Part shown: one piece after another, positions 1-64,000 of the stretch
Layout of the letters: each line of letters begins with the position of its first letter
Numbering within the stretch: position 1 is the stretch's first letter
NCBI GenBank assembly: GCA_963680875.1
Contig: OY804588.1
Span: 63,185,397 to 63,249,396, forward strand
Direction of reading: 5' to 3'
Length of the DNA stretch: 64,000 nucleotides
DNA from: Bathymodiolus brooksi
Lineage: Eukaryota > Mollusca > Bivalvia > Mytilida > Modiolidae
Translations under genes and position numbers: made by a program
The notes under the pieces: model-generated
The model's database searches: none
What the model saw: only the letters and a program-made list of their open reading frames with translations
What the model was told of the DNA's origin: nothing

Positions 1-1164
1 GTTTTTGATTGAATGTATATTTTTGAACACAATTTTTGTTGTTGGTGTTTTCAGACTTATATTTTTTTATTACTTAGAGCAAAACAAAATATTTTTGTTT
101 ATACTAACTTGGACATAAATTGTTTTCTTAAAAATGATACCAGACCCCCTCCCCACCCATTTATAGAATGGTTAGTGCCTTATGTGATAGCAACCTCTCT
201 ATAATTCATTTGAAGGAAAGATGTTTTTGAATGCGAACATTAGACCTGGCCAATTGAAGCATGCAATAAATATTAGATGCACGCTACAATTTTTATATTT
301 TGAGAGCGGTATGAAATAATCGAAACAGGTCCGTGTTATTGCTTTCTTTTTCGTCAGCGTTTACTTAATATCAACATATTTTATTTGCGTGGGATATCTA
401 GAAGGAGCATTTTCAGGAACGATATCGGGTACTAACAATGATTCAAATATAAGGTTAAGCATACACAGAATATGAATGTAATGTGTCAAATTTATGGTAA
501 CACCTTCGAATTTTCTCCTTGCATATAGCAAGTACTCTTACAAAACATTATTCTATAAGAAAAAACAAGTTTGGTAGCATTTTACGCATAACAAATATTT
601 TTTCCTCATAACTTTGATTTATTTATTATTTAAAATTCCTTCAAGCAAATATTTTTAAGAATTAGTTGGATATGAAATGTAAATGATTTTTTGTATTATC
701 AATGGACGAAATGAAAACAAACCAATAGGTATAACTTTTATTGCCAGAAATAATAAAATCAATAAACATATACATGTGTATATCAATCAATATGATTATT
801 TTTTCACAAATCATAACAATATTATACAAAAATTTGTTGGCAACAGAGTCCGCTTATTCAGTGTTTCCTCATTTAAACATATGTATAAACATAAATTAAG
901 AGGAAGGAGGTGGGTTTTTTAAACTAGTCCTAGCAAAATTTTCAATATAAATACTAACAGCCAAATATTCCATGTAATAAAACTAACTTTAACAAAGAAA
1001 TTTACATATGAACTGCTGTGCCAAATCAAGTAGAAAATAGAAATTTCACTGTCTTGCTAATTATATAATTAAAAAAATTTAATCAACCCAATGTGAACTA
1101 TAATGTAATCAGTTTCCGAGATATATACTATAAACGATAATATATCTTTTCTACCTCCGTCATA

Positions 1165-1320
1165 GGAGATGTTACTTGTCGCAAGTCGTAAATCGTAACT
1201 CTTACGCTTAAGACTAGCTTAGTGAAACGCACGTATACGTGCACGTAAGGAAATCGTTAGAGTGATCTTAGACTTACTATTTACGATCACTTTTGTGAAA
1301 CGGTCGCCAGGAACGGATCG
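1165..1320. repeat. Palindrome-rich conserved block
   Basis: The block holds repeated TCGTAA/TTACGA words and a near-perfect palindrome CACGTATACGTG, flanked by GTGAAACG on both sides. It is repeated at 48712-48850 in copy C'. A looser relative with the same vocabulary (CGTTTCACTAAT, TTACGACTTACGA) lies at 47200-47350. It is probably an old inverted-repeat transposon. Open frames across it are not coding. Confidence 0.45.
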
Positions 1321-1658
1321 TAACACATGAAAAGATGAAATGATTCGTACACAGCAGATTATTTTGGTTCGTAAAGATAAATGGGTTCGTACACCACGTG
1401 TCTTTAAAACACGATGGACGGGTTCGGACGTGTTTGCACACCGCATTTCTGTAGAAACGGGGAATGAAACGAGATACAGCAATGTGTTGGTCTAAAAAAT
1501 AAAAAAAACGTGATGAAAGAAATATACAATATACATGAATGGTTAATAAATCTGGTATTGGTATAGGGTGATAAAACTGATAATATTCCATTCTTTTAAC
1601 GTATTAACATGTGTCGTTACTGTTGACTTATTATTATATAAAACAATGTCTTACATAC

Positions 1659-1734
1659 CATTTGGACAGGACAAGGCAGTGATCAAAACTGGAAACGCTA
1701 GTATCCAAGTGATCCACATTGTATGGGACTCCAT
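1659..1734 (-). CDS. Signal-peptide exon of fibrinogen-related gene 0 (rest off window)
   Basis: The first coding exon of a secreted fibrinogen-related protein starts at ATG (1734) and runs 25 codons plus one base into a GTATGT donor, so it ends in phase 1. The peptide is a typical signal sequence: short N-region, a core like ILAFPVLITALS, then Cys-Pro-Asn. It is nearly identical to the exon at 49187-49262, which leads into gene A. A TATA box sits about 45 bases upstream. The remaining exons of this copy must lie left of position 1. The start is chosen because it is the first ATG after the TATA box and gives a hydrophobic leader. The call rests on gene A, since no fibrinogen exon of this copy is visible. 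Confidence 0.7.
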
Positions 1735-1779
1735 TCCTAAGTTCAGAAGTAACCGTTCTTTGTTGGTGTCTACATATGA

Positions 1780-1788
1780 CTTTATATA
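1780..1788 (-). promoter_or_regulatory. TATA box of gene 0
   Basis: TATATAAAG on the minus strand, about 45 bases upstream of the signal-peptide ATG. The equivalent TATA in copy C' is at 49306-49315. Keeping the TATA and the leader exon together in both copies supports a real promoter with a very short 5' UTR. Confidence 0.55.
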
Positions 1789-1944
1789 CACCTGTTACAA
1801 TATCAAATTTCATTGATCATTGTCATAATTATGTTTTTGCATGTCTAAATAAAAAAAGTAAAATTGATCAAGAATTTGCCAATTGTTGCGAAATTAGTTT
1901 ATCTATTTTTTTTTTTATTTTTTTTTGTTACTATATTTGTTTTG

Positions 1945-2195
1945 TCCGTGGTCGTATGGTTGTTGGATTTCCACTACCTATGCAATCAGTGCTTATCACC
2001 TCTGAGTTGTGAGATCGAACCCCACTCATGGCGAGGTGTGCTTGATACAACATTGTGTGATAAAGTGTGTCAGTGGCTTGCGGCAGGTCGGTGGTTTTCT
2101 CTGGGTACTCCGGTTTCCTTCACCAATAAAATGGTCCGCCACGATATAACTGAAGCATTTTGTTGAGTATGTCGTTAAACCTCATAGCCCTAACC
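1945..2195 (+). mobile_element. SINE, family 1 (tRNA-derived head, shared tail)
   Basis: The head has pol III A-box-like (GGTCGTATGGTTGTTGG) and B-box-like (GAGATCGAACCCC) motifs. It is followed by the family body (CAGGTCGGTGGTTTTCTC, ACCAATAAAA) and the tail CGATATAACTGAA ending GTCGTTAAAC. The copy is shared with C' (49504-49706), so it was inserted before the duplication. Confidence 0.8.
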
Positions 2196-2329
2196 CTTTT
2201 TGCTATTATTGATATAGATGTCTAGACTCGCTCTCCTCTTATTAAATTATTGCGTAATCAAAATAAAATATTAATACTAAGTTATTTGTCCTTATCTCAT
2301 AGAAATTAGTGTCTATGATTCAATTGCTA

Positions 2330-2425
2330 CTTTCAAATATTTTGGCCTTGAGCGTACCTGATGAAGATTATTTCAGAAACGCGTCGTACGCACTAAATTT
2401 GATATTTACGTTTTTATTACTCACA
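2330..2425 (+). repeat. Dispersed retroelement fragment
   Basis: GCGTACCTGATGAAGATT followed by ACTAAATTTGATAT and ACGTTTTTATTAC. The same block occurs at 49786-49858 (copy C') and inverted at 14072-14165, where a reading frame is better kept. It is probably the 3' part of a retroelement; its family is unknown. Confidence 0.4.
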
Positions 2426-2980
2426 ATTGAATATTATTACTGCAATAAAAATAATCTAAGGCAGTAAAAATATCCAATAAAGCTGATAAAAATAGTTTAT
2501 CTTAGTAAAATTAAAATTTTAATTTAATAAATTTATATTTTTTTTTGTGAAATGAAATTAGTTTAACAAAATAAAATTATATATTAATGAAGTAAATTTT
2601 TTTTTGGAAAGTAACATTTTTGTTTCATTAAGGTGAGGTATATTACTTCAACAACCTCTCACATTCCATCCACTAAACCTCTAAAGTATATTCCAATTTC
2701 TATCTTCGTGTCTGAAATTAGAAGATTATATAGCACATAGTAATGAACAAGTCGGTTCTCTTCACTGTAAATATATTGAACCAAAAGTTGTCGTTATTTA
2801 AATCTAATTAATATATTTCTCCGACGTGACACTATTGTTCGGACCGTGGATTATCCTCAAGAATCTACAATTTATTCGTTTGTTTTTGCCTAAATGAACA
2901 TTAACCTTTTACAATTTTAAGCTTAATAACGTATTTTAAAAATGTTGGTAACTGCTTGACCTGTTCAAATCTGCTTTAAG

Positions 2981-3547
2981 TTTCAATTATGTAAACAAAG
3001 CGAGATAACTCTAAAGTTTTTAGCTGTCTTTGTAATATATATATATATTATTCACTCGTGTTTTCAAATGGCACCATAGTTCTCTGCATGCATGTTTTAT
3101 ATTTTATCTTTTCCAAATACAGTTATCTCTCTTTCATTGCCTCCCAAATGCAAACTATAATATATAATATATAATTTTATTTGTTAATTTATTATGTCAT
3201 TCTTTCATGTACTATCTCATAATCTTTGTCAACCTTAATGTTCAATTATTGAGCTTTCTTTCATAAAGTATTTCGTATTTCGTATATACAAATATAATCA
3301 ATATATACAACAAAAGTTAATTTTCGGTACAATATCCGTATTCACCAATATTATGCAATAATGTTAGCTTAACCTTGATTGTGTTAATATTGTTGGTTCC
3401 AATCTAATTGTTTTTATATCTGATAATAATTAATATTAATCTTAATTTAAGGAAATTTGACGTATCACATTAATTCTGTATTGGATTTTTCAAGCAAAGA
3501 CGGCTAAAATGTTTTAGAGTTATCTCGCTTTGTTTACATTTTTGAAA
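2981..3547. mobile_element. Inverted-repeat DNA element (MITE-like), copy C
   Basis: Ends are inverted repeats of about 50 bp built around GTAAACAAAGCGAGATAACT and its complement. The partner in C' is 50418-50742. The C copy is about 240 bp longer internally. No coding capacity is seen. Confidence 0.7.
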
Positions 3548-3767
3548 CTGACAGTAGAAATCCCGTCAATTTTATGTTCTTGTCATTCATAATTGTATTT
3601 GTTTAGGTATAACAGGATTATTTTATTTATTTGTATTTTTATGAAATACTTATCAAAGAGCTCTTTATAAATTTTTCATGGTATAATATGGGGATGCATA
3701 TTCTGTATACTATTGTAAGGTATATGTGGGAAAAAAAAAAACGTTTTAACTTTCATTTTTCTTATTT

Positions 3768-3864
3768 TATATCGCCATGATATAACTGAAAAATTGCCCT
3801 TTTAGCGTTAAACAAGAATCACTCACTCACTCACTCACTCACTCACTCACTCACCCACTCACTC
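3768..3864 (+). mobile_element. SINE tail with (CACT)n
   Basis: CGCCATGATATAACTGAAAA, then GCGTTAAACAAGAATCACT running into about ten CACT repeats. This is the common 3' tail of the SINEs here, without a head. Confidence 0.6.
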
Positions 3865-3884
3865 TTATTTCATAAATTGATAGT

Positions 3885-3965
3885 TTCCGGTTGCATCCAC
3901 CAATAACACTGACAGTCACGATATAACTGAAATATTGTTGAAAGTGGCATTAAACACCATAACCC
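3885..3965 (+). mobile_element. SINE family 1, 3' end only
   Basis: Partial copy with CACCAATAACACTGACAG, CGATATAACTGAAATATTG and GTGGCATTAAACACCATAA. The partner in C' is 50945-51024. Confidence 0.65.
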
Positions 3966-4345
3966 TAACCATAATCATATATTGATAGTCTTAAAATAAA
4001 ATGTAGCCAACAATAAAAATAAAAAGGTGTTTTGATTGGCCATTCAAAGAGAATCAGTTGTGTGAACTCATGTATGACAATGTCTCCCTCTCCTATATAC
4101 GACCATAGCACACTGAAAACACCGGAAAATAACAGTATATAAGGCCGCATATCAGAGTATGAAAGGGTTGGCAATTGGCATATAACAGTATATAGCATGG
4201 ACATATTAGAGTATAAATGACTGACATTTAAGAATATGTAAGACCGACATATAAGAGTATGTAGGACCGGCATATAAGAATATATATGACCACATATAAC
4301 AGGATATAAGGCCGTTATGTATAGGGCCGGCATACAAGAATACAT
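3966..4345. repeat. Degenerate minisatellite, 22-24-bp unit
   Basis: Repeats of a CATATAAGAGTATGTAGGACCG-like unit. They are degenerate on the left and clearest at 4190-4340. The same array ends copy C' (51025-51310), where it is more regular. The open frame on the minus strand is a by-product of the repeat. Confidence 0.7.
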
Positions 4346-4865
4346 GTAATTATGCATATTATGAGAGACAAAATCATATTAAAATTTTCTGCTGAGAAAC
4401 TTGGGCTGAAATGATCTTTGGTTAGCCTACTTTTAGGATTATGTGTGACACTCCCACTGTCCATCCTTCATCCAAGATGGCAGGCAGTACTATTAGTATT
4501 ACCACTTCAGAATATATTGTTGTCGATAATGAAAGGTTTAAAAAATGAGTTGGACTTCATACTTGATATTCATATTTAGCTAAAGTTTGAAAAATAGTAT
4601 AACAGTGTAAGAACATTACTTACTTCAAGAACTAGTTTAATGAGATTGTCTTCACATTAGAAGTGGAAAAGTAGTGGAAAATGCCCAGTGTTTACGTTTA
4701 AGTTTTGACACAAATTGTAGATACCTTTTCCCCAGAATTCAAAGAACGTTTAGTGTTATGTGCCATTATAACTATTTATCAACAGTCCTCGAAATTAAAA
4801 TTTGAATTTAATGGTCCGAATCAAATTCTTGAATTTATTTATATATGCAGTCATAGCTGCACATG
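4346..4865. other. Intergenic, nothing recognised
   Basis: A/T-rich single-copy sequence. I see no exon with splice sites, no tRNA and no clear repeat. Confidence 0.5.
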
Positions 4866-5006
4866 CAGTCACCTGTATTAAAAGGTCACATTTTTCTTGT
4901 CCTGTCATAGAAAATTTCATATAAATTGAACCTCTTTTAAGCGGTCACCTGTCTTAAAAGGCCACTTTTTCTTTGTCCCAAAGGTCACCTCTTAATACAG
5001 GTTTGA

Positions 5007-5009
<3 letters not shown>
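4866..5009. mobile_element. Tc1/mariner-type MITE, about 144 bp
   Basis: Inverted ends CAGTCACCTGTATTA on the left and TAATACAGGTTTGACTG on the right, with matching GGTCACC/GGTGACC words inside. A TA follows the right end; the left flank is TG, possibly a decayed TA. CAGT termini and TA targets are typical of non-autonomous mariner relatives. Confidence 0.7.

Positions 5010-5043
<34 letters not shown>
5010..5043. repeat. (TA)n microsatellite
   Basis: About 17 TA dinucleotides adjoining the right end of the preceding MITE. It may have grown from the TA target. Confidence 0.9.
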
Positions 5044-5045
<2 letters not shown>

Positions 5046-5199
5046 TAAACACTGAAAAATGTACTGGTCCGAACAAAGTTTTACTGGTCTTGGGCCAGAA
5101 GACCGGTGTTATAATGAGGACTGTATCATTTATTATTTTATGTAACAAAATCCTCATTTCTTGATTTTATTGGAAGATTTGTATTTGTTTTGTCTACAG

Positions 5200-5310
5200 G
5201 AAGCTGTATCCAAATTTACACTTGCCTTACAATATAATTATAAGATGGGAAGTTATTATGTATCTAGAGCTAGAGCCAAATATATGTTATGCAGTCATGT
5301 TAAGGCAGGC
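5200..5310 (+). pseudogene. Decayed exon of a tetratricopeptide-repeat protein gene (TTC16-like, tentative)
   Basis: A good acceptor (TTTTGTCTACAG) opens a frame reading EAVSKFTLALQ, then GSYYVSRARAKYML. The spacing of A, F, A and then YY..RA..Y fits the end of one tetratricopeptide (TPR) repeat and the start of the next. TPR proteins are helical scaffolds for protein-protein contact. No clean donor follows, and the frame runs into low-complexity sequence. Other exon-like blocks on the same strand at 16946-17149, 18920-19109 and 20774-21092 carry frameshifts or stops, so I read these together as remains of one gene. The TTC16 comparison is from memory and unverified. Confidence 0.45.
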
Positions 5311-6250
5311 CTTTTTTTTTGCAACATAAATTGTGACAATTTAATGACAATGTCATATTTTAATGACGCGGTGGTATTTTGTTTTTACAGCGTCGGTGTA
5401 CAATTTTGCTAAAAATATACCCTGTCGTATTGAATTTTTAATAATTACATGATCATTTTGATGAAATAGTATCTACGAAGTAATGTCCTTAATAAATTCA
5501 TAGAAACAAACATTATAATTCGCAAACTATTTAGATTTTTCTACACACGTCAATCTGAATAAAGCGGCCGGGACTTATGCTAATTCTCCTGAAGTCGCAG
5601 TCAATAAGTGCTTGAATTTGAAAGGACCTGTCCAGTTGTTTACAGCTTGGAAGCTAATAAGTAAGTAAGTATGTAAAACTTTATTTCAATTCGGCATGTA
5701 ATATAAACAAAAAACATAAGCTCTCAAGAGCTTTCTACCGAATACAAATACATCAACATTAAAACAATACAATCGGCATGCAATTACAAAATTAAAACAT
5801 ATCATGCAGGCAAAAAGCAGAAAGGGGGCTGTAAAAGAAACCCGAACAGAGGTCCATGTGGCAAGTGCCTCGCTGTCACCCTGTTCAGGATTACCATACA
5901 GTCATTCCATTTCAACATAAACGCAGTACAAAACAAGTCAAGCATGGGACTAAAAACAAGCAAAAAGCAACTAAAATATAGAAACTTAAACATTTAATAA
6001 TTTCCATAGACATTATTTCAAACCATTTAAAGAATAAAAATTTGAACATCTTAAAAAATTTTAAATTTTCATAAAAATTTAGAAAGAAAGACATAGCATT
6101 ACTAATAATTAAGAGATCTAAAATATTTATAAAAAAAAAAAAAACATTGATCGTGAATCGGAAGCAAATTCTTTCGAAACAAGTACTAATTCAAACAAAG
6201 ACTGTCAGTAGAAACACTTAAATTGAGCCAAGAAAAATAAATTAGGCTTT

Positions 6251-6859
6251 TTATTTGCAAGCAGAGAGGCGGCAATCAGAACCAGTCCAGGACTGAACAT
6301 GGCTCCTAACATGAGCGAAACTATTTTCAGTCCTGAAGTGGTCTGGTAAGCTATTCCACAGAGAAGCTGCTGCAAAACGGAATGATCTCTTACCGTATGT
6401 TGTAGTCCTTACCTGTGGTACATCCAAGATATTTCTGTATCTAAAGTAATATTTTGAATTTTTAGTATGGAGTAAATTTTGTAAACATACAGGAGCCAAA
6501 TTGTGTAAAATTTTGTAAGTCTCAAGTGCCATTGTCCTGATACGTCTCACTTGTAGGGTGGGAACCTTTGCATTTTCAAGCAAAGTTTCCGAGGAGGATG
6601 AATAATCATCATATACAAATCGTAGAGCTCGCACTTGAATTTTTTCAAGTTTTTTGGAGTTTTTTTCAGTACAAAAATGACATGTCAAAGGGCAAAAATT
6701 AAAATTACTTAATATAAAAGTATGAAAAATGGTAAGTTTATTGAGGTTTGTAAGATATGAACCAAGTCTTTTAAGAACATTTAACTGCTGATATTCCATT
6801 CTACATAAGTTACTAATATGTTGATCAAATTTTAACTGATAATCTATATCGATTCCCAA
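6251..6859 (-). pseudogene. LINE C-terminal domain (after RT thumb)
   Basis: A 202-residue frame continues a LINE polyprotein. Landmarks are GIDIDYQLKFDQHI, which normally follows the RT core, then KLEKIQVRALRFVYDDY, TYKILHNLAP and ASLWNSLPDHFR near the end. These segments are typical of the region behind the RT in CR1-like LINEs. A frame break separates it from the RT block to the right. The stop at 6251 is a plausible natural end of the ORF. Confidence 0.85.
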
Positions 6860-6864
6860 TAGTT

Positions 6865-7774
6865 TTACAGTTTCTTCACATGACAGTATATTATTTTGAA
6901 TTTAAATAGATGGATTTTTGCAAAGGTTTTATTCCCTACTGCCAAGACCTGAAACTTATCAGGATTTGCTTGCATCTTGTTATCTTTAAACCAATCAATC
7001 AGCACTTGAGACTCAGTTTCTAAAGTAGAAATGAGAATATCATAGTCAGGGCTGCTGAATGACAAAGTATTGTCATCAGCATAATTATACAATGAACTAT
7101 GTTTAATGAAATACAAAATATCATTTATAAAGACATTAAATAATAGGGGACAAGTATGGAGCCTTGAGGAACACCTTTCCGGATGTCAGCCCAGTCACTC
7201 AGAACACTGTTTACTTTAATTTGTTGTTTCCTGTTAGAAAGATAAGATTTTAATAAAGATACAGATTGTGAAGAAACACCATAAGCTGATAATTGATCTA
7301 ATAAAATATTATGGGGTAAGCAATCAAAAGCTTTGGAGAGATCCATAAGAACTGCTGAGACATAACAGTTGTTATCTAGGGCTTCTCTCCAGTCTTCCAG
7401 TAATCTGAGTAACGTAGTCTGACATCCATGACCTCGTCGAAATGCACACAAGTAAGGACTGAAAATGGAATCAAAAAATCATTTAACTGTGTTTCAATTA
7501 CTTTTTCAAATAATTTAGAAAAAATAGGAAGGATACTAACTGGTCTGTAATTAGATATTACTAAAGAGTCATTTTTCTTAAATAATGGGGTAACCTGACC
7601 TTTTTTTAGTCTGTCTGGAAATACACCTGTGTCAACAGTAATATGTATCAGTGTTGACAGCTGAGGTGCTATTACAGACTTACTCGCCTTTACTATTTTA
7701 GCAGGTATACCATCTGCCCCTGTTGCTTTTTTTACATTTTCCTGATGTAACCTTCTGAAACCCGAATTTTCCAT
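6865..7774 (-). pseudogene. LINE reverse transcriptase, frameshifted
   Basis: Three overlapping frames together give an RT domain. The first carries ATGADGIPAKIVK and NYRPVSILPIFSKLFEKVI. The second carries FRRGHGCQTTLLRL, the LMDLSKAFDCLPHN motif with the first catalytic Asp, and GVPQGSIL. The third carries the YADDNTL motif with the catalytic YADD. Breaks lie near 7376-7451 (frame change) and at about 7117-7125. The enzyme would copy element RNA at a nicked target. Catalytic residues remain, but the breaks make this copy unable to give one protein. Confidence 0.9.
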
Positions 7775-9290
7775 TCAATTCTATACTATTATTCTCATGT
7801 AAAGCAGTTATACTCGGATGATTTGAGGGGTCATACACTACATTTTCACCTATCTTCTCAGCTACAGTAGCAAACAAGTTATTAAAGAGATTTAAAACTT
7901 CATTTGAGTTATTAATAATTTTATTATCTTCACACAATATAATTTTTTGATCACCAGACTTGCATTTCTTTGAAAAGAAAGGTTTGACTGTATTCCAAAA
8001 GTCTGTAGTTTTTGTACCTCCAGAGCAGCGTTCTACAAAATAAGTTTTAATGGATTTTCTTTTCAATTTATTAACAAAATTTCTTTGCTGCCTGAATTTT
8101 TCCCAAGTCTGATTATTGCGATTTTTTGTATACTGAGAATACAGCATGTGTTTTCTGTATATGGCCTTCCTCAACTCACCGTTCATACATGGAAGTGGTT
8201 TTCGTCTAGGGTACCGTGATTTCAATGGTGCATGCTTATTCAATACATTTATAAATTCATTTTCATATTTCTGGTAGATTTCATTTACCTGTTCCGCAGA
8301 TGTAACACTATCCAAATTTTCCATCTTAATCTGATCTATATCATTATTAAATTTATCAATGTCAAAAGTTCTATAACTCCTGTATATAATTTTACTTCTC
8401 TGTTGAGCAGGCAAGTGACCCTTTATAGTTGTAGATATAAGATTATGACAATCACTTACACCAGTTGGTAGATTTAAAGTATTAAAGCATGATGACTTTG
8501 TGTTTGTCAATACGACATCAACTAATGATGGAACACAGTCATTTTTAAAACAGGTTGGTTCTTTAACCAATTGATCTAAATCAAAAATATCACAGATATC
8601 ATTTAAGGGTTGACATTTGTTTTCATTTAATATGTCGAAATTTATGTCACCAAAAGCTATATAATTTTCATATTTAACAATAATTTTATCAATATTTTTT
8701 GAAAATTTTTCTGAAAAATCGGCATCATTTACTGAAGGTGGTTTATAAATACCCATTATTAACCATTTTGTATTATTTATATGTATTTCACAAGAAATAT
8801 GTTCTAATGTGTCACATTCAAAGTTCACTTTTCTACTAGATGGAACGTCCGATGATATGATGCATAAGATGCCGCCACCATTTGAATTTCTATCACGACG
8901 ATGCAATTTGTACTCATCGACTGAGAACAGATTTTCATTGAATGTTGCATCAAGTTTTGTCTCTGCTATAGACAATAGATCTACTATTCTATCAGTTAAT
9001 AATTCCCTGATCTCATCAAACTTATACCTTATGCTGTTTACGTTTAAATATGCTGTTATAAAGTTTCTTGGGTGTAACTTCCTCGCATCTTTTAGCTCTT
9101 TAAAACGTGTACAGTTGTTTTTGTTTACACCGGAAGTTTCCACGGATGACGAGGGGACATAATCATGGTTGGGTGTGTTTGACTCCTCACTCAAATCAAG
9201 ATCAAAGAATGAGTCTGTGAAATTTTGAAGTGTGCAGGGATTACAATACCAACTGTCTGATGATGTTGACAGTTTATTGTATTCTGACAC
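7698..9290 (-). pseudogene. LINE APE-type endonuclease (530-residue frame)
   Basis: The frame opens within what looks like the last part of a PHD-type zinc finger (YNKLSTSSDSWYCNPC). An endonuclease/exonuclease/phosphatase fold follows: LNVNSIRYKFDEI, the catalytic-region AETKLD, GIYKPPS, AFGDINFD and GVSDCHNL, with the conserved Asp-His near the end. This enzyme nicks target DNA to prime reverse transcription. A linker follows before the RT, which is entered only after a frameshift near 7774. The first ATG may not be the real start, because the N-terminal part continues in another frame at 9308-9652. Confidence 0.88.
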
Positions 9291-9307
9291 ATGTAGGTCG
9301 ATTCATT

Positions 9308-9652
9308 TTATGTGGAACAATTGTATGCAATCTTCACACATCTCCACTCAGTAACAGAATTAGACACTCGTATAGAGATTGTATCTTGGTTATCTTTATA
9401 CTTTTTTCGACATTTTTTTACATTTTTAACATGGCCGCCATTGTTGTTATGTAGATCGTATCGGGGGTTCAATGAATCGATAGCAATGTCATTCAAATAT
9501 ACATATTTCTTCGTTTCTGCTATTAAATTTCCACAACTAATTTGATGTTTGTACTCATTGTGTTGTTCTAAGACAATGTCCTTTGGTGTAAGACGTATTA
9601 TAAAAGTTAAAACTAAGAGTGTGAAAACACTCCCGACTACCCCTGGCGCCAT
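9308..9652 (-). pseudogene. LINE N-terminal segment, possible membrane-anchor-like start
   Basis: A 114-residue frame begins MAPGVVGSVF with a hydrophobic stretch (VFTLLVLTFI), then a charged region with a Lys/Arg-rich part (KNVKKCRKKYKD). It ends just before the endonuclease frame, on the same strand. I place it as the start of the LINE polyprotein, separated by a break or deletion in the zinc-finger region. It might instead be unrelated sequence at the LINE 5' end. Confidence 0.5.
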
Positions 9653-9660
9653 CAGACGAC

Positions 9661-10182
9661 GAAAAGAATAAAGAAATTGACTAGTATATTCATATGATAT
9701 TTGTTATAGATATTCAGTCGACATACCTGAAGTTATATTAAGGATTGCTGTGTAATGTAAGTGGTATTTTGAACGAAATATGTAGTTTAATTGTGATTTT
9801 GATGTTGACAGCGTGCTCGACCGAACGCCGCATGCCGCATGGCTTAAACAAATTGTGTTGGAATGTGGAAGGCATGTTCGCATTGAGGCGTACATTGAGT
9901 GAAAATATATGACACGTCTCATATTTCTATATTTGATCACAAGATGCTGTCAAATATCGTTGACAATAAGTAATTTTATCTTCAAATGAGGAAAATGGCC
10001 TATTTTTGATGTTGTATTCGAACGACGCACATGGTTGGATTTTTTTACTCCGCGATGAAAAACCGGTAGACCGAATTATTCTGTCAATAAGAAAGCCCTT
10101 CCTAGAAAGCTACACAATGAAATTTAGATAAACAAAAAGTCAGATAAGTAAAAGATAAATATACATTCATCTGTCAAAATTA
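9661..10182. other. LINE 5' flank / unassigned
   Basis: May contain LINE 5' UTR. No exon or repeat boundary is clear. Confidence 0.35.
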
Positions 10183-10631
10183 TTCGGAAATGTAAAAAAA
10201 ATCCCTATATAATCAACCAAAACCATATTTTTTTCAAAAACTTATTGTGAAGTTATTTCTGGATAAATTTTAACATATTTTACACCAAAACATTCGGAAT
10301 TGTCTATATTTGGTTTGTTTATTTGCTCATTATGTTTATATGAGTGGTTTTTATTTGTACATAATTTTCCATGATTTTCAATTTTTAGGATTTATTTTTA
10401 GTTGGAATATATAGGAAAATCAAAGTCAATTTTTATTTGTTGTGTTTAAATTATGTACAAATAAAAATCACTCATAACAACATAATGAGTAAATAAACAA
10501 TCAAAATATTGACAATTCCGAATGTTTTGGTGTAACATTTGTTAAAATCTATCCAGAAATGACTTCAAAATATTTTTTTGAAAAAATATGGTTTTGGTTG
10601 ATTATATATAGGGAATTTTTACATTTCCGAA
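10183..10631. mobile_element. Fold-back MITE with TA target, about 449 bp
   Basis: The element is nearly all inverted repeat: 10183-10372 pairs with about 10440-10631. Ends are TTCGGAAATGTAAAAA and its complement, flanked by TA on both sides (10181-10182 and 10632-10633). Folded, it would form a hairpin of about 190 bp. No coding capacity. Confidence 0.85.
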
Positions 10632-10767
10632 TACTTTTGAAACCAGAATCGCACATATTTTTTTATTTGGCCTTATTAATAAAATACTGTTAATGTAGAA
10701 TATATGCATCTTTTCTATAGAATAAACAGGTTTCTCCGAAAATTATTTTCAATAAAAAACATTTTTT

Positions 10768-13700
10768 AGCTCACCTGACCCAACCCAAAGGGTCATGTGA
10801 GCTATTGCCATCACTTGGCGTCCGTCGTCGTCGTCCGTCGTACGTCGTAAACTTGTTCAAAAACCTTCTCCTCTGAAAGTACTACGCCAATGGAAACCAA
10901 ACTTGGTCTGAATCATCACTAGGGTTTCTAGTTTCAAAATTGTGTCCGGTGATGCCGTGCACCAACCAACATGGCCGCTGTTACTAAAAATAGAACATAT
11001 GGTAACATTGCAGGTTTTGGGTAATAACTCAAAAACCGTTAATAATATCAAAAATCTGACATGGGATAAAAATGATTAGCACGTCAAGATCTACCTACCC
11101 TGCAATTTTGAAGTAAATCTGATTACCCATCTTGGAGTTATTGCGCTTTTTTCATCAAATTTTCAAAATTTTAATACTTTTCGTCCTTTATTTCAAAAAC
11201 TATAAGAGACAGGTTGAAACTGCAAACATGTTCAGAATGACAAGATCTACCTACCCTGCAATTTTGAAGTAAATTTGATTACCCATCTTGGAGTTATTGC
11301 CCTTTTTTCATCAATTTTTTTTTTAATTTTAATACTTTTCGTCTTATATTTCAAAAACTATTTAGAGATAGATGTTAAGTTTAAATTGCAAAAATGTGCA
11401 GCATGTCAAGATCTACCTACCCTGCAATTTTGAAGTAAATCCCATTACCCATTTTGACCGATTATTTTCCAGTTAGAAAAAAGGGGGGATGAAATTAAAA
11501 ACAAATCTTCTTCCTCTGAAACTACTGAGCCAATCTCAACCAAACTTTGCTGAAATGATCCTTAGGTGGTCCCCTTTCAAAATTGTGTCCGTCAGCGCCG
11601 TCCTGTATCCAAGATGGCCGCCATTACTAAAAATAGAAATTTCTTCAAATGGCCAAAACTGCTCTATTTTTAGCAGAAAGTGCCCAAATTTGAACTGTAT
11701 AAGCATAATGATGAGCTTTTTAACATATATTACGGGATTTTTTATGAACTTTAAACTTTTGCTTATTTTGACCGATTATGCAAATTAGAAAAAAGGGGGG
11801 ATGAAATTAAAAAAAATCTTCTCCTCTGAAACTACTGAGCCAATCTCAACCAAACTTTGCTGAAATGATGCTTGGGTGGTCCCCTTTCAAAATTGTGTCC
11901 ATCAACGCCGTCCTGTATCCAAGATGGCCGCCATGACTAAAAATAGAAATTTCTTCAAATGGCCAAACTGCTCTATTTTAAGCCAGAAAGTGCCCAAATT
12001 TGAACTGTACAAGCATAATGATAAGCTTTTTAACATATATTACGGGATTTTTTATGAACTTTGAACTTTTGTCTATTTTGATAGATTATGCTAATTAGAA
12101 AAAAGGGGGGATGAAATTTAAAAAAAATCTTCTCCTCTGAAACTACTGAGTCAATCTCAACCAAACTTTGCTGAAATGATTCTTGGGTGGTCCTCTTCCA
12201 AAATTGTGTCCGGCATTTCAGAACACCGACCAAGATGTCCGCCACAGCCGAACTTAATTTAACATAGGACCCTATGGGAAATTCCCATAACAATCTTCTT
12301 GTCTGAAACCATTTGCTCAAAAAGAACAAAATGTTGATGAAATAGTCATTGGATGGTTCTCTTCCAAAAATGTGTCCGGCGGTTCGGCCCTTCGATCAAG
12401 ATGGCCCCCACAGCCGAACTTAGCTTAACATAGGACGCTATGGGAAATTCACATAAAAATCTTCTCCTCAGAAACCACTGGGCCAATTGCAACCAAACTT
12501 TTGTGGAATGATCCTTGGATGGCCCCCTTCCAAAATTGTGTCCGGTGATCCCGACTTCCAACCAAGATGGCCGCCAAGCTAAAAATAGAAAAAAGGGGGA
12601 TGAAATTAAAAAAAAAATTCTCCTCTGAAACTACTGAGCCAATCTCAACCAAACTTTGCTGAAATGATCCTTGGATGATCCCCTTTCAAAATTGTGTCCA
12701 TCAGCACCGTCCTGTATCCAAGATGGCCACCATGACTAAGAATAGAAATTTCTTCAAATGGCCAAAACTGCTCTATTTTAAGCCAGAAAGTGCCCAAATT
12801 TGAACTGTAAAAGCATAATGATGAGCTTTTTAACATATATTACGGGATTTTTTATGAACTTTGAACTTTTGCCTATTTTGACCGATTATGCAAATTAGAA
12901 AAAAGTGGGGATGAAATTAAAAAAAAATCTTCTCCTCTAAAACTACTGAGTCAATCTCAACCAAACTTTGCTGAAATGATTCTTGGGTGGTCCTCTTCCA
13001 AAATTGTGTCCGGCATTTCAGAACACCGACCAAGATGGCCGCCACAGCCGAACTTAATTTAACATAGCACCCTATGGGAAATTCCCATAAAAATCTTCTT
13101 GTCTGAAACCATTTGCTCAATAAGAACAAAATGTTGATGAAATAGTCATTGGATGGTTCTCTTCCAAAAATGTGTCCGGCGGTTCGGCCCTTCGATCAAT
13201 TTTTTTTTATTTTAATACTTTCGTGTTATATTTCAAAAACTATAAGAGATAGATGTTTTTGAAGTAAATCTGATTACCCATCTTGGAGTTCTTGCCCTTT
13301 TTTCATCAATCTTTTTTTTTTAAATTAATACTTTTCGTCTTATATTTCAAAAACTATAAGAGATAAAGGTTAAGTTTAATTGCAGAAAGTTGCAGCATGT
13401 CAATATCTTCCTACCCTGCAATTTTGAAGTGAATCCCATAACACATTTTGGAGTTATTGCCCTTTTTTCATCAACATTTTCTCAATTTTAATACTATCAT
13501 CTTATATTTCAAAAACTATTAGAGATAGGGGGAAAGCTTAAACTGCAAAAATGTTCAACATGTCAAGATCTACACAAAATGTTCTACACTTAAAAATGTG
13601 CGACAACTGTGTGAAGAGTTATTCCTCTTGCAATGCATTTTTTTGTTGACTCACTGCTTTTGGTTACTCAAATAATCAAAGGGAAGCAACTCTATTACCA

Positions 13701-13931
13701 AATGTGAAGTAGGAAAAGCTAAATTTTGAGAATCATTGACATATATGTTTTTTTACAACAATTTTGATAACTTACATTAAAGGGGGAACCCCTGCCCAAA
13801 TGTTTTTGTAGAAGGGGTCTGCAATGACGAAGGCTACATTTGTTAATTTTTTTTACCGAAGTTATCAAGTTTTATTGACTGATGTTGTTATTATACCCAG
13901 GTCCGCTATACAGGCTCCTGGGAGCCTCTAG
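10768..13931 (+). repeat. Nested complex repeat (molluscan 'GTCATGTGAGCTATTGCC' family)
   Basis: Starts AGCTCACCTGACCCAA and ends CTCCTGGGAGCCTCTAG. Inside, a block beginning AAAAAGGGGGGATGAAATTA recurs at about 11479, 11790, 12101, 12592 and 12900, giving a unit of about 311 bp and a higher-order shift of about 800 bp. Each unit contains CCTCTGAAACTACTGAG, CCAAACTTTGCTGAAATGAT, AAAATTGTGTCC and CAAGATGGCCGCC. Flanking blocks repeat TTTGAAGTAAATCTGATTAC. No protein frame is kept. It is probably a non-autonomous transposon enlarged by internal duplication. Confidence 0.75.
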
Positions 13932-14071
13932 TTTTTTTTTCAGATCATTAACTTTAAGTAAAATATATCCTTTTTAGAAGTAAACTAAGTAAGCTAATTT
14001 TAGAATGTCTTTTATAAATGTTTTGGATTTGGGGCATAGTTTTGTTTCTAGGTTGTGTAAACTGTGTAATA

Positions 14072-14165
14072 AAAACGTAGATATCAAATTTAGTATGCAT
14101 GACACACTTCTTGAGTAACCCTCATCAGGTACGCTAAGGTCAAATAATTTAAACATCTTTAAGCA
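14072..14165 (-). pseudogene. Retroelement fragment (FDLSVPDEGYSR)
   Basis: The minus strand reads FDLSVPDEGYSRSVSC and onward in one short frame. The same DNA block is found at 2330-2425 and 49786-49858. Reuse in unrelated places suggests a mobile element end. I cannot name the family. Confidence 0.4.
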
Positions 14166-14279
14166 AGAAATCCAAAGAGTCTAAACAGAACAACATTAAC
14201 AAAAGTCATCTATGCCTGAGGGAGGAGTACCTTTGTTTTAATAATAATTACATGATTTAAGATAAAACCTGTACATATA

Positions 14280-14457
14280 CAGTGAAAACTGTCTAACTTG
14301 AATCTCCTGGGGACCAGCTTTTTTTTCTTTGGAATAAACAGGTGTTCAGTATATACAGGTTAAATTAACAAATGTTTTCTACATCGCAACTTTATTTAAA
14401 GTTTTGTTTATACAGGATTCGTGTTATATTTAAGGTTCGGTTCAGACAGGTTTCATG
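14280..14457. mobile_element. Mariner-type MITE, about 178 bp
   Basis: Ends CAGTGAAAACTGTCTAAC and, inverted, CAGACAGGTTTCATG, with TA on each side (14278-14279 and 14458-14459). Confidence 0.7.
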
Positions 14458-14504
14458 TACAACTCAAACTCACAATTAATTAACATCATATTATAGATTG
14501 AATG

Positions 14505-14735
14505 TTGCTGTTTAATGACACGTTCAACAATATTTCAGTTCTATCATGGCGGTCAGTTTAAATATTTGAAGACACAGGACTACCCAGAGAAAAGCACTGA
14601 CCTGCCACGAGTCACTGAAAAGTTTATCACATGTGGTTGCATAGAGTACACTTCAACATTAGTACACATTAAACTCATAAACTTTAGTGGTTGTAGGCAC
14701 CAATTACATAATGTAGCTACCATACCATCATGAAC
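14505..14735 (-). mobile_element. SINE family 1, degenerate
   Basis: The minus strand carries the tail (CATGATAGAACTGAAATATT) and part of the body (GGCAGGTCAGTGC). The head is poorly kept. Confidence 0.55.
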
Positions 14736-15180
14736 ATGCATGTGAAGCCCCTTCTTTAGTGATAGATCGCAGACCTATTACCAAGTTCTCATGGAAATGG
14801 AGGCCCCTTCGTAAGATGGTTGACCCCGATCAACTACCAAGTCCTCATAGACATGGATGTCCCTTCATTAGTGATTAACTCCAGATCAACTACCAAAACC
14901 TCATGTACATGGATGCCACTTAATAAGGTGATTGACCCCAGATCAACTACCAAGTTCTCATGTACATGGAGGTCCCTTCATTAGTAATTAACCTCAGACC
15001 AATTACCAAGTCTTCATTGACATGGAGGCCCCTTCATTAGTGATTAACCTCAGACCAATTACCAAGTCTTCATTGACATGGAGGCCCCTTCATTAGTGAT
15101 TAACTCCAGATCAACTACCAAAATCTCATGTACATGGAGGTCCCTTAATAAGGTGATTGACCTCAGATCAACTGCCAACT
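14736..15180. repeat. Tandem repeat, about 62-bp unit, about 7 copies
   Basis: Units run CATGGAGGCCCCTTCATTAG, TGATTAACTCCAGATC, AACTACCAAGTCTCATG with 10-20 % drift. Two neighbouring units (about 14980-15100) are almost identical, so the array has changed recently. It directly adjoins the left target of the next transposon. Confidence 0.85.
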
Positions 15181-15185
15181 AATAT

Positions 15186-16389
15186 CAGGCCTCGACATTA
15201 ACGTTTGTCCGATTGTCCGGTACCAGTGAAAACTGACGTCGGACAAGTAGATCTTGTATTACGGTTGTCCGACGGGACAAGTGAAAAAATTAGATTCCCA
15301 AACGTGCCGGTACGACGGACAAATATATTTCCACTGGTATAAAATACTGGGTTTGTTGTATAGAAGAGCCCTGTTTGATCTCCAATTTGTCCATAATTTA
15401 TTTTGATTAAAACTAAAGTGAAACGCCAGATCAAAGCTCTTTAATTGTATCATTTATCGTTCCACCAGACATGCTTTGATGAAGTTCAAGGACAATGATA
15501 AAATTAAAGTCGCAATCTCAGAAACGCTTTAGTGAACTGAAATATCAATATTTGAAATATAAGAACAAGAATCACTCCGGAACGGACACGTAAAAGTTAT
15601 CAGATATCAATTTGGCGACAAATTTAAACTTGTCTTTTGTGCAAAATACGATAGAGGACTTGATTGAGGCTTTTGGGAAATATTGAAACCTTTGAAATGG
15701 ACAAACATTACAAGCTTTTTCCTGATCTGGTTGAAAAGATCCACTAATCTTTTTATTTCTCTGTGAATTTAAATAAAATACTTTGCTTTATTTATATCAC
15801 AGGGCAGGCACTTGTTTCTGGTAAAAAAAAATACCTAGATACTGGTATTTATAGTATCTAGGTATATTTTTTTTTACCAGAAACAAGGATTTATATAACA
15901 CAAATATGAGTTATTACAATTTGTGTGGTATTGGATCACAACACTAATATTTCAAAAGGAAAAGGGGGGAGGGGGTACATATAAAAATCACTGGTATGCA
16001 GGATTCCAATCAAGGTAGACAGAAATAAAAATGTGACATTGAATATATGTCCTTAAGGTAGATATGAATAAAAAAAACCCAGAACAAATCATTTCAGGCA
16101 GCTTTAACTATTTACTAAATTTGGGCACGGTAACGTCGGAGGGGTCGCGAAACAATGTTTTGATTAATCGCAATTGACTTCTCCCAGAAGTCTCACCACT
16201 TCTCTCTGTTGTCTCCCACATCTCCCTGTGAGCTCTCTGAAAGTAGTGGGAGCCCTGGATAATTATTCTCTAGTTTTTGTAATTATTATTAATTTTTTCG
16301 GACAACTGAAAGATTGAGTCGGACAAGTACTTTTTTTTAGTTATTTGTCCGAAGGGACAAGTTGAAAGATATGTTAATGTAGAGGCCTG
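15186..16389. mobile_element. Non-autonomous DNA transposon (hAT-like, 5-bp target)
   Basis: Terminal inverted repeats CAGGCCTCGACATTAAC and CAGGCCTCTACATTAAC, flanked by direct AATAT repeats (15181-15185 and 16390-16394). Sub-terminal repeats of TTGTCCGACGGGACAA type occur inside both ends, as is common for transposase binding sites. No transposase frame is seen. Five-base target duplications with CAG ends suggest the hAT5-type group; this is inference. Confidence 0.8.
15811..15887. other. Strong hairpin (33-35-nt arms)
   Basis: The left arm CTTGTTTCTGGTAAAA...AGATACT pairs with the right arm AGTATCT...TTTACCAGAAACAAG over 33 bp, with one 2-base bulge and a 9-base loop. It lies inside the preceding transposon. 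It may be a small insertion or a replication product; miRNA status cannot be judged. Confidence 0.75.
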
Positions 16390-16529
16390 AATATATTCCT
16401 GTACTTTCTCATATAAGAACAAGCTTTTCAGCAATTTCAATGAGGTAGGTTCAAGATTATCTCTTAAGCATAAACGTATATTTTAATCTTGATCATGATT
16501 TAGTTCTTTTTCGGATAGTTGCAATTTAA

Positions 16530-16890
16530 GTGAATGAGTGAGTGATTGTTGTTTAATACTAAGTCAATAATTTTCCAGCTATATCATGGCGAGAACAAGT
16601 TAATTTTCAATGAGATGATGATGAAGTCTGCTTTGTACTAGACCAACACGATTAGTTGGATTTTTCATAGTGTTACAATGTAGCACATTGAAACAACAGT
16701 CCACGGATAGATATGTCGCCCCATTCCGACACATTATCATGAGTCCGAGCCAACCAGTCTTTGCTCTTTCTCTTTAATGTTGCGTGCTTAGCGAAGAAGC
16801 AACAAATACCAATTTTATAGTCTTTGATTTGACTTGATCAGGGTTCAAACCGACGATCTACCGCACACGAGGCGAGCATGCAATTTAAGG
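16530..16890 (-). mobile_element. SINE family 2 (tRNA-like head, GTCGGA body)
   Basis: On the minus strand the head (GATCGTCGGTTTGAACCC, B-box type) is followed by a body with GGTTGGCTCGGAC, CGGGGCGACAT, TAGTACAAAGC and AACTTGTTCTCGCCATGATA, then the shared tail ending TTAAACAACAATCACTCACTC. This is the longest uninterrupted copy in the window. Confidence 0.8.
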
Positions 16891-16945
16891 TAATAATAAG
16901 AAGTATACATTAATTGATCAGTGTATATTTCAACTTTATTTGCAG

Positions 16946-17149
16946 AACATGCAGGGTGCTAGACAAGATTTAATTATGGGACTGTTACTGAATCCTACTA
17001 ATGACGAAGTATTGTCCATACTGTCTAGACCATTCCCAGGAAAATCTGTCGGGGACGTGATTAACAGATTCAGACAGTGCTAAAATAGCTCTTAGAAATA
17101 TGTTGTATCCTCCAGTCCTCATTCCAAAGACAACAGAAACAGTAGCAAG
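16946..17149 (+). pseudogene. Decayed exon of the TPR-type gene
   Basis: Bounded by an acceptor (TTTATTTGCAG) and a donor (AG/GTAATT). The frame reads MQGARQDLIMGLLLNPTNDE, then SRPFPGKSVGDVIN. A frameshift near 17066-17075 then leads into SDSAKIALRNMLYPPV and IPKTTETVA, up to the donor. Keeping both splice sites and both half-frames shows a former coding exon. LLLNPTNDEVLSIL-type text resembles the C-terminal part of TTC16-like TPR proteins, as far as I recall. A sequencing error could also explain one shift, but the other exons are broken too. Confidence 0.5.
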
Positions 17150-17616
17150 GTAATTAGTCTTTTAGAAATCTATTTTATCCTGCACTTGTTCTATTTGAGC
17201 AGGTAAATTACATTGACTGGATATTTTTTTGTGATATACTGTCACTGACAGAAACATTACTTTTTCTGGTACTCCTGACACATGTTACCTGTTGAGCTTT
17301 GGGAACCTAGTTGTATATGCAGTTCACTTCCAGTTGACAAAAAATATCAAAAGGGGCAATCAAGGGATAATTTTATTATTTCATTCAAATTAAAACTGTT
17401 GATGGATTAATGTGATATTTGTGCAGGATAAACACAATAATAATGCGGTGTCTTAAAATAGAATGTTTATTCGTCACAAAATTGAAGAAATGATCGGTAA
17501 ACATTGCCTTTATCCCAGTTTTTAAGCCTCAGACACATTAACTTTATATTTTATGACAGTGCACTAATATTGTCTGTATATCCTCCAATAGTCGCTCAAA
17601 AGACGACAGATCGCAT

Positions 17617-17787
17617 GGTTCAGTCAGTTAAATAAAAATAAAAGTCAAAGATACATCTTGATTTAATATAGTTTATTTATTTATGTACATAAAATTGCAG
17701 ATAGCCGATCGCTATGAAGGATCTCCGCAATATAAATACATGTACATAGATAGATAACACTATGAATCAATATAAAATGAAAATGTA
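17617..17787 (+). repeat. Direct repeat, left copy
   Basis: GGTTCAGTCAGTTAAATAAA through ATACATGTACATAGATAGAT to AATATAAAATGAAAAT recurs at 18288-18470. The two copies flank a MITE, which sits at the right edge of this one. Confidence 0.75.
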
Positions 17788-18272
17788 GAGTCAAAAATAT
17801 GCTCGCTGGACCTAAAAATACTACAAGGCCGGACTCACTCCTACTACCCCTGTTACTTCAACCACTATGTATCCTGTCAAAATGTCGATATAAATACTAA
17901 ACATTTAGAAACATTCCAAATTCAAATTACAAGGCGCCAAAATATAAACTTCTCATGTATGTTTCGTAAGGCAATGATAAAACCCGAGAACGAGCGAAAG
18001 GCGGAAAGATGTCAGGTGACCTATTTTTGCTTTTGCAGCCACGGAGGTGTCCATTTCAACAAAATTATCTGTTAGTAATGGGGATGTAGATGGTAGGAAG
18101 GTATAAAAAAACAGGTTTTCCTTAAAGAAAAATCATTTCACTACGGAAATCAGTAGGCGATTTGTGTCCTATCGACATTTTGACAGGAGAAAGAGCGGTT
18201 GAAGTGACAGGGGTAGTAGGAGTGAGTCCGGCCTTGTAGTATTCTTAGGTCCAGCGAGCATATGTTTGACTG
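17788..18272. mobile_element. Mariner-type MITE, 485 bp
   Basis: Inverted ends of about 100 bp (AGTCAAAAATATGCTCGCTG and the complement of CAGCGAGCATATGTTTGACT), bounded by TA on both sides (17786-17787 and 18273-18274). The ends share AGTCAAA with the other CAGT-ended MITEs here. The interior has no ORF. Confidence 0.85.
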
Positions 18273-18287
18273 TATACAAGTGCATGT

Positions 18288-18470
18288 GGTTCAGTCAATT
18301 AAATAAAAATAAAAGTCAAAGATACATCCTGATTTAATTAAATTAATTTATTTATCTACAGGAAATTGTAGAAAACTGATCACTATGAAGGTTCTCTACA
18401 ATATAAATACATGTACCTACATAGATAGATAACACTTTGATTCAATATAAAATGAAAATATATACACCGG
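18288..18470 (+). repeat. Direct repeat, right copy
   Basis: Partner of 17617-17787, about 90 % alike by eye. Confidence 0.75.
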
Positions 18471-18493
18471 TAATCAAATTCAAATGTTTGAAA

Positions 18494-18730
18494 GGGCCGT
18501 CATGGTCGTGGTCATATGGTGGTTGGATTTACAAATACCTGTGCAATCGGTGCCTATCACCACTAGAGGCGAAGTGTACTCGATACAACTTTATGTGATA
18601 AAGTCAGTCAGTGACTTGCGACAGGTCAGTGGTTTTCTCCGGGTACTCCAGTTTCCCCCACCAATAAAACTGACCACCACAATATAACTGAAATATTGTT
18701 GAAAGTGGCGTAAAACACTATAAACCAAAC
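18494..18730 (+). mobile_element. SINE family 1
   Basis: Head GGGCCGTCATGGTCGTGG, body with CAGGTCAGTGGTTTTCTCC and CACCAATAAAACTGACC, tail GATATAACTGAAATATTG, GTGGCGTAAAACACTATAA. Confidence 0.85.
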
Positions 18731-18919
18731 CAAACCAAATGTTTGATTAGGTTAAAATAAATAATGGTTGAAATAATAGATACCAAAACAGCAAAATAAA
18801 CTACCCTCACCATCTGAAGTAATAAAAAAACAAAACAAAACACATGTCTAGAAGTAATTTTTTGCAAAAATTGGTTTGTTTTTAAATCAAAGTGTTTTAT
18901 TTCCATGGTAACATCACAG

Positions 18920-19109
18920 TGGACCCTAGCGAAGGGAAGGTTGCAAAAGATCCAGGTCTGATGTCAGCATCTGCCAAATCAGATTGGAGTCAGTCTGATT
19001 CCGACATCTAGAGGAGAGAAAGTAGCAGTCAGAAAGATATTTTCCTAACATCAAGGCCCGTATAGAAGAAAAAGAATTTAACTTGAAATTGGCAGAGGAG
19101 AAAAAGAAA
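18920..19109 (+). pseudogene. Decayed exon, plus-strand gene
   Basis: Acceptor (ACATCACAG) and donor (AAAGAAA/GTAAGT) frame a text reading DPSEGKVAKDPGLMSASAKS and then a TAG stop near 19010. In another frame a charged helix follows (IKARIEEKEFNLKLAEEKKK) up to the donor. A Lys/Glu-rich helix ending at a good donor looks like a real former exon. It is placed with the TPR-type pseudogene because of strand and position only. Confidence 0.4.
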
Positions 19110-19311
19110 GTAAGTGCATTCAAATCTATCGATGTCAAAGTTTAAGGCATCCTATACTCTTACTTTAAATCGGCCGTTTCCTTGCTCGAAGTGTAGTTGG
19201 ATTTATTATCTACCTATGCTCTTAGTGCCCACAGTCATGGTAACGTCTATTTGAGTTTGATTCCTATTTGTGGCAAGTTGGATTCTATACTACTTAATGT
19301 AATAAAGGGGC

Positions 19312-19570
19312 AGTCGTTGTGGTGATCGTATGGCAGTTGGATTTACAACTACCTAAGCAATCAGTACCTATCATCACTAAAGTTGTGAGTTCAAACCCCG
19401 TTCATGGCGAGGTGTAGTCAATCCAACATTATGTGATAGAAGTTTGTCAGTGACTTGCAGCAGGTCAGTTGTTTTCTCCGGGTACTCTGGTTTCCTCCAC
19501 CAATAAAACTGATCGTCACGATATAGCTGAAATATTGTTGAAAGTGACGGTAAGCACCATATCCATAACC
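19312..19570 (+). mobile_element. SINE family 1
   Basis: Full-length style: head with GATCGTATGGCAGTTGG, B-box GAGTTCAAACCCC, body TCAGTTGTTTTCTCCGGG and tail GATATAGCTGAAATATTG. Confidence 0.85.
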
Positions 19571-19589
19571 CATAATGTAATAAAGTGTA

Positions 19590-20040
19590 CCGTATTTAGG
19601 GTTGCATAATGCGCATTGGTGCATAATGCGCACCCCATCTTGGCCTTGAAAATCTCCAGAAAAAAACTAGTTCGTGTCTATAATGCGCATGGACTTTTGA
19701 CAAAAATCGTCGTCGGAAATGAAAGAATTAAATATCAATCGTATATATTTTTCAGTCCTTTGAACATGTTTCATTTACTGGGAGAATTTAAGAACCATTT
19801 ATCTCTTTTCATCTTCAATAAAGTTGCAAAATATTAAATGTGTTGGGTTTTATTGGTGTTTTCATATGATGAAATATCTAATTTTGCATGTTGACAATAG
19901 TAAACAAAAAAACATGGCAGACATGTGATTTCCCGGTCTGTGAAAGAGTGAAACACATTGTTCCTGTTTATAATGCGCACCCCTCCTACAAAATAAAAAA
20001 TCTGGGCAAAATCCTGCGCATTATAAAATCCTAAATACGG
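19590..20040. mobile_element. MITE with CCGTATTTAGG ends and TA target
   Basis: Ends CCGTATTTAGG and CCTAAATACGG flanked by TA (19588-19589 and 20041-20042). Sub-terminal GCATAATGCGCA words are repeated in inverted order near both ends. No coding frame. Confidence 0.85.
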
Positions 20041-20044
20041 TATA

Positions 20045-20140
20045 TGTTTCTTGAGGCAGGTCAGTGGTTTTCTCCTGTGTATTCCAGTTTGCTCCATCAA
20101 TAAAATTGACCACCATGATATTGTTGAAAGTTGCGTTCAT
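20045..20140 (+). mobile_element. SINE family 1, partial
   Basis: GAGGCAGGTCAGTGGTTTTC through CATCAATAAAATTGACC to a shortened tail. It may be the remains of a copy disrupted by the adjacent MITE. Confidence 0.6.
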
Positions 20141-20773
20141 ATGTAAAATCTAATGATCATATGCGTGTGTACATAGCGGCTTCTTATTAAACTTTTACGC
20201 ACTAAGGTAGGAATTGATAATTTCGATTCTGATGTATCATATCTGACAGTACACTTTGATGAGAAAAGCGATAATTTATATTTAGGTTTGCGGGAAAGGT
20301 CGCACACAATTTATATTACGCAGGTTGTCTGTTATTTCTTTCTTTCGTTCTGCCAAATTCGACCAGAGGATAACTCATCAACATGTGCTTTTATGACAGG
20401 AAAGTGTTATTGATGGAACAGCCGTAGCAATAATACTGTGATTGCAGGCTGTATTTACATATTAATTATTTTTTTGATATGTTGATTTTTGAATGTTTTC
20501 AGTGAATATACATGTAGGTGTTTTTTAAAACTTTAACAATAAATAATATTATTACCTGGCTGTAATATGTAAACTGGGCACGTGGCAATGAGAATTTATG
20601 AAGTAATACATCACTGGTTTGTTTATAAAGCAAAAGAAGGACGTCATATTACAATATGGTAATAAAAACATTAAAACATGATTATTAATTCAAAAGTTAC
20701 AATATAACTATACTAATATACAAATTAATATTCTATTGGTACATGAAGATGTTAAGTCAGTTCTGATTGACAG
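20141..20773. other. Intergenic/intronic, nothing recognised
   Basis: Single-copy A/T-rich sequence without exon signals. Confidence 0.4.
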
Positions 20774-21092
20774 ACAAACTTTAAAATATAAAGGTGGAAG
20801 GGTGTGTCCTCTACCACCACCTTCAGCCAAGCCATTGTATGGCGGCAGGGCATTGAAGTGAAAGACTAAAATTGCCGAGGAAAGTGCTAATAGAGGTGGT
20901 ACAAACTGGAGACAATTTACTCAAGGAATTCCAGTCGTTGATGCGTAAATCAACGTGCCTTATTTTTTCCTTTGGAATGTGATAGAAAAAGTTGCCAACA
21001 AACATTGTGTTAAACCGAAACCTGATATTGGTCAAGTTCGGTGGACTAAAGAATTAAAAATAGAACAGAGACAGAAGAAAAATGTTCACAGT
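20774..21092 (+). pseudogene. Decayed exon with two in-frame stops
   Basis: An acceptor (TTCTGATTGACAG) opens a frame reading KYKGGRVCPLPPPSAKPLYG, a TGA, then KIAEESANRGGTNWRQFTQG, a TAA, and later KPDIGQVRWTKELKIEQRQK before a GTATGT donor. Continuity across two stops shows a former exon rather than chance. Pro-rich followed by Lys/Gln-rich text is plausible for the C-terminal part of a cytoplasmic or ciliary protein. I do not recognise the family from this piece. Confidence 0.4.
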
Positions 21093-21304
21093 GTATGTGC
21101 ATGTGTCATTTCACAATAATTTTCTGATTGTCGTCTTGAGTTCGTTCAAAAGTCTATGGTTACATAACTTAAATTATTACATAATGATTAGGAATATCCG
21201 TACTTTAGCTAAGTAAAGTCTAGATGTCACTAAATTATGGTATTCACCTGCTGGAAGTAATATTCACTAGATTGCATCATAAAGCATTATAGTATGTAAT
21301 AAAA

Positions 21305-21444
21305 CAATTACAGGCTTTTGTATCAGTGAATATGGGTTTTTATTGACCTGCAAAACCAATATTGACCTCGGCCTTCGGCTTCTGTTAATGTTATTTTACT
21401 GGTCAATGAAAACTCATATTCACTTCTACAAAAGCCTGTAATTG
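21305..21444. mobile_element. Small fold-back MITE, 140 bp
   Basis: CAATTACAGGCTTTTGTA at the left pairs with TACAAAAGCCTGTAATTG at the right, and pairing continues inwards (GTGAATATG/CATATTCAC). Confidence 0.8.
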
Positions 21445-22029
21445 TATATTATCACATAGATCAACGTAAAATACTGAGATTTCCAAGTGAAATAAAATTC
21501 GGTATTTCACCCAGTGAAATAAAAATGTTAATCATGAATATCATTTAGCATGTGACAATGGAAAAACAAGTCCCTTATTAAAACCTTTTATTCCTGCATA
21601 CAGTGTGAACAATCTAGGTAATAATAACTACACTTGCATTTCGAATATCAAAAATAAATTACTCGTAACCGAGCAACAATGACAATTCAGTGATGTGCTA
21701 ATGCCAAAGATTCGTATTGGGTTTTCATTTGGTGAGTCCAGATCCATCTTTTTCAAAATATTGAGACCCACCATTTAAAATCACAAATGTTAGTATTTTG
21801 GCGAGTCCCAAGATAAAATAGTTTTTCATATACTAGTGAATTATTTTCAATATTCAGAATGTTAAAGTAGCTATATTATAATTAAGCAGATTTTGTTTGG
21901 TCATTTAAATGATAAAAAATCATGTATCACTGTCACTATTTTTTATGGATGACAGAAATTGCTTACTTTCGAATTAGATCAAAATGCGATCATCTAAATT
22001 TCATTGACCTGAGTATGAGCGAGTGAATG

Positions 22030-22622
22030 ATTGTTGTCAAACCCCAACTCGGAAGTTTTTCAACTATATCATGGCAAGAACAAGTTAATTTTCAGTGAGA
22101 GGATGATGATGTCCGCTTTGTTCTAGACCAACACGCTTAGGTGGATTTTTATAGTGCTAGCTCACTGATGCAACAGTCCACGGATAGAAATGTCGCCCCA
22201 CTCGGACACATTATCCTGATTCCGAGCCAACCAGCCTTTGGTCTTTCTCCTTAATGCTGTGGAGAAGCAACAAATACCAATTTTATAGGGCCGTCTTGGC
22301 GGTGATCGTATGGTTGTTGGATTTACAACTACCTATGCAATCAGTGCCTATCGCCACTGATGTTTTGAGTTCGAATCTCGATCAGGGCGATGTGTACAAC
22401 ATTATGTGATAAAGTGTGTCAGTGACTTGTGACAGGTCGGTGGTTTTCTCCAGGTCCTCCTGTTTCTTCCACCAATAAAACTGACCACCGCGATATAACT
22501 GAAATATTGTTGAAAGTGGTGTTAAGCACCATCAAACAAACAAAACCAATTTTATAGTCCTTGGTATGACCCTATGATCTACCACTCTCGAGGTGAGAAA
22601 CTAACCATTACACCACTGATGC
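22030..22622 (-). mobile_element. SINE family 2, interrupted by a younger SINE
   Basis: The body lies to the left (to 22288), the tRNA-like head to the right (22558-22622). A family 1 SINE splits it at ACCAATTTTATAG. The intact partner is 56190-56500. Confidence 0.85.
22289..22544 (+). mobile_element. SINE family 1, nested, with 13-bp target duplication
   Basis: GGCCGTCTTGGCGGTGATCG through the B-box (GAGTTCGAATCTC) to GTGGTGTTAAGCACCATC. The target ACCAATTTTATAG is at 22276-22288 and again at 22545-22557. The paralogous site near 56396 has one copy and no SINE, so insertion followed the duplication. Confidence 0.93.
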
Positions 22623-23234
22623 GGTTTGGACCTGATTATGACAGTAGTGAACGTCAATATTACAGAAAAGTATGTGATAATGTGTATGAAGTGCTATCAA
22701 TGATCCTACTGTAGCTAAAGTTTAAACAGTGATGGTCAACAACTACCTTTAATTTCATCTCAAACAATGGATGGTGATTTACGCCATTTTCAACAATGTT
22801 TCAGTTATATCGTTCAAATTATTGAACAGAAAAAATACCACAACATGTTTATTACTAAAATAAATTTTATATTGGATGATATTCATGGTTAATCCATAAA
22901 AGTCATATTTTGTACAAGATAATATTGTAAAAGACAGACCAGTTTTTTTGGGGGAAAACGGAATTTTTTAAAAAATGTCTTCAGATCTAGGAATTTGTCT
23001 TATTTTTTTTGGCAAAAAATAGCGATTCTGTGATATTTGCATAATTTTTATTTGTTTTCAGTACTTTGGTTAATTTAAGTCATTTGAAGTACTATGTTGA
23101 AGTGTTATATCATATGATTGAATGGGGGGAGGGGGCGAGAATATTTTATTTCTTACAATTTGAAGATGACAGATGTTATGTACATCTTTGTACTTTTATT
23201 TCCTTGACAAGATAAAGTGGAAATACTCGATAAA

Positions 23235-23390
23235 TGTTTTGTCCTCTTTCTCCTTAATGCTATGTATTTAGCGGAGTTACTACAAATACCAGTTTTATAG
23301 TCCTTTATTTGACCCGCCCGGAACTCGAACCCACGGTCTACCACACTTGAGGCGAGCACGCTAACCATTACACCACCGGTGCGGTTAATT
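23235..23390 (-). mobile_element. SINE family 2 head (tRNA-like)
   Basis: On the minus strand ACCGGTGGTGTAATGGTTAG, GCGTGCTCGCCTCAAG and the B-box GGGTTCGAGTTCC look like a tRNA body. It is followed by AAAGGACTATAAAACTGGTA. The partner is 57535-57690. Confidence 0.75.
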
Positions 23391-23954
23391 AGTTTTTCGT
23401 AGTGCTTCTCATATTAAAACAAAACATGTTTTTCCCGTACCTAAAATTTCACTGAACAAATCCAATTTTACTGACAACTGTACATGTAGGATTAAATGCA
23501 TTTTGATAAGAGTTTATTTGTCTGTAAACTTCCGATGCACTCTCAAACTGAACAATAAAAAGTCGGAAGCCTGTTGGTATTGTATATGCAGTTTAAACCA
23601 GTTCTTCTGTTATACTGAGTCAGGGACGGCCTTAAGCCAATTGGCTCAATTGCTCCCAATTGGGCCCCACGCTGGAGTTATCTACTCTTGCCTGTGTACA
23701 CACAACAACACACGGCAGGTTTTACAGAAAACAATTAATTGAGCCTCGCATATCCTAAGGCTGGCCCTGCTGACAATGATATTAAACCGTTTGTTATATC
23801 AGTTTCATGTTTCACAGTCAAACTGCAATTCCAAAATTGATTCAAATCGTATGGTCAGGGATGTCAGTTTCTAATATCCTGTCCAGAAATGGAAGTCAAC
23901 TTTCAGAATTGAATTAAACAATTGACAACAATAGGCTATTTCCGAAGTAAAAAA

Positions 23955-24215
23955 GGGCCATCGTGGTCGTGATTGTATGGTAGTTGATTTACAACTACCT
24001 GTGTAATCAGTGCCTATCACTACTAAAGTAGTAAGTTCCAATCTGCTCATGGCAAGTTGTACTCGTGATCAATACAGCTTGATGTGATAAAGTTTTTCAG
24101 TGACTTACAGCAGGTTGGTGGTTTTTTCCGGGTACTCCAGTTTACTTCACCAATAAAACTGACCGCCATATATAACTGAAGTATTGTGAAGGTGGCGTTA
24201 AGCACTGTAACCCTA
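23955..24215 (+). mobile_element. SINE family 1
   Basis: Head CATCGTGGTCGTGATTGTAT, body and tail complete. The partner is 58265-58530. Confidence 0.85.
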
Positions 24216-24435
24216 ATAATATGCAATCAGTGCCTATCACCACTAACATTGTGAGTTTGAATCCCACTCAGGCGAGGTGTGTTCGATACAACATTAGTTG
24301 ATGAAGTTTGTCAGTGACTTGCGGCAGGTCAATGGTTTTCTCCAGGTACTCCGAATTCCTCCACTAATAAAACTGACCGCCACAATATAACTGAAATATT
24401 ATTGAATATGGCATTAAGCACCATAAACTTAACCC
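24216..24435 (+). mobile_element. SINE family 1, head-truncated, tandem to the previous
   Basis: Starts at ATGCAATCAGTGCCTATCAC directly after the preceding copy. The partner is 58531-58745, so the head-to-tail pair predates the duplication. Confidence 0.8.
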
Positions 24436-24679
24436 TAAATGTATGTATTAAGGTATTTATACAACTTCAGTTATTAAATGGAGTATTTAAATTGATCACA
24501 CCCCATTTCATTGAGACGTCCTTCAAGTTCTTTGTGTAAAATACATTTAACTGAAGTTGGAACAAAATGAGGATTGTCATAGTATGGATTTTTTAAAAGA
24601 AAACAAAATCATAATAACAAAACTTTATTATCTTTTTGTAAGAAAAACCCCAGTAAAATAGAAAGCTGTGAATATAAGG

Positions 24680-25507
24680 GTAATAACAAAATTACCGAAC
24701 TCCGAACAATCTTATAAAGGGAAAGTCAAAACTCATAATTATATAAACAGACAAAATTAGTCAACAACCGGAAAACTGAAAACTGTAATGACCCTGACTT
24801 GGTACAGGCATTTCTAAAGAAATGGTGGGTTGAATCAGATTTTAAAGCACCAAACCTCCCGCTCTCATTACGGTTCAAAGGCTCCAGCTGTCACTATAAC
24901 AGTATTTAAATACAGGAACAAAATAGGTAAAATAGTTGTCAAAACAGTACCATATTCAGTGAATGTAAATGTCAAAAACACTTTTACGTCACACATTGAT
25001 AAACAAATATTTTTGACATTTTTCTTGACTTCTTTATCTTTATACATTTTCACTATATGAAAATGCATCGCTTATAATCGTTTCTGCAGAGACGGAATAT
25101 ATTTCGACAAGATCTTGGTATCGGAATATAAACTTTCTAAGAGATCGAATAAGGCGAATCTTTTAATAGCCCTGGTCCAGTAGCCTGTTTCTCAGATGAA
25201 GATGATGTTTCAGGAAATCAGAATAATGCTACTGGCCCTTGCATAGCGAATCAATTGTGAGATGTAAACACCATATGCAGGAGAAGCTGGCACATGTTTG
25301 GAAAATTTATGATTTTAAAATTGAAGTCGTCCCGTTTATCATAAATTTTAGTACTGAGTTGACCACTGTGGTCAAATTCGAGGTATAGGTCTAAAAATGA
25401 TGCGGACGAAGCGGTATCTGTCGTCTCTTTAACTTCCAGCTCTGGAGGATATATCAATGGAAGAAATTCTGGAAATCTAGAATTATTGATAGATAAAACG
25501 TCATCAA
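24680..25507 (-). mobile_element. Retroelement fragment present only in copy A
   Basis: The right part (25060-25507) reads on the minus strand LLPLIYPPELEVKETTDTAS, FLDLYLEFDHSG, YDKRDDFNFKIINFPN and, after a break, IRYARAS. This text is typical of a reverse-transcriptase-bearing element family common in bivalves. The left part holds its 3' end (CCTGTACCAAGTCAGGGTCA, GACTTTCCCTTTATAAG). Copy B reads straight through (near 58955), so this is an insertion in A or a loss in B. The family may be Penelope-like; this is not certain. Confidence 0.65.
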
Positions 25508-25704
25508 TAATACAGTAAAAATATATGTACCACCAACTTAAAACAATAAATCTGGTAAAAAGTTTAAAAATATGAATTCATTTAATATTAATATTAATAT
25601 TCTTATGAAATCAAGAAATTGACATTATCAAAAATTACTTTTAGAGAAATTGGTTATTTTAAAATTGAAATAACAAAGATATGAAAGACAAAGATGAAGA
25701 GGAG

Positions 25705-25962
25705 GGCCCAGGTGGCCCAACGAGTTAGGTAGTTGGATTACCTAACAACTCATACAAGCCTATCTCCAATACGGCGTGGTATTGCACCCGGCTTTGTAAA
25801 TTACAAAAAGGGAGCACTCGACTCGCAACCGCAAGTGATACAGTTTACCAGTTGCTTGCCCATGGTCGGTGGTTCTCTCCGGGTACTCCTGCTTCTTCCA
25901 ACACTAAAACTGGTCGCCATGATATAGCTGAAACATTGCTGAAAGTGGCGTTAAGCACAAAA
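25705..25962 (+). mobile_element. SINE family 3 (different head, same tail)
   Basis: The head GGCCCAGGTGGCCCAACGAG with GTTAGGTAGTTGGATTACC differs from families 1 and 2. The second half (GGTCGGTGGTTCTCTCCGGG, CATGATATAGCTGAAACATT, GTGGCGTTAAGCAC) is the common SINE tail, followed by an A-rich end. Confidence 0.7.
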
Positions 25963-26094
25963 AAACAAAAAAAAAACAAACAAAGATGAAGAATTTACCA
26001 AATGATGTATGCTAAGCCTACTGAAATCAAAAAAATTACATCCGATTGTCAAAACAACTGCAGTCATTTGGTCAAACCAGTTAAAACAATAGTG

Positions 26095-26325
26095 TATGCA
26101 GGTTTATGGTGTTTAACACCACTTTCAACAATATTTCAGCTATATCATGGCGGTTATTTTTGGAGGAAACCTTTCGCAAGTCACTGACAAACATTATCAC
26201 ATAATGTTGTATCAAAAACACCTCGCTATGAACGGGATTCGAACTCACAGCTTTAGTTGTGATAGGCCCTGACTGCGCAGGTAGTTGTAAATACAACTAC
26301 CATACAATCACGACCACAATGGCCG
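26095..26325 (-). mobile_element. SINE family 1
   Basis: Minus-strand copy with head GTGGTCGTGATTGTATGGTA, B-box GAGTTCGAATCCC and complete tail. It lies in the block absent from copy B. Confidence 0.85.
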
Positions 26326-26492
26326 CCGCAGTAAAACCAGTTAGAACAATAGTGTAAAAGTGAATCATATTGATATGGTTTGAACACAAAAACTTGAATA
26401 CAAAATTTGAACACGTTAAAAACAACCCGAGTATTTTGAAATGTCTAAAAGGAAAAATGTTCAAATGTAATGAATGGTCAATATATAAAAGA

Positions 26493-26710
26493 GGAGGCCG
26501 TCGTGGCCGTGATCGTATGGTAGTTTGATTTACAACTACCTATGCAATCAGTTCCTATCACCACTGATGTGAGTTCGAATCTCGATCAGGGCGAGGTGTA
26601 TAACATTATGTGATCAAGTTTGTCAGTGACTTGCGACAGGTTGGTGGTTTTCTGTGGGTCCTCCGGTTTCCTCCACCAATAAAACTGACCGCCACGATAT
26701 ATAGCTGAGT
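26493..26710 (+). mobile_element. SINE family 1, tail-truncated
   Basis: Head GGCCGTCGTGGCCGTGATCG. The tail breaks off at GATATATAGCTGAG. Confidence 0.8.
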
Positions 26711-27270
26711 GTGACCGACTGTCCTCGTGCTGTCTTGTTGTCTAAATAAATGACGATGGGCCTGTATGAGTGCGACCGGCTGTCATTAGTGACATTTTGC
26801 ATAATGATGATTGGCTTGTATGAGTTCGGCCATATTTCCTTTGGGCTGACCTTTCCAATGACAATGGACCTGCATGCAGCCGACATGGACCCTTTAGAGA
26901 AGATAGAGAAAAGGAAATGGATATTTCCAGACAGTGACAGTGGTACCAAAACTTGCCGACCCGAACCCTTAGCAGGGAATAGAGTAAAGAGAACGGATAT
27001 TGTCGTATGTTTACAGTGTTACCAACACTTGTAGACATGGACCCTTAACAGAAGATAAAGAAAATGGATGGTTTAAAGTCGGCATCCGCAGCACATTGTC
27101 TTGCTAGAGATTGTCACAAATATCGGTAAGTAATTATCAATTTGTTGAACCTGTATTCTATAAGTGCGACATGCTATCCTCAGGCTGTCATGTTGTCTAA
27201 TGGCGAAGGACCTGTATGAGTGCGACCTTCTGTCCATAGGCTGACATTTAATGGTGACTGGCCTGTAGTG
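26711..27270. repeat. Irregular low-copy repeat
   Basis: CCTGTATGAGTGCGACC and close variants recur near 26760, 26815, 26870, 27150 and 27215, with GGCTGTC/GGCTGAC words. Spacing is 55-70 bp locally. Open frames on both strands are short and unlike any family I know. Confidence 0.5.
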
Positions 27271-27649
27271 ATTTTTGCTTGGAAACAGGTATATAGGAGA
27301 ACGCACCAACCAATTATTTATTAGTTGAGAGAGTTTATTTTGATTGCATTGGAGGAAAATATGCTAAAATTGTATGGTGCCTGAGAATCATCTAGTGCTA
27401 AAACTTTAATGTTTTGATACATAATCATTCTGTGCCAAAGATCGTTGTGCAGGGCATAAAAAGAAGCTTGTAAGGCGGAACAAGACTGCTTTTGAGGACC
27501 CGGAGACAGCCTGGACTTCTCTCAAAATTGGGGATTTGAGATTCAATAAAACGACTGGTTAATTTCCAGATATGCATTATTTCCTGTGCAGCAGAATTGT
27601 ATTGCAAGGAAACCATCTTGGATTGAGTGAGAGTGATTATGTTTTACCG

Positions 27650-27905
27650 CCAAATGAGCAATTGTTCAGGTATATCATGGCAATAACAAGCTACATTCGA
27701 TGAAATCATGACGATGTCCACTTTGTACTAGTCCAACAGGGTTAGTTGTATTTTTATTGTACTAGTTCACTGAAGCAACAGTCACCCCTCTCAGACATAT
27801 TTGTTTGCTTTCGAGCCAACCAATGTTATAGTATATTCTACCTGATCGGGGCTGAAACCCATTGAGTTACCAAACCCAATGCGAGTATGCAAGCTATTAC
27901 AGCAG
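27650..27905 (-). mobile_element. SINE family 2, degenerate
   Basis: Contains AACAAGCTACATTCGATG, GTCCACTTTGTACTAGTCC and a decayed tRNA-like head. The partner is 59310-59600. Confidence 0.6.
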
Positions 27906-27935
27906 ATATATTTAAACAGCACCGACCATCTTAAA

Positions 27936-28190
27936 TTAACTTATATAGCAACCAAAAATATTTAGATAAATGCTATCACATGTACGAAGAGTTAGAAGAT
28001 ACCAAAGGGGTAATCAAAGTCCGTAAATCGACGAAGGACAGACAACACAATGGCCAAAATATATTAACTTATATAGCAACCAAAATATTTAGATAAATGC
28101 TATCACATGTAAGAAGAGTTTGAAGATACCAAAGGGGTAATCAGAGTCCGTAAATTGACGAAGGACAGACAACGCAATGGGTAAAAGAAA
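27936..28190. repeat. Tandem repeat, about 128-bp unit, 2 copies
   Basis: Units start TTAACTTATATAGCAACC at 27936 and 28064. Copy B has three full units plus degenerate ones (59850-60395). Confidence 0.9.
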
Positions 28191-28384
28191 AAAGGACAAA
28201 AGAACAAACAACTATCTACAAAGCACCACACCGAAAACTAAAGATCGAGTTACATCAACTCCACTAAAATCGGAGGTGAACGCAGGTTCTTAGGGTGAGT
28301 GAGCAGTTCCTGCTCCACTAGCGACACCCGTCGTGTTATAAATGCTATGATAAGTAACTGTTTCAGTTGTCATTGTCCAGTTAA

Positions 28385-28580
28385 TATTGGTGGTTAGATT
28401 TACATCTGCCGATATATTAACTGTATACTATCTCTAATGTGTTCGAGGGCGATGCCTACCTGTGGTGGGATGGGCTAGATTAAATTGTATATAAGTTTGT
28501 CAGTTATTTCCGACACCAACAAAGCTTACCTCCACAATCTATATGCAATATTGTTGAAAGTGGCGTTAAAAACATCATAA
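28385..28580 (+). mobile_element. SINE family 1, old and degenerate
   Basis: GGTGGTTAGATTTACATC, a weakened body and the tail TGCAATATTGTTGAAAGTGG. The partner is 60597-60785. Confidence 0.55.
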
Positions 28581-28749
28581 AACCCACCCTACAACATCAT
28601 TTACATACTCATTTGCAGTCATTAATAAAGCTGAAATACTGATCACTGATGCTAAGCATCAATCAATTAATCAATCAAGCTTCATTAGATTGTGCTATAT
28701 TACATGAACATTTATAAAATACAAAAAAGATCCTGCTTCATAATATGCA

Positions 28750-28755
28750 TTTATT
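28750..28755 (-). terminator. Polyadenylation signal AATAAA, gene A
   Basis: AATAAA on the minus strand about 20 bases past the stop codon. It is kept in copy B at 60952-60957. Confidence 0.6.
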
Positions 28756-28772
28756 TGTTAATAGTCAATATT

Positions 28773-29020
28773 CTATTCTCTTCGAACCATCATTGTTGTT
28801 CTTTTCAAGGAGTAATAAGAGCCTTTCCAGTGCAACCAGTTGACCCCATTGGCATGCGACTTATGTTTTCCTTTCAGGTACAGGCCATTCAAGTTTGCAT
28901 TGTGACATTTACCATACCACCAACCACCTTTATACTTCTGTGCACAACTTCTACTCCATGCGTCAACGTCTTTATCTTTTGCTGAAAATTGTCGTCCATT
29001 ATGAACCGCCATTGAATCTC
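28773..29020 (-). CDS. Fibrinogen-related gene A, last exon (C-terminal FBG subdomain)
   Basis: Acceptor (TATATTTTCAG) in phase 1, 81 codons and a stop. The exon encodes the ligand-binding end of a fibrinogen C-terminal globe: DKDVD in the calcium-loop position, the Cys pair in [16 protein letters not shown], the hallmark NLNGLYLKG, and [17 protein letters not shown] at the end. Such secreted lectins bind carbohydrate or acetyl groups on microbes and are immune effectors in molluscs. The framework residues are intact, but about 22 of 81 residues differ from gene B, while the adjoining intron is nearly identical. The upstream frameshift in exon 31384-31479 means a normal transcript would probably stop before this exon is read in frame. 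Confidence 0.93.
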
Positions 29021-29255
29021 CTGAAAATATAATAACGCAACATGCTTTATTGTATTGTTTCTCTTTTGTGATTGGAATTAAGCATTGTGTATTGGATGAG
29101 AGGGGTTTTAGAGATGGGTGTTTCAGCTGTTTCAACATCGTATGATAGTTGGATTCACAACTGTTTCTTGTTGGTCGATTTAAAGAAATCTTCTCCTCTC
29201 AAACCGCTTAGCCAAATGAACCGAAACTTGGTAGGAAGCATATATTTGTCATCTA

Positions 29256-29650
29256 AGTAAGTAAGTAAGAAAGTAAGTAAGTAAATTTTGTTTAAAGTCG
29301 GCACATATATACATATAGCAAATAACATGACCTACATGAAGCTCTTAAAACCGAATATAACACATATACAAGCAAACATACCATTTTTATATACAGGCAA
29401 GTATCTATATGAGCATATACATATACAAGCAAACAAGTATCTATATGAGTATATAACAAGCAAGTAAGAGCACATAAAAAGCAAATAAGAGCACATACAA
29501 ATTAAAGATTGATCATTACATCCCGATTGGACAAAAACATGGTCGACATGGACAATTATTTTTTTCTGATTCGCTGAAATTTAAAACATCTTTCCATCTG
29601 AATCTAGGAGGCACAATGAATTGCTTTTTTGTAGGAATGATGAATGGTAT
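29256..29650 (-). mobile_element. LINE 3' end fragment in FReD intron
   Basis: A run of AAGTAAGTAAGTAAG, then AAAGTCGGCACATATATAC and GAAGCTCTTAAAACCGAAT, resembles the 3' UTR and tail of the LINE at 5662. It lies between exons 3 and 4 of gene A, with a partner at 61458-61805. Confidence 0.65.
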
Positions 29651-29883
29651 ATCCTGTGCAAATTTCCTGCATTACCCATCAATATAAAGTAATAAGTTCA
29701 TGCTTCATTATCCTGATGTCCACCTAACATGCATTACCTTGACATCCACCGACATTTTAAAACCTTACCTCGATTACCTTGATATCACCTTCAACTTCAA
29801 AGCCTTCATAATCGTGATACCCATCCCCAATATTAAGCCCAACCTGCATTACTCTGATATACATCTAAAGTTATAAGCCTCAC

Positions 29884-30048
29884 CTGCATCACCCTGATAT
29901 CCACCAATTGTCAACTTGTATACTGACTTTTCATCGCCCACTGCAAACTGTTTATATTTAGCATACTTCTCGTTATTGTCAAAATCCTCCATGTTAATAC
30001 GTAGACTATATTTTCCTTGTGCTGTGAGCTGGTGTAAGTATTCATTAC
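29884..30048 (-). CDS. Fibrinogen-related gene A, FBG exon 3
   Basis: Acceptor (CTTATTTTTAG) and donor (GCAG/GTGAGG) give 165 bp, phase 1 in and out. The text is NEYLHQLTAQGKYSLRINME, DFDNNEKYAKYKQFAVGDE and YKLTIGGYQGDAG. This matches the middle of the fibrinogen globe (LGN..I..LT..G.Y.LR...ED, Y..F.VGDE...Y.L..GGY.GDAG). The frame is fully open here and the length equals that of the B copy (62013-62177). About 11 of 165 bases differ from B. The exon would be reached out of frame because of the 1-bp loss in the previous exon. Confidence 0.93.
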
Positions 30049-30789
30049 CTAAAAATAAGACATTCATGAGATCCCCAGAAATGTTTTTTTTTTACATAAT
30101 TGATGTCAATAAAGCTTAAGTATTAGTTCAACCTTGATTGACACTTTGCATCAGATAGGTTTAATACTAATTTATAATAATGAGTGTTATTTAAAACCTT
30201 ACATTAGACGTGTTGTTTACTTTATTCTAATATGACGTTCTTCATTGGCTGTTTAAACAATGCCGTGATAAAACTCTCCATATATTTTAATTAGCACGTG
30301 CGTATTGTCGGACAAATGATGTAAGTCATTTCTAAGGGATTTGATGTATTTATACAGGATTATTGTTCGTACAAACAATACAATGTTCCATTTGCTTTTT
30401 TACACCTTCATTTTTTTCGGAAAGAATACTAAAGATGACCATCTATCGACTTTGGTTTTTGTTAATTGTCGTGTTCCGATGACGTAATTTCCAAGGCACG
30501 TAGCTGACATTGACACATACTGGTTACTGATTTATTTTATGATTTTGTTAGCATTTTACTTGTTTAAGTTGCTAAAAACAAAATGTCATGAAATTGGAAA
30601 ATGTCTGTACCTTAATTTCAACAAAGAAAAACACATGTAAACATAAAGGTTAGTGGATTTTGTTATGACATGCACTTCCATTTACTGACACAATGTACTT
30701 CCACTTCAAAAATGAAGTTTGATTTTCTTTTATTACAATAGAAATAATTCAGGGAAGCCAAGGTTTTAAAACGTTTTAACATGGGTAAC
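30049..30789. other. Gene A intron (FBG exons 2-3), left part
   Basis: Intronic sequence close to 62178-62945 in B. No further element is seen until the LTR mini-element. Confidence 0.7.
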
Positions 30790-30981
30790 TGTAACAGTAG
30801 AGCATGTTTTACCTCTGAAAAATACAATGTCCCCTCTGGGATTCCATCCCGGGACCTCTCGCATTGTAAGCCACCTCGCTACCAACTTAGCTAAAGGAGA
30901 ACTCCTCTAACGCAGTTAGTTAAGGTGATTATGACCCTACTACGGTTCCTATAACCTTCGGTCGGGGAGCGTTCCGTTACA
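30790..30981 (-). repeat. 3' LTR of the mini-element
   Basis: 192 bp. The tRNA-like section is partly decayed: the A-box reads GCTAAGTTGGTAGCGAGG and the B-box region GGGATGGAATCCC. Confidence 0.88.
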
Positions 30982-31093
30982 CTCTCCCCACATCAAGAGT
31001 CATCATACCTTGATGACGATATCTCAAATACCAACGTTTACCCCGACCAGTTTTCCTGTTCTAACCATCGTGGGTTATTTAATTGGACGCCAA

Positions 31094-31286
31094 TGTAACA
31101 GTAGAGCATGTTTTACCTCCGAACAATGCAATGTCCCCGCTGGGAATCGATCCCGGGACCTCTCGCATTGTAAGCCAGTGCTCTACCAACTGAGCTCAAG
31201 GAGATCTCCACTAACGCAGTTAGCAGAGGTGGTTATGAACCTACTACGGTTACTATAACCCTGGGTCGGGGAGCGTTCCCGTTACA
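31094..31286 (-). repeat. 5' LTR of the mini-element, with pol III-type boxes
   Basis: 193 bp. On the minus strand GCTCAGTTGGTAGAGC (31180-31195) forms a perfect tRNA D-arm and fits the A-box. GGGATCGATTCCC (31142-31154) fits the B-box and T-arm. An anticodon-arm-like stem (CTGGC/GCGAG, one mismatch) lies between them. The acceptor stem is poor. This suggests the LTR is, or was, driven by an internal RNA polymerase III promoter. Confidence 0.85.
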
Positions 31287-31383
31287 GTAACGTTATTTTC
31301 GTTGCATTTTATCGAAAATAATGCTACCCATGTTAATGGAAAATGCAAACATTTTTACATAATCGTACCATTTAGATACGTAC

Positions 31384-31479
31384 CTAACCAAAACTCTTTC
31401 TCTGTGTTTCCAAATCCGCGTCTGTAGGTTCCCATTTGCGATAAAAGTCAACTGTTCCATCCATTCGTCGTTGGAATAC
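31384..31479 (-). pseudogene. Fibrinogen-related gene A, FBG exon 2 with 1-bp loss and stop
   Basis: Splice sites are kept (acceptor CATTGCAG, donor GTACGT), but the exon is 96 bp where the B copy (63066-63162) is 97. The text starts normally ([17 protein letters not shown]), matching the fibrinogen motif QRR.DG.VDF.R.W. It then shifts, losing the expected [15 protein letters not shown], and meets TAG at the exon end. The change GAGACGTAC to GAACCTAC is a substitution plus a deletion, not a homopolymer slip, so a sequencing error is less likely. A truncated product would lack most of the globe. Confidence 0.88.
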
Positions 31480-31499
31480 CTGCAATGTGATCAAGTGTA

Positions 31500-31925
31500 A
31501 CCACGAATAAGCTACAATCCATGAATAATCATGTCACTACCAAGCCATTACTTAAAAATTAACCTGTCTAAACCGAACAATGAATAAATCAAATTACTGT
31601 AAATACCAAACAATTACCTAAACAGTAGCCTGTCTAAACCAAACAGTGAATAAGCCACAATCCTGTCAATACCAAGCAATAACTTAAGCATTAACTAAAC
31701 CATCGTAATTTCAGCCGATACCTCCATTCTAGTACCATATTTTTACCGTAACTTCCTCCCATACCTCCATTCTTGTACCATATGTTTACCGTAACTTCCG
31801 CCCATATATCCATTCTAGTACCATATTTTACAGTACCTTCCGCACATACCTTCATTCTAGTTCCATATTTTTACCGTAACATCCATTCATACCTCCATTC
31901 AAGTACCATATTATTACCGTCACGA
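31500..31925. repeat. Intronic tandem repeats (about 60-bp and 43-bp units)
   Basis: 31500-31700: about three units with GAATAAGCCACAATCCTGTC and AATACCAAGCAAT. 31700-31925: about five units with CATACCTCCATTCTAGTACC and ATATTTTTACCGTAACTTCC. Copy B has about six of the first type (63180-63540) and none of the second. Confidence 0.8.
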
Positions 31926-31966
31926 TTACCTGTTTCTAATCCTGTTCAGGTCATGAATATAGAGTT

Positions 31967-32165
<199 letters not shown>

Positions 32166-32249
32166 CATTTAACAATCACATTTAACAAGAATATGCATAA
32201 TCATTTCTTGCCATCTAATCATTGCCACCAATAACATAGCATCACTTAC

Positions 32250-32380
32250 CGTCCACCCACTACCATTTTTCTCCATCTCACAGTAAACTTCAAAACCAGA
32301 GGTATTCTTCGGGAAGATCTTGTATACTCCACTCTTGCAAGTAGTTTTATCAAGTTCACCACAGTCCGAGGGTCGCTTAA
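32250..32380 (-). CDS. Fibrinogen-related gene A, FBG exon 1
   Basis: Acceptor (TTGTTTTAG) in phase 1 and donor (ACG/GTAAGT) in phase 0 give 131 bp. The text KRPSDCGELDKTTCKSGVYK, IFPKNTSGFEVYCEMEKNGS, GWT is the classic start of a fibrinogen domain (DC..L....SGVY.I.P.....F.VYC.ME..G.GWT), including both Cys of the first disulfide. The first base of the split codon comes from the 44707-44805 exon (G), giving Val. The intron upstream contains the 10.7-kb minisatellite. The B equivalent is not visible and should lie just right of the window. Confidence 0.92.
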
Positions 32381-34121
32381 CTAAAACAAACAAAGCTCCA
32401 TTTACTGAATATTTATAAAAAAAATCTTGAGTTGTTTTTCAAGACACGCTGATTAGCTGTACATTATTTATATGTGTTAGAGAAAAGCGAATGAACAATC
32501 AAGAATGAACAATCTAGAGACACGGGAAACATTGGACACAGGACACGGAACGGAAGCAAACGAAAGAAGAAGAACAAAATGTGATATAGATTACATGTCA
32601 TTGAAATAAACATCAACATCTATGATATCATTATTAATACGTCCTAGAGCATAAAGTCAAGAATTATATAATGTTGAGAAAATTATTTCCCTTTAAATGC
32701 ATGACTACTACGCCAGAGTGAATATATATTTATTCTTTCTTATTCTCTTAATAAAATGTAAAACAAAACAATACCGTACTGTCGGAACAATTCTAAAATA
32801 CCACACTGTCGGAACAATTCTAAAATACCACACTGTCGGAACAATTCTAAAACACCACACTGTCGGAACAATTCTAAAATACCACACTGTCGGAACAATT
32901 CTAAAATACCACACTGTCGGAACAATTCTAAAATACCACACTGTCGGAACAATTCTAAAATACCATACTGTCGGAACATTTCTAAAATACCCCACTGTCG
33001 GAACAATTCTAAAATACCACACTGTCGGAACAATTCTAAAATACCACACTGTCGGAACAATTCTAAAATACCACACTGTCAGAACAATTCTAAAATACCA
33101 CACTGTCGGAACAGTTCTAAAATACCACACTGTCGGAACAATTCTAAAATACCACACTGTCGGAACAATTCTAAAATACCACACTGTCGGAACAATTCTA
33201 AAATACCACACTGTCGGAACAATTCTAAAATACCATACTGTCGGAACATTTCTAAAATACCACACTGTCGGAACGATTCTAAAATACCACACTGTCGGAA
33301 CAATTCTAAAATACCACACTGTCGGAACAATTCTAAAATACCACACTGTCGGAACAATTCTAAAATACCACACTGTCGGAACAATTCTAAAATACCACAC
33401 TGTCGGAACAATTCTAAAATACCACACTGTCGGAACAATTCTAAAATACCACACTGTCGGAACAATTCTAAAATACCACACTGTCAGAACAATTCTAAAA
33501 TACCACACTGTCGGAACAATTCTAAAATACCACACTGTCGGAACAATTCTAAAATACCACACTGTCGGAACAATTCTAAAACACCACACTGTCATAACAA
33601 TTCTAAAATACCACACTGTCGGAACAATTCTAAAATACCACACTGTCGGAACAATTCTAAAATACCACACTGTCGGAACAATTCTAAAACAGCACACTGC
33701 CGGAACAATTCTAAAATACCACACTGTCGGAACAATTCTAAAATACCACACTGTCGGAACAATTCTAAAATACCACACTGTCTGAACAGTTCTAAAACAC
33801 CACACTGTCGGAACAATTCTAAAATACCACACTGTCGGAACAATTCTAAAATACCACACTGTCGGAACAATTCTAAAATTCCACACTGTCGAACAATTCT
33901 AAAATACCACACTGTCGGAACAATTCTAAAATACCACACTGTCGGAACAATTCTAAAATACCACACTGTCGGAACAATTCTAAAATACCACACTGTCGGA
34001 ACAATTCTAAAACACCACACTGTCGGAACAATTCTAAAATACCACACTGTCGGAACAATTCTAAAATACCACACTGTCGGAACAATTCTAAAATACCACA
34101 CTGTCGGAACAATTCTAAAAT

Positions 34122-37100
34122 ACCACACTGTCGGAACAGTTCTAAAATACCACACTGTCAGAACAATTCTAAAATACCACACTGTCGGAACAGTTCTAAA
34201 ATACAACACTGTCGGAACAATTCTAAAATACCACACTGTCGGAACAATTCTAAAATACCACACTGTCGGAACAATTCTAAAATACCACACTGTCAGAACA
34301 ATTCTAAAATACCACACTGTCAGAACAATTCTAAAATACCACACTGTCAGAACAATTCTAAAATACCACACTGTCGGAACAATTCTAAAATACCACACTG
34401 TCGGAACAATTCTAAAATACCACACTGTCGGAACAATTCTAAAATACCATACTGTCGGAACAATTCTAAAACACCACACTGTCGGAACAATTCTAAAATA
34501 CCACACTGTCGGAACAATTCTAAAATACTACAATGTCGGAACAATTCTAAAATACCACACTGTCGGAACAATTCTAAAATACCACACTGTCGGAACAATT
34601 CTAAAATACCACACTGTCGGAACAATTCTAAATACCACACTGTCAGAACAATTCTAAAACACCACACTGTCGGAACAATTCTAAAATACCACACTGTCGG
34701 AACAATTCTAAAATACCACACTGTCGGAACAATTTTAAAATACCACACTGTCGGAACAATTCTAAAATACCACACTGTCGGAACAATTCTAAAATACCAC
34801 AATGTCGGAACAATTCTAAAATACCACACTGTCGGAACAATTCTAAAATACCACACTGTCGGAACAATTCTAAAATACCACACTGTCGGAACAATTCTAA
34901 AATACCTCACTGTCGGAACAATTCTAAAATACCACACTGTCAGAACAATTCTAAAATACTACACTGTCAGAACAATTCTAAAATACCACACTGTCGGAAC
35001 AATTCTAAAATACCACACTGTCAGAACAGTTCTAAAATACCACACTGTCGGAACAATTCTAAAATACCACACTGTCGGAACAATTCTAAAATACCACACT
35101 GTCGGAACAATTCTAAAACACCACACTGTCGGAACAATTCTAAAATACCACACTGTCGGAACAATTCTAAAATACCACACTGTCGGAACAATTCTAAAAT
35201 ACCACACTGTCGGAACAATTCTAAAACAGCACACTGCCGGAACAATTCTAAAATACCACACTGTCGGAACAATTCTAAAATACCACACTGTCGGAACAAT
35301 TCTAAAATACCACACTGTCTGAACAGTTCTAAAACACCACACTGTCGGAACAATTCTAAAATACCACACTGTCGGAACAATTCTAAAATACCACACTGTC
35401 GGAACAATTCTTAAATACCACACTGTCGGAACAATTCTAAAATACCACACTGTCGGAACAATTCTAAAATACCACACTGTCGGAACAATTCTAAAATACC
35501 ACACTGTCGGAACAATTCTAAAATACCACACTGTCGGAACAATTCTAAAATACCACACTGTCGGAACAATTCTAAAATACCACACTGTCGGAACAATTCT
35601 AAAATACCACACTGTCGGAACAATTCTAAAATACCACACTGTCGGAACAATTCTAAAATACCTCACTGTCGGAACAATTCTAAAATACCACACTGTCAGA
35701 ACAATTCTAAAATACTACACTGTCAGAACAATTCTAAAATACCACACTGTCAGAACAATTCTAAAATACCACACTGTCGGAACAATTCTAAAATACCACA
35801 CTGTCGGAACAATTCTAAAATACCACACTGTCGGAACAATTCTAAAATACCACACTGTCGGAACAATTCTAAAATACCACACTGTCGGAACAATTCTAAA
35901 ATACCACACTGTCGGAACAATTCTAAAATACCACACTGTCGTAACAATTCTAAAATACCACACTGTCGGAACAATTCTAAAATACTACACTGTCGGAACA
36001 ATTCTAAAATACCACACTGTCGGAACAATTCTAAAATACCACACTGTCGGAACAATTCTAAAATACCACACTGTCGGAACAATTCTAAAATACCACACTG
36101 TCGGAACAATTCTAAAACACCACACTGCCGGAACAATTCTAAAATACCACACTGTCGGAACAATTCTAAAATACTACACTGTCGGAACAATTCTAAAATA
36201 CCACACTGTCGGAACAATTCTAAAATACCACACTGTCGGAACAATTCTAAAATACCACACTGTCGGAACAATTCTAAAATACCACACTGTCGGAACAATT
36301 CTAAAACACCACACTGCCGGAACAATTCTAAAATACCACACTGTCGGAACAATTCTAAAATACCACACTGTCGGAACAATTCTAAAATACCACACTGTCG
36401 GAACAATTCTAAAATACCACACTGTCGGAACAATTCTAAAATACCACACTGTCGGAACAATTCTAAAATACCACACTGTCGGAACAATTCTAAAATACCA
36501 CACTGTCGGAACAATTCTAAAATACCACACTGTCGGAACAATTCTAAAATACCACACTGTCGGAACAATTCTAAAATACCACACTGTCGGAACAATTCTA
36601 AAATACCACACTGTCAGAACAATTCTAAAATACTACACTGTCAGAACAATTCTAAAATACCACACTGTCGGAACAATTCTAAAATACCACACTGTCAGAA
36701 CAATTCTAAAACACCACACTGTCGGAACAATTCTAAAATACCACACTGTCGGAACAATTCTAAAATACCACACTGTCGGAACAATTCTAAAATACCACAC
36801 TGTCGGAACAATTCTAAAATACCACACTGTCGGAACAATTCTAAAATACCACACTGTCGGAACAATTCTAAAATACCACACTGACGGAACAATTCTAAAA
36901 CAGCACACTGCCGGAACAATTCTAAAATACCACACTGTCGGAACAATTCTAAAATACCACACTGTCGGAACAATTCTAAAATACCACACTGTCTTAACAG
37001 TTCTAAAACACCACACTGTCGGAACAATTCTAAAATACCACACTGTCGGAACAATTCTAAAATACCACACTGTCGGAACAGTTCTAAAATACAACACTGT

Positions 37101-37872
37101 CGGAACAATTCTAAAATACCACACTGTCAGAACAATTCTAAAATACCACACTGTCAGAACAATTCTAAAATACCACACTGTCAGAACAATTCTAAAATAC
37201 CACACTGTCGGAACAATTCTAAAATACCACACTGTCGGAACAATTCTAAAACACCACACTGTCGAAACAATTCTAAAATACCACACTGTCGGAACAATTC
37301 TAAAATACTACACTGTCAGAACAATTCTAAAATACCACACTGTCGGAACAATTCTAAAATACCACACTGTCGGAACAATTCTAAAATACCACACTGTCGG
37401 AACAATTCTAAATACCACACTGTCAGAACAATTCTAAAACACCACACTGTAGGAACAATTCTAAAATACCACACTGTCGGAACAATTCTAAAATACCACA
37501 CTGTCGGAACAATTCTAAAATACCACACTGTCGGAACAATTCTAAAATACCACACTGTCGGAACAATTCTAAAACACCACACTGCCGAAACAATTCTAAA
37601 ATACCACACTGTCGGAACAATTCTAAAATACCACACTGTCGGAACAATTCTAAAATACCACACTGTCTGAACAGTTCTAAAACACCACACTGTCGGAACA
37701 ATTCTAAAATACCACACTGTCGGAACAATTCTAAAATACCACACTGTCGGAACAATTCTAAAATACCTCACTGTCGGAACAATTCTAAAATACCACACTG
37801 TCGGAACAATTCTAAAATACCACACTGTCGGAACAATTCTAAAACACCACACTGTCGGAACAATTCTAAAAC
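34122..37872. repeat. Higher-order block 1 of the minisatellite (3751 bp)
   Basis: All variant units, including the phase-shifting 26-bp ones, recur in the same order 3751 bp to the right. 3751 is 139 units of 27 minus 2. Limits are estimated from where translated variant patterns stop matching (about 34122 and 37873). Confidence 0.85.
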
Positions 37873-40800
37873 ACCACACTGTCGGAACAGTTCTAAAATA
37901 CCACACTGTCAGAACAATTCTAAAATACCACACTGTCGGAACAGTTCTAAAATACAACACTGTCGGAACAATTCTAAAATACCACACTGTCGGAACAATT
38001 CTAAAATACCACACTGTCGGAACAATTCTAAAATACCACACTGTCAGAACAATTCTAAAATACCACACTGTCAGAACAATTCTAAAATACCACACTGTCA
38101 GAACAATTCTAAAATACCACACTGTCGGAACAATTCTAAAATACCACACTGTCGGAACAATTCTAAAATACCACACTGTCGGAACAATTCTAAAATACCA
38201 TACTGTCGGAACAATTCTAAAACACCACACTGTCGGAACAATTCTAAAATACCACACTGTCGGAACAATTCTAAAATACTACAATGTCGGAACAATTCTA
38301 AAATACCACACTGTCGGAACAATTCTAAAATACCACACTGTCGGAACAATTCTAAAATACCACACTGTCGGAACAATTCTAAATACCACACTGTCAGAAC
38401 AATTCTAAAACACCACACTGTCGGAACAATTCTAAAATACCACACTGTCGGAACAATTCTAAAATACCACACTGTCGGAACAATTTTAAAATACCACACT
38501 GTCGGAACAATTCTAAAATACCACACTGTCGGAACAATTCTAAAATACCACAATGTCGGAACAATTCTAAAATACCACACTGTCGGAACAATTCTAAAAT
38601 ACCACACTGTCGGAACAATTCTAAAATACCACACTGTCGGAACAATTCTAAAATACCTCACTGTCGGAACAATTCTAAAATACCACACTGTCAGAACAAT
38701 TCTAAAATACTACACTGTCAGAACAATTCTAAAATACCACACTGTCGGAACAATTCTAAAATACCACACTGTCAGAACAGTTCTAAAATACCACACTGTC
38801 GGAACAATTCTAAAATACCACACTGTCGGAACAATTCTAAAATACCACACTGTCGGAACAATTCTAAAACACCACACTGTCGGAACAATTCTAAAATACC
38901 ACACTGTCGGAACAATTCTAAAATACCACACTGTCGGAACAATTCTAAAATACCACACTGTCGGAACAATTCTAAAACAGCACACTGCCGGAACAATTCT
39001 AAAATACCACACTGTCGGAACAATTCTAAAATACCACACTGTCGGAACAATTCTAAAATACCACACTGTCTGAACAGTTCTAAAACACCACACTGTCGGA
39101 ACAATTCTAAAATACCACACTGTCGGAACAATTCTAAAATACCACACTGTCGGAACAATTCTTAAATACCACACTGTCGGAACAATTCTAAAATACCACA
39201 CTGTCGGAACAATTCTAAAATACCACACTGTCGGAACAATTCTAAAATACCACACTGTCGGAACAATTCTAAAATACCACACTGTCGGAACAATTCTAAA
39301 ATACCACACTGTCGGAACAATTCTAAAATACCACACTGTCGGAACAATTCTAAAATACCACACTGTCGGAACAATTCTAAAATACCACACTGTCGGAACA
39401 ATTCTAAAATACCTCACTGTCGGAACAATTCTAAAATACCACACTGTCAGAACAATTCTAAAATACTACACTGTCAGAACAATTCTAAAATACCACACTG
39501 TCAGAACAATTCTAAAATACCACACTGTCGGAACAATTCTAAAATACCACACTGTCGGAACAATTCTAAAATACCACACTGTCGGAACAATTCTAAAATA
39601 CCACACTGTCGGAACAATTCTAAAATACCACACTGTCGGAACAATTCTAAAATACCACACTGTCGGAACAATTCTAAAATACCACACTGTCGTAACAATT
39701 CTAAAATACCACACTGTCGGAACAATTCTAAAATACTACACTGTCGGAACAATTCTAAAATACCACACTGTCGGAACAATTCTAAAATACCACACTGTCG
39801 GAACAATTCTAAAATACCACACTGTCGGAACAATTCTAAAATACCACACTGTCGGAACAATTCTAAAACACCACACTGCCGGAACAATTCTAAAATACCA
39901 CACTGTCGGAACAATTCTAAAATACTACACTGTCGGAACAATTCTAAAATACCACACTGTCGGAACAATTCTAAAATACCACACTGTCGGAACAATTCTA
40001 AAATACCACACTGTCGGAACAATTCTAAAATACCACACTGTCGGAACAATTCTAAAACACCACACTGCCGGAACAATTCTAAAATACCACACTGTCGGAA
40101 CAATTCTAAAATACCACACTGTCGGAACAATTCTAAAATACCACACTGTCGGAACAATTCTAAAATACCACACTGTCGGAACAATTCTAAAATACCACAC
40201 TGTCGGAACAATTCTAAAATACCACACTGTCGGAACAATTCTAAAATACCACACTGTCGGAACAATTCTAAAATACCACACTGTCGGAACAATTCTAAAA
40301 TACCACACTGTCGGAACAATTCTAAAATACCACACTGTCGGAACAATTCTAAAATACCACACTGTCAGAACAATTCTAAAATACTACACTGTCAGAACAA
40401 TTCTAAAATACCACACTGTCGGAACAATTCTAAAATACCACACTGTCAGAACAATTCTAAAACACCACACTGTCGGAACAATTCTAAAATACCACACTGT
40501 CGGAACAATTCTAAAATACCACACTGTCGGAACAATTCTAAAATACCACACTGTCGGAACAATTCTAAAATACCACACTGTCGGAACAATTCTAAAATAC
40601 CACACTGTCGGAACAATTCTAAAATACCACACTGACGGAACAATTCTAAAACAGCACACTGCCGGAACAATTCTAAAATACCACACTGTCGGAACAATTC
40701 TAAAATACCACACTGTCGGAACAATTCTAAAATACCACACTGTCTTAACAGTTCTAAAACACCACACTGTCGGAACAATTCTAAAATACCACACTGTCGG

Positions 40801-41623
40801 AACAATTCTAAAATACCACACTGTCGGAACAGTTCTAAAATACAACACTGTCGGAACAATTCTAAAATACCACACTGTCAGAACAATTCTAAAATACCAC
40901 ACTGTCAGAACAATTCTAAAATACCACACTGTCAGAACAATTCTAAAATACCACACTGTCGGAACAATTCTAAAATACCACACTGTCGGAACAATTCTAA
41001 AACACCACACTGTCGAAACAATTCTAAAATACCACACTGTCGGAACAATTCTAAAATACTACACTGTCAGAACAATTCTAAAATACCACACTGTCGGAAC
41101 AATTCTAAAATACCACACTGTCGGAACAATTCTAAAATACCACACTGTCGGAACAATTCTAAATACCACACTGTCAGAACAATTCTAAAACACCACACTG
41201 TAGGAACAATTCTAAAATACCACACTGTCGGAACAATTCTAAAATACCACACTGTCGGAACAATTCTAAAATACCACACTGTCGGAACAATTCTAAAATA
41301 CCACACTGTCGGAACAATTCTAAAACACCACACTGCCGAAACAATTCTAAAATACCACACTGTCGGAACAATTCTAAAATACCACACTGTCGGAACAATT
41401 CTAAAATACCACACTGTCTGAACAGTTCTAAAACACCACACTGTCGGAACAATTCTAAAATACCACACTGTCGGAACAATTCTAAAATACCACACTGTCG
41501 GAACAATTCTAAAATACCTCACTGTCGGAACAATTCTAAAATACCACACTGTCGGAACAATTCTAAAATACCACACTGTCGGAACAATTCTAAAACACCA
41601 CACTGTCGGAACAATTCTAAAAC
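37873..41623. repeat. Higher-order block 2 of the minisatellite (3751 bp)
   Basis: Direct tandem copy of block 1, apparently almost without differences (identical in every translated stretch compared). It is either a very recent duplication or an assembly artefact. Confidence 0.85.
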
Positions 41624-43440
41624 ACCACACTGTCGGAACAATTCTAAAATACCACACTGTCGGAACAATTCTAAAATACCACACTGTCGGAACAATTCTA
41701 AAACACCAAACTGTCGGAACAATTCTAAAATACCACACTGTCGGAACAATTCTAAAACACCACACTGTCGAAACAATTCTAAAATACCACACTGTCGGAA
41801 CAATTCTAAAATACCACACTGTCTGAACAATTCTAAAATACCACACTGTCGGAACAATTCTAAAATACCACACTGTCAGAACAGTTCTAATATACCACAC
41901 TGTCGGAACAATTCTAAAATACCACGCTGTCGGAACAATTCTAAAATACCACACTGTCGGAACAATTCTAAAATACCACACTGTCGGAACAATTCTAAAA
42001 TACCACACTGTCGGAACAATTCTAAAATACCACACTGTCGGAACAATTCTAAAACAGCACACTGCCGGAACAATTCTAAAATACCACACTGTCGGAACAA
42101 TTCTAAAATACCACACTGTCGGAACAATTCTAAAATACCACACTGTCTGAACAGTTCTAAAACACCACACTGTCGGAACAATTCTAAAATACCACACTGT
42201 CGGAACAATTCTAAAATACCACACTGTCGGAACAGTTCTAAAATACAACACTGTCGGAACAATTCTAAAATACCACACTGTCAGAACAATTCTAAAATAC
42301 CACACTGTCAGAACAATTCTAAAATACCACACTGTCAGAACAATTCTAAAATACCACACTGTCGGAACAATTCTAAAACACCACACTGTCGAAACAATTC
42401 TAAAATACCACACTGTCGGAACAATTCTAAAATACTACACTGTCAGAACAATTCTAAAATACCACACTGTCGGAACAATTCTAAAATACCACACTGTCGG
42501 AACAATTCTAAAATACCACACTGTCGGAACAATTCTAAATACCACACTGTCAGAACAATTCTAAAACACCACACTGTAGGAACAATTCTAAAATACCACA
42601 CTGTCGGAACAATTCTAAAATACCACACTGTCGGAACAATTCTAAAATACCACACTGTCGGAACAATTCTAAAATACCACACTGTCGGAACAATTCTAAA
42701 ACACCACACTGCCGAAACAATTCTAAAATACCACACTGTCGGAACAATTCTAAAATACCACACTGTCGGAACAATTCTAAAATACCACACTGTCTGAACA
42801 GTTCTAAAACACCACACTGTCGGAACAATTCTAAAATACCACACTGTCGGAACAATTCTAAAATACCACACTGTCGGAACAATTCTAAAATACCTCACTG
42901 TCGGAACAATTCTAAAATACCACACTGTCAGAACAATTCTAAAATACCACACTGTCGGAACAATTCTAAAACACCACACTGTCGGAACAATTCTAAAACA
43001 CCACACTGTCGGAACAATTCTAAAATACCACACTGTCGGAACAATTCTAAAATACCACACTGTCGGAACAATTCTAAAACACCAAACTGTCGGAACAATT
43101 CTAAAATACCACACTGTCGGAACAATTCTAAAACACCACACTGTCGAAACAATTCTAAAATACCACACTGTCGGAACAATTCTAAAATACCACACTGTCT
43201 GAACAATTCTAAAATACCACACTGTCGGAACAATTCTAAAATACCACACTGTCAGAACAGTTCTAAAATACCACACTGTCGGAACAATTCTAAAATACCA
43301 CGCTGTCGGAACAATTCTAAAATACCACACTGTCGGAACAATTCTAAAATACCACACTGTCGGAACAATTCTAAAATACCACACTGTCGGAACAATTCTA
43401 AAATACCACACTGTCGGAACAATTCTAAAATACCACACTG
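40450..43440. repeat. Second higher-order duplication, 1376-bp shift
   Basis: Patterns at about 41067-42060 recur at 42443-43438, and 41037 leftwards resembles 42413 leftwards, always with a shift of 1376 bp (51 units minus one base). Similarity is high but not complete, so it may differ in age from the 3751-bp event. Confidence 0.75.
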
Positions 43441-43478
43441 TCGGAACAATTCCAAAATCATATATCTTAAATGACTTA

Positions 43479-43844
43479 GGCCAAAAAAAAAATATGTGTG
43501 TTTACGGTCACCCGACCTACCCTAATTTTTGCTAGCGACCCTATGCATTTTTACACAGAATTCGGATAACCATTTTTGTTGTTTAACCAGCAGCAATGTT
43601 TTATTTATTCATCTGCTAGCTTTTTGTCGAAATTGAGAGCAAAGAAGGTAGAAAAACTGCATAATTCGTCATTCTACCGGAATTTTCGAAAATTAAATAC
43701 CGGAATCGGATTCCGGAACCGGGAACGACTATTTCCGGTTTTGTCGATAATAAAAAAAAAAAAAAAAAAAAATTTAATCCCGACCGACCGACCCAAGATT
43801 TTTTTGACATGTGACAGTAAACACACATATATTTTTTTTTGGCC
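43479..43844. mobile_element. Harbinger-like MITE, 366 bp, TTA target
   Basis: Ends GGCCAAAAAAAAAATATG and its complement with GTGTGTTTAC following. The 3-bp direct repeat TTA lies on both sides (43476-43478 and 43845-43847). TTA/TWA targets are typical of PIF/Harbinger elements. It lies 20 bp from the end of the minisatellite. Confidence 0.75.
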
Positions 43845-44194
43845 TTAGAACAGCTTTTAGAACATACACAAGTAAGTAAACACTCCATTGGATTCAAGTG
43901 ACGGAATAGAGTCTGTATTGTACGTTTTTATAAGACTATTATCTTTACTGTACATAGATGACAATATTATTTTCTGATTCTACTACTGAATTATACTGCT
44001 CACTTGTTATTACATAATGTTACTTTAAACACATTTTATTGTCATACAAAACAAGATAAATGGATAAGACACAAGTTGTAAACTTGTGAAGTCTTCTCCG
44101 GTACATATATAAACATTAGCAATGACAATATATTACAAATACAGATAATATGAATAACTACTATAGCAAAAATTGAAGATAACAATAATGTTTT

Positions 44195-44240
44195 ATCGAG
44201 TACACCTCGCCTGAGCGGGATTCGAACACATTCGTCCCCC
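44195..44240 (-). mobile_element. SINE head fragment, then poly-C
   Basis: TCGAGTACACCTCGCCTGAG and CGGGATTCGAAC are the complement of the family 1 B-box area. A run of about 15 C follows (44237-44251). Confidence 0.6.
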
Positions 44241-44706
44241 CCCCCCCCCCCGAAATACTGCTCACATGTTATTAAACAGCAATCACTCAATCAAAGAATG
44301 AAATTGATAATAAATAAATTTATAGATCTACCTATTTCTTCTTAATGTTTTTAAATTTATTTTTGCTCTCGGGCTAAAAGCAGGATGGATATGAAAACTA
44401 CATGTGTAAATCTATAATAATTTCAATAGAAATTGCGTAAGGGAATGACCATTTAACTTGAAGTGGGGTTATGTTTTTTTTCTAAAAAGAATATTCTGAT
44501 TCCCAATGTTGCTGAAAAAAATATTCTGATTTTGGTGGAGGAAAAAAATAATAATCTGATTCAGAGTTTTTGTCATATAACCTAATGTTAAATTCTCGAA
44601 ATAAATTTCGCGCTTTGCGCGACCAAATTTTTTTTTTATTATCATTAGTAAGACTTTTACACTTAAGCAAGCTGGAAATATACATGAATAAAGACAAAAT
44701 AATTAC

Positions 44707-44805
44707 CTCGACAAGTCGTGGTCGGTGGATCTTGGTTTTTACAATTGCAGCGTTCTGACAGGTGGGCAATTATTTTGCCCGCAACTTGTCCGGAAATTTT
44801 CACAT
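44707..44805 (-). CDS. Fibrinogen-related gene A, small N-terminal exon 3
   Basis: 99 bp between an acceptor (TATTTTCAG) and a donor (CGAG/GTAATT), phase 1 at both ends. The text (VKISGQVAGKIIAHLSERC, then NCKNQDPPTTTCR) has an amphipathic helix followed by a Cys-containing, Pro/Thr-rich stretch, suited to linking chains or spacing the globe from the N-terminus. It is homologous to the exon at 46611-46703 and, being phase-symmetric, can be duplicated or skipped without breaking frame. Its last base joins the fibrinogen exon at 32380 in frame. I do not recognise a named domain. Confidence 0.8.
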
Positions 44806-44841
44806 CTGAAAATAATATATCAATAAAGTAGAAAAAACCCT

Positions 44842-46279
44842 CAGACTTCCCGAAACTTGCTGAGAAGTTGTCAGTCATTCGGACTGACAGACATGAAAAT
44901 CTTGTCAGACCGAAAAATATTTTGCCGGTCCGAAAAAAAAGTTCCAAAAAATTCACTGTCACATGCATAATGTTTAGTTTGGACTTTTTAGAGTGATTTA
45001 CCCTAGTATTAGCAATTGGGCACCTGATTTCACCTCTGGTTTTTATAGAGGTTAAAGTAATTCAATTTTCAGTTTTCAGTGTTGTTCAAAATTGTATATG
45101 TTATGTCTTTTATAGTGTGTGTCTCGAGTTTTGTTGTTTTGATGACCTTGTACTACAGGTCAATGGTTGTATGAAAGACGGCGTGCCATTGGCTAATATA
45201 TATACAAATAACCAATCGTGTCGTGATCGTCTTCACAAATGGGTTTGGTTGAAACCGGAAATGTATAAAAGGGGTGAAAACAATGAAAATTATGTAATTT
45301 AAAAATAAAATTAAACAATGATCAATGCCTTTCGAACAAAATCTGAGGTAACTATTATACCAAACATTCGGTATTACAGAGTTGGCGGTATTACAGAGTT
45401 GGCGAAAACTTTTTTTTTTCTGTCTGACATTGGGTCAGACAGGAACTGGGGTTCTGTCTTACCCATGGGCTTTGTGTCTGTCCCACCATTTTTTTTGTAA
45501 TATTGTATATAACCTGTCAATTTTTTTTTTTTTTTTTTATACAGAACTGAATGCAAGATTACCTATAGTCATGATCATTAAACAACTCAATTAAATGTTT
45601 TTCTGTTTTCATATTTTTATCTAAAAAGATAATGCAGATATAGCCAACAATCCATTAAACAACTCAATTAAATGTTTTTCTGTATACATATTTTTATCTA
45701 AAAAGATAATGCAGATATAGCCAACAATATGTATCTAATGGTCCGATCACGTTCCGAATATTATACATCAATGTCAGTTTCCGGTTTACCTACATTTTTT
45801 ATTTCAGTTAAGAATATGAATCCGCTGTCATCTTCAATATATAAGCATCTCAAAACATATTTAATTAAACACAAACAATCTTTGATACTTGGGGAGTGTG
45901 GAAGTCAACTTATTTCTGTGCTCAGTAATATATTTCAGTTTTAATGTTCCACGTTTTGCAGGTGCTGGTTCCTACTAAAAGGATGTTTACATTTACGTAC
46001 ATTTGTATAGGAGTTTCGATTACAAAGAGGAACGTGTCGGTATGACAGAATAAATAAAAAAATTTCAAGTCTCTGTCTGACATTTTAATAAAACTGAAAA
46101 CGGAATTTAATGCCATTGGCAGTGGAAACTGGGAGGGAATAATTTCAATCGCCGTTCCTTTCAGATATCTATCATCTATGTTTTACCGGGCATTCGGTCC
46201 GATATATATTTTGAAATCGTCGGTCCTACTGCATTTCTGTCGGTCAGAACCGACGGACCGACGGTTTTCGGGAAGTCTG
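44842..46279. mobile_element. Non-autonomous DNA transposon, 1438 bp, 5-bp target
   Basis: Ends CAGACTTCCCGAAA and the complement TTTCGGGAAGTCTG, flanked by ACCCT on both sides (44837-44841 and 46280-46284). Sub-terminal GTCGGTC/GACCGAC words repeat near both ends. CAG ends and a 5-bp target match the element at 15186-16389. It lies in the intron between the two small exons of gene A. No transposase seen. Confidence 0.8.
45576..45729. repeat. Tandem duplication, 77-bp unit
   Basis: Two nearly identical copies of ATTAAACAACTCAATTAAAT through GATATAGCCAACAAT. It lies inside the preceding transposon. Confidence 0.92.
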
Positions 46280-46610
46280 ACCCTTAATTTCTGCATGGAA
46301 GCCAAAAAGTATCAAATTTATCATTAAATTAAGGGGTAAAAGGACGTGTCTGAAGTCAAATGATATTTTTGGCTTTTCTGTTTTTAAAGCTCCCTCACAC
46401 TTTCCAGAGGGCACTTATGAAGCTTGCTTACCGCACACTTGCAGTTCCCTTCAAAAACCGGACCTCCACATTCTGAACCACTCCTACGCCTCTGAATACT
46501 GTTCATCTGATATTAAACAACAATCACTCAATCAAACAATATAATAAATAGTAAATGGATAAAAGGAACCACCAGTTGGAAATATGCATGCTTCAATACA
46601 AAATAATTAC

Positions 46611-46703
46611 CTCGTCTAGTTGCGTTCGGTTCTTTTCTGTGAATGCAGCGATCAGACATAAGGTGAATTATTTTGCTGGCAGTTTGTTCGGAAATTTTTA
46701 CAT
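46611..46703 (-). CDS. Fibrinogen-related gene A, small N-terminal exon 2
   Basis: 93 bp, acceptor (TATTTTCAG) and donor (CGAG/GTAATT), phase 1 at both ends. The text VKISEQTASKIIHLMSDRCI, HRKEPNATRR aligns with the exon at 44707-44805 (VKIS.Q.A.KII..S.RC). NAT is a possible N-glycosylation site. It joins the signal-peptide exon in frame (G plus AT gives Asp). The pair shows exon duplication in the stalk region. A role in oligomer formation is inferred from the helix and single Cys only. Confidence 0.8.
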
Positions 46704-47569
46704 CTGAAAATAAGATGTGAAAATTTAGCGATCTTTAATTATCCACCAATCAAACTAAAAGTATATAATTATCAATGAAGGATAATAGGATCGACACACG
46801 TAAGTTACTGTTAACATCTGATTGTATGAATGTTGGTGGTTATTCCGTGCCACGAGCAAGGACCTGGATTTCTAACGTCATATGTCGTGGTCTTTTTCTT
46901 TATGAGAGATGTTTGATAGTTTTGTTGATATTGGTGGAATTAATGAGCATCACTGTTTAAACATTCTGTTCATGTAATGATTATAAACGTTTATACTTTG
47001 ATTTTACATATATTTACTGATTTGCACACTTGTCTTCACGGGAGCGAATCCATTATTTTGGCGGGAAAAGATCCAATGACGCATGTTTTAAGGATCGGAA
47101 GTCTCTACAGAGGATTGGATACATATGCGCGCATACACCGATATTTAGGAGATCGGGTTGTTTGATTATGGCTTGTGGAGGTGTATAAATCCAGACACGT
47201 GTTCAGGCGATCGCTTCACCAAAGGTCGTAAACGTAGATGCAAGTGTACTCTTTTAAAGAGTTACCACCGTTTCACTAATAGATATGATTTACGACTTAC
47301 GATAACAAGTGATCGCAAAGTAAAGAGTGGTTGTAGGTACTCGTAAGTAATCCTATGTGCACGTAGCAAAAATGACCGCGTTGTTTGTAGCTCTTTTTCA
47401 GGAATAGAAACATGTTAGAGAAGACACGTCGGATTATTCGCGATAATCTCAACCCACTTTTATTTACTAGCACCGCGCAACAAATAAATAGAACATGCAT
47501 CAAATCATTATTTGAACCTAGTTCTTCAATTCATTAATAGATTAAAGCATTACTAAATACAATACCTGT
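46704..47569. other. Gene A first intron, right of small exon 2
   Basis: No duplicate in this window (copy C starts further right). A diverged TTACGACTTACGA-rich block lies at 47200-47350. A minus-strand frame starting MHVLFICCAV near 47490 looks leader-like but has no donor of the right phase. Confidence 0.45.
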
Positions 47570-49186
47570 TTTAGACTAACTTGGATATAATTTTATTTTC
47601 TTAGAAAAAATAGCAGACCTCCCTCCACCCCAGTTATAAAATGGTTACTTTAGTGCCTTTTGTGATATCAACCTCTCTATAATTCATTTGAAGGAAAGAT
47701 GTTTTTGAATGCGAATATTAGACCTGGCCAATTGAAGCGAGCAATAAATATTAGATGCACGCTACAATTTATATATTTTGAGGGCGGTATAAAATAATCG
47801 AAACAGGTCCGTGTAATTGTTTTCTTTTTCGTCAGCGTTTACTTAATATTAACATATTTTATTAACGTGGGGATATCTAGAAGGAATATTTGCAGGAACG
47901 GTATCGGGTACTAACAACGATTCAAAAATAAGGTTAAGAACAAACAGAATATGAATGTATTGTGTCAAATATATGGTAACACTTTTGAATTTTCCCCTTA
48001 CATATAGCATGTACTTTATCAAAACATTATTCTATCAGAAGAAAGGTTTGGTAGCAATTTACGCTTAACAAATACATTTTTCCTAATAATTTTGATTTAT
48101 TTATTATTTATAATTTCTTAGAGCAAATATATTTAAGAATTAGTTTGATATAAAATGTGAAGGAATTTTTTTTAATTATCAAGGAGTGAAATGAAAACAA
48201 ACCAATAGGTATAACTTATATTGCCAGAAAAAATAAATTCAATAAACATATACATGTATATATCAATCAATATCAATATGTTTCACAAATCATATCAATA
48301 TTATAAAAATAACAAATGTTTTTGGCAACAGAATCCCCCTATTCAGTGTTTCCTTATTTAAACATATGTATAAACATAAATTAAGAGGAAGGAGGTGGGT
48401 TTTTTTAAACTAGTCCCAGCAAAATTTTCAATATAATATAGCTAACTTTAACAAAGAAATTTACATATATATAACAAAGGAAAAGAAAACTGACTAATTT
48501 TTTACCAGACTTCTCAAGTAGAACCACCCTAAGCAAAACCGAATCAAACTGGTGTGCCAAATCAAGTAGAACATAGAAATTCCACTGTCTTGTTAATTAT
48601 ATAATTTAAAAAAATTAATCAACCCAATGTGAACTTTAATGTAATTAGTTTCCGAGATATATACTATAAACGATACGAGATCTGTTTTACCTCCGTTATA
48701 GGAGATGTTACTTGTCGAAAGTCGTAAGTCGTAACTCTTACGATTAAGACTAGTTTAGTGAAACGCACGTATACGTGCACGTAAGGAAATCGTAAGAGTG
48801 ATCTTAGACTTACGATTTACGATCTCTTTATTGAAACGGTCACCAGGAACGGATCGTAACGCATAAGAAGATGAAATGATCCGTACACAGCAGGTTATTT
48901 TGGTTCGTAAAGATAAATGGGTTCGTACACCACGGGTCTTTAAAAACGATGGACGGGTTCGGACGTGTTCACACACCGCATTTCTGTAGGAACGGGGAAT
49001 GAAGAGATATAAAGTAATGCGTTGCTCTAAAAAATAAATAGAACGTGATGAAAGAAATATACATGAATGGTTAATAAATCTGGTATTGGTATAGAGTGAT
49101 ACAACTGATAATATTCCATTCTTCTAACGAATTAACATGTGTCGTTACTGTTGACTTATTATTATTTAAAATAATTTCTTACATAC

Positions 49187-49262
49187 CATTTGGACAGGAC
49201 AAGGCAGTGATCAAAACTGGAAACGCTAGCATCCAAGTGACCCACATTGTATGGGACTCCAT
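49187..49262 (-). CDS. Fibrinogen-related gene A, signal-peptide exon
   Basis: ATG at 49262, 25 codons plus one base to a GTATGT donor (phase 1). The peptide has the core WMLAFPVLITALS followed by CPN, a standard signal sequence with cleavage likely near Ser-Cys. The product would therefore enter the secretory path, as expected for a lectin. Its phase fits the small exon at 46611-46703 exactly. Only about two bases differ from the gene 0 copy at 1659-1734, so this exon looks constrained. A TATA box sits about 45 bases upstream, implying a 5' UTR of some 15-20 bases. There is no competing ATG in this frame between the TATA box and the start. Confidence 0.82.
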
Positions 49263-49305
49263 TCCTAAGTTCAGAAGTGACCGTTCTTTTTGATGTCTAC
49301 ATATG

Positions 49306-49315
49306 ATTTTATATA
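49306..49315 (-). promoter_or_regulatory. TATA box of gene A
   Basis: TATATAAAAT on the minus strand, about 45 bases upstream of the start codon. It matches the position of the TATA in gene 0. Confidence 0.6.
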
Positions 49316-49470
49316 CACCTGTTACAAGATCAAATTTCATTGATCATTTTTATAATTATGTTTTTGCATATCAAAATAAAAAAAAGTAAAATTTATCAAG
49401 AATTTGCCAACTTTTGCGAAATTAGTTTATTTATTTATTTTATTTTTTTAGTTATTAAATTGTTTTTGCC

Positions 49471-49503
49471 GGGGGGGGGGGGGGGGGGTCGGGGGAGGGG
49501 GGC
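49471..49503 (+). repeat. Poly-G tract
   Basis: About 18 G followed by TCGGGGGAGGGGGGC. It could form a G-quadruplex and lies directly before a SINE head. The exact length may be a sequencing estimate. Confidence 0.85.
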
Positions 49504-49706
49504 TGTCCATGGTCGTATGGTTGTTGGATTTCCACTAGCTATGCAATTCGTGCTTATCATCTCTGAGTTGTGAGGTCGAACCCCACTCATGGCGAGGTGT
49601 GCTTGATACAACATTGTGTGATAAAGTTTGTCAGTGACATGCTGCAGGTCGGTTGTTTTCTCTGGGCACTCCGGTTTCCTTCACCAATAAAATTGTCCGC
49701 CACGAT
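49504..49706 (+). mobile_element. SINE family 1, tail lost
   Basis: Partner of 1945-2195. It ends abruptly after CCGCCACGATAA, where the copy in C continues, so a deletion occurred in C'. Confidence 0.8.
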
Positions 49707-50417
49707 AATCAAAATAAAATATTAATACTAAGTTATTTGTCCTTTTTCTCATATAAATTAGTGTCTATGCTTCTATTGCTACTTTCAAATATGTTGGCTT
49801 TGAGCGTACGTACATGATGAAGATTATTCCAGAAACGCGTTTTTATTACTCACAATTGAATTTTATTACTGCAATACAAATAATTTAAGGCAGTAAACAT
49901 ATCCAATAAACCTCATAAAAATAGCTTGTCTAAGTAATATTATATTTTTTAATTAAACATATTGATAGTTTTTTTGTGAAGTAAATTCATTTTAAGAAAA
50001 GAAAATTATATATTAATGAAGTAAATTTACGTTTGTTTTGTAAAGTAAAATAATTTGTTTTTATTAATGTGAGGTATATCACCTCAACAGCCTCTCACAT
50101 TCCATCCACTAAACCTCTAACGTATGTTCCAATTTCCATCTTCTTGTCTGAAATTAGAAGATTATATAACACATAGTAATGAGCGAGTCGGTACTCTTCA
50201 CTGTAAATATTGAACCAAAATTTCTCCTTATTATTAATCAATGAATTTCTCTGACGTCACACTATTGTTCGGACAGTGGATTATCTTTAAGAATCTACAG
50301 TTTATTCTTTAATCTTTTGTTTTCGCGTAAATGAACTTGAACCTTTTACAATTTTAAGCTTAATAACATATTTTTAAAATTTTGGTAACTGCTTGACTTT
50401 TTCAAGTCTGCTTTAAG

Positions 50418-50742
50418 TTTCAATTATGTAAACAAAGCGAGATAACTCTAAAGTTTTTAGCTGTCTTGTAAAATATTTATATATAAAATATAATCAATAT
50501 CTACAATAAAAGTGAATTTTCGGTCTAATATCCGTATTCACCAATATGATACAATAATGATAGCTTACCCTTAACTGTGTTAATATTGTTGGTTCCCATC
50601 TACTTGTTTTTATATTTGATGATAATTAATATTAAATTTAATTTAGCGAAATTTGACGTATCACAATAATTCTGTATTGAATATTTTAAACAGAGACCGC
50701 TGAAATTTTTAGAGTTATCTCGCTTTGTTTACATTTTTCAAA
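50418..50742. mobile_element. Inverted-repeat DNA element, copy C'
   Basis: Same GTAAACAAAGCGAGATAACT ends as 2981-3547, with a shorter interior. Confidence 0.7.
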
Positions 50743-50944
50743 CTGAGTAGAAATCCCGTCAATTTATTTTGTTGTCAATCATATTTCTATTTGTTTAGGT
50801 ATAGCAAGATTATTATATTTATTACTATTTTTCAAAGAGTTTTCTTTTTAATTTTTCAAGGTATAATATTGGTAGACATATTCTGCATACTTGTGTAAGC
50901 TATATGTGAAAAAAAAAGTTTTATCTTATAATATACATTGATAA

Positions 50945-51024
50945 TCTTCGGTTGCTTCCACCAATAATACTGACTGCCACGATATAACTGAAATATTGCT
51001 GAAAGTGGTGTTAAGCACCATAAC
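50945..51024 (+). mobile_element. SINE family 1, 3' end only
   Basis: CCACCAATAATACTGACTGC, CGATATAACTGAAATATTG, GTTAAGCACCATAAC. Partner of 3885-3965. Confidence 0.65.
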
Positions 51025-51310
51025 TAGTATATATGACCGGCACAGAAGAATATATAGGACCGGCATATAAGAGTATGTAGGACGGCATATAAGAGTATGT
51101 AGGACCGGCATATAAGAGTATGTACGACCGGCATATAAGAGTATGTGGGACCGGCATATCAGAGTATAACGGACTGGCATATAATAATATATAGGAGAGG
51201 CATATCAGAGTATGTAGCACCGGCATATAAGAGTATGTGGGACCGGCATATCAGAGTATAACGGACTGGCATATAAGAGTATATAGGAGCGGCATATAAG
51301 AATATAAAAT
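51025..51310. repeat. Minisatellite, about 23-bp unit, about 12 copies
   Basis: Regular units GGCATATAAGAGTATGTAGG with ACC. Two larger sections (about 51140-51180 and 51237-51275) are near repeats of each other. Confidence 0.88.
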
Positions 51311-51315
51311 AATTT

Positions 51316-52072
51316 AAAAAGATGATATAGAAAAACTAGTAACCGAAATTATGGGAAAACTGATGACAGAAATGAAGTACGAAATAAAAGACGAAATTGT
51401 AAAAGAAGTAAGAAAGGATAATGAAAAAATCAGAAAAGAAATGAAAATTGAGAACGAAAAATTAAAAGCAGATTATGACCCCAGAATGTCTAGCTTAAGT
51501 GGGAAATTGGAATCTGTAAAATTTGACAATGCGAACTTGCTTAAAAAAAAATGCCGAGTTGTGCACTCGCATTAAAGAGATGGAAGGAAAAATCGAATCG
51601 GTTGAACAGATGTCTATAGATAGTATCAGAAAAGGTATCTGGAATGAGCAGTATTACAGGAAGAAAAACCTTAAGATTTATAACTGTGAGAAAAGAAGGG
51701 GAGACTACCAGTTAAGCTGCTCAAAGAGATAAATGACAAAGTGGGTTTAAGATTCGACCCAACAGAGATAGTTGCGATGCACAGAATACCCGGGAAGCAG
51801 GGTGACCCCAGATCTTTACTATTGATTTTTTTTAAGAATGGACTCTAAAATAGCGGTACTGCCAAAAAAGAAAAGATATGAAAGAAACAATGCAAATAAA
51901 AATCGGGGATGACATAACACAACTGAAACAAGAGATATTAAATAGACAGCATTTAAACGATCACATCACTAGTGCGTGGTACTTTAATGGTCATATTTAC
52001 GGTACTGATTTAAATGGCGGCAGACATAAATTCGATACTTATTACAGTATCTCACAGAAACTTGGTCGCTAA
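51316..52072 (+). pseudogene. LINE ORF1-like protein, frameshifted
   Basis: Successive frames read a charged coiled coil (KDDIEKLVTEIMGKLMTEMK, then IRKEMKIENEKLKAD), a shift in an A-run near 51545, and AELCTRIKEMEGKIESVEQM with GIWNEQYYRKKNLKIYN. After another shift come VGLRFDPTEIVAMHRIPGKQ and finally ITSAWYFNGHIYGTDLNGGR before a stop at 52072. Coiled coil, then a basic RNA-binding-type domain, is the plan of LINE ORF1 proteins, which coat element RNA. No matching ORF2 follows; a fold-back element starts 33 bp downstream. The copy is dead. Confidence 0.65.
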
Positions 52073-52104
52073 TTTAATCCAGCAACTTAATCAATAGCTT
52101 TTGA

Positions 52105-54062
52105 CACAGGCGCTCGTTGCATGGACCTACCACTCCCCTTTTTCTAACTTTCTGTTTACAAATTTTTTTACAGTGAAATTTCTTCATTTCTTTATTTTTC
52201 ATCTCTTTTTCCTTATGTTAGCTTGTTCGTGTCAATATTCATACAATCTTATGTTAACATCAAATTGCATGTGTCGACCCTATATAGATACTAATAATCC
52301 ACAAGGCAGGTTTAAAAATCGTACCCCTGCTCTCTTCGAGTACATTTATTGCACCTTATTTCCATTATTTCCAAAATTTATTTGGAACTTTTGTGACCCT
52401 ATCGTTGAAGTATTTGAAACTTTTGTTACCCTATCGTTGAAGTTAATGCAGTGGTACGTCACTTCCGTCATCCGTGGGTCCTTATACGAAATATTTGGCA
52501 ATAAATGTGGAAAAATATTAAAATTCTGGAGAACTGAGCTATCGTATGCACAAAACAAAAACAGGTTGCAGAAAGATGCGTCTTTTAGGAATGGATACAT
52601 GTCCTAGTTTGAATGACATAATGGAAATAATGTGCAATAAATGTACTCGAAGCGAGTAGGGGTACGATTTTTAACCCTGCCGAGTTGCATGCCTTGTGGA
52701 TTATTAGTACATGTGTATCTACATTGTATATATATAGAGTCGACACATGCAATTTGATGTTAACATTAGATTGCATGAATATTGACACGAACAAGTTAAA
52801 ATAAGGAAAAAGAGATGAAATAATAACGAAATAAAGAAATTCTATTGAAAATAAATTTGTAAACAGGTGTGTCATTTGCGTCAAACATTTAAACCTACAG
52901 CTGAATCGTGTATTTTCGTTCACATAATTTTACAAGAGACTGAAGAGTGTTAAATGTGACCTAAATTTATATGTACATTTTTTCGGTTCGCAACTAATTT
53001 TCAGCAGATTTTATCTTACAAATACAAAACTTTTTAATGTTGTTTGATGTGAAGGTTTGCAATTTTTAAACTTAAATCGGCTGAAACTTATTGATTTACC
53101 CAACCGATATAATAACACCGCAAGATTAAATCTAAAAATAGATAGATTCCAGGTAAATAATGAATATTCAAGATTTGGGATGCGAACGGAACAAATACAC
53201 ATCGAAATTTTAAATCATATTTCACACACTTGTAAAATAATGTGCACGAAAAAACACAATTCAGCTGAAGTTTGAAAATATTGAAAACGCAAACAATACA
53301 CATATAAAACAAAAAAAAACCAAAAAAAAACCCATCGTACTTCTAAATGTCAGCAAATTTTGCCACAATGGAGTAGTGTAGATTCAGTGAGAAAAGACCG
53401 CTAAATATGGTCTAAAAATAGATAGATTACAAGTAAAAAATGAATATTCAAAAGATGAGCTTAGAGTTGGAAAAAACCACGAAAATAGAACAAATTGTAA
53501 AATATATTTAGTGAAGGACTACTGATTTTCATAAAATTCGACAGAAATAAATTATTTTCTACATGCTTCCACAAACAAGAATAGTTTGATTCTAATAAAT
53601 ATTGATGACCATTGACCCATGTCTCATTTTATCCAAACCACGCTACGTGAAAAAGAAATTTTGTTCAAAATTAACCTAATCAGGTCATATCCTGTCACAG
53701 GTAGCAATTAAAGGCAATTAGATATTTAATCTTGTTAACTACACCTGTTGGCTCAACTCTTTAGTTTTATGACCCTTTTTATTGCACCTGTCTCCATCCT
53801 ACCTGTTGTCTGACATGTCAAATCCGACATGTCGGACGTCGGACATCTATCACAATATGTCCTTGAGTGTACTGTATCTATATAGAGTCGACACATGCAA
53901 TTTGATGTTAACATTATATTGTATGAATATTGACACGAACAAGTTAAAATAAGGAAAAAGAGATAAAATAATAAAGAAATAAAGAAATTTCATTGAAAAT
54001 AAATTTGTAAACAGAAAGTTAGAACAAAGGGGGGTGGTAAGTCCGTGCCACGAGCGCCTGTG
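52105..54062. mobile_element. Fold-back DNA element, 1958 bp, hAT-like
   Basis: The left end CACAGGCGCTCGTTGCATGG and the complement of the right end (CACAGGCGCTCGTGGCACGG) open inverted repeats of about 200-240 bp with CAAATTGCATGTGTCGAC inside. Flanks GCTTTTGA (52097-52104) and GTTTTTGA (54063-54070) are an 8-bp target with one change, as for hAT elements. A third, inner copy of the repeat lies at about 52630-52870, inverted to the left end and in the same direction as the right end. No transposase frame. Confidence 0.75.
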
Positions 54063-54229
54063 GTTTTTGAGAGTAGAATAGTCTCTATTTCTTTGTATTC
54101 TTTTTCTTTCACTTATTAATACGATGTAAAATTAATTTTTGCCCCTTTTGATTCTCATGAAACCATGCATTAAATTTAGTTTTTGTTTTGCTCTGTTATT
54201 ATTGCTACCGGAAAATATTACATGTTTCT

Positions 54230-54580
54230 CCGGTATTGTATAATTTGTAGCATATGTAATTTCCAGCTGATTTGTTATCGTGTTTCTACCAGTGTCACGA
54301 GTGTTAATAAAAGGTTATAATAACCTTCTGACAGGTAATGCAACCCAATCTAAATATAACTTACTACGGACCTAAATTGACCGTTATAATTTTTGTTCCA
54401 AAGATGATTTCCGGTTGATTTGTTATTGGTTTTCTACCAGTGCAGTTTCATGAGTGTCAATTTGAAACAAGAACTACTAGAAGGTCTTTCTCAAAGTCAA
54501 CGGTTATGCAACTCTATCAAAATATAGCGTACTACGGACCTAAGTAGTAGGTATTAACACGAGTGTACCAAAATATAGTT
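54230..54580. repeat. Diverged pair of about 170-bp repeats
   Basis: TTTCTACCAGTGTCACGAGT / TTTCTACCAGTGCAG, GTTATGCAACTC / GTAATGCAACCC and ACTACGGACCTAA occur twice in the same order. Confidence 0.55.
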
Positions 54581-54597
54581 GGAAACGTTTTAATAGG

Positions 54598-54760
54598 GTG
54601 ACGGTCCGATAGTCCGAAGGTCCAATAGTCCGAAGGTCCGATAGTCTGAAGGTCCAATATTCCGAAGGTCTAATAGTCCGAAGGTCCAATAGTCCGAAGG
54701 TCCGAATGTCCAATAGTCCGAAAGTCCTATATTCCGGAGGTTAGATAGTACGAAACCCAA
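54598..54760. repeat. Short tandem repeat, 16-17-bp unit
   Basis: About nine units of AATAGTCCGAAGGTCC with single-base variants. Confidence 0.9.
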
Positions 54761-54770
54761 ATAGTTTTTT

Positions 54771-55425
54771 TTTCATTCCGGCAGTAGCTCGATAAACGGT
54801 TTACACCCCGTTTTTTAGCATTTTCAGTGAATCGTCTTTGATTATCAAGATTAATATAAGATGGATCCCCTTTGTTAGAAATTGGACATTTAACTTCACG
54901 GTACGTAGTACAGTAGATTAAAAAACCACAGTTTAGCTACAGCAGCGATTTTTTTAAACCAAGGTGGTGACAATTACAAATGTATATCGGCTCTGAATAC
55001 AATTTCATTTAAACACATATATATATATATATTTATTTCTACCGTTAATTGTATTTATTGTTTTATTTATTTTTAAAGTAATTTAAAATGGGAATCATTT
55101 TTTGCAATTTTCTATGGCATCCAATTTTGCCATGGTTACGCCACTTGATATTTAAGTTGAAACACATTTATAATTATAACATAAATGGAAAAAGTCACCG
55201 AGAGGCTCACAAGATCCCGAATTATTCACCTGGGTTAAGTTCATGGGAAATTATCAGAAATTTCAAGTAGTATCATTTGTAAATGATCTGACGGGTAACA
55301 TCTCTGCCAAATTTAATTTAATTCATTCTCTTTAGTGCCTCTACGAGAGATGATAATGCATTTCCCATAAAGCTGCAATGTAAACTTTGACCGTAGCTGG
55401 TTGTCATTCTTCACCAAAACTATCA
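54771..55425. other. Intergenic, nothing recognised
   Basis: A/T-rich sequence. A short plus-strand frame at 55088-55270 has no splice support or recognisable motif. Confidence 0.4.
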
Positions 55426-55429
55426 TTGG

Positions 55430-55635
55430 GGCCGTCGTGATCGCATATTAGTTGGATATGTAACTACCTATGCAACCAATGCCTATCACCACTAACGTTC
55501 GAATCCCGATCAGGTATTATGTGATAAAGTTTGTCAGTGACTTGCGTCAGGTCGGTGGTTTTCTCCTTCAGTTAAACTGACCACCACGATATCAACTGAA
55601 ATATTGTTGGAGTGGCGTTAAATACCATAACACCC
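55430..55635 (+). mobile_element. SINE family 1
   Basis: GGGGCCGTCGTGATCGCATA, a shortened centre (part of the body after the B-box is missing) and the tail ATCAACTGAAATATTG. Confidence 0.75.
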
Positions 55636-56189
55636 TCAATAAACTATTAATTTGTGCGCACGACTTTGCTACCCAAATTTTTTTTCGGTATGACTTTGTT
55701 TCTTATTTTTTTCCAGATATATAACAAAATATATTTTCATACCTCCGTGTTTGCTTCCGTAGAAGATTAATCAAGACCTCCTCATTAATAGATACATGTA
55801 TTACAAAATGCATTCAAAACCCTTAGGATGTTGTTGAGGAAAAAATCTTCAAATAGTGACCATCAAAATATCCGAATTCATGTGACTGCTCTGCCACACC
55901 TCGTTGAGAAAACTTCTGCCAAATATAGTTAAAATCTGTTCAGTGGTTCTAAAGCAGATGAACCATGTTTCCTATAGAGTTTCTATGTAAATCGTGACTT
56001 CTATTGTCGGTCATTTCCGATCGACATCAAAGTCCCAACATTGATGATAGGAACATAAATATCAAGTTTCATTTCACTCTCTCAATGGTCCCCCCCCTCC
56101 AGATTGATCAACACGAAAAAACCCTTTCATCGTTCATGCTTGTTGACGAATCCAAAAAAACTACCATCATATGTATTTTTGTTTAATCC

Positions 56190-56500
56190 AACTATATCAT
56201 GGCGAGAACAAATTAGTTTTCAGTGGTCCACTTTGTTCTAGAACAACACGCTTTGTTGGATTTTCATAGTGCTAGCTCACTGATGTAACACAGTGCGGAT
56301 AGAAATGTCGCCCCACGACACATTATCCTCATTCTGAGCCAACCAGTCATTGCTCTTTCTCCTTAATGCTGTGAGCCTAGCAGAAAAGCAACACATACCA
56401 ATTATATAGTCTTTGATATGACACAATCGGGGTTCGAACCCACAATTCACCACTCTCGAGGTGAGACACTAACAATTACACCACTGATGCGGTTTAAACC
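56190..56500 (-). mobile_element. SINE family 2, uninterrupted partner
   Basis: Same copy as 22030-22622 but with a single, uninterrupted ATACCAATTATATAGTC site. It shows the state before insertion of the nested SINE. Confidence 0.85.
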
Positions 56501-56654
56501 TGATTATGACAGTGGTGAAAGTCAATATTACAGAAAAGTATGTGATAATGTGTATGAAGTGCTATCAATGAACCTACTGTAGCTAAAGTTTAAACAGTGA
56601 TGGTCAACAACTACCTTTAATTTAATCTCAAACAATTGAAGGTGATTTACGCCA

Positions 56655-57065
56655 CTTTCAGCAATGCTTCAGCTATATTGTCGCAGTCAGTTTTATTGAG
56701 GAGAAGCTTGGATTAGGTTTATAATGTTTAATGCCACTTTCAACAATATTTCAGTTATATCGTCACAGTCAGTTTTATTGAGGAGAAGCTTGGATTAGTG
56801 TGAAAGTGTTTTTGTCACTTTCAACAATATTTCAGTTAAATCGTCACAGTCAGTTTTATTGAGGAGAAGTTTGGATTAGTGTGAAAGTGTTTTTGCCACT
56901 TTCAACAATATTTCAGTTATATCGTCATAGTCAGTTTTATTGAGGAGAAGTTTGGATTAGGGCTATAGTGTTTAATGCCACTTTCAACAATATTTCAGTT
57001 ATATCGTGGCAGTCAGGTTTACAGGGAGTTTAGGTTTATGGTGCTTTACGCCACTTTCAACAATG
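56655..57065 (-). repeat. Tandem array of SINE 3' ends, about 90-95-bp unit
   Basis: About five units, each with CACTTTCAACAATATTTCAG, TTATATCGTCACAGTCAG and TTTTATTGAGGAGAAGCTTG (complement of the SINE tail). Copy A has a single unit (22770-22815), so the array grew after duplication. Confidence 0.9.
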
Positions 57066-57534
57066 TTTCAGTTATATCGTTCAAATAATGAAACTCATAA
57101 ATACCACAATATGTTTATTACTAAGATTATTTTAATATTAGATGATATTCATGGTTAATCCATAAATGTCATTTTGTACAAGATAATATTGTAAAAGACA
57201 GACTTTTTTTTGACAACGGAATTGTTTTTAAATGTCTTCAGATTTAGGATTTTCTCTTATTTTTTTTACAAAAAATAGCGATTCTGTGATATTTGCATAC
57301 ATTTTATTTGTTTTCATTACTTCGTCAAATGTTATTGTTTATATTAAAAAATATCGGTACTTCTGTGCTTAATTTAAGGCATTTGAAGTACTATGCTGAA
57401 GTTTTATATCATATGATTGAATGGGGGTAACGGGAGGGGGGGGGGGGGGTGTATATTTTATTTCTGACAATTGAAAGATGAAAGATGTTATGTACATCTT
57501 TGTACTTTTATTTCCTTGACAACATTAAGGGAAA

Positions 57535-57690
57535 ATCCTCTTTCTCCTTAATGCTATGTGCTTAGCGGAGTTACTACAAATACCAATTTTATAGTCCTTT
57601 ATTTGACCCGACCGGGATTCGAACCCACGATCTACCACACTCTAAGAGAGCACGCTAACCATTACACCACCGGTACTGTTAATTAGTTTA
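57535..57690 (-). mobile_element. SINE family 2 head (tRNA-like)
   Basis: Partner of 23235-23390, with B-box GGGTTCGAATCCC in perfect form. Confidence 0.75.
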
Positions 57691-58264
57691 TCAGAGTGCT
57701 TCTCATATTAAAACAACATATTTTTGTCGAACCAGAACTTTCACTGAAAAAATCAAATTTTACTGACAACTGTACATATAGGATTAAACACATTTCGATA
57801 AAGAGTTTATTCGTTTGTAAACTTCCGATGCGCTCTCAAACTGAACTATGCAAATTAATTAAAGTCAGAAGCCTTCTGGTATTGTATAATGCAGCTTAAG
57901 CAAATTCTTCTGTTATACTGAGTCAGGGACGGCCTTAAGCCAATTGGCTTAATTGCTCCTAATTGGGGCCCCGCGCTGGAGTTATCTACTCTCGTCTGTG
58001 TACACAGCAACACACAACAACACACAGCAGGTTTTACATAGAACAATTAATTGGGCCCCGTATATCCTAAGGCTGGCCCTTCTGATAATGATATTAAATC
58101 GTTTGTTATATCAGTTTAATGTTTCACAGTCAAACTGCAATTCCAAAATTGAATCAAAGCATATGGTCAGGGATGTCAGTTTCTAATATCCTGTCCAGAA
58201 ATGCAAGTCAACTTTCGGAATTAAATTAAACAATTGACAAAAAATAGGCTATTCCGAAGTCAAA

Positions 58265-58530
58265 AAGGGTCATCGTGGTCGTGATTGTATGGTACTTGAT
58301 TTACAACTACCTGTGCAATCAGTGCTTATCACTACTAAAGTAGTAAGTTCCAATCTGTTCATGGCGAGGTGTACTCGTGATCAATACAGTTTTATGTGAT
58401 AAAGTTTGTCAGTGACTTACAGCAGGTCGGTGGTTTTCTTCGGGTACTCCAGTTTCCTCCACCAATAAAACTGACCGCCATATATAACTGAAGTATTGTT
58501 GAAAGTGGCGTTAAACACCATAACTCTAAT
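58265..58530 (+). mobile_element. SINE family 1
   Basis: Partner of 23955-24215. Confidence 0.85.
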
Positions 58531-58745
58531 AATATGCAATCAGTGCCTATCACCACTAACATTGTGAGTTTGAATCCCACTCAAGCGAGATGTGTTCGAT
58601 ACAACATTAGTTGATGAAGTTTGTCAGTGACTTACGGCAGGTCGGTGGTTTTCTCCAGGTGCTCCGGATTCCTCCACCAATAAAACTGACTGCCACAATA
58701 TAACTGAAATATTGTTGAATGTGGCCATAAGCACCATAAACTTAA
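58531..58745 (+). mobile_element. SINE family 1, head-truncated
   Basis: Partner of 24216-24435. Confidence 0.8.
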
Positions 58746-59309
58746 CCCTAAATGTATGTACTAAGGTATTTATGCAACTTCAGTTATTAAATTAGTATTT
58801 AAATTGATCACACCCCATTTCATTGAGACGTCCTTCAAGTTCTTTGTGTAAAATACAAATGTCATAGTATGGATTTTTTAAAAGAAAACACATTCATAAT
58901 AACAAAACTTTATTATCTTTTTGTAAAATAACACCAGTAAAATAGAAAGCTGCGAATATAATACAGTAAAAACATATGTAATACCAACTTAGAACAATAA
59001 ATCTGTTAATAAGTTTCAAAATATGAATTCAATTAATATTAGTGCTAAAACTTTAATGTTTTGATACATAATCATTCTGTGCCAAAGATATTTGTGTAGG
59101 GCCTCAAAGAGAAAGTTTGTAAGGTGGAACTAGACTGCTTTGAGGACACGGGGACAGCTGAGACTTCTCTCAAAATTGTGGATTTGAGATCCAATAAAAC
59201 CACTGGTTAATTTCCACATATGCATTATTTCCTGTGCAGCAAAATTTTATGGCAAGGAAACCATTTTGGATTGAGTGAGAGTGATTATGTTTTACCGTCA
59301 AATGAGCAA

Positions 59310-59600
59310 TTGTGCAGGTATATCATGGCAATAACAAGCTACATTCGATGAAATCATGACGATGTCCACTTTAAACTAGTCCAACAAGCTTAGTTGTATT
59401 TTTATAGTGCTAGTTCACCGAAGCAACAGTCTGTGGGTAGACATGTCATCCCTCTCAGACATATATTTTGCTATCGAGCCAATCGGTCTTTGGAGTGAAG
59501 CAATAAATACCAATTTTATAGTATATTTTACCTGATCGGGGCTTAAACCTATTGAGTTACCAAACCCAATGCGAGTATGTAAGCTATTACAGCATATATA
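59310..59600 (-). mobile_element. SINE family 2, degenerate
   Basis: Partner of 27650-27905. Slightly longer and with a clearer centre (GTCTGTGGGTAGACATGTCA). Confidence 0.6.
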
Positions 59601-59635
59601 TTTAAACAGCACCGACCATCTTAAATATACTATCA

Positions 59636-59825
59636 CCACTGAAGTTGTGAGTTCGAATCATGGCAAGGTGTACTCGATACAACATTATGTGATAAAGTTT
59701 GTCAGTGGTTTGCGGTAGGTTTGTGATTTTCTATTGGGTACTCCGGTTTCCTCCACCAGTAAAACTGACCGACACGATATAACTCAAATGTGATTGAAAA
59801 TGGCATTAGACACCATAAGCCTAAT
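59636..59825 (+). mobile_element. SINE family 1, 5'-truncated, only in copy B
   Basis: Begins CTATCACCACTGAAGTTGTG without the head and ends CATTAGACACCATAAGCCTA. Copy A has no SINE at the matching place (27933). Confidence 0.75.
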
Positions 59826-59849
59826 ACTAACCCTATCATATGATACCTA

Positions 59850-60395
59850 TGCTATGACATGTAAGAAGAGTGTGAAGATACCAAATGAGTAATCAGAATC
59901 CGTAAATCGAAAAAGGACAGATAACACAATGGCCAAATGAAAAGTTTGAAGATACCAAAGTAGTAATCGGAAGTCGTAAATAGAAAACGCACAGACAACA
60001 CAGTGGCCAAAATAAATTAACTTATATAGCAACCGAAAATATTTAGATAAATGCTATCACATGTAAGAAGAGTTTGAAGATACCAAAGGGGTAATCAGAG
60101 TATGTAAATCGACGAAGGACAGACAACACAATGGCCAAAATATATTAACTTATATACCAACCAAAATATTTAGATAAATGCTATCACATGTAAGAAGAGT
60201 TTGAAGATACCAAAGGGGTAATCAGAGTGCGTAAATCGACGAAGGACAGACAACACAACGGCCAAAATATATTAACTTATATAGCAACCAAATTATTTAG
60301 ATAAATGCTATCACATGTAAGAAGAGTTTGAAGATACCAAAGGGGTAATCAGAGTCCGTAAATTGACGAAGGACAGACAACACAATGGGTAAAAG
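59850..60395. repeat. Tandem repeat, about 128-bp unit, 3 full plus degenerate copies
   Basis: Full units start TTAACTTATATAGCAACC at 60017, 60145 and 60272. Two shorter, diverged units precede them. Copy A has two units. Confidence 0.9.
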
Positions 60396-60596
60396 AAAAA
60401 AGGACAAAAGAACAAACAACTATCTACAAAGCACTACACCGAAAACTAAAGACCGAGTTACATCAACTCCACTAAAATCGGGGGTGAACGCAGGTTCTTA
60501 GGGTGAGTGTGCAGTTCCTGCTCCACTAGCGACACCCGTCGTGTTATAAATGCTATGATAAGTAACTGTTTCAGTTGTCATTGTCCAATTAATATG

Positions 60597-60785
60597 GTGG
60601 TTAGATTTACATCTGCCGATTAACTGTATACTATCTCTAATGTGTGCGAGGTCGATGCCTACCTGTGGTAGGATGGGCTAGATTAAATTTTATATAAGTT
60701 TGTCAGTTATTTCCGACACCAACAAATCTTACCTCCACAATCTATATGAAATATTGTTGAAAGTGGCGTTAAAACATCATAAAAC
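60597..60785 (+). mobile_element. SINE family 1, old and degenerate
   Basis: Partner of 28385-28580. Confidence 0.55.
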
Positions 60786-60951
60786 CCATCCTACAACATC
60801 ATTTACATACTCATTTGCAGTCATTAATAAAGCTGAAATACTGATCACTGATGCTAAACATCAATCAATTAATCAATCAAGCTCCATTAGATTGTGCTAT
60901 ATTACATGAAAATTTATAAAATACAAAAAAGATCCTGCTTCATAATATGCA

Positions 60952-60957
60952 TTTATT
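60952..60957 (-). terminator. Polyadenylation signal AATAAA, gene B
   Basis: AATAAA on the minus strand about 20 bases past the gene B stop, matching gene A. Confidence 0.6.
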
Positions 60958-60974
60958 TGTTAATAGTCAATATT

Positions 60975-61222
60975 CTATTCTCTTCGAACCATCATTGTTG
61001 TTCCTTTCAAGGAGTAATACAGGCCTTTCCAGTGATGCCAAATAACCCCATTGCCATACGACGTATTATTTCCTTTCAGGTACAGGCCATTCAAGTTTGC
61101 AGTGTGACAACCATGATACCACCAACCACCTTTAAACTCCTGTGCGCAATGTGCATCAATTCTGTCGACGTCTTTATCTTTTGCTGAAAATTTTTGTCCG
61201 TTATGAAACGCCATTGAATCTC
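60975..61222 (-). CDS. Fibrinogen-related gene B, last exon (C-terminal FBG subdomain)
   Basis: 248 bp, phase 1 acceptor (TATATTTTCAG), stop at 60975. The text keeps the fold: [33 protein letters not shown] with both Cys, [17 protein letters not shown] and WHHWKGLYYSLKGTTM. Compared with gene A the core is constant, but changes cluster just before the first Cys, between the Cys, and in the loop after NLNGLYLKG. These are the calcium and ligand-pocket regions in known fibrinogen lectins. NNT adds a possible N-glycosylation site. Together with the other open exons, gene B looks functional where it can be seen. Confidence 0.93.
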
Positions 61223-61457
61223 CTGAAAATATAATAACGCAACATGCTTTATTGTATTGTTTCTCTTTTGTGATTGGAATTAAGCATTGTGTATTGGATG
61301 AGAGGGGTTTTAGAGATGGGTGTTTCAGCTGTTTCAACATCGTATGCTAGTTGGATTCACAACTGTTTCTTGTTGGTCGATTTAAAGAAATCTTCTCCTC
61401 TCAAACCGCTTAGCCAAATGAACTGAAACTTGGTAGGAAGCATATATTTGTCATCTA

Positions 61458-61805
61458 AGTAAGTAAGTAAGTAAGTAAAGTGTATTTAAAGTCGGCACAT
61501 ATATACATATAGCAAATAGCATGAGCTACATGAAGCTCTTAACACCGACTATAACACATATACAAGCAAACATACCATTGTTATATTCAGGCAAGTATCT
61601 ATATGAGCATATAGCAACCAAGTAAGAGCACATAACAAGCAAATAAGAGCACATACAAATTAAAAATTGATCATTACATCCCGATTGGACAAAAACATGG
61701 TCGACATGGACAATTATTTTTTTTTGATTCGCTGAAATTTAAAACATCTTTCCATCTGAATCTAGGAGGCACAATGAATTGCTTCTTTGTAGGAATGATG
61801 AATGG
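61458..61805 (-). mobile_element. LINE 3' end fragment in FReD intron
   Basis: Partner of 29256-29650, with a shorter (AAGT)n tail and a small internal deletion. Confidence 0.65.
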
Positions 61806-62012
61806 TATATCATGTACACATTTCCTGCATTACCCATCAATATAAAGTAATAGTTTCATACTTCATTATCCTGATGTCCACCTAACATGCATTACCTTGA
61901 CATCCACCGATATCAACTTCAACTTCAAAAGCCTTCATAATCTTGATACCCATCCCCAATATTAAGCCCAACCTACAATACTCTGATATACATTGAAAGG
62001 TTTAAGCCTCAC

Positions 62013-62177
62013 CTGCATCACCCTGATATCCACCAACTGTCAGCTTGTATACTGACTTCTCATCGTCCACTGCAAACTGTTTATATGTAGCATACTTCTC
62101 GGTATTGTCAAAATCCTCCATGTTAATACGTAGATTATAGTTTCCCTGTGATGTGAGCTGGTGTAAGTGTTCATTAC
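62013..62177 (-). CDS. Fibrinogen-related gene B, FBG exon 3
   Basis: 165 bp, phase 1 in and out, open throughout. The text NEHLHQLTSQGNYNLRINME, FAVDDEKSVYKLTVGGYQGD, AG is a standard mid-globe segment. About 11 bases differ from gene A, giving residue changes such as Thr for Ala and Asn for Lys/Ser. It follows the intact exon 63066-63162 in frame, with the split Gly codon (G + GT) completing FWLGN. Confidence 0.93.
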
Positions 62178-63065
62178 CTAAGAATAAGACATTCATGAGA
62201 TCCCCTGAATTTTTTTTTCTACATAATTGATATTAATACTAGCATAGCTCAACTACTAGTTCAACAGTATATGTGTTTCAAATACAGGATGTTGTGCTTG
62301 ACACTTTGCATCAGATGGGTTTTATACTAATTTATAATAATGAGTGTTATTTGAAACCTGACATTAGACGGGTTGGATGCTTTATCCTAATATGACGTCC
62401 TTCATTGGCTATATAAACAATGCTGTGAAAATACTCTCGATATATTTTAATTCGCACGTGCGTATTGTCGGACAAATTATGTAAGTCATTACTAAGTGAT
62501 ATTATGTATTTACACATGATCGTTGTTCGTACAAGCAATGAAATGTTCGCTTTGTGTTTTCACACCTTCATTCTTTCGAATTTGTTGGTGCTAAAGATGA
62601 CCATCTATCGGCTTTGGTTTTTGTAAATTGTCGTCTTCCGTTGACGTAGCGTACAAGGAACGCTGGTTACATTGACACACGCCAGTTTCTGATTTATTTT
62701 ACGATTGATTAGGATTTTACTTGTTTAAGTTGCTACAATGAAAATGTCATCAAATTGGAAAATGTCATTAACTTAATTTCAACAAAGAAAAACACCTATA
62801 AATAAAGGTTAGTGGATTTTGTTATGACATGCACTTCCATTACTGACACAATGTACTTCCACTTCAAAAATTAAGTTAAATTTTTAATATTGGAATCGAA
62901 ATAATTCAGGGAAGCCAAGGTTTTATAATGTTTTAACATGGGTAACATTATTTTCGTTTCTTTTTATTTCTCGCTATCACTCGGAAGATTTGTACGGAAG
63001 TAATGTTTCCCATCTTAAAGCAACATGCAAACATCGTTACATAATCGTACCATTGAAATACGTAC

Positions 63066-63162
63066 CTAACCAAAACTCTTTCTCTGGGTTTCCAAATCCG
63101 CGTCTGTACGTCTCCCATTTGCGATAAAAATCAACAGTTCCATCCATTCTTCGTTGAAATAC
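63066..63162 (-). CDS. Fibrinogen-related gene B, FBG exon 2 (intact)
   Basis: 97 bp between acceptor (CATTGCAG) and donor (TTAG/GTACGT), phase 0 in and phase 1 out. The text [32 protein letters not shown] is the most conserved stretch of fibrinogen domains. It sets the correct frame for the family and so shows that the 96-bp gene A exon is the damaged one. Exon 1 of gene B should lie about 750 bp or more further right, beyond the window edge. Confidence 0.93.
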
Positions 63163-63179
63163 CTGCAATGTGATCAGGT

Positions 63180-63540
63180 AAAACCATGAATAATCCACAA
63201 TCTTGACAATACTAAACCATTACTTAAACAGTAACCTGTCTACCCCTAACACTGAAACAAACACAATCATGTCAATACCAAACCATTACTTAAACAGTAA
63301 CCTGTCTAAGCCGAACAATGAATAAGCCGCAACCATGGCAATGCCAAGCCATTATTTAAATAGTAACCCGTCTAAGCCGAAAAATGAAAAAACCGCAATC
63401 CTGTCAATGCCACACCATTACTTAAACAGTAACATGTCTAAGCCGAACAATGAATAAGCCACAATCCTATTAATACCAAATCATTAGCAAAACAGAAATA
63501 TGCCTAAGCCGAACTATGAATAAACCAGAACCCTGTCAAT
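63180..63540. repeat. Intronic tandem repeat, about 60-bp unit, about 6 copies
   Basis: Units of GAATAAGCCACAATCCTGTC, CAAACCATTACTTAAACAGT and AACCTGTCTAAGCCGAACA. Copy A has about three. Confidence 0.88.
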
Positions 63541-63849
63541 ACCGTTCCATTATTAAAACAGAATCTGGTCTACACAGAATAGATAATAAAATGAAAAAGA
63601 GCATCGTCAGAGCAGTTCCAAAATATAATGGGGGAAATTGTAGAAACCTGCAAAATCGATAACATTTACACTCATGTAAATGACTGCTAACTTTTCTTGC
63701 TTGGTACATGTACATTAATTGACGGCGCTTAACTAGCATTATGACCCCAAAATCTCCCAGTGAAATGATGAAATCGTGCAAGTGCCCTCACATATAACTG
63801 GGTTGATGTAGATAACGCACAGTCTTAATCGTCAACTTTATGCATAATA

Positions 63850-64000
63850 TATTTATTTTTTTCGTGTCCGAGAGTAGCGACATGTCTACCCGCGGACTGT
63901 TGTTTCAGTGAGCTAGCACTAAAAAATGCAACTAAACGTGTTGGTCTAGTACAAAGCGGACCTGAAAATTAACTTGTTCTCGCCACAATATAGCTGAAAA
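63850..64000 (+). mobile_element. SINE family 2, cut by window end
   Basis: CGAGAGTAGCGACATGTCTA, GCGGACTGTTGTTTCAGTG, TTGGTCTAGTACAAAGCGG and AACTTGTTCTCGCCACAATA, running off the edge in the tail. Confidence 0.75.

Follow-up and report, generated by a model that had tools for sequence, protein, structure and literature searches.

The window analysed here, a stretch of 64,000 nucleotides from Bathymodiolus brooksi (at 63.185-63.249 Mb of contig C17, in a genome assembled as 136 contigs totalling 2.0 Gb), contains two fibrinogen-domain (FReD) genes, A and B, whose last exons differ strongly from each other while lying between stretches that are nearly identical in the two genes. The question raised by this locus is how an exon can become, or remain, so different from the sequence that adjoins it. 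An initial annotation had proposed diversifying selection or exon-level gene conversion in an immune lectin family; we consider it probable that diversifying selection acts on the predicted ligand pocket and that gene conversion homogenises the flanks but spares, or partly shuffles, the exon.

Genes A and B and the strip around exon 4

Exon 4 of gene A, its last exon (28773..29020; this and all exons and strips below lie on the minus strand), encodes the end of the FReD and the stop codon in an open frame and matches PF00147 with E 2.7e-29 (profile 141-219), the last exon of gene B being likewise open (60975..61222; PF00147 E 3.6e-27) and both matches passing the cut-off. Upstream in gene A, tblastn places the middle of the FReD in exon 3 (29894..30050, bounds approximate), an exon 2 that falls in two tblastn frames with a one-base frameshift (31382..31479), and the first FReD exon (32247..32381; 87% identity in a search with the relative P0002, PF00147 E 1.3e-07). 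Searches with P0002 also gave a probable N-terminal exon without Pfam domain (44708..44806; E 4.5e-09) and, more weakly, a possible start exon (46612..46659; E 0.025). In gene B the tblastn span of exon 3 exceeds the exon (61996..62217), exon 2 has an open frame (63064..63162), and every exon seen is open. The frameshift of gene A recurs by tblastn in its near-identical second copy, L033, which suggests, from the reading frames, that gene A is probably a pseudogene keeping an open last exon. Other broken paralogues are L035 and L044 (exon 3) and L052 (exon 4). An IgSF domain was found neither in the relatives P0002 and P0004 nor in two upstream exons of gene A, the only sequences to which this observation applies.

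The genome holds at least 158 matches to PF00147, the majority on contigs C17, C15, C13, C6 and C14, and when the last exon of gene A and its flanks are used as a DNA query the best 40 of 93 candidates all fall on C17. Among the 120 relatives listed, Mytilus FReDs rank highest of those that are named, with 61-66% identity (the 32 named Mytilus proteins span 51-66%), and ENA sequences reach 70-75%; ficolin-2, of the same fold family, is a sequence match with E about 1e-55. Tandem units of about 125 bases lie downstream of both genes (59849-60394 and 27932-28191), with a higher copy number near B than near A. Comparisons across loci were made with a set of 14 (20 loci less L033 and L039, the copies of A and B, and the more distant L049-L052) and with a set of 20 (24 loci less L033, L039, L052 with its broken exon 4, and L022, whose exon 4 is identical to that of L021). 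The exon 3 set omits L035 (frameshift), the exon 2 set omits A (frameshift) and L043 (exon not found), and L018, L019, L024, L029 and L030 were too distant for the alignments.

Between A and B, exon 4 differs at exactly 40 of 248 bases, the number that had been estimated by eye, with 22 residue-changing codons, again as estimated, and 4 silent ones where about two had been noted. The changes comprise 20 transitions and 20 transversions, and in four codons all three bases are replaced. By comparison, the 3' flank (28150..28772) differs at 16 of 617 bases and the part of intron 3 adjoining the exon (29021..29260) at 2 of 240, so that exon 4 stands far above the two flanks taken together (18/857; Fisher p 8e-15). 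An AATAAA motif is read 18-23 bases past the stop codon of gene A, inside the 3' strip, and most of this strip would thus probably be untranscribed if the transcript ends at that signal.

The near-identity of the flanks is restricted to the immediate surroundings of the exon. Indeed, distal intron 3 differs at 29 of 556 bases, exon 3 at 11 of 157 and intron 2 at 135 of 848, and the upstream region as a whole (intron 2 and exon 3) reaches 161/979, or 16.4%, which equals the divergence of exon 4. The unusual part is therefore the flanking strip and not the exon, and the implied picture of a fast exon inside young duplicates is not supported: judging from their sequences, A and B are not young paralogues, with 5-16% divergence outside the strip beside exon 4. 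When the comparison is restricted to sites polymorphic among the 14 loci, the A/B differences number 161/443 for the upstream region, 32/156 for intron 3, 40/103 for exon 4 and 3/47 for the 3' flank, and silent changes at codons that encode the same residue amount to 4 per 34.7 sites in exon 4 and 3 per 32.5 in exon 3.

Near-identical second copies of the A and B regions (28700-29200 and 60975-61222) are found at C17:63862438 and C17:63890416, at a distance of about 645 kb, and seem to run collinear with further pairs of FReD genes, as in a segmental duplication or unresolved haplotypes. These copies, together with the frameshift in gene A, could point to an artefact, either assembly duplication, mis-joined haplotypes or the relaxed decay of a pseudogene. 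We regard this as very improbable: full-length comparison shows differences between the copies and A and B, no stop codon interrupts the matched part of exon 4 in 23 of the 24 loci, relaxed decay cannot push an exon above its own flanks, and the step in diversity at exon 4 is visible across 13 loci (the 14-locus set without L046), with the selection signal described below present in 14.

Selection on exon 4 codons and the predicted pocket

Averaged over the whole of exon 4, replacement and silent divergence are similar, as inferred from the A/B comparison (NG86, 32.8/195.5 versus 7.3/47.5, a ratio near 1.1) and from an M0 omega of 1.01. A dN/dS near 1 had been named beforehand as a result that would refute the interpretation, and the average gives that result; it hides, however, two classes of codons. 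Across the 14 loci pN/pS is 0.14 in 43 conserved codons and 1.29 in 18 variable ones, the classes being set on overlapping data, and a model with positively selected sites is strongly preferred (M2a over M1a, 2dlnL 46.8, with omega 4.6 at 22% of codons; M8 over M7, 49.0). The M1a/M2a comparison gives 72.2 on the flank tree and 83.0 with 20 loci. The codon models are home-made, with a single tree despite recombination, naive posteriors and single-base mutations only, and cover at most 20 loci from 40 or more relatives on C17. The same comparison by exon, a check proposed at the outset, leaves a positive class unsupported in exon 3 (13 loci, 2dlnL 0) and in exon 2 (12 loci, 2dlnL 0.5), the latter with low power at 33 codons.

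The placement of the replacements agrees with these models. With classes taken from the other loci, 14 of the 22 A/B replacements fall in variable codons, 8 in intermediate ones and none in the 43 conserved codons (p 8e-8). As stated beforehand, DKDVD and both cysteines are identical in the A and B translations, as are HWKG and a stretch of 11 residues. A second pair, L045/L046 (duplicates or alleles, 98.7-99.3% identical in long matches), has 9 replaced codons in exon 4 and no silent change; its exon 4 differs at 11 of 264 bases and its flanks at 17 of 1909 (Fisher p 2e-4), and its replacements are 6 in variable, 2 in intermediate and 1 in conserved codons as classed from other loci (p 0.003). 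This pair also carries, directly after the Ca2+ motif, an insertion of seven codons that is unique to it among the 24 loci.

A local mutation hot spot that raises all substitutions in exon 4 would agree with the fact that whole-exon pN and pS both exceed those of the flanks. Nevertheless, silent divergence in the conserved codons of exon 4 (0.075) is like that of exons 2 and 3 (0.077 and 0.079), and neither the lack of residue change at conserved codons between A and B nor the lack of silent changes between L045 and L046 would be expected from it, so that we hold this explanation to be extremely improbable.

The selected codons were placed on the FReD fold by residue spacing from the cysteine pair (FIBCD1 401/414, codons 25/38 here) and by passages of the literature, and exon 4 is predicted to encode the Ca2+ site and the S1 ligand pocket. 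In the passages of PMC3908420 that describe FIBCD1, the pocket is formed by Tyr405, His415, Tyr431, Ala432 and Trp443, and Ca2+ is bound by Asp393 and Asp395 together with the 397 and 399 carbonyls; passages of the FIBCD1 crystal papers add an extended site (His382, His396, Arg412, Asn413) and surface residues (Glu398, Asn413). Posteriors of at least 0.5 are obtained at 396, 405, 412, 413, 431, 432 and 443 and lower ones at 382, 398 and 415, meaning that 7 of the 10 named positions outside the Ca2+ site fall on selected codons (p 0.001; 5/7 in an earlier set of seven, p 0.007). A and B themselves differ at 8 of the 10 named positions and at 14 of 71 others. These results uphold the proposal of diversifying selection at probable ligand-facing sites: about one fifth of exon 4 codons, mainly those of the pocket lining and rim, are under diversifying selection, and the structural codons are conserved.

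The core of the domain is kept across the 20 loci, the Ca2+ aspartates being present at 393 and at 395 in 19/20 each and the disulfide cysteines at 401 in 20/20 and at 414 in 19/20. The pocket set of the acetyl-specific FReDs (FIBCD1, TL5A, L- and M-ficolin), namely Tyr405, His415, Tyr431, Ala432 and an aromatic at 443, does not hold across these loci. The equivalent of His415, the anchor histidine, is found in 16/20 and Tyr or Phe at 405 in 19/20; position 432 holds Ala in 8 of the 20 loci and Gly in 9, position 431 is Tyr or Phe in only 5/20, with 9 residue types, and position 443 is Tyr in 6/20, with 8 residue types. Ficolin-2 has Phe in the place of 431, a residue counted as conserved in the passages of PMC3908420. 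Of the 32 named Mytilus proteins, 29 carry Tyr or Phe at 431 and 30 carry Ala at 432, and the entropies at 431, 432, 443 and 415 are 1.44, 0.34, 1.54 and 0, versus 3.05, 1.70, 2.71 and 1.02 here, even though the Mytilus set is the more diverse overall (mean identity 66% versus 73%). The outcome is the same with 36 relatives, 4 of which have names truncated before the species. The contrast is not a simple one: positions 398, 405, 413 and 382 are equally or more variable in the 32 Mytilus proteins, and 396 and 412 vary to a similar extent in both sets.

Genealogies and probable exchange between copies

The histories of exon 4, its flanks and the upstream region disagree. A tree built from both flanks combined is accepted by each of them (AU 0.25 and 0.21) and rejected by exon 4 (AU 0.003-0.004), and the exon 4 tree is in turn rejected by both flanks. 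Each flank rejects the other's own best tree, the combined tree alone fitting both, and the 5' flank tree taken alone is borderline for exon 4 (AU 0.045-0.054). The upstream tree is not rejected by exon 4 (AU 0.084), yet exon 4 fits it imperfectly, with a dlnL of 20.1 that lies above every one of 40 simulations on that tree; the upstream data reject the combined flank tree (AU 4e-8), and the two flanks reject the upstream tree (AU 0.003 and 1e-11). This mutual rejection of the flank and the upstream genealogy indicates a different history and not mere constraint. In Mantel tests over 91 pairs of the 14 loci, short-flank distance was unrelated to silent or replacement distance in exon 4; distances in the longer 5' flank and in exon 4 correlate weakly (r 0.30, p 0.011).

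These conflicts bear on the possibility that point mutation and diversifying selection on a single gene tree, with no exchange between copies, suffice. Such a process explains the L045/L046 pair by itself, fits the strong site models and agrees with a non-significant PHI test in exon 4; it does not, however, account for flank and upstream trees that reject each other, and selection simulated on the flank tree (dlnL at most 7.1 in 40 runs versus 28.9 observed) or on the upstream tree (at most 8.4 in 40 runs versus 20.1 observed) never yielded the observed conflict (0/40 in both). We thus judge it quite unlikely.

The converse possibility is that, of two recent duplicates, one received an entire, diverged exon 4 by copying from a distant paralogue. 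The conflict between the exon 4 genealogy and the combined flank tree would follow from this, as would the higher silent divergence at same-residue codons in exon 4 (4/35) than in the flanks (18/857; Fisher p 0.009). However, among the best 40 genome matches scored, and its own copy aside, the exon 4 of gene B has no match above 87%, and 8 of its 18 variable codons encode residues absent from the other 19 loci; lacking a close donor among these matches and carrying private residues, B makes whole-exon import less likely. The two halves of exon 4 also conflict with each other, and the 16.4% upstream divergence of A and B argues against recent duplicates. Import is therefore unlikely in our view, and of the exon-level conversion proposed by the initial annotation the exchange between copies stands, as inferred from the AU tests and simulations, while the newly imported exon is not supported.

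As to the reach of the exchange, the longest identical runs lie mainly upstream (41 of the 46 significant pairs, out of 91, the A/B run included), which indicates exchange along the whole gene; the strips beside exon 4 do not stand out in this test. Evidence for tracts inside exon 4 is mixed. The two halves of the exon conflict by 97, versus at most 65 in 40 simulations, the second-half value being 42.9 in one run and 68.2 in another with slightly different columns; linkage inside the exon declines little past a few bases; and PHI gives p 0.06 for exon 4, 0.04 for the intron, 0.06 for the 3' flank and 0.98 for the whole region. Mosaic exons thus lack firm PHI support and are favoured by the split-half test alone. 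We conclude that exchange has been gene-wide and that exon 4 has mostly escaped homogenisation, perhaps with some reshuffling.

In the combination of selection and conversion that we favour, A and B are members of a large, clustered germline family of FReD lectins, and sequence exchange between loci, with gene conversion as its most likely form, would have made the strip uniform to either side of exon 4. The pocket codons would escape this homogenisation, presumably as a result of selection against converted copies that lose their pocket differences, and exchange of short tracts inside the exon may yield further combinations, as the conflicting halves suggest short of proof. Against this explanation stand the borderline 5' flank tree and the weak distance correlation, the rejection by each flank of the other's best tree, the identical runs found mainly upstream and the non-significant PHI in exon 4; in addition, for conversion to spare 240 bases with such sharp limits, its tracts would have to be short or patchy.

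Relation to known systems and significance

FIBCD1, the ficolins and tachylectin-5A, all acetyl-binding FReD lectins, share their fold family with the proteins studied here, and the equivalents of their Ca2+ aspartates and disulfide are nearly fixed; the difference lies in the pocket, where residues called conserved in the passages of PMC3908420 vary. In bivalves, a section of PMC8678459 reports 158 and 169 FReD (FBGDC) genes in two oysters, many of them parasite-responsive, a lineage-specific expansion like the present one; that section deals with expansion and expression, and not with pocket sites or flank homogenisation. The discussion of the same paper cites positive selection on Biomphalaria FREPs, so that selection on FReDs is not new as such, and PMC3516473 presents evidence that a fibrinogen gene of a mosquito has been under selection.

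According to PMC7588048 and PMC12074976, Biomphalaria FREPs are likewise lectins of a mollusc with a fibrinogen domain, and both gene conversion and point mutation have diversified them, but they bear one or two IgSF domains and their variants come from cells of single snails, whereas here the copies are germline, from one assembly, and the diversity lies in the fibrinogen pocket. Primate L/M opsins, as described for the gibbon in PMC3213168, resemble the present genes in their conversion-homogenised introns, diverged functional exons and discordant exon and intron trees. They comprise two genes in which selection keeps a fixed difference, whereas the present family is large and its pocket codons have omega above 1. 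The opsin-like pattern of discordant trees and younger adjoining introns is present, with two departures: intron 2 of A and B is unhomogenised and the 5' flank tree alone is borderline. In the ASSET process of snake venom exons (PMC2711939), segments of binding-surface exons are likewise replaced on a maintained scaffold; ASSET switches contiguous segments, and the changes here are single codons scattered round the pocket. The component parts are thus known, namely bivalve FReD expansion, selection on FReDs, conversion-homogenised introns, and FREP conversion with mutation. Among the titles and abstract openings listed in a survey of openly accessible literature, none dealt with selection on the pocket of a bivalve FReD.

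A further reading, which we put forward as doubtful, is that this FReD family has abandoned the conserved acetyl pocket, the lining having become a hypervariable germline recognition site and the last exon a recombination-bounded cassette, with broken copies such as gene A still acting as donors of pocket sequence. On the combined action of selection and conversion, which we prefer, the likely use of the family would be a germline repertoire of lectins that differ in ligand preference. If this is true, the locus would offer a testable invertebrate lectin case in which gene conversion and diversifying selection are opposed within 250 bases, and it would name the residues expected to set ligand specificity.
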